Virus record (IMG/VR): IMGVR_UViG_3300027963_000022
Location: 1 to 33,878 of that record
Direction: 5' to 3' (one strand)
DNA length: 33,878 nt
Source of the DNA: a virus
A program made the translations under genes and the position numbers. Below the pieces are notes generated by a model, which saw only the letters and a list, made by a program, of their open reading frames with translations, searched no databases and was not told where the DNA came from. How positions within the stretch are numbered: position 1 is the first letter of the stretch; each line of letters opens with the position of its first letter. Positions 1 through 33,878 of the stretch are shown here, in pieces.

Positions 1-127
1 CGCCACCGCCTTGACCGCCACCCATTCCCATGCCTGTATTAAATGCCAACTCTTGCTGTGCAATACCTAATCTAGCTCTATCAATAGCAATACTAGCTTT
101 ATCTTTTTCGCTCATTTGATTCAAGAA
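1..127. repeat. Left copy of 127-bp terminal direct repeat
   Basis: Bases 1-127 are identical to bases 33752-33878. The repeat lies inside one continuous reading frame, so it carries no special end sequence. A length of 127 equals a k-mer size commonly used in metagenome assembly, so the repeat most simply marks a circular assembly rather than a biological terminal repeat. The unit genome is then 33,751 bp. Confidence 0.97.
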
Positions 128-688
128 GGCATTGAAACCACCTTTGAAGCTACCATCAGCAATAGCAGCTCTGTAGCGTTTTTCTTCAGGCGTAGGCTCA
201 GGCATTAATTGCTTATAAATCAAAGGCTTTAATTCTTTGCCTGCACCATAAGAATAAGGATCATTAATTGCTTTTAAAGCGGCTGCTAGATCGGGCTTAG
301 TTCCTTCTTTAACTGCAACAGGCATTGGAACTTTGCCAGCGTAAGGGCCAGCCAATTCAGTAGCAACATCAGGAGTGCCAAGCGTTAAATTAGTAATCTT
401 TTCTTCAGCCGTAGCTCTTCCTTGACGGATTCTTTCAGCTAATTTAGCGGCTTCTGTATCAGCTTTATTCCCAATATATTGAGATGCAGCTAAATTAGCT
501 AAAGGGACTAAGTTTTGAAAAAATGATGTAGGTACATAACGACCGCTTACCATCTGTCCTTGTGGCTGTTGCACACCTTGTTGCAGCAACAATTGCGCCA
601 TTTGTTGTTGACGATTTAATTGTTGTTGCTGGGCATAATCTTCAGGAGATAAAGTGCCAAGTTGACCTAAGTTATATTCATTTGCCAT
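1..688 (-). CDS. Putative ejection/internal virion protein, N-terminal part (gene crosses the contig junction)
   Basis: ATG at 688-686 opens a frame that runs off base 1 and continues, in frame, at 33751 down to the stop at 33117, for about 440 aa in total. The N-terminus is Gln-rich (residues 18-50), followed by an Ala-rich helical segment and a charged stretch ending in a short motif (EEKRYRAAIADG) of a kind seen in phage virion proteins. It lies between the 100-aa protein at 690-992 and the 647-aa virion protein at 31170-33113, in the position where podoviruses keep DNA-ejection proteins. There is no enzymatic motif. The function is inferred from position and low-complexity composition. 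Confidence 0.7.
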   Translation of the reverse strand, partial: MANEYNLGQLGTLSPEDYAQQQQLNRQQQMAQLLLQQGVQQPQGQMVSGRYVPTSFFQNLVPLANLAASQYIGNKADTEAAKLAERIRQGRATAEEKITNLTLGTPDVATELAGPYAGKVPMPVAVKEGTKPDLAAALKAINDPYSYGAGKELKPLIYKQLMPEPTPEEKRYRAAIADGSFKGGFNAFLNQMSEKDKASIAIDRARLGIAQQELAFNTGMGMGGGQGGG

Positions 689-689
689 A

Positions 690-992
690 TTAAAATCCTG
701 CCTGATCGTATGCTAAATCCATGTTTGGCATAGGTTGGCTGTAATCTGTCACAGACGCAGGCTTGTTTGGGTCTTTTTTACGCAACATTGCTGCCATAGC
801 CATTGGATTACTTCCACCGCCTTGATTTGTTTGTCCAGCGGCTTGAGTTAGTGCTTGACCTTGCTGCATTGCCGCATTTTGTGCTGCTTGCTGTGATGCA
901 ATATTTTGAAAAACAGGCATCAACCCTTGCTGTTCTTGAGGATTTATTGACTGCATATAAGGGTTTACATTAGTGTAGTAATTGTTATCCAT
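690..992 (-). CDS. Small Gln/Asn/Met-rich virion-associated protein
   Basis: This 100-aa protein is very rich in Gln, Asn, Ala and Met, with a short basic patch near residues 71-77 (RKKDPNK). It has no membrane segment and no recognisable domain. It starts inside the 3' end of the upstream gene (8-nt overlap with 985-2343), and its TAA is followed 1 nt later by the ATG of the ejection-type protein at 688, so the three are almost certainly co-translated. Composition and position suggest a minor virion or ejection component, but I do not recognise the family with certainty. Confidence 0.65.
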   Translation of the reverse strand: MDNNYYTNVNPYMQSINPQEQQGLMPVFQNIASQQAAQNAAMQQGQALTQAAGQTNQGGGSNPMAMAAMLRKKDPNKPASVTDYSQPMPNMDLAYDQAGF

Positions 993-2343
993 TTAACACT
1001 CCATAATTAACAACTTTGTAGCCGTCATTTAATGTACGAACTGCATACGGGAATACTTGCTCAACTTCCTGCGCCATATATCCATAATGAACGCCATGAC
1101 CAGCTAATTCATGATCTTTAAATTCAGGCTTGTATTCATATTTGTAAATAGTTAAACCATTTTTAGCAACACCAATTGGCTCAATGTTTTCTTTCATGCG
1201 AATGTCAGAAGCCATAATTGCAGAACCGCCAAGTTGAAATATTCCGCTATTTAAATTTTGTTGAGCTGCTTGTTTAGCATTAAAGTCGCCCATTTGTGCG
1301 TTATAGCCCATTTGAGTAGCGCCCAATATATCAGCACCGCTTGTTGTAGCTTGTTGCGGTACATTAACAAACGATGGATTTTGAACTTGTGCGCCAGTAC
1401 GCAATGCACTTAATGTATTAAGCGGCATATTGTAATTAGTCATAGCCTGGTTATAAGCTTGCTGATTTGCAGCATTAGTTATGCCAGCATTTGTAGCTTG
1501 ATTAGCAAAACCTTGTGCTAACGCAGCATTATTCATTTGTGTGCCAGCTAATTGGTTTGCAAACCCTTGTTGGTTTGTAGCGTTGTTAAAACCAAGGTTA
1601 GCCAATTGGTTTGCGTTCATTTGATTTAAAGCTTGATTACCAAATTGACCAGCAGCCACATTTTGATTAAACATTTGATTTTGTACATTTGCACCCTGTA
1701 GCTGTGCTTGTGTAAGTAAATCATTAGTTCTTTGACCTTGTTGCGTCATGGCACGGTTATAAGCTTCTGTGCCAGGCACAATACCTTGATTGGCTAATTG
1801 GGCTTGTAATCGTTCTTCACTTTGTTGAATCTGTGGCTGTAAACGCTGATTAATTAATGCAGTTGCAGCATCCCAGCCTTCCATGCCAGTACCGCCAACC
1901 TTAGTCTGTAATTGAGGGTTACTACCCATTTGGCTAAATTGTGGCCCTTGACCTACTTGATTGTAAGTAGGTGTTGCAAGGTTGGATTGCAATGCTGGCA
2001 GATTAGGGTTAAATGGTTTACCCATTGTGTTTTGCACATCTTGCAATGCAGCATTTGTAGTAGCGCCTAAACCTAAAGCAGACCGATTTTGATTATTTAA
2101 AAGTTGCTGTCCAACATCGCTAAGTGCTGTAGTAGCAGTCCAAACAGGATTGCCGTCTGCATCTTTGGTTTGTGTGTAATTTAAGTTGCCGTAAGGAGTT
2201 ACTTGGTTTACACGATTGGCAGCGGCAGCAGCTTGAGCAGCGGCTAAATTTCCTGCTGCTGTTTCTTTTGCCGCAGCCGCATAATCAGGCGCAGCAGGCG
2301 CACTTGGCGCAGGCCCTAATCCTAAAAATCCACCACCACCCAT
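985..2343 (-). CDS. Virion protein with C-terminal S74-type chaperone motif
   Basis: This 452-aa protein starts with a glycine patch and an Ala-rich helix. A long Asn/Gln/Ala-rich body follows (about residues 90-340). The C-terminus (about 378-452) matches the start of the peptidase S74 / endosialidase intramolecular chaperone: the SDIRMKENIEPIG motif, a YKYEYKPE segment, then GYMAQEVEQVFP. S74 domains help trimeric fibres fold and are often self-cleaved at the Ser of SDxR. Here the domain ends early, at a YGVLNG tail, without the long helix of the full family. The likely role is a tail or ejection protein. It starts 1 nt after the stop of the acetyltransferase gene. Confidence 0.75.
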   Translation of the reverse strand: MGGGGFLGLGPAPSAPAAPDYAAAAKETAAGNLAAAQAAAAANRVNQVTPYGNLNYTQTKDADGNPVWTATTALSDVGQQLLNNQNRSALGLGATTNAALQDVQNTMGKPFNPNLPALQSNLATPTYNQVGQGPQFSQMGSNPQLQTKVGGTGMEGWDAATALINQRLQPQIQQSEERLQAQLANQGIVPGTEAYNRAMTQQGQRTNDLLTQAQLQGANVQNQMFNQNVAAGQFGNQALNQMNANQLANLGFNNATNQQGFANQLAGTQMNNAALAQGFANQATNAGITNAANQQAYNQAMTNYNMPLNTLSALRTGAQVQNPSFVNVPQQATTSGADILGATQMGYNAQMGDFNAKQAAQQNLNSGIFQLGGSAIMASDIRMKENIEPIGVAKNGLTIYKYEYKPEFKDHELAGHGVHYGYMAQEVEQVFPYAVRTLNDGYKVVNYGVLNG

Positions 2344-2344
2344 G

Positions 2345-2788
2345 TCATTCTCCTCTTGCTGTTCTTAAAGGGCATTTGATGTCGAGAAATCGACAATCTT
2401 CACGCCTCATAGCCATAATCACTAAATCACCATCCATGTGAGCATCAGGAATTTCAGCTATTACTTTAAAACCAAGGTGTCGGTTTAGTTTTAGGGCAGA
2501 TTCATTATCTGCACAAACTTGACCTAGTATAACGCTAACTCCTAGTTTATTAAAGGGATAGTCAAAAGTCGCCCACAATAAATCTCGATTCATCCAATTT
2601 ACTTCATCTACCGCAGCAATGTGCATTTGCACCGCTTTTGGCATAAAACTGCAATAACCCACTACTGCTACTAAATTACCGTCTATTTCTTGACCTATAC
2701 ATACCGTTTCTTCAGGTAAAGGGTAATTCATCATTCTTACTAGCCAATCACCCATATATTGCTGATTTTCGGTAGTAACTTTCCTCAT
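2345..2788 (-). CDS. GNAT-family N-acetyltransferase
   Basis: This 147-aa protein of RimJ/RimL-like type would transfer acetyl from acetyl-CoA to an amine. The C-terminal half has the GNAT hallmark CADNESALKLNRHLGFKV, in which an Asn and a small-residue helix precede the GF strand that ends the CoA fold. I chose ATG 2788-2786, which overlaps the stop of the upstream gene (TAATG); an upstream in-frame ATG at 2833 would overlap that gene by 46 nt. GNAT genes are frequent between tail genes in podoviruses. The target is unknown and could be a virion protein or a host protein. Confidence 0.85.
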   Translation of the reverse strand: MRKVTTENQQYMGDWLVRMMNYPLPEETVCIGQEIDGNLVAVVGYCSFMPKAVQMHIAAVDEVNWMNRDLLWATFDYPFNKLGVSVILGQVCADNESALKLNRHLGFKVIAEIPDAHMDGDLVIMAMRREDCRFLDIKCPLRTARGE

Positions 2789-4542
2789 TAAATTACAGAA
2801 CCTCTTTCCATAACATAATCTGTAGATACCCAATGCACATCAATGCCAGCAGAAACCATATTTAAGTTAATGCCGCCAGCATATCCTAGCCCTGTAACCC
2901 CTTGCCATTGGCGAGAAATGACTAGATTTCCAGCAAATACATCTTGATCCCATTTGGCTGTTCCCCAAACTGCTGTAGTGGTTGGGGTTTGCACAAAAGT
3001 GACTTTTCCAAGGTTATTTTGGGTTTGAAAGTCAGTATTAATACCAGCATAAATACCAGGCGATCCTACATCCACTAAAAATGTAGGGCGAACCATAGTA
3101 AAACGCTTTTGTTGACCTGGATTCTCAAAATAGCTATATGCTTGTTGGCAAGTAGCCGATATTTGTGCGCTATCATCAGCGTTAGTATCAAAAAACTTAC
3201 CTACAAAGCCATTGCCACCAAAGTAAATATCGTCATTGTGTAGTTCAAAACAAGTGGTATTGATGCCTGTAAAGTTGCACCAAGCCTTACTGATTGTGTG
3301 CATTACATACTGCTGAGCGCCTGAAGTGTCAGGAATGTTAATAATCAGCATATTAGGCTTGGCATAGTAAATGACTTGCCAGCCAAATTCATTTGAATAA
3401 GCATCTGCTGCTTGAGAAATTGCAAAGAAAATCTTATCGGTAAGGTTAATTCTAGGGTCTAAACGGCTAGATTGCAGCGCAGAAGCTAAAGGCACTAAAC
3501 CATCTTGGGTAAGCAATAAAACATCGCCAGCCCATTTATAAAAGCATCTTCTGCTAAATATATAACCTAATTGCCATACGCCTTTTAAAGCCCATGTGTC
3601 AGCATTTGATGGGTCTGTGCCGTTATAGACAATAGTTTCACCCATATTGGTGACAAAGACTGCATAATCGTCTACGCCTTGTCCAGCGTCAATAGTCCAA
3701 GTAGCCATGCCTTGCAAAAAACCACCATTGCGAGCAATACCACCAAAATCTAATGGGGAAGCTGCACCGCCCAACGCATTAACAGGTAAATACCATACTT
3801 TTAAAGTATTTTTTTCTGTGAAATATAAGCGGTTTTTAAATAGGTTTACATTGATAAATGTGTTGGAATTTACGCCAGTTACGCCAAAAGTAATTAAATA
3901 GCTACCAATAGTTAAGGCATCAGTAGCAGGGGTAGTAGCCATTACATAGGTGAGGGTGCTTGCGCCTGTTACTGTAACAATATAAGTGCCGTTAAAAGCC
4001 GTAGGAAGGTTGCCAGAGATGGTTATTTGATTGCCTGTGACTAACCCATGAGGGGTGCTGGTTGTCATTGTGGCAAGCGTTCCAACACGGGTAATAGAAG
4101 TAATTGCAGAGGCTGTTGTAGTCGTAGCCATCTTGATCCAGTTAGTGCCGTTGTAGATCAAGGTAGGGTCTGTACCGTTACAAGCTACTAAAAAATTACC
4201 GCCAGAGTTGGTTATATTGACATACTGAAACTTGTCATTGCTAACTGTAAAAACATTGGTAGCTGTAGTGGTATCGCAGTTGTAAATGGCTGTACCAGCA
4301 GAAGCAAACAGCTTTTGAGTGTTTGCGCCAGCATAGTTCATCAATGTATTGACTTTGCCTGTAATGCCAATAGACTTTTTAGAATACCCTTTTCTTAACT
4401 GAACATCAGTAGGAGTAGGGTATAAATTGGTTAAACTTACCGCATCTGTAGGCGGCATTTGTGCGACAGAATCCCTAGCATTCCAACCGCCAATAGGCGA
4501 TGGTAATGATGCAGTTAAAGCCGTTCTAGCTTGTACTGCCAT
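2788..4542 (-). CDS. Packaged-DNA stabilisation / tail plug protein, P22 gp10-like
   Basis: This 584-aa beta-rich protein lies directly downstream of the gp4-like adaptor, the same order as P22 gp4-gp10. Residues 1-60 carry a typical opening (LPSPIGGWNARDSVAQMPP) seen in phage stabilisation proteins. Around residues 145-210 there is an inserted domain with the pattern HGLVTGNQITISG, then FNGTYIVTVTG, then TLTYV, resembling the FCCH-like phage insert. Gp10-type proteins plug the portal channel after packaging and form part of the short tail. The start ATG is 2 nt after the stop of the adaptor gene. The assignment rests on order, length and composition. Confidence 0.75.
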   Translation of the reverse strand: MAVQARTALTASLPSPIGGWNARDSVAQMPPTDAVSLTNLYPTPTDVQLRKGYSKKSIGITGKVNTLMNYAGANTQKLFASAGTAIYNCDTTTATNVFTVSNDKFQYVNITNSGGNFLVACNGTDPTLIYNGTNWIKMATTTTASAITSITRVGTLATMTTSTPHGLVTGNQITISGNLPTAFNGTYIVTVTGASTLTYVMATTPATDALTIGSYLITFGVTGVNSNTFINVNLFKNRLYFTEKNTLKVWYLPVNALGGAASPLDFGGIARNGGFLQGMATWTIDAGQGVDDYAVFVTNMGETIVYNGTDPSNADTWALKGVWQLGYIFSRRCFYKWAGDVLLLTQDGLVPLASALQSSRLDPRINLTDKIFFAISQAADAYSNEFGWQVIYYAKPNMLIINIPDTSGAQQYVMHTISKAWCNFTGINTTCFELHNDDIYFGGNGFVGKFFDTNADDSAQISATCQQAYSYFENPGQQKRFTMVRPTFLVDVGSPGIYAGINTDFQTQNNLGKVTFVQTPTTTAVWGTAKWDQDVFAGNLVISRQWQGVTGLGYAGGINLNMVSAGIDVHWVSTDYVMERGSVI

Positions 4543-4544
4543 GA

Positions 4545-5447
4545 TTAAGACCCATAACCAGTATCAGGAATATTTGCCCAGCCAATCAAGACTGCGCTAG
4601 GTTGCGGAGCAAATGACAGGGTAGCAGAACCCTTATCGTTAGCTTTGGCAATGCTTAAATAACGCTGATAATCTTGGCTTAATGCGGTTGTATCAAATGA
4701 CTTAATTTGGAAGTATTTAAGCTTTGTTGCCAAAACAATAATAGTGTCATCCAACACGGAAGTATCGTCATCATTTGTAAAGCTGTTCTTTACTTGATTA
4801 TTTGCACTTCTGACCCAACCCTTAGATCGATATTCAAAACCTAAATATTCTTGGGTGTTATATGGTGGCCAAATTTGAAACTCATTGCCAAGAATACGCC
4901 ACCGAACCCTAGGGCCTGTTGAAATATAGCCTGATTTAAGCCATTGCCATTGCTGTGCATCGACTGGGCCAAGCATTTGCCAATGTTTTGTCTTATCCCA
5001 ATGGGTATTATCTGTAACAGTTTCGTAATCATCAGGTAACGGATATATTGTTCTACTAAATGTTACAGAGCCGCCAACGCTTGTAGAAGATGCTAATTGA
5101 GATGCCGTTACGGTTGATCCTGAAACTGAATTGACATAGGTATCCTGCGGAATAGCTGTGCCAACGATTGAATAGTTGCTATCTAAACCTGTAGTATTGG
5201 CAACATTTCGTAAGGTATAGGTATTGGCAATGGTATCGCAAGTTGTAGTTATAGCTGTAGTGTAAAAACGATACTCCAACTCCAATGCTTGCCAATTATG
5301 TTCTTTAACAAGGTCATAGCCAGCACGGTTCATCAAAGCCAAAATTTGTTGCGTATCCTGGCTAGGATTTCCTGCCACATTGGGGGTAATAGCTAAATTA
5401 AGCTCAGATTGAACTTGATTTACTAATTGGAGCATCGTTGATGACAT
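4545..5447 (-). CDS. Head-to-tail adaptor, P22 gp4-like tail accessory factor
   Basis: This 300-aa protein begins with a helical segment (LQLVNQVQSELNLAI, then QQILALMNRAGYDLVKEHNWQAL), which is the usual opening of podoviral head-tail connectors related to P22 gp4. A central beta-rich insert (about residues 70-130) is followed by the conserved YPLPDDYE patch and an FQIWPPY strand. Such proteins ring the portal's tail side and receive the plug protein. It sits between the 216-aa coiled-coil protein and the gp10-like gene with gaps of 1-2 nt. Some gp4 homologues have muramidase activity, but I see no clear catalytic motif here. Confidence 0.78.
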   Translation of the reverse strand: MSSTMLQLVNQVQSELNLAITPNVAGNPSQDTQQILALMNRAGYDLVKEHNWQALELEYRFYTTAITTTCDTIANTYTLRNVANTTGLDSNYSIVGTAIPQDTYVNSVSGSTVTASQLASSTSVGGSVTFSRTIYPLPDDYETVTDNTHWDKTKHWQMLGPVDAQQWQWLKSGYISTGPRVRWRILGNEFQIWPPYNTQEYLGFEYRSKGWVRSANNQVKNSFTNDDDTSVLDDTIIVLATKLKYFQIKSFDTTALSQDYQRYLSIAKANDKGSATLSFAPQPSAVLIGWANIPDTGYGS

Positions 5448-5448
5448 A

Positions 5449-6099
5449 TTAAGCTTCCTCTGTGGCTACCGTTTTAGATTTACGGGGTTTCTTTTCACCG
5501 ACAGCGGCAAGTATAGCTGCCATTTGATCCTGCATTTGGGCGAGCTTCGCATCTGTTTCAGCCTTTATTTTAGCAGTTTCTTGCTCCTTTTTGGCAAGTT
5601 CTTCTTTTAAGCTGTTGATTTCACTTTCACGCTTATCTGTTTCTGCTGAAGTTGTTGCTAGATTTAAAAATGCCTTTGCTTTATCTCGGAACGCATAAGG
5701 GGACATTCCTGCCGCCATTCCCATGCGCTGTAACTGCTGATCGGATGCACTTGCAATAGATTCTACGGTAAAAAACTTCATTGCCCGTAGTTCTTCAGCC
5801 TGGCTTTTTGATACTAAAGGCCATTCTGACACAGGTGTGCCAACCACTTCCTCATCGTGCGCTCCCTGTCTATTCATGTAATTAGCCCATTGAATAGGAA
5901 AACGCTGCTTATGATTTTGCAACGCATAAGTGTCAATTTCGGTTAAAGTGTCGCCAGCTACGCAAATATGTACAAAATCAAACTCTTTGTATATTGGTCT
6001 GCCTGCATCCATTGATTCTTGCTCTTGGTGTACGGGTTTTTTGTAAAAGCGTACTTGTAAGCGTGAATCTGCATTGTTTTCGTCTGAAGGTAAAGCCAT
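5449..6099 (-). CDS. Phage structural-region protein with C-terminal coiled coil and basic tail
   Basis: This 216-aa protein of unknown function is conserved in position after capsid genes. Residues 1-130 form a compact acidic-to-neutral domain with aromatic patches (FDFVHICVAGD, FPIQWANYMNRQG). Residues about 150-200 are a heptad-like coiled coil (EINSLKEELAKKEQE), and the C-terminus is basic (KKPRKSK). I placed the start at ATG 6099-6097 because TTAGGAGAT lies about 9 nt upstream. An earlier in-frame ATG at 6162 would run through the terminator hairpin at 6142-6166. A head-completion or DNA-contacting role is possible, but this is inference. Confidence 0.75.
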   Translation of the reverse strand: MALPSDENNADSRLQVRFYKKPVHQEQESMDAGRPIYKEFDFVHICVAGDTLTEIDTYALQNHKQRFPIQWANYMNRQGAHDEEVVGTPVSEWPLVSKSQAEELRAMKFFTVESIASASDQQLQRMGMAAGMSPYAFRDKAKAFLNLATTSAETDKRESEINSLKEELAKKEQETAKIKAETDAKLAQMQDQMAAILAAVGEKKPRKSKTVATEEA

Positions 6100-6134
6100 T
6101 TTTAAATCTCCTAAGTAGTTAGGTAAAGTTAAAG

Positions 6135-6171
6135 AAAAAAAGGGGTCAGCCTTGTGAGCCAACCCCCTGTT
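6135..6171 (-). terminator. Intrinsic terminator after the capsid genes
   Basis: Read on the minus strand, GGGGTTGGCT pairs with AGGCTGACCCC around a short CACA loop (bases 6142-6166). Including G-U pairs this gives 9-10 bp, immediately followed by seven U (6141-6135). It lies between the decoration protein (ends 6189) and the next gene (starts 6099). The plus strand also reads as a hairpin followed by TGTTTTT, so it may be bidirectional. Partial termination here would give more transcript for capsid and decoration proteins than for tail genes. Confidence 0.8.
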
Positions 6172-6188
6172 TTTACTACATTTTACTA

Positions 6189-6485
6189 TTAAACACTAGC
6201 CTTGCTAAACCAACCATAGTCGCCTGAAGCCATTGCGACTGCTGGTGATAAGTAAGTGCCAGCAGAACCAGTTGCAACAAAAGTTGAAGCGTTTACTGAA
6301 CAAGTAGTTGTTGCGGCTGTAATAGCCGCACCTGCTACTGCCCATACATAACGCAAACCATCGTTACCAAAAGTCTGAGCACCTAATGGGCCAAACTGAG
6401 CAGGAGTGCCTTGAGCCGCTAATTCTGTTGCGGTTTGTGTATCTACAAGGTCTACACCTGCGATGGGTAGGGTTGAATATGCCAT
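6189..6485 (-). CDS. Probable capsid decoration / head-stabilising protein
   Basis: This small 98-aa protein is rich in Ala, Thr and Gly, with alternating beta-strand patterns (ITAATTTCSVNASTFVATG) and aromatic anchor residues (YVWA, YGWF). It lies immediately downstream of the major capsid gene and has a strong ribosome site (AAAAGGAATTATC before the ATG), as expected for an abundant virion protein. It is followed by the terminator at 6142-6166. Small beta proteins in this position are usually head decoration or head-fibre proteins. No specific family is recognised, so the role is inferred from context. Confidence 0.7.
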   Translation of the reverse strand: MAYSTLPIAGVDLVDTQTATELAAQGTPAQFGPLGAQTFGNDGLRYVWAVAGAAITAATTTCSVNASTFVATGSAGTYLSPAVAMASGDYGWFSKASV

Positions 6486-6528
6486 GATAATTCCTTTTCT
6501 ATAAGTTAAGTTGAGTTAATAGATTCGA

Positions 6529-7509
6529 TTAAGAACCTGTCAACACGCCTTGTAATTGAGCATTTGAAGTTGTCAAATTACCAGCCCAACCGTATAACTT
6601 CACGATTGCGTCTTGGTTAATGGACTGACGCTCGCCACCGATAGGAACGAAATTACGCTCTTTGTGTGGGCGGAAGAAGATGTAATTAGTGTTCAAGAAG
6701 TACATATACAATGCGTTTTCTTGTGCACCAATACCACCACCTAGTACCACATCAGCAGACATACCGCCACCGTAGAACTTCAATGAAGCAAAACCAGCTG
6801 CGCCTTCTTCTACACCAGCAATACGCTGAATAGCTTGCAATGAAGCTACATAACGCTGATACAAAGTATTACCAGCAATAATGAGGTCAGTCTTATCAGT
6901 TCCACGAACAGATTTGATAGCGGCCGTTGTCATTGCAGCTTGGATCAATGCAGAAGAATCAGCACCAGTTGTTGCTTGGTTACGCCAAAATTCCCAGTTT
7001 GCACGGTTAATACCACCGTAAGTACCGCTTGAAGGTGAAGTGCTAATTGCAGCAGCCAAACCAGTAATGTTTTTACCACCGTTACCTGTACCGTCACCAT
7101 AAAGGTCGGTAGAAATACGGTTTAGCAAACGAGCTTCGGAAACTTGCATACGACCATCTAATAGGTCAATGATTGCTTCTTTAGAGCTATTTTGCAACAT
7201 TTCTAGACCACTCATTGTTACAGAATCAGCATACTGAGTAATGCTGAACTGAGCCGCAGAGATAGGGCTATCAGGGGTGATGTTCAATACTTCGTAACCG
7301 CTGTATGAATTAGCGTTGTTAGTATTTGGATCGTTGTACATGATTTCTTCCAAAATAACATTACCGCCTGAAAACGGGCGTACATTACCTTTGGAGTTCA
7401 ATCTTTGTAGGATTGCGTTGTTTTGAGTTAAGTTATCTGCCAATACTCCGCTACGACTTTGAATGGTGGTAGCGATAATATCGGTGATTGCGCTATTTGC
7501 GAATGCCAT
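6529..7509 (-). CDS. Major capsid protein (HK97-fold)
   Basis: This 326-aa protein follows the scaffold gene. The N-terminal arm (FANSAITDIIATTIQSRSG) precedes an E-loop-like segment, a helical spine region (KEAIIDLLDGRMQVSEARLLNRIS), and a C-terminal A-domain-like region with DLIIAGNTLYQRYVASLQAI and FRPHKERNFVP. Length and neighbours (portal, scaffold, decoration) fit a podoviral MCP. The Shine-Dalgarno AAAAAGGAAATATC is strong. No protease gene or long cleaved pro-domain is visible, consistent with a separate scaffold as in P22-type assembly. Confidence 0.9.
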   Translation of the reverse strand: MAFANSAITDIIATTIQSRSGVLADNLTQNNAILQRLNSKGNVRPFSGGNVILEEIMYNDPNTNNANSYSGYEVLNITPDSPISAAQFSITQYADSVTMSGLEMLQNSSKEAIIDLLDGRMQVSEARLLNRISTDLYGDGTGNGGKNITGLAAAISTSPSSGTYGGINRANWEFWRNQATTGADSSALIQAAMTTAAIKSVRGTDKTDLIIAGNTLYQRYVASLQAIQRIAGVEEGAAGFASLKFYGGGMSADVVLGGGIGAQENALYMYFLNTNYIFFRPHKERNFVPIGGERQSINQDAIVKLYGWAGNLTTSNAQLQGVLTGS

Positions 7510-7530
7510 GATATTTCCTTTTTAGTTAAG

Positions 7531-8625
7531 TTAAACCCTGCCGCCTTCTGCATCGGCTAAATTAGCCATTAACAGAGAGCGTCTATCCTTTGCATCTGTC
7601 TTAGACACTTGACCGCTAGGAGTAGCTGATCGTGGACTAACAGCAGTTGCTTTGGCTTTTGCTACTTGCTGTGCCTTAGACGCTTGTGTATTTGCCGATT
7701 TCAGGAGTTTGTCCTGTTCTAGCTTGTACGCTTCGTCATTCATACGCACCGCTTTGGCATAAGCCGATTCTAGGTCTTGGGCTAAACCTCGCTCAAGTAA
7801 TTGAGCCATATCTTCCCTTACCATCTCAAAGTGCGGAAACCGCTCCTTGTTACTGCTTACCCGATTGATTTCTGAGGTCAATCGAGCATTTTCTTCTTGA
7901 TCCCGAATCGCTGACAGTTGCTGAACTTGTTGCTGGGTAGCTTGAAGTTGTTGCATTAACTGTTGTTGATACGGGTCTACATACGCCTGTTGAGGTGCTT
8001 GTAGACTATCTTGGTTTAATTGTATTCCATAATCCTGTGCAAGTCTATGAAACATCTGTACTTTTTGGTCATACGGTGCTTTGGTCAAAATCATATGCGC
8101 CCGACCAAGATTATTAATCCAAGCTACTGGGTGAATTCCCTGTGTTTGTAGTTCAGGAATGAAAGGGCCAATAGCTTCGGTTAATTGTCTTGCATTATCC
8201 GCTTCTGCTTTATAGGCAGAAACACCCTTTTTGTATTCTGATTCACGCTGATTGGCGTATTCAGCAAACTTGGCAAATTCTGCGTCATTTAAGGGTTTAC
8301 CCTCTTTCATCTTGTTCCAAACCTCTACATATTCTTTTTTCCAAGTAGTAGGCTGCTTTATTTCTTGGTCAGGAACATCACTAGCTTGTCCCACCAAGTC
8401 AGGTTCTTCAGCACTATCTTGATCGGTGCTAGTTTCTTGGGCCTTGAAACGGCCTTTTTCGTCACGGTCGTTGCTTTCTTGAGTGCTGGCTTCTTCTTGG
8501 CTGGCGTTTTCGGCTTGGATTGGATCGTCATTTTCTTCAATTTCCTTTTCTACAGGGGTTTCAAGTGTGCCATCTTCGGCTTGTTCAAGGGCTGCTTCAA
8601 GTAATTCTCTGCGGTCATCTGACAT
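7531..8625 (-). CDS. Capsid scaffolding protein
   Basis: This 364-aa highly charged protein is directly upstream of the major capsid gene. Residues 1-90 are strongly acidic (Glu/Asp/Gln-rich, disordered). Residues about 95-130 are amphipathic helix, and about 215-310 form a Gln-rich coiled coil. The C-terminus is basic and polar with a final helix (KDRRSLLMANLADAEGG), as in scaffold C-termini that bind coat protein. Scaffolds direct procapsid assembly and are later released or degraded. The start is ATG 8625 with AGGA about 8 nt upstream. The stop overlaps the conserved leader motif of the capsid gene. Confidence 0.88.
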   Translation of the reverse strand: MSDDRRELLEAALEQAEDGTLETPVEKEIEENDDPIQAENASQEEASTQESNDRDEKGRFKAQETSTDQDSAEEPDLVGQASDVPDQEIKQPTTWKKEYVEVWNKMKEGKPLNDAEFAKFAEYANQRESEYKKGVSAYKAEADNARQLTEAIGPFIPELQTQGIHPVAWINNLGRAHMILTKAPYDQKVQMFHRLAQDYGIQLNQDSLQAPQQAYVDPYQQQLMQQLQATQQQVQQLSAIRDQEENARLTSEINRVSSNKERFPHFEMVREDMAQLLERGLAQDLESAYAKAVRMNDEAYKLEQDKLLKSANTQASKAQQVAKAKATAVSPRSATPSGQVSKTDAKDRRSLLMANLADAEGGRV

Positions 8626-8633
8626 GGTTTTTC

Positions 8634-9011
8634 CTATCGGTAGTTAAGTTTGGAGTAAGTAATTTCAGCAATTTGCCGTTTACGGGCTTCTTGTTCTTTG
8701 CGGCTAAATTCAATGGTTTTTTGCTGAGTAGGCACTTCATTGCCTATTTCTACGCAGTTGTTACGCTTTAGGTTCTCACGGTGCTTAGAACGGCTAGAAA
8801 CCCATGTACCGTCAGCCATAGAGATATGTCCTGGAATGTCTGGCATTACCATTGGGACTTCTCTAGACTTCATGGCTATTTTGTCTTGCCAAGAAGCTTT
8901 GGCGGCTTCTAAACCAATAGTAGGTGTCCACCATTCTAGGAAGAATTCTTCTTCAGTTTGTTTAAGTTCAACATGATTTCCTTCGGAATATCCGCATTTA
9001 GGGCAAAGCAT
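8634..9011 (-). CDS. Zinc-ribbon protein preceding the scaffold
   Basis: This 125-aa protein starts MLCPKCGY, a CxxC half of a zinc ribbon; no second clear CxxC follows, so metal binding may be partial or intermolecular. Residues 66-90 carry ADGTWVSSRSKHRENLKRNN and then VEIGNE, a block that recurs in small phage proteins next to scaffold genes. The C-terminus is basic and helical. Translation is coupled to the glycosyltransferase gene (TAATG at 9013-9009). The function is unknown. Confidence 0.72.
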   Translation of the reverse strand: MLCPKCGYSEGNHVELKQTEEEFFLEWWTPTIGLEAAKASWQDKIAMKSREVPMVMPDIPGHISMADGTWVSSRSKHRENLKRNNCVEIGNEVPTQQKTIEFSRKEQEARKRQIAEITYSKLNYR

Positions 9012-9916
9012 TACATTCTCCTTATGATTTCAGGTATTTTGTCCAATTCTTCTTCTTCAACTGTCACTACTGAATCGTACCAAGTGCCATGTTTCCAGCG
9101 CCAGCATTTAAATTCTTTTTTAGGCATGATACAAATGGTTTTGACACCCAAAGCACCAGCTAAGTGGGCTATGCCTGTGTCGACTGTTACAAGTCCCTTA
9201 CAAGCCTTTAGGTGGCTTGCAGTCTTGCTCCAATCTTCTTTCCAACCATCGTTAGGTAAAGGCGACCAAAACCTATCTTCTTGGGGATTGAATGAATAAG
9301 CATCAGTTCCTACTAATTCAAGCATAGCTTCAGGTCGCATTGTGCGTACATAATGCAAAATGCCCTTAGAAGTAGACCAATTTACAGCTAATTTCTTAGG
9401 AATATTGCTAGGAATAGCGTCTAAATAGCCTTCTGAACCCACAATCTTCTTACTTGTCATGGGAAATAATGCCCTTGCATATGCTGGAGCTAGGCTAATG
9501 TAATAAGGTAGGGAAATTATGCCAATCCAGTAGTCTGATTCAGTAGCTATTCCTTCTTGCGGCATATTACTAAAGACATCAACGCAGTCCATTTGCCCAA
9601 ATAAATGATGTAATGACCCGTTTTGCAATAACACTACAGATTTAGCACCCATGACCTTTAAAAAAGGCAGGAATCGAGCATATTGAATAATGTCACCAAA
9701 GCCTTGCTCTGCAAGAACAGTAATGGTTTTCCCTAACAGGCTTTCACCTCTCCAAACAGGCATTTTTAATGGCTGAGTGTACGGTTGAGCTTGATTAGCC
9801 ATTACATCAGGATGCCAACGATATTCAAATAATCTAAATCCTTGCTCTAGTCTGCCAGCATGGAGATGTTCGTAAGCTAATTTGTATTGTTGGTGTGGAT
9901 TTAAAGTAGTAGTAAT
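9011..9916 (-). CDS. TPR-type glycosyltransferase (GT9/GT41-like), probable AUU start
   Basis: The C-terminal two thirds match TPR-linked glycosyltransferases: GESLLGKTITVLAEQGFGD and then IQYARFLPFL (nucleotide-sugar fold), followed by VTVDTGIAHLAGALGVKTIC near the end, the motif typical of heptosyltransferase/OGT-like proteins. The first ATG (9802) would cut off a conserved TPR helix pair that is open in frame upstream (YEHLHAGRLEQGFRLFEYRW, codons 9872-9815 region). No ATG, GTG or TTG exists before the stop at 9928-9926. An ATT at 9916-9914 lies 6 nt after GAGGA (9927-9923) and would give MTTTLNPHQQ. This gives 301 aa, against 263 aa from ATG 9802. A likely role is modification of a virion or surface glycan. 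Confidence 0.8.
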   Translation of the reverse strand: MTTTLNPHQQYKLAYEHLHAGRLEQGFRLFEYRWHPDVMANQAQPYTQPLKMPVWRGESLLGKTITVLAEQGFGDIIQYARFLPFLKVMGAKSVVLLQNGSLHHLFGQMDCVDVFSNMPQEGIATESDYWIGIISLPYYISLAPAYARALFPMTSKKIVGSEGYLDAIPSNIPKKLAVNWSTSKGILHYVRTMRPEAMLELVGTDAYSFNPQEDRFWSPLPNDGWKEDWSKTASHLKACKGLVTVDTGIAHLAGALGVKTICIMPKKEFKCWRWKHGTWYDSVVTVEEEELDKIPEIIRRM

Positions 9917-10497
9917 AATGCTTCCTCATCGTCTAATTCTGCTAAGCGTTTTGCTTCATATATGGCCATTTCAGTTTGTATCTGAACTAGCTGCTGTCTG
10001 AGCATTACGCCTTGCAAAAGTTCTTGTTCTTGTTTAACAAGATTAGCGATGATATTGTCAAATTTTGTTAAGTCTGACGGTATATCAGCGCTAACTTCTT
10101 GATTGGATTGTACTTTATTTTTCTTGCGTTTTGGTGTTGGATCAACCAATTCTTTAATGCCAGCTTTACGATCAGCCTTGACCTTTTTTAAAGCATCTAG
10201 TTTGTCTTGTTCAGCTTTTTGTTTTGCAGCTTGCAGGGCTTTATAACGCTTGTATTCTTTCTTGGTAAAGCCGTCATCACCACCTAGATTTGTAGGGGTA
10301 GGAGCATTAACAGAGCCTGTAATATTGGCTGTGTCATTAGTGTCCGTTGCCGATATAGTCCCTGTAACAATAGGATTAGCTACCGTACCTGTAAGGGTGG
10401 CAGTATCGTTACTATCGGTTACATTAATCGTTCCTGTAATTGCAGGAAGTTGTATATCCGATATAGGATTAGTCGAGAACGGGGTAAAACCTAACAT
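9901..10497 (-). CDS. Phage structural-region protein with helical C-terminus ending in poly-Leu
   Basis: This 198-aa protein has two near-repeats of a beta unit at residues 17-66 (TGTINVTDSNDTATLTGTV and TGTISATDTNDTANITGSV), a Lys-rich helical middle (about 78-130) and a C-terminal amphipathic helix ending EEALLLLL. Similar short proteins with an LGF start and a poly-Leu end occur in phage structural modules, but their function is unknown to me. The stop TAA overlaps the 5' end of the glycosyltransferase frame. The repeat could be a small immunoglobulin-like or fibre bead, which is inference. Confidence 0.72.
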   Translation of the reverse strand: MLGFTPFSTNPISDIQLPAITGTINVTDSNDTATLTGTVANPIVTGTISATDTNDTANITGSVNAPTPTNLGGDDGFTKKEYKRYKALQAAKQKAEQDKLDALKKVKADRKAGIKELVDPTPKRKKNKVQSNQEVSADIPSDLTKFDNIIANLVKQEQELLQGVMLRQQLVQIQTEMAIYEAKRLAELDDEEALLLLL

Positions 10498-10498
10498 A

Positions 10499-10858
10499 TT
10501 AGTCCTTAGTTAATGGGACAATACCAAGCAATTCCCATGCTTGTTCAATGGTAATATTTGGGTTTGCAATACCATCTATTTCGTCTTTTTCTCTAATAGC
10601 ATGGATACAACAAAATACGGTGTTAGGTTCTAACGCTGTGAATTGGTGCTTAATACCTTTAGGTGTAACAATAAGATGTGGGGCTTTAAACTCTGCTTGT
10701 CCGTTGTCATGCACCATATTTACCGAACCAGCAGCCAATAAAGTAATGTGGTCAAACGCATGGGCGTGACCTTCGTGGGTATCGCCTATGTTTAAAAAAT
10801 GATGTAGCTTTACAAATACATTGTCTACAATTTTTAGGTCTGTAGTTGGATTAGACAC
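10499..10858 (-). CDS. Cupin-domain protein
   Basis: This 119-aa single cupin barrel has motif 1 around residues 24-45 (GDTHEGHAHAFDH, giving clustered His ligands) and a motif 2-like segment around residues 60-80 (PHLIVTPKGIKHQF). These would bind a divalent metal. The start is GTG at 10858-10856, with GAGGT 5 nt upstream inside the preceding gene, which it overlaps by 8 nt. Small cupins are found in phage structural modules, where they may be sugar isomerase-like or dioxygenase-like. The substrate cannot be read from sequence, but the neighbouring glycosyltransferase makes a glycan role conceivable. Confidence 0.8.
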   Translation of the reverse strand: MSNPTTDLKIVDNVFVKLHHFLNIGDTHEGHAHAFDHITLLAAGSVNMVHDNGQAEFKAPHLIVTPKGIKHQFTALEPNTVFCCIHAIREKDEIDGIANPNITIEQAWELLGIVPLTKD

Positions 10859-11276
10859 GGGTTACCTCAATAACTGGTATTGGTGGCGCATATATCCATA
10901 AACAAGCAAATTCATTAAAAGTAAGATATTGCTCATCTTTTTCTGCAACAATTGGTTTTTGATTAATAAAAGCATCACGACTTTTATCGTAAATATAACC
11001 TATTCCTGCATAGTTTTTTCTAAATGCTTTTGATTGGTCTTGTGCTGCTGGTCTTATTTGATCTTGTATAGGTTCAATGTTTGGGTCATAATATAACCCA
11101 GCCATAGTGTTATAACTTGTTTGTTTCCAAATAGTATTTGTTCCATACAAACTTTTTAGAAAATCTATACCAAGTTGTTCTATACGCTGATTTTGGTCAT
11201 TTTCCATCAAAGAATTATCTAAAGCAAGGACTCTTAAAACAATATTGTTTGAGTCCAATTCTGCAAAATGAGCCAT
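10851..11276 (-). CDS. Conserved phage virion-region protein (T4-like cyanophage type)
   Basis: This 141-aa protein begins MAHFAELDSNNIVLRVLALDN and contains GTNTIWKQTSYNT and FRKNYAGIGYIYD, a set of blocks shared with hypothetical proteins near tail-fibre genes of T4-like cyanophages and other aquatic phages. Start ATG 11276 overlaps the stop of the glycine-rich protein (TAATG); a further in-frame ATG at 11291 is less likely. It is probably a tail-fibre accessory or virion surface protein. The biochemical role is unknown. Confidence 0.78.
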   Translation of the reverse strand: MAHFAELDSNNIVLRVLALDNSLMENDQNQRIEQLGIDFLKSLYGTNTIWKQTSYNTMAGLYYDPNIEPIQDQIRPAAQDQSKAFRKNYAGIGYIYDKSRDAFINQKPIVAEKDEQYLTFNEFACLWIYAPPIPVIEVTRV

Positions 11277-12118
11277 TATTGGAATCTCCATTTAATTACG
11301 ACAATACCAGATCCACCAGATCCACTAGAATTACTATTTCTTGTTGCACCACCGCCAGCACCTTTATTTGCTGCTCCGCTAGTTGGACTATATGGATTTC
11401 CATTTCCACCACCGCCTAGCCCTCCAGCACCCGTGCCAGTATAGCCAGATCCTCCACCACCACCAGCATAATAAGTAGAAGTTCCAGTAATAGAAGATGT
11501 TAATCCGTTTCCTCCATCGCCACCAACATATCCGCTATTGTATGCTTGCGTACCAGGACTACCAGCGCCACCTCCGCCGCCACCAGCAGTATCTTTGCTG
11601 CTTATTCCCATACCACCAATATTTCCTTCTCCAACAATTCTTGTTCCACCATTTGCACCAGCGCCACCTCCACCTCCAGAAGCACCATTTCCACCTGCAA
11701 CCCGTGCATTTGCACCATAACCACCTCCAGAACAGGAAACTAAAGAACCAATTGATGATGGGTTTCCATTATTTCCAATTGAACTTACAACTGATGATCC
11801 TCCTGAACCAACTGTTACTACATAATTTGTTGCTGTAACAGATAGTCCAGTATTGGTTTTCATTCCACCAGCGCCACCTCCACCTCCAGAAACGCTGTCT
11901 GTACCACCAGAAGCTCCACCAGCAACAACTAAATATTCAACAGAAGAACCCTCTGTAGGGTCTGTTCCTGTTTTAGTAACAGTAAATGCTCCTGTGCCAT
12001 TAAATACAGCAATTTTATAATTACCGCTAGTGCTTACTGTTGCTCCTGTTGTGGAAGCATCCATGTAAAGAGCAGCTCCAGCTCCAGCAGTTAAAAAAGC
12101 ATTAAATGATGAAAACAT
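11276..12118 (-). CDS. Glycine-rich adhesin-like tail protein
   Basis: This 280-aa protein has an N-terminal beta module of about 60 residues (YKIAVFNGTGAFTVTK), then VEYLVVAGG and a succession of poly-Gly runs separated by short polar loops up to the C-terminus, closing with SGIVVIKWRF. This is the Gly_rich_2-type architecture. In tail-tip adhesins such as T-even gp38, similar polyglycine runs form a polyglycine-II sandwich whose loops bind receptor. Start ATG 12118 overlaps the previous stop (TAATG). It is likely part of the receptor-binding apparatus together with the 808-aa protein upstream. The receptor is unknown. Confidence 0.8.
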   Translation of the reverse strand: MFSSFNAFLTAGAGAALYMDASTTGATVSTSGNYKIAVFNGTGAFTVTKTGTDPTEGSSVEYLVVAGGASGGTDSVSGGGGGAGGMKTNTGLSVTATNYVVTVGSGGSSVVSSIGNNGNPSSIGSLVSCSGGGYGANARVAGGNGASGGGGGAGANGGTRIVGEGNIGGMGISSKDTAGGGGGGAGSPGTQAYNSGYVGGDGGNGLTSSITGTSTYYAGGGGGSGYTGTGAGGLGGGGNGNPYSPTSGAANKGAGGGATRNSNSSGSGGSGIVVIKWRFQ

Positions 12119-14544
12119 TATGGTGTGTAGCCTTGAGCAATAGAGCCATACCAATTTGTACCATCAGCAACAAAAGTCAATATATCCATTGCACCAGCAG
12201 TAGCTGTAATAGTTGGTGCGCCAGCAGTACCCCATTTAACTCCAGTAAATGTAGCTGTTCCGTTACCTGTGGTAGCCGCTTGTTTTAATAACAAAATAAA
12301 TGATTTACCAGCCGTAGCTGTTGGCATTGTAAAAGTGCAGGCTGTAGAAGCTGTTAATGTAGCGGTTTGTACTGTACCATTAGTTAAAGCAATTGTGTTG
12401 CTAGTTGTAACTGTGCCAATAGCTACTACGCTTTCAGTATAAGAAGTTACTACTAAATTTCCATTTACTGTTGTAGTTGTAGTGCTACCAGCAGATGAGC
12501 CAATAGTAATTGCTGTTGTAGAGCCTGTACCGCCCGTACCAATGTTAATTGTTTTAACAGAAGCAGTATTTACACCTGTTCCAATAGCTATTGTTTGTGC
12601 AGCAGTAGAACGACCTATTTGAATAGTTCCTGTTCCTGTTGTACTACCAATAATTATTTGAGATGATGCAGTAGTTGGAGCAAATGTTGTTGCGCCTAAA
12701 AAAGTTTGTGATAAATTGCCAACCGTTGCCAAAGCAGAACCGCTTAATGTTGGAAATTGATAGCTATATGTTGTTCCAGTAGTTAAAGTTGAAGCATCAA
12801 ATTGAACAACTTTTGTAGCGTCTGCCACATTTTTAATGGTAAATCCGCTTGCACCATCTTGAGTGGTTAAATTATTAATTGTTCCAGCGCCAGTAACACT
12901 TAATCCAGCACTAGCAGTTAAAAGACCGCCTGAAGTAATAGCGCCTGAAGTGCTTATGCTACTTGGAGATAAACTGCCAGTAAAGACAAGAGTTCCATTT
13001 ATTGTTGTTGTAGATGTTCCATTAACACCACCAATAGTTATATTTGTGGTAGAGCCAGTAGAACCTTGTGTACCGATGTTAATGGCATTTGTGTTTCCTG
13101 TTGAAATTGAGCCATTACTAATATTTAAAGTATGTGATGAGCTACTTCTACCAATACTTATTGTGCCAGTTTGAGCTGTTCCACCAACATCTATAGTGCC
13201 AGTTGTTACGGCTGTGCCAAGTAAAATAGTGGCTGAACTCGAACCTGTTGCAGAAATATTGCCAGTTAAAGTTGAATTTGAAAGTGATGGCGCTGTGGCT
13301 AAAACAACTGCCCCTGTACCAGTTGCCGTACTAAAGTCTGTATATCCAGCTTCCCAATCTGCGGCAGTTGTAAGTGTTGTACCAATACAAGTACACATTA
13401 CAGTCGTGCCAGCAATAACAGTAATTAACAAATTACCGCCTGATGAATTGACGGTTAATGCACCAGTTGAGTTATTACATATATGAAATGTCCATCCAGT
13501 TTGCAATGTGCTAGTAACTGGCAGGGTAATGGTTTGCGTAGTTGAACCAGTGAATAACTGGTAATAACTACTTGTGTTATCTAATACAGTAGTACCAGCC
13601 GCAGTTGCTGTGCTAGTAAAGCCCATTAAATTAGCCATTGCAGCAGGAGCAGAAGTCTTGCCTGTGCCACCGTTTGCTATTGGCAAGGCTGTACCTGACA
13701 AACTAATAGCTAATGTACCGCTAGAAGTAATTGGGCTTCCTGTTACGGATAAAAAGCTAGGTACTGTAGCAGCTACAGAAGTAACTGTGCCTGTAGTTGG
13801 TGTAGTCCAAGTTGGTACAGCGCCTGTTCCAGCAGAGGTTAATACTTGACCGCTTGTGCCAGGTAAAGTAGCTAAAGTTAAGCCAGACTGAATATTTAAT
13901 GTAGTAACTTTGGCGGCAGCAGCCGTTGTAGCACCAAGCGACATATTGTTGATAGTGCCTAAACTTGTAGGATTAATTTCTATTGAGCCTGAGCCAGTAG
14001 GATTAATGTGTACATGACCTGTGCCAGTAGGACTAATATCTATTTGTGCGTTTGTGCCGTTTAAATTAGTAGATACATTAATTGAAGCATTATCACCGCC
14101 ACCAGCGCCCATACTAATTTGAGTAGTGCCTGCGGAGTTTTTAAGAGCTAAACCACCTGAGTTTGTAGCTTGGACAATAGGGGTAATAACGCTTGTTGTA
14201 GCATTAAATGTAGTGTTATTGATTACGCCACTAGCATCTAAATATGCAGCCTTGCCAGCAGGGTAATCACCAAACACATATAAAGTGCCTGTAAAGTTAA
14301 CGGCTGCACCAGCATTGCTAGAGGCTAATATAGTAGTTCTAGCTAGTGTGCCTGCTCCTACAGTACCAATACCCACTTCCCAATCTGAGCCACCAGCATT
14401 ATAAATAGTGTAATAGGTTGTGTTGCCGTTGCCGACTGCTGAACTAAAGGTCTGAAACTGCGTAACAGCGCCAGCAAGCGTTAATGTCCCAGTGCCTGTC
14501 GTGGTGCTTGTCTCTTGCACCCTATCTTTAAGAATTAGCGCCAT
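12118..14544 (-). CDS. Large beta-repeat tail fibre/appendage protein
   Basis: This 808-aa protein is very rich in Thr, Ser, Gly and Ala. The N-terminus (residues 1-80: LILKDRVQETSTTTG, then WEVGIGT and LARTTILASSN) is a module seen at the start of many phage fibre proteins and probably docks to the virion. The middle contains at least two copies of a roughly 65-residue unit (TGTISIGRSSSS..., then ITIGG...TTTINGTLV; again TGTIQIGRSTAA..., then ITIGSSAG...TVNGNLVV), suggesting a beta-solenoid shaft. There is no S74 domain. It is coupled by TAATG to the glycine-rich adhesin, so the two may form one fibre. Confidence 0.8.
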   Translation of the reverse strand: MALILKDRVQETSTTTGTGTLTLAGAVTQFQTFSSAVGNGNTTYYTIYNAGGSDWEVGIGTVGAGTLARTTILASSNAGAAVNFTGTLYVFGDYPAGKAAYLDASGVINNTTFNATTSVITPIVQATNSGGLALKNSAGTTQISMGAGGGDNASINVSTNLNGTNAQIDISPTGTGHVHINPTGSGSIEINPTSLGTINNMSLGATTAAAAKVTTLNIQSGLTLATLPGTSGQVLTSAGTGAVPTWTTPTTGTVTSVAATVPSFLSVTGSPITSSGTLAISLSGTALPIANGGTGKTSAPAAMANLMGFTSTATAAGTTVLDNTSSYYQLFTGSTTQTITLPVTSTLQTGWTFHICNNSTGALTVNSSGGNLLITVIAGTTVMCTCIGTTLTTAADWEAGYTDFSTATGTGAVVLATAPSLSNSTLTGNISATGSSSATILLGTAVTTGTIDVGGTAQTGTISIGRSSSSHTLNISNGSISTGNTNAINIGTQGSTGSTTNITIGGVNGTSTTTINGTLVFTGSLSPSSISTSGAITSGGLLTASAGLSVTGAGTINNLTTQDGASGFTIKNVADATKVVQFDASTLTTGTTYSYQFPTLSGSALATVGNLSQTFLGATTFAPTTASSQIIIGSTTGTGTIQIGRSTAAQTIAIGTGVNTASVKTINIGTGGTGSTTAITIGSSAGSTTTTTVNGNLVVTSYTESVVAIGTVTTSNTIALTNGTVQTATLTASTACTFTMPTATAGKSFILLLKQAATTGNGTATFTGVKWGTAGAPTITATAGAMDILTFVADGTNWYGSIAQGYTP

Positions 14545-14552
14545 GATTTACC

Positions 14553-14957
14553 TTAACTGTTAGCTCGGATGATTGTTCCTGCTGTAATGCTGACTGTCTG
14601 ACCTGATGCAACGGTTGTAGTATTCAAGTTCATATCAGCACCTGAAGTGCCTACTGAGCCATCCATTACTACTGTTGTGCCGTCAGATTTAACTATACGA
14701 AAGAATCCTGCTGTGCCTGAAGCTACTGCCGTTCCGCTAGTTACTGAACCCAAGGTAATCGTACCGTTAGAGTCTGTACCAAATACACCAGCAATAGGCA
14801 AGCTAACTAACAAAGTTTGAGTAGAGATAGCAGTATTAGCGTTAGCAGGCTGAGTGCCATCATAAAGACGAATAATCGAACCAGAGCCAGCATAAGTAAT
14901 TAGTCCTGTTTGTTGGGCATCTCTAGTGCCGTTTGAGTATTTTAAGTTTGAGGCCAT
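14553..14957 (-). CDS. Small beta-rich virion protein downstream of portal
   Basis: This 134-aa protein starts MASNLKYSNGTRDAQ and contains IIRLYDGTQPANANTAIS and DGSVGTSGADMNLN, blocks common to a family of short structural proteins encoded beside phage portal or fibre genes. It is predicted to be all-beta, with no membrane segment. The start overlaps the portal stop by one base (TAATG). It could be a head-decoration or fibre-base protein. The function is not established. Confidence 0.78.
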   Translation of the reverse strand: MASNLKYSNGTRDAQQTGLITYAGSGSIIRLYDGTQPANANTAISTQTLLVSLPIAGVFGTDSNGTITLGSVTSGTAVASGTAGFFRIVKSDGTTVVMDGSVGTSGADMNLNTTTVASGQTVSITAGTIIRANS

Positions 14958-17191
14958 TATCTAACTCCTACAATTTTACCGTTTTCATCACGAATAACAG
15001 TCTTAGGTTGATTTATTTTATCGTGGATAGCAGCAATCATTTGCGCTAACTGTTGATTTTGTTGCTGTAAATTCTGAACTATCGGCTCTAGCGGATGTTG
15101 TGTCATGTCATACCCCATTGTGTCTTGCAATAATCTTGCGGTTTCTACATTGCGTATGTAGGCTTCTGAACCATCATCCAAACCTTGATTAATTCGAGCA
15201 GTTTCAATTTTAGTCGCATTATCAAGGTAAGCCAAGAGAATGTCCCTGTTATTGGTCATTTCAGCTTCTTTAGTATTGCGTTCTTCTTCTAGCTTAAATT
15301 TAAGTTGATTTTCTTGTGCCTGATACTCTTGCTTGGCTTTTTCTAGCTCATTTTGGGCTTGGAATTTCTGTACTTCCATTTGAGTTTGAGCCTGTAACTT
15401 CTGTTGGTCTGCTTGTATCTGCATCTGCAATTTCTGCATTTCAGGGGTAGGTGGCTTTGGTTGGCCTTCTAGCGCCTTGGCTTGCTGACGGAACTTATCT
15501 GCTGTTTCGTCAATCAATCCTTCCATACCTTTACCAGCCTTAAACCCTGTTACGCCAAACTTGAGCATTTCCATAAGCAACGGAGTAAGCTCAGGGGATT
15601 GGTCAGCTACAGGCAATGCGGTCTGCATAAACTGGCTTACAGCAGTCAAGAACTCTACTCTGTCTTGCTTTTCTTGCTGCTCATCCTGGTAAATCATAGA
15701 ATCGCTAGTTACTTCAATACGGAAATTCTTAGCTGGTTCGTCTTTAAGGAGAGCAAGGGCTTGTGGGATAAGTGCTTGATCTTGTGGAGATAATTGCATT
15801 GCACCGCTGATCTTAACAATAGTATCTTCGGTAAAATGCTGGCAAATAATCTGTGCTTTGATCTGCAATAAGGCGGTAGCAAAGTTCACTACATCGTGCT
15901 GCATAGTCTTTAAACGCCCTGAAGCGTTATTTGACTTAATAATCTGTGCGCCTAGAGTTTCATTAGGGTCAGTCTGTCCACGCTGAATATCAGCAATACC
16001 CATGATTTCATAGATTTGACCTTTAACTTGCTCCATAGCTTGATAAGCCATCTGCAAGCCTTGTGCAATCGGAGCAATGTCTACAAGGTTAATAGCTCCT
16101 GCCATGCCTTGTTTCTCAGCAAATGCAGCCCAGTTCTTAACTGGCAGTAATGAGTTGTTTTCACCTTCAGTAAACAGACGGGCAAGGCTAGGCTCTGCCG
16201 CATCGTATACACCCCGTACTTTAAGGGCTTGTATAAACCCGTCTATACGGTCTGCAAGGGTATCAAGCTGACGGGCTTGGTCTTGGTACAGAACATAATC
16301 AGGAACAGGAATCAAGCTGTCTGTCGTAAGTGTTGAAAACAATGGTTTTGGGCAAGGCCAAAAGTTTTCAAGCTGCAATGGATCATCACGGACATCAAGA
16401 ACTTTACCCATTGACTTAGATAGCCAAATGACTTGACCTGAAGTTTTATCCCATATTTCATAAATAAGGGCTTCTCTTGAGCCTTCGCCCATCTTTTCGT
16501 TAAATGCTTTAGATGTGTCAGGTTTGGTATCTAGTGGAATACGACCACCTAATTCTTCACCAAAGCGTTCAACTAAGGCAGGGCGTTCCATATAAACTTT
16601 ACGCCATACTGCGGTTACTTCTTCCCATGTACGGGCAACAGTCATACCAAAGTCGCGCCAATATACATAGTCAACAGGGGCGCACTCATACTCAATACGC
16701 TCTTGATTCTCACGGTAAATGCCGCCTTCGGTTTCAGCTTCGTCAGTATCTTCAGTTACTTGCAAGCCATCTTCAGGTATATCTTCGGATTCAGCTTCAC
16801 CAACAATATGGGGTTCATAACGTACCCAAGCTGTACCACGACCACCTAATAAGCGATCCTGAACCGCTGATTTCATTGCGCTGGCATAGTCACCATAATG
16901 CTCAATTTCGTACTCTAAAGCGCGTTCTAGCATCATAGATGCCACTCGGCCTATTGGATCGTTATCACGAAACCTACGGGTAACGTCCGGTCTTGGCAGC
17001 CTGGCGAATACAGCAGGGGTAATGGTTTGAACATTGCTCCACAAGATATTGAACTTGGCTTGTGGGTTGTTACGGCTACGGGATTCATCACGGAAACGCT
17101 TTACGATTTTATCGGCACGACCTTCCCACTCTTTAAATGTACGCTCATATTGGGCAATACAGTTATACCAATTTTCGTATGTATGATCCAT
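14957..17191 (-). CDS. Portal protein (P22/BPP-1-type podovirus)
   Basis: At 744 aa this matches the size of P22-type portals. The N-terminal helical region (residues 1-60) precedes KFNILWSNVQTITPAVFARLPRPDV, a typical portal wing segment. The core includes EYECAPVDYVYWRDFGMTVA and VPDYVLYQDQARQLDTLADR, and the channel/crown part follows. Residues about 570-660 form a long Gln/Lys/Glu-rich coiled coil, matching the portal barrel. Portals form the dodecameric DNA entry ring at one capsid vertex and bind terminase. The gene starts 2 nt after the TerL stop. Confidence 0.92.
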   Translation of the reverse strand: MDHTYENWYNCIAQYERTFKEWEGRADKIVKRFRDESRSRNNPQAKFNILWSNVQTITPAVFARLPRPDVTRRFRDNDPIGRVASMMLERALEYEIEHYGDYASAMKSAVQDRLLGGRGTAWVRYEPHIVGEAESEDIPEDGLQVTEDTDEAETEGGIYRENQERIEYECAPVDYVYWRDFGMTVARTWEEVTAVWRKVYMERPALVERFGEELGGRIPLDTKPDTSKAFNEKMGEGSREALIYEIWDKTSGQVIWLSKSMGKVLDVRDDPLQLENFWPCPKPLFSTLTTDSLIPVPDYVLYQDQARQLDTLADRIDGFIQALKVRGVYDAAEPSLARLFTEGENNSLLPVKNWAAFAEKQGMAGAINLVDIAPIAQGLQMAYQAMEQVKGQIYEIMGIADIQRGQTDPNETLGAQIIKSNNASGRLKTMQHDVVNFATALLQIKAQIICQHFTEDTIVKISGAMQLSPQDQALIPQALALLKDEPAKNFRIEVTSDSMIYQDEQQEKQDRVEFLTAVSQFMQTALPVADQSPELTPLLMEMLKFGVTGFKAGKGMEGLIDETADKFRQQAKALEGQPKPPTPEMQKLQMQIQADQQKLQAQTQMEVQKFQAQNELEKAKQEYQAQENQLKFKLEEERNTKEAEMTNNRDILLAYLDNATKIETARINQGLDDGSEAYIRNVETARLLQDTMGYDMTQHPLEPIVQNLQQQNQQLAQMIAAIHDKINQPKTVIRDENGKIVGVR

Positions 17192-17193
17192 GT

Positions 17194-18543
17194 TTATATC
17201 CTGCGATTAATTATTTTTGGAGTTTCTTTCCACATTTCATTCAGGGTTACTTCAGTTTGCCCGACATGAATGCCTTTAGGTCTTGAATCTTTGAGGATAG
17301 GGCTATCTTCGTCTTTCCATACAATGCTGAGATAGCGCATTGCATCGCTTGAATGGCTTGTCCAATCGTGTTTCGGGCGATCCCTAAATACTTTTTTATC
17401 ATCATCCCATTCCCGTTGATATTGTCGTAAACATTCAATCAAATCTTCACACTTATTATCAAACCAAGCACGGGTTAATGCAAGCCTTGTTGCTTGAATT
17501 CCATCCTGTAATGACAGATTTGGAACAATTTTTAGGTGTTTTAAGTCAATTTTTGCAGCAATTTGCTCAATTATACTCTTTCCACCACTTGCTAGTGTTT
17601 TGGCTCTAGCGTCATGAGGTAGGTAATGATAGCCATATTTATACCCATATTCTTCTTCTTTTTGAATTATCAGACCTGTATAAAACGGCACGGCTTGACC
17701 GTTAGAAGAATGGTGATCAAGTATTCGTATCTCGCCATATACCACTTGAAACCAAATAATTGAAGTGGAATCATTAAATCCTAAGTCCCAGGCAGTATGA
17801 CAGGGGAACATTGGGTCATAGTCAATGGTGGTAATGCGCTCTAAGTCCGTGATTCTACGCATTTCTTGACCGTAGTACGCTCCTATGATGGCAGCTTCAA
17901 ACGAACATAAGAACTCTTGTTCATATTGGTTATCTGACATAGTAGCCTGTGCATCCAGTAATTCAGCTTCAGGCAACAAGCCTGATTGGTCTGCTCTTAG
18001 GGTCTTTACATACCAATTAGGGCTTTTTTGGGCTTCGTTGTATATCTCGTAGAAAGCATTGTGGCCCTTTGGCGTACCAATAAAGGTAGCCCAGCCCTGT
18101 CTGTCTGTAAGTAATGGTCTAACAATCTCGCCCCATAACCTAGGTTTCATGTCGGCATACTCATCTAGCACTACGCCATCTAGGTATAAACCCCGTAAGG
18201 CATCAGGATTATCAGCACCAAATAAGCGTATCTTTGCACCATTGACTAATTCTACCCATAGCTCAGATTGATTGGCCTTAACGATAGCTGGTTCTGCAAA
18301 CTTTAAAAGATAGTCCCAGGCAATGTTTTTAGCCTGTGCATAGTACGGCGCAATGTAAGCGTAACGGGCATCAGGCTTGTTCTCTGTGACTGCCCTACGG
18401 ATTGTGTCGCAGATAGTAGCACAAGTCTTTCCTGCTCTACGGTGACAGACTAAAACTGCCCAGCGTTGATCCCGTCTATGGAAGTCTAAGAAAGCATCCC
18501 TAGCTTTATACGGGTATTCGTACCGCTTTACTAATTCTTTCAA
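17194..18543 (-). CDS. terL: Terminase large subunit
   Basis: This 449-aa packaging motor and nuclease has a Walker A-like motif CHRRAGKT at residues 33-40 and Walker B GVVLDEYADM with the Asp-Glu at 127-128. A coupling-motif-like IGTPKG is at 155-160. The RNase H-fold nuclease has AWDLGFNDST (Asp253, Asp258), LPHDA (Asp311) and SHSSDAMRYL (Asp400). All expected acidic residues are present, so it should be active. It overlaps TerS by 4 nt. It translocates DNA into the procapsid through the portal. Which packaging mode it uses cannot be read from the protein alone. Confidence 0.96.
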   Translation of the reverse strand: MKELVKRYEYPYKARDAFLDFHRRDQRWAVLVCHRRAGKTCATICDTIRRAVTENKPDARYAYIAPYYAQAKNIAWDYLLKFAEPAIVKANQSELWVELVNGAKIRLFGADNPDALRGLYLDGVVLDEYADMKPRLWGEIVRPLLTDRQGWATFIGTPKGHNAFYEIYNEAQKSPNWYVKTLRADQSGLLPEAELLDAQATMSDNQYEQEFLCSFEAAIIGAYYGQEMRRITDLERITTIDYDPMFPCHTAWDLGFNDSTSIIWFQVVYGEIRILDHHSSNGQAVPFYTGLIIQKEEEYGYKYGYHYLPHDARAKTLASGGKSIIEQIAAKIDLKHLKIVPNLSLQDGIQATRLALTRAWFDNKCEDLIECLRQYQREWDDDKKVFRDRPKHDWTSHSSDAMRYLSIVWKDEDSPILKDSRPKGIHVGQTEVTLNEMWKETPKIINRRI

Positions 18544-18833
18544 TCTAAGAACTTGTGTTCGTGAATGACTTTAACTGGTTGGTTTTGATCGCCAGCGTGT
18601 TCAGTTCTAGCTAATTTGGGTACATGGTACTCAGCTACCTGCATGAAGCAATCAAATGCTACTTTAGGGCCAAGCTTTTCATTCATAGCGATCTCGTCAA
18701 GCCATTGCTGAAGTTTGTCTGCGTTACCGTCTACGAACTTAGCGATCGCCTCTCTAGCGAGTGCTGTGGACTTATTAGGGCTACCAGCAGGTCTACCAGC
18801 ACCCTTAATATTTTTTGATTGTTTATTTTCCAT
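18540..18833 (-). CDS. terS: Terminase small subunit
   Basis: This 97-aa protein has a basic N-terminus GAGRPAGSPNKST, a short helix ALAREAIAKFVD, and then LQQWLDEIAMNEKLGPKVAFDCFMQVAEYHVPKLAR across several blocks, as in short phage TerS proteins. It recognises phage DNA and loads TerL. It overlaps terL by 4 nt (ATGA). It is the first gene of the packaging operon, with a perfect TATAAT 33-38 nt upstream of its start and an operator-like palindrome between the two. Confidence 0.85.
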   Translation of the reverse strand: MENKQSKNIKGAGRPAGSPNKSTALAREAIAKFVDGNADKLQQWLDEIAMNEKLGPKVAFDCFMQVAEYHVPKLARTEHAGDQNQPVKVIHEHKFLD

Positions 18834-18852
18834 ACCTTACCCAAGTGGTTGA

Positions 18853-18871
18853 TTAAGATAGGTTAATTATA
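18853..18871 (-). promoter_or_regulatory. Putative packaging-operon promoter -10 with operator-like palindrome
   Basis: On the minus strand TATAAT (18871-18866) is a perfect -10. Directly downstream, sharing its last base, is TTAACCTATCTTAA (18866-18853), which differs from the TTAAG-N4-CTTAA operator family at one base. The -35 is poor (TTAGAT, 17 nt upstream), so the promoter may need an activator. The same CTATCTTAA half occurs at the repressor's own promoter (25385-25398). Position and similarity suggest repressor control of the late operon. Confidence 0.45.
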
Positions 18872-18873
18872 GC

Positions 18874-19032
18874 TTATTTTACTTCTTTATCTAAGTCTTT
18901 AAGTTTGTCAGCAATAGCGGCTCTACGCTCTAATCTTTCACGCTGATTCTTTTCTAGTGTTGATTCAGTATGAGGGCGTAGCATTGCATCTTCTTTTTTA
19001 TACTTACGGCTCATAGGGGTAGGGGGGATCAT
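18874..19032 (-). CDS. Small basic phage protein, 52 aa
   Basis: ATG 19032 to TAA 18874 encodes 52 aa: a short Pro-rich start followed by a Lys/Arg/Glu-rich helical segment (ESTLEKNQRERLERRAAI). It follows the 61-aa basic protein by 8 nt on the same strand and fills what would otherwise be an empty gap before terminase. There is no strong ribosome site, so translation is probably coupled. There is no recognisable domain. The perfect -10 ahead of terS begins 3 nt after its stop. Confidence 0.55.
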   Translation of the reverse strand: MIPPTPMSRKYKKEDAMLRPHTESTLEKNQRERLERRAAIADKLKDLDKEVK

Positions 19033-19040
19033 CTTAACCA

Positions 19041-19226
19041 TTACATATCCTTCATTTTTGAGGCAATCATTTCTTTTCTGCTTTGTGGCTTGGCAGTCTT
19101 AGCAGATTCTTTAAAGTCTTTAGCGGTTGGGGCATCTTTACTGCCAACCTTGTTCATTTTCTCGCCTGATCCAGCCTTGATGCGCTCTTGTTTGGCGTGA
19201 ATGTTTGCGTATAGTCCTGGTTTCAT
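19041..19226 (-). CDS. Small basic conserved phage protein (MKPGLYANI type)
   Basis: This 61-aa protein starts MKPGLYANIHAKQERIKAG and is followed by EKMNKVGSKDAPTAKDFKES, a highly basic sequence recurring beside DUF6321-like genes in phages. Start ATG 19226 overlaps the upstream stop (TAATG) and has AGGTGGA about 8 nt upstream, so I prefer it to an in-frame ATG at 19238. Such small Lys-rich proteins may bind DNA or act as packaged accessory proteins. No function is known to me. Confidence 0.75.
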   Translation of the reverse strand: MKPGLYANIHAKQERIKAGSGEKMNKVGSKDAPTAKDFKESAKTAKPQSRKEMIASKMKDM

Positions 19227-19492
19227 TAGCATTTCCACCTTGCTCTAGCTGCTTTTCCTCGTTCCCCATTCCATCCTGCCGATCTTGCACAAAAACTATC
19301 GTGCCTTGGGCCACTAGATTGGGGTGCTTTTAAGTTACTACCGTTCTTGGCATTATATTCTGCTCTGCCTTTAGCCGTCATCCCTGCGCCTTGATCGGTA
19401 GGCAGATAGTTCTTGCCCTTACCTGTCGTAGTCTTTGGTATTTGTTTATCGTGCTTTTCTACTGCCGCACGGATGTCATCTCTGCGGCTCAT
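19226..19492 (-). CDS. DUF6321-like small phage protein
   Basis: This 88-aa basic protein contains the block GAGMTAKGRAEYNAKNGSNL and a C-terminal FCARSAGW...RARWKC with paired cysteines, characteristic of a small phage family (DUF6321-like, from memory). It overlaps the downstream gene by one base and the upstream gene by 4 nt. The three consecutive basic proteins (19671-19041) look like a conserved cassette. The function is unknown. Confidence 0.75.
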   Translation of the reverse strand: MSRRDDIRAAVEKHDKQIPKTTTGKGKNYLPTDQGAGMTAKGRAEYNAKNGSNLKAPQSSGPRHDSFCARSAGWNGERGKAARARWKC

Positions 19493-19671
19493 TTTTCTTC
19501 AATGTACTTACCGTAAGCTTCTTCTAACTTGGCTTTTCTTGCGCCTTTGGCATATTCACGCTCAGTATTTAGGGCAATAGCAAGTGCCTGTTTTTTAGGC
19601 TTACCAGCTTTAACTTCAGCTTTGATGTTCTTGCCGACAGATTCGGCTGATCCTGATTTGTCTAATGGCAT
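19489..19671 (-). CDS. DUF6496-like small phage protein
   Basis: This 60-aa protein has the block MPLDKSGSAESVGKNIKAE followed by GKPKKQALAIAL, a pattern of a small conserved family of phage proteins (DUF6496-like, from memory). It is basic and probably helical. It is part of the cassette with the two genes downstream; the stop overlaps the next ATG by 4 nt. The role is unknown. Confidence 0.75.
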   Translation of the reverse strand: MPLDKSGSAESVGKNIKAEVKAGKPKKQALAIALNTEREYAKGARKAKLEEAYGKYIEEK

Positions 19672-19673
19672 GA

Positions 19674-20033
19674 TTAACTCTTAAATTTAAGTAAATAGAT
19701 GGTTGTGTCAATCTCTTGGGCAATATTGTCAATAAGCTGGCAGATTTCTGTATCGGTTGGCAGGTCTGCCCGTGCTTCTTTTACAAATTTTTGTAGGGAT
19801 TGTAGGTATGCCAGCGGTTCTTTTGGCTGGTGATAGGTAGCAGGAAATTCAGTAATCTGGCCGTAGCAGCCAAAATAGGCTTCAGCAAGGGCATCAGTAT
19901 GCTCAATAATGTTCTCATAGAACTTGCCTAAAGCTTTGTGCTTGGCGTAGGATGGAGTAGCCCAATGGAAAAAGTGAGTATTTGTACCCGAATGTAGCAA
20001 CGTTGCTAAAAATAATGCCATTGATTTATCCAT
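19674..20033 (-). CDS. DUF5856-like helical protein
   Basis: This 119-aa all-helical protein contains HFFHWATPSYAKHKALGKFY near residue 20, then LAEAYFGCYGQI, matching a family found in T4-like and other phages with a Dps/ferritin-like four-helix look (DUF5856-like, from memory). His/Glu residues sit at spacings that could bind metal, but this is not certain. A good ribosome site (AAAGGAG) lies about 7 nt before ATG 20033. The function is unknown; protection or modification of packaged DNA would be speculation. Confidence 0.7.
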   Translation of the reverse strand: MDKSMALFLATLLHSGTNTHFFHWATPSYAKHKALGKFYENIIEHTDALAEAYFGCYGQITEFPATYHQPKEPLAYLQSLQKFVKEARADLPTDTEICQLIDNIAQEIDTTIYLLKFKS

Positions 20034-20055
20034 AAAACGCTCCTTTTAATCTATT

Positions 20056-20340
20056 TTATAACACTTTTCTAGTAATACCTAGCGCTCTAATTGCGGCATC
20101 AACGCTATCTACACGGCTGATTGCCCCACCTTTCCACTTGCCTAGGAAGTCTAATTGATCAGGTGTGAACTTGGCTTTAGCATCCCGTTTGATTTCCATT
20201 AATACTGTTTCACCAGCATATCCAACAAGTAGATCAGGGCAGCCGTGTTTCATTGACGCAAGTGATACCACAGTAGCACCAGCTTGTCTTAATGCCGCCA
20301 CAATCTCTTTATGGTTTGTATCTATTCGTGCGTATGTCAT
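20056..20340 (-). CDS. VRR-NUC-like PD-(D/E)XK endonuclease
   Basis: This 94-aa protein has the VRR-NUC / resolvase-like core: DTNHKEIVAALRQAGATVV, GCPDLLVGYAGETVLMEIKR (PD, then E-I-K, the catalytic PD...ExK), and a C-terminal helix after WKGG. Such small phage nucleases cleave branched DNA or assist packaging. It is the first gene of the minus-strand block leading to terminase, with a perfect TATAAT about 41 nt upstream of its ATG. Confidence 0.82.
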   Translation of the reverse strand: MTYARIDTNHKEIVAALRQAGATVVSLASMKHGCPDLLVGYAGETVLMEIKRDAKAKFTPDQLDFLGKWKGGAISRVDSVDAAIRALGITRKVL

Positions 20341-20381
20341 TGATTTTCAATTAAAATAGATTAGTATTGGCTAACTTTACC

Positions 20382-20387
20382 ATTATA
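20382..20387 (-). promoter_or_regulatory. Putative -10 box for the minus-strand late block
   Basis: TATAAT on the minus strand (20387-20382), with a poor -35 (TTAGGT about 18 nt upstream, inside the start of the divergent gene). It would produce a leader of about 35 nt before ATG 20340. The intergenic space between the two divergent genes is only 57 bp. Confidence 0.35.
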
Positions 20388-20397
20388 AGGGATTGGC

Positions 20398-21357
20398 ATG
20401 AGCAAACCTAAGTGTAGTGACCAAGAGTTTATTGCACTATTTAAAGAACACCGATCTCCCACAACAGTAGCAAGGGCGTTAGGTGTTGATCCTAGAAGTG
20501 TAATGTTAAGAAAAAAAACAATGGAAAAAAAGTACGATATTGTGCTTGAATCCAATAATAATCGTGGCGTTCCTAGGTTTACCATTCCCGAAAACAAGAT
20601 ACGCTGTGAATACGAATTAAAGAACGGCATTGTTATGGTTGGGTCTGATTGCCATTACAACCCTAAATATATATCTACCGCCCATCGTGCTTTTGTACAT
20701 TTTACGAAACAATTAAAGCCTAACATGGTGATTCTTAACGGTGATTTGTTTGATTTTGCACAAATCAGCCAACATAACAGAATAGGTTATCAAGAACACC
20801 CTACAGTTCAACAAGAATTAGAAGAAGTCCAAAATAGGTTAGGCGATATTGAAAAAGTACGCCCTGCTGGGTGTATATTGCATCGCACCATTGGTAATCA
20901 CGATCTTCGTTTTGATGGCAAGCTGTCTAATGTCCTTCCCCAGTATGAAGGCGTAAAAGGTATGTGCCTTGCAGATCATTTGCCAGGCTGGTCATATAGC
21001 TGGTCTGTAATGATAAACAATAATACGATGGTTAAGCACCGTTGGCATAATGGTATTCATGCGGTATATAACAATATTTTAAAGGGCGGCAAATCAATGG
21101 TCACAGGCCACTTGCACTCCTTAAAAGTAACGCCTTGGACTAATTACAGCGGTGACCTGTATGGTGTTGATACTGGAATGATGGCAGCGGTCAAAGATGA
21201 ACAATTTTTATATCATGAGGATTCAAGCGTTAACTGGAGAGCAGGGTTTGCAGTCCTTACATATGTCAATGGTCATTTAATGCCACCCGAACTTGTACAA
21301 GTTATTAATGAAGATGAAGGTTTAGTGTTCTTTAGGGGCGAATTGCATAAGATATGA
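20398..21357 (+). CDS. Metallophosphoesterase with N-terminal helix-turn-helix
   Basis: This 319-aa calcineurin-like phosphoesterase has all metal-binding blocks: SDCH (Asp84, His86), NGDLFD (Asp116), GNHD (Asn167, His168), a histidine pair around 214-217 and GHLH (His238, His240). Residues 8-45 read as a small helix-turn-helix (FIALFKEHRSPTTVARALGV). Phage members act as nucleases or nucleotide phosphodiesterases; the HTH suggests DNA targeting. AAGGGA lies 5 nt before the ATG. It forms a forward two-gene unit with the SprT-like gene, opposite to both flanking blocks. Confidence 0.88.
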   Translation: MSKPKCSDQEFIALFKEHRSPTTVARALGVDPRSVMLRKKTMEKKYDIVLESNNNRGVPRFTIPENKIRCEYELKNGIVMVGSDCHYNPKYISTAHRAFVHFTKQLKPNMVILNGDLFDFAQISQHNRIGYQEHPTVQQELEEVQNRLGDIEKVRPAGCILHRTIGNHDLRFDGKLSNVLPQYEGVKGMCLADHLPGWSYSWSVMINNNTMVKHRWHNGIHAVYNNILKGGKSMVTGHLHSLKVTPWTNYSGDLYGVDTGMMAAVKDEQFLYHEDSSVNWRAGFAVLTYVNGHLMPPELVQVINEDEGLVFFRGELHKI

Positions 21358-21710
21358 GAATTACTCCAGAGGCTGTACGCAATCTTTATTCTAGCCTGGT
21401 AATAACTTATCCTTTTACCAAATGGCCTATGCCATTGCCAGAGCAAATTGATTTTCAAATTTTGCACGATACAGAACTTATGGGATCGTACCTTTTTGAC
21501 AGCGGAGAGGATGATTACGAACACACAATTACTATTTCATCGGCTAGGTGCGCGTTTTTCTCAACACTTCTTTCAACGCTTTGCCACGAAATGATACATT
21601 GCAGTTTTCATAAACAACAAGGCGATAAATGGTTGCAACATGGCAAACCTTTTAGAACTCGTTGCAAACTAGTAGGACAAGAGCTTGGTTTAGATCCCCT
21701 AGAACTATAA
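21354..21710 (+). CDS. SprT-like zinc metalloprotease-fold protein
   Basis: This 118-aa protein has LCHEMIHCSFH (HExxH, His78-Glu79-His82) followed by WLQHGKPF, which matches the SprT-like spacing of HExxH and a downstream HG. Cellular SprT-domain proteases degrade DNA-protein crosslinks; phage members may act on DNA-bound proteins or in lysis. No zinc ribbon follows, so it is a minimal domain. It starts by ATGA overlap with the phosphoesterase. Its 3' end overlaps tail to tail by 6 nt with the 38-aa minus-strand gene. Confidence 0.8.
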   Translation: MRITPEAVRNLYSSLVITYPFTKWPMPLPEQIDFQILHDTELMGSYLFDSGEDDYEHTITISSARCAFFSTLLSTLCHEMIHCSFHKQQGDKWLQHGKPFRTRCKLVGQELGLDPLEL

Positions 21711-21821
21711 ATTTCGATGGTAACGGTATTTTGGGTTAGCCAACATTGATTTAATAAGCTGGTCAATGGTGAACCAATGGGTTTCTCTCATGCCATTGTG
21801 TTTGTATACCGTAAAACTCAT
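21705..21821 (-). CDS. Tiny basic protein, 38 aa
   Basis: ATG 21821 overlaps the TGA of the 47-aa membrane protein (ATGA) and the frame ends at TAG 21707-21705, converging on the SprT-like gene. The product (MSFTVYKHNGMRETHWFTID...) is basic with a short helical C-terminus. There is no independent ribosome site, so translation would be coupled. Coding status rests on the overlap geometry and the absence of any other use for the stretch. Confidence 0.45.
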   Translation of the reverse strand: MSFTVYKHNGMRETHWFTIDQLIKSMLANPKYRYHRNL

Positions 21822-21961
21822 TTAGCCATCAAGTACAAGCCAATGTTACTGAAAGCGTAACCTGTGAAAGTTATTCCCATACCAGTTTGGCCCTTTAAAA
21901 ATTGCATAATGCCAATTCCTAAGTAAATACAGCCAACAAAAGCTATTAACCAGCTACTCAA
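21818..21961 (-). CDS. Small two-helix membrane protein, 47 aa
   Basis: TTG at 21961-21959 with GGAG 7 nt upstream opens a 47-aa frame: MSSWLIAFVGCIYLGIGIMQ (membrane helix 1), a short loop FLKGQTG, then MGITFTGYAFSNIGLYLM (helix 2). Short proteins of this pattern recur in aquatic and Burkholderiales phages, as far as I recall. It overlaps the Ref-like gene by 8 nt. It could be a small holin or antiholin-like protein, or a membrane modulator, but its place in the replication operon argues against a main lysis role. Confidence 0.7.
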   Translation of the reverse strand: MSSWLIAFVGCIYLGIGIMQFLKGQTGMGITFTGYAFSNIGLYLMAK

Positions 21962-22235
21962 TTAGTTTCTCCGTTTGTTCAAGTAGCTCTTCTTCTGTAA
22001 TTTGGTACACGATTTCGAATTGTTTGCGGCCCATTCCGTGAATACTGGTATTTGATCCTCGATGGTGATAGGGACACAAGCCAATGACGGGTGCTGTAGA
22101 GCGAGGGATATTACCTCGTCTAATGTGATGCAGTTCGCAGGGTGTTGGCGTTTCAGCAAGCTGGAGATGCCTACATAATGAGCATCCCAGTTCACTAATT
22201 TTGCGATACTTTTCTTTCTCAAGTTTAGTTGCCAT
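21954..22235 (-). CDS. Ref-like RecA-dependent HNH nuclease
   Basis: This 93-aa protein has CSLC (Cys18, Cys21), CELHHIRRG (His36-His37), GLCPYHHRG (Cys54, His57-His58) and SIHGMGRKQFEIVYQITEEE, the diagnostic blocks of the phage P1 Ref family, an HNH nuclease that cuts in RecA-ssDNA D-loops. It is shorter than P1 Ref because the long basic N-terminal tail is missing. It overlaps the 55-aa gene by 11 nt. It probably works in recombination-dependent replication or DNA processing with host RecA. Confidence 0.85.
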   Translation of the reverse strand: MATKLEKEKYRKISELGCSLCRHLQLAETPTPCELHHIRRGNIPRSTAPVIGLCPYHHRGSNTSIHGMGRKQFEIVYQITEEELLEQTEKLIE

Positions 22236-22392
22236 TGATGTGGTCTACGGTCATCTGCTCTAGCTTTTCTGCTGAATCAGAAATATCAACGCTTAATTCA
22301 AGCATTTGGGTGTAATCCTTGCGGTTTAGGGCATCGTCATACATCTTGCAAAATAGTTTAAGGATTAAGAATTCTTCTGTAAGTTTTAACAT
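22225..22392 (-). CDS. Small acidic helical protein, 55 aa
   Basis: I take ATG 22392, which overlaps the stop of the upstream gene (TAATG), over an in-frame ATG at 22443 that lacks a ribosome site and overlaps by 52 nt. The 55-aa product is helical and acidic (LKLTEEFLILKLFCKMYDDAL, then LELSVDISDSAEKLEQM across blocks). No family is recognised. It sits between two DNA-metabolism genes and could be a small partner protein. Confidence 0.6.
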   Translation of the reverse strand: MLKLTEEFLILKLFCKMYDDALNRKDYTQMLELSVDISDSAEKLEQMTVDHINGN

Positions 22393-22721
22393 TATTTTAA
22401 TATCCGATCCTGGTTGCGGTTTGATACTTCTAAAGTTTGCCATGTAGCGTGTCTAAGTCTAGCAGCCTCTAATTGCCATTTGAGCTTTTCTGCGTTTTCC
22501 GTAGCTGCTCCAATCGCCTTACATAAATCTTGATAATCTTGGCTTCTATAAGCCTCACGCTCCTGCGCCCCGAGAGATTGTTCACTAGTTTGAGCCATTT
22601 TGATTGCTTTGAGCGAACTTTTAAACGCTTCGAGTTGCGCCAATTCACCTTTTGCTTGAGCATATTTACCTGCGTTTTCTAATATAAAGTCGATACATTG
22701 ATTTGGGTCTATCTCTCTCAT
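22392..22721 (-). CDS. Conserved helical phage protein (REIDPNQ type)
   Basis: This 109-aa protein starts MREIDPNQCIDFILENAGKY and ends LEAARLRHATWQTLEVSNRN, a combination found in a widespread family of small phage proteins near replication and recombination genes. It is predicted to be long paired helices (coiled coil) with an AQEREAY block at the centre. ATG 22721 overlaps the upstream TGA (ATGA). The function is unknown. Confidence 0.78.
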   Translation of the reverse strand: MREIDPNQCIDFILENAGKYAQAKGELAQLEAFKSSLKAIKMAQTSEQSLGAQEREAYRSQDYQDLCKAIGAATENAEKLKWQLEAARLRHATWQTLEVSNRNQDRILK

Positions 22722-22867
22722 TTTCCTAATTTCTTTTTTATCAATTGTTTTATGCGTTCTTCTTTTTCAGGGTATTGGGCTAAAAGCTTAACAACCTCTG
22801 GCCATCCTCGTTTTTTAGCAACACCGATATACCACCAAGCAAGATAATTATCAACATTGTTGTTCAT
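22718..22867 (-). CDS. Small basic protein, 49 aa
   Basis: ATG 22867 to TGA 22718 encodes 49 aa: MNNNVDNYLAWWYIGVAKKR, then GWPEVVKLLAQYPEKEERIK, ending Lys-rich. The start lies 17 nt inside the methyltransferase 3' end and the stop forms an ATGA overlap with the next gene, so it fits tightly into the operon. The amphipathic helix and aromatic patch look protein-like. No family is assigned. Confidence 0.65.
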   Translation of the reverse strand: MNNNVDNYLAWWYIGVAKKRGWPEVVKLLAQYPEKEERIKQLIKKKLGK

Positions 22868-23834
22868 ATTGTTCAATTCTTTTCCCGATCCAACGCATTA
22901 CTGGTACTGCCATAGAATTGCCAAGCGCTTTGTATCTTGGACCTCCAGGACAATTTTCTTTAATGTTGGTGTAATTATCAGGAAAACCTTGCAATCTTTC
23001 ACATTCTATTTCTGTAAATCTACGAACCATCATGTTTTGCATAATTTTAGGGCCGCTGTGTGTAGGACCAGCCATATCAGCCGTCATAGTTGCAGTCACA
23101 TTTCCTTGAACAGTTCCATTGTATGTATCTACTGCTATGTAAGTATCAGGTTCTGTGGCAACATTTCCTGGCCTACTCCAACCTGAAGCAGATGAAGTTA
23201 TTGTTGGGGCAACTTTTGTGCAATATTGTTCAAAGCTTGTTCCATTATTAATGGAATTTTTTTGTTCATGCTTTTTAATCGCCTCAATATTCCCTGACAA
23301 GCTTTCGGACTCAAATAATACTTTTGCGGAAGATTCCCAACCTCCAAGACATCCGACAACAAACACTCGTCTGCGTCTTTGTGCGACTCCGAAGTTTTGA
23401 GCGTCAAGCACCCTAAATGCGAACCCATACCCGCATTCTGCCAGCGCCCCAAGGAAGCTACCAAAGTCCCGTCCTCCACCGCTACTGAGGACACCTGGCA
23501 CATTTTCCCATATGCACCACTTGGGTCTAAACTTATCAAGAATTCCAACATAGGTAAGAGCAAGGTTACCTCTTGGGTCTTCAAGTCCTTGGCGTAAACC
23601 TGCAACGCTAAATGATTGGCAGGGAGTTCCTCCGACCAAAAGTCCGATTGAGTCATCTAATTTCCATTCTTTGTATTTAGTCATGTCACCAAAGTTGGTA
23701 ACTTGTGGATAGTGGTGTGCAAGCACTTGGCTAGGAAATTTCTCAATTTCGCTAAACCCTACTGGTTTCCATCCCATGTGATGCCACGCTACTGTGGCGG
23801 CTTCTATGCCAGAACATACAGATAAATAGTTCAA
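22851..23834 (-). CDS. DNA cytosine-5 methyltransferase
   Basis: This 327-aa single-chain C5 methyltransferase has motif I FSEIEKF after VCSGIEAAT (SAM binding), motif IV GGTPCQSFS with catalytic Cys72, motif VI ENV at 110-112, motif VIII QRRRR at 152-156, motif IX ECERLQGFPD and motif X GNSMAVPV. The target recognition region between VIII and IX is about 90 residues, so the enzyme should be active. No cognate restriction gene is nearby, so it is likely an anti-restriction orphan. It overlaps the replication gene by 4 nt. Confidence 0.95.
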   Translation of the reverse strand: MNYLSVCSGIEAATVAWHHMGWKPVGFSEIEKFPSQVLAHHYPQVTNFGDMTKYKEWKLDDSIGLLVGGTPCQSFSVAGLRQGLEDPRGNLALTYVGILDKFRPKWCIWENVPGVLSSGGGRDFGSFLGALAECGYGFAFRVLDAQNFGVAQRRRRVFVVGCLGGWESSAKVLFESESLSGNIEAIKKHEQKNSINNGTSFEQYCTKVAPTITSSASGWSRPGNVATEPDTYIAVDTYNGTVQGNVTATMTADMAGPTHSGPKIMQNMMVRRFTEIECERLQGFPDNYTNIKENCPGGPRYKALGNSMAVPVMRWIGKRIEQYEQQC

Positions 23835-24223
23835 GCTTGCTCCTCTAATTGCTTTATCTTTTGACTAATTCTAGCCCTCCATTGTTGCCAACCCTCACCA
23901 GCGTAAGCAGGGCATTGAACTTCTTGGGCTTTAGCCTTAGTAAGTTCTTCGCTTGAATACCAAGGCAACTCAGGTTTCTTGATCTTTTTAACTTCCATGT
24001 CCAGTTCATCTTCCCAACGACCTTGATTTAACCATGTGGCTGGGTGTGGTATGTAATCTTTTTCTGTTTGCTTTAATTTCCAATACTCAAGATGGTTAGA
24101 AAGCGCATTGTAGGCATCTTCTTGTTCTTGACGGGTTAGCCTATCCCATGATTTCTCAGCCGCCCTACGGCCTTGTTTGCGAGGATATAGGGTATAAAAA
24201 TCATTAAACATGGGTTTGGTCAT
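23831..24223 (-). CDS. Replication protein O C-terminal-like / loader-interacting protein
   Basis: This 130-aa protein begins FNDFYTLYPRKQGRRAAEKSW and carries YIPHPATWLNQGRWEDEL, the conserved C-terminal domain of lambda O-type and other phage replication initiators, where it contacts the helicase loader. The N-terminal DNA-binding winged helix of such proteins is missing here; a separate winged-helix gene exists at 28336-28626. It overlaps the methyltransferase by ATGA. It probably recruits host replication proteins, since no phage helicase or polymerase is present. Confidence 0.8.
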   Translation of the reverse strand: MTKPMFNDFYTLYPRKQGRRAAEKSWDRLTRQEQEDAYNALSNHLEYWKLKQTEKDYIPHPATWLNQGRWEDELDMEVKKIKKPELPWYSSEELTKAKAQEVQCPAYAGEGWQQWRARISQKIKQLEEQA

Positions 24224-24341
24224 ATTTTCTAATAAATGCTTCTATTTTGCGGAATTTTCTAATAAATGCCCTAACCCTGTGTTCAACAACATAAGGGTTT
24301 GTCAGCTTGTAAAAAGCAATAATGTCAGATTCAGGAATCAC
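24204..24341 (-). CDS. Small basic protein with decapeptide repeat, 45 aa
   Basis: GTG at 24341-24339 with AGGAA 8 nt upstream opens a 45-aa frame ending at TAA 24204, overlapping the replication gene by 20 nt and the upstream gene by 11 nt. The C-terminal half contains a tandem repeat, AFIRKFRKIE then AFIRKYDQTH, encoded by two exact 16-bp repeats. The product is basic and helical. The good ribosome site and fit support coding; no family is recognised. Confidence 0.6.
   Translation of the reverse strand: MIPESDIIAFYKLTNPYVVEHRVRAFIRKFRKIEAFIRKYDQTHV
24224..24269. repeat. Two 16-bp direct repeats 30 bp apart
   Basis: ATTTTCTAATAAATGC occurs at 24224-24239 and 24254-24269. The 30-bp period is ten codons, so the repeat is in frame with the 45-aa minus-strand gene and encodes AFIRK twice. 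Confidence 0.9.
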
Positions 24342-24606
24342 TTAACTGTTTCCTTAAAGCCGCACATCTTTCTTTAAGAATTCCATGAATGTCAGATTTT
24401 TCATTATCAGCAAATTTTAAAATAGGCTTATCCAGGGCTTCTTTAGCCATTTCAATATACCGATCAACTTCAAGCCTATCTTCACCGCCTATGGCAGCGT
24501 TGCTATGCCCAATAGGTTTTCCCATAGTGTCATAATAAACCTCACGAATTTCAAAATAATCTTCGTAAGAGTTACTCATGTTTACCAGCCTTAGATTCCA
24601 AGTCAT
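24331..24606 (-). CDS. Conserved phage protein (TWNLRLVN type)
   Basis: This 91-aa protein starts MTWNLRLVNMSNSYEDYFEI, then REVYYDTMGKPIGHSNAAIGG, blocks shared by many small phage proteins of unknown function. The C-terminal half is helical. I chose ATG 24606, which overlaps the TGA of the 33-aa membrane protein (ATGA), over an in-frame TTG at 24618. It is the second gene of the operon starting at 24704. Confidence 0.78.
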   Translation of the reverse strand: MTWNLRLVNMSNSYEDYFEIREVYYDTMGKPIGHSNAAIGGEDRLEVDRYIEMAKEALDKPILKFADNEKSDIHGILKERCAALRKQLSDS

Positions 24607-24704
24607 GTGTTCACCCAATAAAGAATCACTAACAAAAAGAACATCACCGCACCAAGTACGGCAAATATTCCAACGGAAAAAATTAACATTAAATTTTCAA
24701 TCAT
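24603..24704 (-). CDS. Single-pass membrane peptide, 33 aa, probably leaderless
   Basis: ATG 24704 to TGA 24603 encodes 33 aa, nearly all one membrane helix (LMLIFSVGIFAVLGAVMFFL then LVILYWVNT). It ends by ATGA overlap with the conserved 91-aa gene. The -10 of the operon promoter (TATACT, 24716-24711) ends 6 nt before the ATG, so transcription should begin at or next to the start codon. There is no Shine-Dalgarno. The peptide may be functional, or may chiefly couple translation into the operon. Confidence 0.6.
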   Translation of the reverse strand: MIENLMLIFSVGIFAVLGAVMFFLLVILYWVNT

Positions 24705-24710
24705 GTTGAA

Positions 24711-24738
24711 AGTATATGTTAAGTTGTCTTAATGTTAA
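24711..24738 (-). promoter_or_regulatory. Promoter of the minus-strand replication operon with perfect operator
   Basis: On the minus strand -35 TTAACA (24738-24733), spacer 16, -10 TATACT (24716-24711). The spacer is occupied by the palindrome TTAAGTTGTCTTAA (24719-24732), one of three perfect TTAAG-N4-CTTAA sites. A bound repressor would block RNA polymerase directly. The same operator overlaps a weaker plus-strand promoter (TTGTCT 24724-24729, TATAGG 24748-24753) pointing into the structured non-coding region. Confidence 0.72.
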
Positions 24739-24759
24739 TAATTATTTTATAGGTGTTTT

Positions 24760-25135
24760 CCCTAATGTGTTGTTTTTTTGCCATAGGTTGCCCAAAGGTG
24801 ATAAGCCTTCATCCATTCAAGATGTGTCCTGAACTAATGCTTCCTAAGATAATGTTCAATCGTTATAGGGCTTGTCTCACCATTGTTCCTATAACTTGTG
24901 CTGTACCCATTTAAGTCAGCGAGGCTTGCAGTAAGGTGTATACCAGCCTATGTTCTATTCCACGCCACCCAGGTAGGTGCTTAATATCGTTTGGAGTACG
25001 AAAGGGAATGAACAATAAAAAAGGGCTTTAGGAGTGGCTTTATGCTAGAACGGCTTGGGAAATGCCTCTTATCTCATTTCCTAAACCCACAAAGTCACTT
25101 CTAAAACCCTAGGTTATCGAGTGTTCTAGTCCTCA
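24760..25135 (+). ncRNA. Candidate structured non-coding RNA with pseudoknot
   Basis: There is no convincing reading frame in about 415 bp (24739-25154). Read as plus-strand RNA it has: hairpin 24862-24869/24888-24895 (8 bp); stem 24951-24961/25005-25014 (10 bp, one bulge) enclosing two small hairpins (24966-24979 and 24987-25001); a long stem 25022-25041/25091-25110 (19 of 20 paired); an inner 10-bp hairpin 25055-25064/25075-25084; and CTAGAAC (25045-25051), inside the long-stem loop, pairing with GTTCTAG (25123-25129), a pseudoknot. Four G-U pairs in the long stem, inner hairpin and pseudoknot favour plus-strand orientation; only one favours minus. Exact ends are guesses. It could also be a replication origin or a 3' UTR. 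No known RNA family is recognised. Confidence 0.55.
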
Positions 25136-25154
25136 ATAATTAAATTCTACTACA

Positions 25155-25385
25155 TTATTCCAACTCAGGCCATATTAGCTTGTAATTATTTGGAAACAGG
25201 TTTTTACGGGTAACTAACCCATGCGATTCTTTTTCTAGAGTGGCAGCTAGGATCACCAGTTTATCGTAAGGAATTTCCCCGTTTTGCCACATAGATACGG
25301 CTGGAACGGATACATTAACCATCTTTGATACCCGTGTGCAACCACCTAATAACCTAATCATTGCTGTTGCTGTAATTTTATCCAT
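25155..25385 (-). CDS. Cro/YdaS-like helix-turn-helix repressor
   Basis: This 76-aa DNA-binding protein has an HTH at about residues 8-35 (LLGGCTRVSKMVNVSVPAVS, with the W-Q-N-G turn after it), followed by IPYDKLVILAATLE, and ends NLFPNNYKLIWPELE, the C-terminal signature of Cro/YdaS-type phage regulators. The gene has its own promoter whose -10 overlaps an operator variant at its start codon (25385-25398), implying autoregulation. It lies among the perfect operators at 24719 and 25440, so it is the prime candidate to bind them. No CI-type peptidase domain is present. Confidence 0.85.
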   Translation of the reverse strand: MDKITATAMIRLLGGCTRVSKMVNVSVPAVSMWQNGEIPYDKLVILAATLEKESHGLVTRKNLFPNNYKLIWPELE

Positions 25386-25420
25386 TCAGCTATCTTAACA
25401 AATAAACAACATTTTTACAA
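25385..25420 (-). promoter_or_regulatory. Repressor promoter with operator variant (leaderless)
   Basis: On the minus strand -35 TTGTAA (25420-25415), spacer 17, -10 TAAGAT (25397-25392). The -10 lies in the operator-like TTCAGCTATCTTAA (25385-25398, plus strand), which differs from the perfect operator at one base. Only 6 nt separate the -10 from the ATG, so the mRNA is probably leaderless, as is lambda cI from PRM. Confidence 0.6.
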
Positions 25421-25427
25421 TAAACTG

Positions 25428-25456
25428 TTGCAATATATTTTAAGTTAGCTTAATAT
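25428..25456 (+). promoter_or_regulatory. Promoter of forward recombination operon with perfect operator
   Basis: -35 TTGCAA (25428-25433), spacer 17, -10 TAATAT (25451-25456). The perfect palindrome TTAAGTTAGCTTAA (25440-25453) fills the spacer and enters the -10. The predicted transcript start, near 25463, coincides with a small hairpin. It drives the 70-aa, SSB-like, HNH and nuclease genes. Confidence 0.68.
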
Positions 25457-25462
25457 CTAAAT

Positions 25463-25476
25463 ACGGCATGAGCCGT
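25463..25476 (+). promoter_or_regulatory. 5'-terminal mRNA hairpin
   Basis: ACGGC-ATGA-GCCGT is a perfect 5-bp hairpin at the predicted 5' end of the forward operon mRNA, about 8 nt before the AGGAGA ribosome site. It may protect the 5' end from decay. Confidence 0.45.
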
Positions 25477-25495
25477 GATAACCAGGAGAACTCGT

Positions 25496-25708
25496 ATGAG
25501 TGAGCAAGATCAAGACTTCAACAACTTCCAACAACATTTGGAACGCATCTTTAAAGACCTCGAAGATGGGGTATTTATTACAGCAGATGAGATTGGTGAC
25601 TTACGCTATGCGTGTGGTTTGCCATCGCCAATCCGCAACAACCATGTAAACCCCGTTGTGCGTGATGTTATTAATGATTTTTCAACTATTTTTGGAGCAA
25701 CAAAATGA
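25496..25708 (+). CDS. Small acidic early protein, 70 aa
   Basis: ATG 25496 with AGGAGA 6 nt upstream; an in-frame GTG at 25475 lies inside the 5' hairpin and is rejected. The 70-aa product is acidic and helical (NNFQQHLERIFKDLEDG, then EIGDLRYACGLPS). It is the first gene of the operator-controlled operon and overlaps the SSB-like gene by ATGA. No family is recognised; it could be a small host-takeover or regulatory protein. Confidence 0.72.
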   Translation: MSEQDQDFNNFQQHLERIFKDLEDGVFITADEIGDLRYACGLPSPIRNNHVNPVVRDVINDFSTIFGATK

Positions 25709-26319
25709 TTATTTCAGACACATCAAAAGAATTTAAGATAGCCCCAGCAGGCTTGCACATGGCTAGACTTTATAGTTGTATTGACTTAGGACACCAGGCT
25801 ACCGAATGGGCTGGTGAAACCAAGATTATGCACAAAGTTGTATTGACTTGGGAATTGCATGGTGATGACGATGCAGGTCAACCATTAAAAACGGATGACG
25901 GTAAACCTTTAATCGTATCTAAGCGTTATACAGTTAGCCTTGGAGATCAAGCACGATTGCGTCAAGACTTAGAATCTTGGTCTAACAAAAAGATGACCGC
26001 AGAAGATCGTAAAAACTTTGACTTAAAAGGTTTGCTGGGCAAGTTTTGCATGGTTAATATTACCCATTCAGAAGATGGCAAATACGCCAACATTAGTGGC
26101 ATTAGTCCAGTACCGTCAGCATTGCGTAATGTCCAGCCTGAAGGCATAAACCCTATAAATCATTTTTGGTTAGCTGAATTTGACCAAGCTAAATATGATG
26201 CGTTGCCAAAATACTATAAAGAAAAGATTACAGAAAGTAGTGAATGGCGTGGTCAAAAAGCTAGAGATGCTGAAACGCCTGCAATTGTTGATGATGAAAT
26301 TGGAGATATTCCTTTTTAA
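25705..26319 (+). CDS. Phage single-stranded DNA-binding-like protein with SSB acidic tip
   Basis: This 204-aa protein has an OB-like beta-rich core of about 150 residues (LHMARLYSCIDLG, then MHKVVLTWELHG, VSKRYTVSLGD, LLGKFCMVNITHSEDGKYANI) followed by an acidic, disordered tail ending DDEIGDIPF. This end mimics the bacterial SSB C-terminal tip (DDDIPF), which recruits repair and replication proteins. The gene order SSB-like then RecB-like nuclease fits a recombination/replication module. Lack of a helicase or polymerase suggests the tip recruits host enzymes. The assignment to ssDNA binding is from architecture and family memory. Confidence 0.78.
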   Translation: MIISDTSKEFKIAPAGLHMARLYSCIDLGHQATEWAGETKIMHKVVLTWELHGDDDAGQPLKTDDGKPLIVSKRYTVSLGDQARLRQDLESWSNKKMTAEDRKNFDLKGLLGKFCMVNITHSEDGKYANISGISPVPSALRNVQPEGINPINHFWLAEFDQAKYDALPKYYKEKITESSEWRGQKARDAETPAIVDDEIGDIPF

Positions 26320-26330
26320 TTTAAAATGGG

Positions 26331-26336
26331 TATAAT
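26331..26336 (+). promoter_or_regulatory. -10 box ahead of the HNH gene
   Basis: Perfect TATAAT 19 nt before ATG 26355, in the short gap after the SSB-like gene; the -35 is poor. AAGGAG follows as a ribosome site. This suggests independent expression of the HNH gene, as is common for inserted homing-type genes. Confidence 0.4.
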
Positions 26337-26354
26337 GGCATAAAGGAGATTGCC

Positions 26355-26780
26355 ATGAAAACTTGTTTTAAATGTAATACCGTCAGACCATTAACGGATT
26401 TTTATAAACACCCAGCAATGGCTGACGGGCATCTTAATAAATGCAAACAATGTACAAAAAATGATGCATCAGAACATAGAATAAATAACATTGAAAAGGT
26501 GCGTCAATATGACAGAGATCGTGCAAAAAATCCTAACAGGCAAAAGGCAAACATTGCAGTTACTAAGGCTTGGCGGCAAGAAGATAAAAGGAGAAGTCAA
26601 TGCCATAGTACCGTTTCTAGAGCCATTAGATCAGGCGAACTTATCCGTAAAGATTGTGAAAGATGCGGAAACGAAAATACTCTTGCACACCATGAAGATT
26701 ACGACAAACCCCTTATGGTCAATTGGTTGTGTCAGCCTTGCCATAAACAACGACACAAGGAAATAAACTCAAAATGCTAA
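26355..26780 (+). CDS. HNH-type zinc-binding endonuclease
   Basis: This 141-aa protein has two zinc knuckles at the N-terminus (CFKC at 4-7 and CKQC near 35), a basic linker rich in Arg/Lys, and a C-terminal CERCG, then LAHHEDYDKPLMVNWLCQPCHKQRHKE, across blocks, forming an HNH fold with structural Cys. Such stand-alone genes resemble homing endonucleases. It lies between the SSB-like and nuclease genes and overlaps the latter by 7 nt. It has its own -10 and a strong ribosome site. Confidence 0.82.
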   Translation: MKTCFKCNTVRPLTDFYKHPAMADGHLNKCKQCTKNDASEHRINNIEKVRQYDRDRAKNPNRQKANIAVTKAWRQEDKRRSQCHSTVSRAIRSGELIRKDCERCGNENTLAHHEDYDKPLMVNWLCQPCHKQRHKEINSKC

Positions 26781-27535
26781 TTACTGAAAAGGTACAAGAA
26801 AATGGTCACTGGTATACACGGGAAGGCACTCCAGCCTATACAACCATCGGCAAAACTGGCGAGCGACCAACAACGCTACGGGATGCACGAAAAGAAGGAC
26901 TTTTGCCAAGTGTTACTACAATTAACGGAATGCTATCAAAAGCAGGCCTTGATACATGGAAGCAGCAACAAGTCCTTTTAGCTGCGCTAACCCTGCCTAG
27001 GGAAACCAACGAACCCGAACAAGAATGGTTGAAACGGGTAATGCAAGATAGTCGTGCTACTGGCCGTGAAGCTGCGGAACGGGGTACGGCTATTCATGCG
27101 GTAATTGAAAGCTATTTTGACCAGGTGTATATGCCTGAAAAGCCAGCGTATCTTGATGCGATTGATAGCACTCTTAAAGGTGCTTTTGGAGATCAACTTT
27201 GGCTTGCAGAAAAGTCTTTTGGGCATCCGTTAGGGTTTGGTGGCAAATGCGACCTCATGGCTAAACCGACTAACGGGCAGGGTACAGGCTACATTGTAGA
27301 TTTCAAGACAAAAGACACCGATTTGGACAAAGTTGATGTATATTTTGAGCATGAAATGCAGTTAGCGGCTTATCGTGAAGGACTAGGCTTGCCTTCTGCA
27401 AGGTGCGCTATCGTATTTGTTAATGGTAGGACTAATCAAGTAAAATTAATAGAAGTTGAAGAATCCAAGTTACAAAATGGCTGGGAGTGTTTTCAACATT
27501 TGTTAAGGGTCTATCAGATCAAGAACAATATCTAA
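26774..27535 (+). CDS. RecB/Cas4-like PD-(D/E)XK exonuclease
   Basis: This 253-aa nuclease contains RGTAIHAVIE (His108, motif I), GFGGKCDLMA with Asp160 (motif II), IVDFKTK with Asp176 and Lys178 (motif III) and MQLAAYREG (Gln196, Tyr200, the RecB QxxxY signature). All catalytic residues are present. It probably resects DNA ends for recombination or packaging, paired with the SSB-like protein upstream. The N-terminal 50 residues are basic and may bind DNA. It is the last gene before the second structured non-coding stretch. Confidence 0.88.
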   Translation: MLITEKVQENGHWYTREGTPAYTTIGKTGERPTTLRDARKEGLLPSVTTINGMLSKAGLDTWKQQQVLLAALTLPRETNEPEQEWLKRVMQDSRATGREAAERGTAIHAVIESYFDQVYMPEKPAYLDAIDSTLKGAFGDQLWLAEKSFGHPLGFGGKCDLMAKPTNGQGTGYIVDFKTKDTDLDKVDVYFEHEMQLAAYREGLGLPSARCAIVFVNGRTNQVKLIEVEESKLQNGWECFQHLLRVYQIKNNI

Positions 27536-27550
27536 TTCCTTCACGGGAAC

Positions 27551-27702
27551 GGGGGAAAGCAGGAATGCTTCACATACAGGATTGTGAGTACCCCAACTTC
27601 TTTAGGGCGTTAAGCCGCCATAGTAGGATGCAGTAAGTTAGGGTTTTTGCGGCTTTCCACCTAACAGCTAGTAACTGCCAAATACTGCCCTGTATCTTTT
27701 TT
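27551..27702 (+). ncRNA. Candidate structured RNA / 3' regulatory element with pseudoknot
   Basis: The gap 27536-27804 has no gene. GGGG (27551-27554) pairs with CCCC (27591-27594) around two hairpins: AAGCA-GGAA-TGCTT (27557-27570, GNRA loop) and CACA/TGTG (27571-27574/27583-27586), making a three-way junction. Then GCAGT/ACTGC (27630-27634/27674-27678) and GTTAGG/CCTAAC (27637-27642/27660-27665) form a hairpin whose loop GCGGCTT (27649-27655) pairs with AAGCCGC (27612-27618), a pseudoknot. A weak stem (27683-27695) and six T (27697-27702) follow, possibly a terminator. It is probably the 3' end of the forward operon mRNA or a processed small RNA. Confidence 0.5.
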
Positions 27703-27733
27703 GCAACTTAGGGTTTTCCTTAGAATAAATGTG

Positions 27734-27762
27734 TTGACATAGTTAAGGTGGCTTAATAAACT
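27734..27762 (+). promoter_or_regulatory. Promoter of second forward operon with perfect operator
   Basis: Consensus -35 TTGACA (27734-27739), spacer 17, -10 TAAACT (27757-27762). The third perfect operator TTAAGGTGGCTTAA (27743-27756) exactly fills the spacer up to the -10. It drives the four genes 27805-28838. Confidence 0.75.
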
Positions 27763-27766
27763 GGTG

Positions 27767-27784
27767 TTACTCAATAACGAGTGA
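27767..27784 (+). promoter_or_regulatory. 5'-terminal mRNA hairpin
   Basis: TTACTC-AATAAC-GAGTGA (6 bp including one G-U) lies at the predicted transcript start near 27769, upstream of the AAGGAG ribosome site. It parallels the hairpin at 25463-25476 on the other repressed forward operon. Confidence 0.4.
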
Positions 27785-27804
27785 GATAGAAAAAGGAGCA
27801 ACAA

Positions 27805-28026
27805 ATGAGCAATTATTTATTTTCAATGTATTGCGGTGATACATACCTTGATATATACGGGTCAGCAGACCCCGATGAACCCAGCTTGGGTCATGTAGGC
27901 GGCATTGATATAGAAGATGTATGCACCTGCGACACTAAGACTAGCGTATGGGAAATGATCCAAGCACTTAATCCTGATGCGTTTGTAAAACAGGCTGAAG
28001 AAGCCTACTCAGAAAGGCAGAGATAA
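27805..28026 (+). CDS. Small acidic early protein, 73 aa
   Basis: ATG 27805 with AAGGAG 7 nt upstream. The 73-aa product is strongly acidic (DPDEPSLGHVGGIDIEDV) with three Cys (CGD, then CTC) and a helical C-terminus. It is the first gene of an operator-controlled operon, so likely expressed early and strongly. No family is recognised. A small acidic protein in this position could be an inhibitor of a host protein, but this is speculation. Confidence 0.7.
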   Translation: MSNYLFSMYCGDTYLDIYGSADPDEPSLGHVGGIDIEDVCTCDTKTSVWEMIQALNPDAFVKQAEEAYSERQR

Positions 28027-28027
28027 T

Positions 28028-28339
28028 ATGAAGGATTTTCTTGGAGCTTGTTTATTAGGTGCGGTATTGGGCGCAATCTTTGCTTACGGCATACCAGCTA
28101 AAGCACAAACATTACAAATGACTGATGCCCGTGGTAACAATGTGGGCACGGTTCAAATACAGGGCAATACAGCGCAGTTTGTGAACCCAATGGGGGTAAC
28201 TACCCAAACTGCTACTTTGTACCCTAATCAGGTCATTATTCAAACCCCTAATGGCGTGACTACAAATGTAGTAGGCACTACTTTATATACCGTGCCACTT
28301 AGTCCACCAGTACCGCCTACTGTGAGGGTGTTGCAATGA
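28028..28339 (+). CDS. Exported small protein with signal peptide
   Basis: This 103-aa protein has an N-terminal signal: MKDFLGACLLGAVLGAIFAY, then GIPAKAQ, with a likely AKA-Q cleavage after about residue 26. The mature part (about 77 aa) is beta-rich and polar (GNNVGTVQIQGNTAQFVNP, then TATLYPNQVIIQTPNGVTT) with a Pro-rich end. It would be secreted to the periplasm or outer surface. It starts 1 nt after the preceding stop and overlaps the next gene by ATGA. Early expression suggests a role in altering the cell envelope, for example superinfection exclusion (inference). Confidence 0.72.
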   Translation: MKDFLGACLLGAVLGAIFAYGIPAKAQTLQMTDARGNNVGTVQIQGNTAQFVNPMGVTTQTATLYPNQVIIQTPNGVTTNVVGTTLYTVPLSPPVPPTVRVLQ

Positions 28340-28626
28340 ACGAAAATTATGAGTTTAATTTTACTGCATTAGCTAGGAATACAGACCCGTATACTTCGCA
28401 TTTGGCAGCAGAATCTATGAATCCATCGGTTCATCATTCTTTAATCATAGGGGCATTGGATACTCCAGCAGGCAAGACAATCATAGCCCAAAGATCGGGC
28501 CTTGATCCTAGCCAAGTATCGAGAAGATTGAATGAATTGGAAAAAGCTGGGCTTATTGGTTTAACTGGCAAAACTGTTAAAAGCGACACCAATCGCCAAG
28601 AAAGGGAATGGTACTTAATAAAATGA
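28336..28626 (+). CDS. Winged helix-turn-helix DNA-binding protein
   Basis: In this 96-aa protein, residues about 38-96 form a MarR/ArsR-like winged helix: KTIIAQRSGLDPSQVSRRLN (recognition helix), ELEKAGLIGLTGKTV, then a wing with KSDTNRQEREWYL. The N-terminal 35 residues resemble the DPYTSHLAAESM start seen in phage winged-helix proteins. It is a possible replication-origin binding or transcriptional protein; it could supply the DNA-binding half missing from the O-like protein at 23831-24223. It overlaps both neighbours by ATGA. Confidence 0.8.
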   Translation: MNENYEFNFTALARNTDPYTSHLAAESMNPSVHHSLIIGALDTPAGKTIIAQRSGLDPSQVSRRLNELEKAGLIGLTGKTVKSDTNRQEREWYLIK

Positions 28627-28838
28627 ATAATTTTTTAAACAACGGAAAAGTATTAATTGGTTCTAGGCATGAAGAAAACCCATTAAGACCTAGATATGTA
28701 GAAAAAGACCCTGATATGCTAGAAATTCAAAAGTGGCTTATTGGCAACCCTTACAAGCTACGCTTTGAATATTGGTGCAATGTTGCTTATATTATTGGTT
28801 TTTGTTTTGTGCTTTTGGTGATTATTCTAAAATATTAA
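28623..28838 (+). CDS. Small membrane protein, 71 aa
   Basis: Start ATG 28623 overlaps the previous TGA (ATGA); an in-frame ATG at 28608 is less likely. Residues 1-45 are polar and charged (NPLRPRYVEKDPDMLEIQKW). Residues about 52-70 are one membrane helix (VAYIIGFCFVLLVIILKY), giving a C-tail-anchored protein. Its 3' end overlaps the endolysin gene tail to tail by 17 nt. No family is recognised. It could act at the membrane in early infection. Confidence 0.7.
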   Translation: MNNFLNNGKVLIGSRHEENPLRPRYVEKDPDMLEIQKWLIGNPYKLRFEYWCNVAYIIGFCFVLLVIILKY

Positions 28839-29409
28839 GGGCTTTTTTAATCTTAGCTATTCTGTCATCTAAACCAATAAGGCCACCATTGATACGCTTG
28901 GTCATTGTTTCATAATCGCTTGAATCGGCATAAGCGTTTAATGCTTTTTTGTTCCAAAACCAGCCTGCGGAAAGGCAAGCGTATCGTGCATCCAACAATA
29001 GAACAGGGTCAGCAAGAAGATCAACACCAATACCCAATCCGCAGTTTGCATAGTTTTCCTTGCCAGTTAACTGGATTAGACCTCTGCCTAAGTACTTAGC
29101 AGCCTCTTCTTCACTGGTATTGCCTAATCTGCCGTTATAGACCTTACCTGCTATTTTGGCTGGTTGCCTAGCGTATTGGTCGGCTATTTCTTTTGTAGGA
29201 AAACGGCTAGGCCATGTTTTCATTAGCCCTTCTGCGCTGTAATTTAGGTTTTCTTGAAGAATCTTAAAATTTCCAGATTCATGGGCGCATTGGCCAATAA
29301 ACGCTGCTTGACGCTTTGGCGTTGAAATATCGTATTTTTTAAAAGTTTCGTTTAAGGGATCAAGCCATTTATAGTCTAAGCTTAACTTGTCAAGCTGTTG
29401 AAGCGTCAT
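28822..29409 (-). CDS. Endolysin, glycoside hydrolase family 19
   Basis: This 195-aa lysozyme/chitinase-fold enzyme cleaves the peptidoglycan sugar backbone. RQAAFIGQCAHESGNFKIL holds the catalytic Glu44. NLNYSAEGL (Glu60), YARQPAKIAGKVYNGRLGN and LGRGLIQLTGKENY are the standard GH19 endolysin blocks. There is no signal peptide or anchor, so it needs the holin upstream. The ATGA overlap with the holin (29409-29406) makes a compact lysis cassette. It is the last gene of the late operon. Confidence 0.93.
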   Translation of the reverse strand: MTLQQLDKLSLDYKWLDPLNETFKKYDISTPKRQAAFIGQCAHESGNFKILQENLNYSAEGLMKTWPSRFPTKEIADQYARQPAKIAGKVYNGRLGNTSEEEAAKYLGRGLIQLTGKENYANCGLGIGVDLLADPVLLLDARYACLSAGWFWNKKALNAYADSSDYETMTKRINGGLIGLDDRIAKIKKALNILE

Positions 29410-29774
29410 TTTTTAAGATTAGCCATAATCCGAGTGCCAAATAAAAAACCAAATGCAATATTGGCTGCTTCTATGCCAATTCTTTGTATTTCAGGGGTAA
29501 CAGATAAAAACAATGTACCAATACCTACGACAATGACAAACAATGCCCCTAAATAACGGCTAGATGCCCTTAAATCAATAACCCATTGGCTAGGTGTGCC
29601 GTAGGGGTTATCTAATTGTGCAATGGCTTGTAGCTTGTTTATTTCGTTTGTGTCTAGCTTTATTTGCTCATCAACGGAAATAGGCTTTACACCGCCTGTA
29701 ACCATACCAATAAGGCTTTTAATCCCGTCTATGCCTACAGGGACTAAAGCACCAATAATGGTTTCTAGAATCAT
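29406..29774 (-). CDS. Holin, three-transmembrane GTA/phage type
   Basis: This 122-aa protein has helix 1 at residues 1-27 (ILETIIGALVPVGIDGIKSL), a charged middle with EQIKLDTNEINKLQA, the conserved PSQWVIDLRASSRYLGAL, then helix 2 (LFVIVVGIGTLFLSV) and helix 3 (IGIEAANIAFGFLFGTRI). This fits the holin_3TM family known from gene-transfer agents and phages. It forms membrane holes releasing the endolysin. It overlaps both neighbours by 4 nt. Confidence 0.85.
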   Translation of the reverse strand: MILETIIGALVPVGIDGIKSLIGMVTGGVKPISVDEQIKLDTNEINKLQAIAQLDNPYGTPSQWVIDLRASSRYLGALFVIVVGIGTLFLSVTPEIQRIGIEAANIAFGFLFGTRIMANLKK

Positions 29775-29980
29775 TTATTCGTCAGCCAATGTGCAATAAA
29801 ACCTACTATTGAACTAATGCCTGATACGACCATCATGCCAACCCAAAAACCGCCCCTGCCTTTATTGGCTAAAGCAAGCAGTTCTTCCATGCCTTCTTCT
29901 AGCTTATCCACTTTTTGAGTTAAGGTATCAACTTTTTCCCAAAGCTGTCCGTATTTAACTGGGTCAATTTCGAAAGACAT
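29771..29980 (-). CDS. XhlA-like coiled-coil membrane lysis protein
   Basis: This 69-aa protein has an N-terminal coiled coil (LWEKVDTLTQKVDKLEEGME), a short Gly linker (NKGRGG) and a C-terminal membrane helix (FWVGMMVVSGISSIVGFIAH). The architecture matches haemolysin XhlA / small holin partners. It is directly upstream of the 3-TM holin and overlaps it by ATGA, so it is probably an accessory holin or antiholin. No spanin pair is visible nearby. Confidence 0.75.
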   Translation of the reverse strand: MSFEIDPVKYGQLWEKVDTLTQKVDKLEEGMEELLALANKGRGGFWVGMMVVSGISSIVGFIAHWLTNK

Positions 29981-29982
29981 AG

Positions 29983-31170
29983 TTAAGCTTTCAACGCTGC
30001 AATTTCAGCATTAGCCGCATCTAAACCAGCCTTAAGCTCTTGAATTGCTTGAACTAACATAGGAATCATTACAGATGTTTTAATAGATTTAAAGTCTGCA
30101 ATGTTGTATTCAGAATTTGAAGTAGTTTCAACCAATCCTGGCATTATTTGCTCTACTTGTTGAGCAATAAAACCAAGCATTTTTTGTGGATTATTAATAA
30201 TGTTGTAATTAACCACATTTAATTGACAAATGCTATCTAAATAATTTCTTGCTGGAATCACATTTTCTTTAATACGAGAATCTGAAATAGTGCCCCAAGT
30301 TCCTGTAGAGTTATAAGCAGAGCCACTTGATTGAAATTGAACTTTTGTTGAACTTGAATAATCCCAGTTAATGCTTGTTGCTCCATCCCAACCAACAGTC
30401 CAAGCGCTACCTCCATATTTATAACCAGCATTAGCAGTAATTAAGCCACTAAATGTTCCTGTAGTTGCACTTACAGAGCCACCAGAAAGATTAGTTGCGG
30501 TTGTTGCACTAGTTGCAGTAGAAGCTGTAGCAGCATTGCCGCTTATGGATATACCCCAAGTGCCAATAGCACCAGTACCAGTTAATGTAGGAGCATAAGT
30601 GCCAATGTTGCTTGTAGTAATAACAGTAGCACCACCAGAGTTATAAGGGGTATAACCTAATGCCGTAGTAACATCAGCAGAAATTAAAGTAACATTTCCA
30701 GATCGTGTATTAAAGGTTGTAACACCTGATGATATTGCGCTAATTGCGGACTGCACAAATGCTGTAGTAGCAATCTTTGTAGAATTGTCAGAAGATGGAG
30801 TTACTGTAGCACTTGTAGAAACACCTGAAAAAGCAGCAGAATTAGCTGTAAGTGCTAAAAAAGCACCATTCTTAGGGTTAGCCGCACCAATAGGCGCACC
30901 ATCAATAGTACCGCCAGTAATTGTAGGATTAGAAATTTGATTAACTGTAGCTACATCGCTAGAAGCAGTACCATCGGCAACGCCTGTAATCTTGTTGTTA
31001 CCCATCTGCAAAATGCCAGTCATAGGCGATGTACCGTCAGTAGCAACAGAGCCAGTTAAGGCTGTGGCTACATCGCTAAATGTAGTATTAGCCCAGGTAG
31101 AGGTAATAGTAGTACCTGTAACAACGGGATTACCTGCTGGTAGGGTGTAAGTTCCGCTTGAGCGTGGCAT
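29983..31170 (-). CDS. Tail fibre with C-terminal S74 intramolecular chaperone
   Basis: In this 395-aa protein the N-terminus (MPRSSGTYTLPAGNPVVTG, then TTFSDVATALTGSVATDG and MGNNKITGVADGTASSD) is the common head-binding/collar part of short phage fibres. The middle is Thr/Ser/Ala-rich beta repeats. The C-terminus (about 295-395) is a full S74 domain: SDSRIKENVIPARNYLD, then MLGFIAQQVEQIMPGLVE and a terminal helix VQAIQELKAGLDAAN. S74 domains trimerise, help folding and usually self-cleave at the Ser of SDSR. It is a likely receptor-binding fibre. Confidence 0.88.
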   Translation of the reverse strand: MPRSSGTYTLPAGNPVVTGTTITSTWANTTFSDVATALTGSVATDGTSPMTGILQMGNNKITGVADGTASSDVATVNQISNPTITGGTIDGAPIGAANPKNGAFLALTANSAAFSGVSTSATVTPSSDNSTKIATTAFVQSAISAISSGVTTFNTRSGNVTLISADVTTALGYTPYNSGGATVITTSNIGTYAPTLTGTGAIGTWGISISGNAATASTATSATTATNLSGGSVSATTGTFSGLITANAGYKYGGSAWTVGWDGATSINWDYSSSTKVQFQSSGSAYNSTGTWGTISDSRIKENVIPARNYLDSICQLNVVNYNIINNPQKMLGFIAQQVEQIMPGLVETTSNSEYNIADFKSIKTSVMIPMLVQAIQELKAGLDAANAEIAALKA

Positions 31171-33113
31171 TATTTATTTCCTTTTCGTAAAGCATCAGCC
31201 ATGTTTTCAGGCTGATAATTAACAGATTCTTCAACTTGTTTTTTCATTCCTGATTCTTTAATTTTTTGAATTCCTTGTTTTACACCAATTACTTTTGCTA
31301 CTGGGAACATGGAAATACCATCTAATGCTTTCATTAATGCGCTAGATGTATTTGAATAATTAACTGCGCCTTTTAGTGGTGCATTTACATTCAAAGTAGT
31401 TTCGTATAAATTTCTAACTTCTTCAGCGCCTTTTTTGCCAAAGATGTAATCTAATTTGCCATCTTGGTCTAACTCTTTAATAGCAGATTTAAATTTAGCA
31501 GGAGAAACTACGGGATTGCCAAAAGAATCCACATCAATAGACGATGTAACTTTGTCTTTAATATGTTGAATGGTTTGGCCTTGTAGTTCTTTCCATGCTT
31601 GCTGACCATCAGTACCACCCTTTTTAAGGGCTAAACCAATAGAAGCTACATCATCTTTTGAACCATCTAAAATTGAATGTTTGAACACATCTTCAAAAGC
31701 TACGGCTCTATCTGTAGTTCCTTTTTTGGTACGCAATAATTTATCAATAGCACCAATATCCTCAAACTGTCTGCTGTATTGGGTGCGTAAACTTCTAGCT
31801 TTTTGATAGAGTTCGCCACCTTTATCTTGAGTAGCCGCATTAATTAACTTTTTCATTTCGCCGGCGTGCATCATGCCTACAGCATCGCTAGGATCGTAAT
31901 TTTTATTAATAAACTGGTAAACATCTTCAAGCTGATTAATTGAAATTTTGCCCGTTTTGTCAATATCATTTAACTTGATTTGTTCATCTACAGCATCAAG
32001 AATTGGAGCTAATTTAGCTCTTACGGTAGGAGTTTGCTTTTCAATGTACTGAGTAATTCCTTTGTAATCTACAGGCTGTTGCATTTCGCCAGATTCTCTA
32101 GCTGTTTTGTAAGCTGCGTTAATGTCAGCTTTAGCTTTATTGGCTTGTTGAACCAACGCAGCATCTACAACTTTACCTGTTTCACGCAATCCAAAAGTTT
32201 CTTTGCCTGTAGCATCTACATAAGCATCAAAGTTTTTCAAAATATCATCATTAGCTTGCGCTTTATTGATAATTAATGGCTTTCCAATGGTTTCAGGGTA
32301 TAACTTGGCAGTTTCAGCTTCAAATTGTTGCGTAGCTAAATCACGCTCTGCCATACCTTTACTTAGTTTTACAGGCACTCTTAACTGGTTTGCCATTTGC
32401 ACCCTAGTAACAGCTTCAGGGACTTCAGCAGCGCCTACGCCTAACATAGTTGGCTCTCTACGCAGGGCATTAGCCACTTTAGCAACAGCAGGTTCAATTG
32501 TTTGTGAAACACGATTAGTAATAGGTTGTACTGCCTCTTGAATCATTTGCCCTTCATTACGCAATGCACCAGCCATTTTATTTGCTGCTGGTATTACTAA
32601 CTCTTGTACAACAGGTCTTACATTTTGCGCTTTTTGGGCAAAGCTTGGAATCATTCCAATATTACCTACATATGGCGGTATTCTTGCTTCTTGTAATGCA
32701 CCACCAATAGATTCCAAAGCATTTATTGAAGCAGGTGATGTTGGTTGATATGGCGCAAATTGTTTTGCTTGTCTATAGTATGCATCCCTAGCTTCAGCGG
32801 TAGGCATTTTTCCTTGTATTGCACCCTCTACGGCACTTGCTCCAAGACCATAAGCCATTGATAAAGGTTCTTTAACTGCGCCATAAGCAATTGCAGTAGG
32901 CACTTCATATAAAGCTTTAACTCTGTCCATCATTGTTACAGGCTTAACAACAGGAGCTTGTTCGTAACCTACAATATTAGGTTTTTCGCCAGCTACCGTA
33001 GGCACATCGCTATAGATAGGTGTACCCCTGTTTGGGGTATTATCCGTGTCTAAAACAAAACCTTTAGGTAGGCTTGTTTGTTGTTCTAATATAAAACCTT
33101 CAGGAAGCGCCAT
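31170..33113 (-). CDS. Large internal virion / DNA ejection protein
   Basis: This 647-aa helical protein starts with two copies of an LPxGFxL motif (LPEGFILEQQ and LPKGFVLD), a feature I associate with large phage ejection proteins. Residues about 60-110 include a small/Gly-rich helical stretch (AIAYGAVKEPLSMAYGLGAS) that could enter membrane. From about 180 to 640 it is amphipathic helix with Lys/Glu/Gln. No lytic transglycosylase motif is seen. It lies between the other ejection-type protein and the tail fibre. A role in forming the DNA conduit across the cell wall is inferred. Confidence 0.72.
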   Translation of the reverse strand: MALPEGFILEQQTSLPKGFVLDTDNTPNRGTPIYSDVPTVAGEKPNIVGYEQAPVVKPVTMMDRVKALYEVPTAIAYGAVKEPLSMAYGLGASAVEGAIQGKMPTAEARDAYYRQAKQFAPYQPTSPASINALESIGGALQEARIPPYVGNIGMIPSFAQKAQNVRPVVQELVIPAANKMAGALRNEGQMIQEAVQPITNRVSQTIEPAVAKVANALRREPTMLGVGAAEVPEAVTRVQMANQLRVPVKLSKGMAERDLATQQFEAETAKLYPETIGKPLIINKAQANDDILKNFDAYVDATGKETFGLRETGKVVDAALVQQANKAKADINAAYKTARESGEMQQPVDYKGITQYIEKQTPTVRAKLAPILDAVDEQIKLNDIDKTGKISINQLEDVYQFINKNYDPSDAVGMMHAGEMKKLINAATQDKGGELYQKARSLRTQYSRQFEDIGAIDKLLRTKKGTTDRAVAFEDVFKHSILDGSKDDVASIGLALKKGGTDGQQAWKELQGQTIQHIKDKVTSSIDVDSFGNPVVSPAKFKSAIKELDQDGKLDYIFGKKGAEEVRNLYETTLNVNAPLKGAVNYSNTSSALMKALDGISMFPVAKVIGVKQGIQKIKESGMKKQVEESVNYQPENMADALRKGNK

Positions 33114-33116
33114 AAT

Positions 33117-33878
33117 TTATCTCGCTGGATTCCAAGTTTTACCACCATCGTTAGACATAATTCTTGCCCCAGTTTGCGGATTGGTTGCATACACAGGTTG
33201 AGCAGCGCCTAATGAAACTTTACTAGCTGAATCTAATTTAGTTTGAATGGAATCCCAATCACCGCCTGGATAATATTTCTTTTGCAAATCAACCATTTGC
33301 TTCATAGTTGCTAAACGAGATTCAACAGGTATATTTGCGTTGCCTAAATCGCCAGCTAATTTTTGATACAAAGTCACATCAAGAACACCTTGTGGGCCTT
33401 CAAAGCGTGGCTGTTTCATAGTTAAAGCACCTGAAAGCATTTTTAATTGTGCGTCTGCTTCTGACTCTTGTTTTCTAGCGCCAAAAGGCAAATTAAGTGC
33501 TTCGCCTACGGTTGTTAATGTATTAGAAATAAGACCCGAACTAGGTGCGTTAGATGACAGAAGAGTTCCTGCTGATTTCATCAAATCAAAACTGTCTTTA
33601 GCATTAGTTGTGTTTTTTTGTAAATTTTCATAAAACTTACCGGCTTGTTCTTGGTTTTGTTTACCAGTTAATGCAGGGTTATATTGATATTGCTCAACAG
33701 TTTTAGGGGCAAATTGGTTGTTACCTTGAGCGCCCATATTTACTTGGCCGCCGCCACCGCCTTGACCGCCACCCATTCCCATGCCTGTATTAAATGCCAA
33801 CTCTTGCTGTGCAATACCTAATCTAGCTCTATCAATAGCAATACTAGCTTTATCTTTTTCGCTCATTTGATTCAAGAA
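33117..33878 (-). CDS. Putative ejection/internal virion protein, C-terminal part (continues from base 688 across the junction)
   Basis: This is the 3' portion of the 440-aa gene whose start is at 688. The frame enters from the right edge and stops at 33117. The segment has a Gly/Gln linker (GMGMGGGQGGGGGQV), a helical middle (NQEQAGKFYENLQKNTTNAK) and a C-terminal end with ARIMSNDGGKTWNPAR. Bases 33752-33878 duplicate 1-127. The stop is followed after 3 nt by the ATG of the 647-aa protein. The role is inferred from position. Confidence 0.72.
   Translation of the reverse strand, partial: FLNQMSEKDKASIAIDRARLGIAQQELAFNTGMGMGGGQGGGGGQVNMGAQGNNQFAPKTVEQYQYNPALTGKQNQEQAGKFYENLQKNTTNAKDSFDLMKSAGTLLSSNAPSSGLISNTLTTVGEALNLPFGARKQESEADAQLKMLSGALTMKQPRFEGPQGVLDVTLYQKLAGDLGNANIPVESRLATMKQMVDLQKKYYPGGDWDSIQTKLDSASKVSLGAAQPVYATNPQTGARIMSNDGGKTWNPAR
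33752..33878. repeat. Right copy of 127-bp terminal direct repeat
   Basis: Exact copy of bases 1-127. Joining the copies restores one uninterrupted gene, supporting a circular or circularly permuted genome. Confidence 0.97.

Follow-up and report, generated by a model that had tools for sequence, protein, structure and literature searches.

Which RNA or RNAs does the gap behind a phage regulator gene encode, from which strand are they read, and how might they act? The window, the whole stretch of DNA analysed here, spans the 33,878 bases of a virus record from a metagenomic freshwater phage, in which profile searches found phage terminase, portal and tail genes. Between the gene of a 76-residue HTH regulator and an operon of small genes on the minus strand, a sequence-only reading had proposed a structured RNA with a loop-to-downstream pseudoknot, which it could assign to no known family and placed in a stretch without genes. 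Indeed, the gap contains no open frame conserved across relatives, and a scan for tRNAs and tmRNAs returned none. The region comprises two RNA modules, named A and B, the window carrying type A1 and type B1. Neither of them, nor any other part of the window, matches a family of Rfam 15 at the gathering score. At E ≤ 10, the best match over 24600-25250 is to a microRNA hairpin model, whose cut-off it misses by far (E-value 0.032), and A1 gives no match at either threshold. The main features are as follows.

25155-25385, minus strand: gene of the 76-residue HTH regulator, upstream of the RNAs (phrog_35, transcriptional repressor, 1.6e-7)
25144-25149, minus strand: putative B promoter -10 box, TAGAAT, lying no more than 11 bases past the repressor stop
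25017-25137, minus strand: RNA B, type B1, about 121 nt, with ends predicted from the -10 box and the U-run
25017-25022, minus strand: U6 run of a predicted intrinsic terminator, immediately after stem P1
24778-25004, minus strand: RNA module A, type A1, about 227 nt, with uncertain ends, from a 30-sequence alignment
24711-24738, minus strand: promoter match of the left operon (TTAACA-16-TATACT), containing an operator-like palindrome (24719-24732)

The regulator also resembles P22_Cro (6.4e-5, under the Pfam cut-off). Calling it a "repressor", and this locus a lysogenic switch, is an assumption, since a search of the record for a tyrosine integrase returned none. Exact TTAAGNNNNCTTAA palindromes at 24719-24732, 25440-25453 and 27743-27756 are candidate operators; two of them flank the repressor-RNA region and the third precedes gene 27805. 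A 33-residue ORF, MIENLMLIFSVGIFAVLGAVMFFLLVILYWVNT (24603-24704, minus strand), begins right behind the operator-linked promoter and looks like a small membrane protein.

Two modules exchanged among relatives

Using the regulator and the 204-residue protein encoded at 25705-26319 as queries, we collected 160 related loci. Wherever both flanking genes can be placed, the gap is noncoding, and extra minus-strand genes adjoin it in some relatives. In L005, L008, L025, L230 and others, such genes, of about 110-256 residues, lie between the regulator and B. Alignment divides the region into module A and module B (25005-25152), which occur together or apart. At least four sequence-unrelated types (A1-A4) were found at the A position. 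At least six (B1-B6) were found at the B position, and these share one common architecture. A1, A2 and A3 are each found with both B1 and B2. The structure proposed from the sequence is thus real, but a single RNA of 370 nt is rejected, because A and B swap independently among the relatives. Two circular phage genomes in GenBank, MW202674.1 and MW202753.1, carry A1-like sequence together with B elements of the same topology that have TATAAT in front; their RNA locus is annotated as hypothetical proteins. On one record of 44,384 bases (IMGVR_UViG_3300047557_000594), two copies of A3+B2+regulator are present (L166 and L169), which may reflect a duplication, the fusion of two phages or a faulty assembly.

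The fold of B1 is composed of a 5' hairpin, a main stem of 22+13 base pairs (P1 and P2) and a loop-to-interior pseudoknot of 7 base pairs.

25117-25136, minus strand: H1, 5' hairpin (25132-25136/25117-25121), whose loop contains one arm of the pseudoknot
25123-25129, minus strand: first pseudoknot arm (RNA sequence CUAGAAC), from covariation
25045-25051, minus strand: second pseudoknot arm (RNA sequence GUUCUAG), flanked by P2 and the 3' arm of P1
25088-25109, minus strand: 5' arm of stem P1, with two-sided change in 10 of its 22 pairs
25023-25044, minus strand: 3' arm of stem P1, followed directly by U6
25052-25087, minus strand: P2, hairpin within P1 (25075-25087/25052-25064), from the alignment

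When 26 aligned B1 sequences are read as the minus strand, standard pairs fill 94.9% of cells, a value that falls below 50% once the partners are slid by one column. Two-sided changes are observed in 20 of the 47 pairs, compared with 9.6 after shuffling, and none of 500 shuffles reached this number. As the shuffle control ignores the relatedness of the sequences, the sliding control and the pair-type count weigh more. The pseudoknot shows two-sided change in six of its seven pairs and not a single broken cell across the 26 sequences. H1 is intact in 100% of cells, with one two-sided change counted and additional ones visible by eye in L258 and L237. The P2 loop, GAGAUAAGAGG, is kept in most B1 sequences. 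Taken alone, B folds with a z-score of -4.72 on the minus strand and -4.02 on the plus strand, neither reached by any shuffle. The B fold with its pseudoknot is therefore conserved, and those of its elements drawn from the sequence have held up. The long stem, first placed at 25022-25041/25091-25110, corresponds to P1 and, like the pseudoknot, shows strong compensatory change; the nested hairpin corresponds to P2.

The other B types keep this topology with new sequence. Across types, one or two pseudoknots of 5-10 base pairs are rebuilt each time. B2 has a second pseudoknot, formed between the inner hairpin's loop and the linker that follows the 5' hairpin; its mean best helix is 7.2, versus 4.5 when partners are shuffled (at most 5.1 over 500 shuffles). 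B3 to B6 show this second knot too, by eye only. It is not present in B1, where the pairing equals that of shuffled sequences.

Module A1 has a structure of seven helices, in which 98.2% of cells pair across 30 sequences and two-sided changes affect 14 of 38 pairs (none of 500 shuffles). Because these helices were picked while viewing the alignment, this covariation counts as support rather than as an independent test. By itself, A1 folds no better than its shuffles (z-score -1.26), so that the case for its structure stands on covariation. Two hairpins are best documented by compensatory change.

24900-24920, minus strand: A1 hairpin GCUGAC/GU-CAGC, with two-sided change in 5 of 6 pairs
24862-24895, minus strand: A1 hairpin of 8 base pairs, with two-sided change in 5 of 8 pairs

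The latter had been recognised in the sequence, and its strong compensatory change bears it out. Loop positions 24877-24881 of this hairpin may pair with 24797-24801, a candidate pairing that is invariant in the alignment. Of a bulged stem proposed at 24951-25014, the two inner hairpins are conserved and the outer stem is not, its right arm being, by eye, variable flank or the sequence of another B type. Taken together, the covariation in homologues for which the sequence-only reading had asked is found in both modules.

Strand and transcription signals of B

Three mutually independent lines of evidence support the minus strand: the wobble pattern, the U-run with its -10 box, and the orientation of an Rfam family in relatives. 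An A-C cell on the plus strand is a G-U cell on the minus strand, and across relatives G-U cells on the minus strand exceed those on the plus strand in B1 (96 versus 55), in the main B2 helices (about 246 versus 45) and in A1 (53 versus 4, or 23 versus 4 when one invariant pair is omitted). In the window's own B, the two strands are about even. The four-to-one excess of G-U pairs claimed for the plus strand is therefore not borne out. The third line comes from RF02932 (Betaproteobacteria-1), which reads on the regulator strand in the A slot of relatives. More pairs are also kept on the minus strand than on the plus strand, and the count of further pair types in B1 is reached by 7 of 500 shuffles on the minus strand versus 127 of 500 on the plus strand.

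The opposite reading was that a plus-strand RNA starts at an operator-controlled promoter and runs antisense into the repressor gene. Most helices would form on that strand too (89.9% of B1 cells hold). However, the wobble pattern, the U-run, the -10 box and RF02932 all point to the minus strand. No plus-strand promoter match is found near the A start and no plus-strand terminator match at the B end, and the operator-linked promoter match points to the minus strand (24738-24711). Since the RNA is on the repressor strand and begins beyond the stop of that gene, downstream and free of overlap, an antisense action on the repressor is not supported either. We therefore reject a plus-strand RNA, for which we see hardly any likelihood left.

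On the minus strand, B carries its own signals, and their sequences are conserved. Variants TAGAAT, TACAAT, TATACT, TATAGT and TATAAT of the -10 box are observed before B. Among sites drawn from a regular-expression set, which is a subset of all sites, at least five of six positions match in 7 of 7 B1 and 16 of 21 B2 sites (23 of 28 distinct sites in all), versus 2-3% of control windows. The box mostly lies 6 to 8 bases ahead of the 5' hairpin, and it travels with B where another gene intervenes after the repressor (L230, L247, L248 and L250). The window's TAGAAT is an imperfect -10, and no convincing -35 was found for the B promoter, this element being weak or absent. At the other end, U5-U8 follow the P1 stem directly on the minus strand in every B type; a run of at least U5 is present behind the stem in 26 of 26 aligned B1 sequences, in 44 of 44 aligned B2 sequences and in the reference copies of B3-B6. 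B would thus end in an intrinsic terminator, with a U-run at once after a stem, which a simple terminator scanner misses because of the long loop. From these signals, the 5' end of the transcript is predicted near 25137 and the 3' end near 25017.

Possible roles of RNA B

We favour, and think fairly probable, a reading in which B is an independent small RNA of the phage, equipped with a promoter and a terminator of its own, that acts by shape via a protein, A being a second RNA. RNA polymerase would start at the -10 box just past the repressor stop, make the RNA of about 121 nt and halt at B's own P1 stem and U-run. The product would fold into a stem with one loop-to-interior pseudoknot, as in the window, or with two, as in several other types. 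It may then bind a protein of the host or the phage, which would recognise its shape, rather than base-pair with a fixed target. Action by shape is most likely, given that the shape persists although almost the whole sequence changes; from this conservation we infer protein binding. B would additionally end repressor transcripts ahead of the divergent early-left promoter. A would be a second structured RNA of the same strand, produced, we presume, by read-through of the B terminator or from a weak promoter.

The main rivals are a mere terminator and an attenuator for A. B may be only an elaborate terminator, the 3' end of the repressor operon mRNA, that blocks early-left read-through and shields the mRNA, with no small-RNA role; it could also be merely the processed 3' end of the repressor mRNA. 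A terminator role agrees with B's place, on the repressor strand and immediately after the repressor or whichever gene closes its operon, and with the stem and U-run of every B type. Yet the -10 box stays with B at a fixed distance upstream despite inserted genes, and the pseudoknots re-made in each type exceed what a terminator needs. On balance, a terminator role alone seems unlikely to us. An attenuator would be a regulated leader whose pseudoknotted fold and terminator gate reading on into A or the gene behind, as in RNA antitoxin-terminator-toxin or riboswitch units. In most relatives B indeed separates A from the -10 box. In L192 and L173, which lack B, A3 is seen by eye directly behind a -10-like box, which in L192 is GTAGTAGAAT, identical to that of the window. 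By eye as well, a -10 box and a B-like RNA of the same topology directly precede a protein gene in L063 and L082, with no A between, so that B appears to be a portable unit. Precedent is given by the AbiF RNA RCd22, in which a terminator ahead of abiF limits read-through (PMC12373285). Against such gating, B1 has no conserved alternative antiterminator fold and the B types have no ligand-binding core in common; we hold it to be rather improbable. In L063, the gene behind the B-like element resembles, by eye, an HNH nuclease.

Compared with type III toxin-antitoxin RNAs and RCd22, B is likewise structured, has its own predicted promoter and intrinsic terminator and sometimes stands directly before a gene. 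In contrast to them, it has no visible tandem repeats and no Rfam match, and no ToxN or AbiF gene was found adjoining it. No toxin gene was found among the scanned neighbours of the window; in L063 and L082, B is followed by protein genes. GOLLD and ROOL, the large ornate phage RNAs, are also rich in pseudoknots and without known function, but B and A are much smaller and match no Rfam family. Lambda OOP, P22 sar, P1 c4 and the P4 CI RNA are phage small RNAs, from immunity regions among other places, that work by antisense pairing. B and A resemble them in being encoded beside the repressor region. Unlike them, B has no unusual complement in the phage (longest 13 nt, versus a shuffle mean of 11.3 and maximum of 14), and its sequence is not conserved between types. 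A literature search found no description of the B topology. One may tentatively go further and regard B as a new class of phage small RNA set by its topology, namely a promoter, a hairpin loop paired into the terminator stem, often a second interlocked pseudoknot, and a U-run. This class, of at least six types exchanged as cassettes, would bind proteins, for example as a counter-defence decoy or an RNA antitoxin. Pseudoknotted RNAs so well supported by compensatory change and without an Rfam family are uncommon, and a fold that survives the rebuilding of its sequence suggests that selection acts strongly on shape. The exchanged types B1-B6 and A1-A4 offer natural variants for testing.

RF02932 in the A slot of relatives

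The A3 type of module A, which stands beside B1 or B2 elements in some relatives, is filled by RF02932, a multi-hairpin RNA of unknown function; the window's A1 remains unmatched. Over model positions 1-120 and on the regulator strand, the scores are 107 bits in L079, 93.9 in L192, 93.1 in L173 and 86.8 in L233, for a gathering cut-off of 49.4 bits. The boundary between A3 and B was taken from the sequences of the relatives. An orphan RNA is thereby placed in a phage repressor region.

Host genomes were searched as well. A B1 covariance model, run without a positive control, had no match in 399 Burkholderiales genomes. A search of species genomes with the 204-residue neighbour protein returned none, and an A3 search of plasmids gave no match. 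The sole genome match of the A3 pattern (L211) was rejected, being GC-rich sequence with no RF02932 match. RF02932 itself passes its cut-off in 4 of the 399 genomes; in the Burkholderiales genomes inspected by eye, no B precedes it. Within about 5 kb, its neighbours include HmaB/HmaC and a type IIG enzyme in L223, a PDC-S06 protein in L225, PLD and caspase-domain proteins in L222, an S24 repressor with RdgC in L224, and ordinary genes such as Mn catalase in L221. Thus, defence genes or a prophage repressor are close to RF02932 in several of six loci (L221-L226). A link with defence is only a functional lead, drawn from context in a few Burkholderiales genomes. In Acidovorax phage AP1, a short RF02932-like stretch follows the primase gene.
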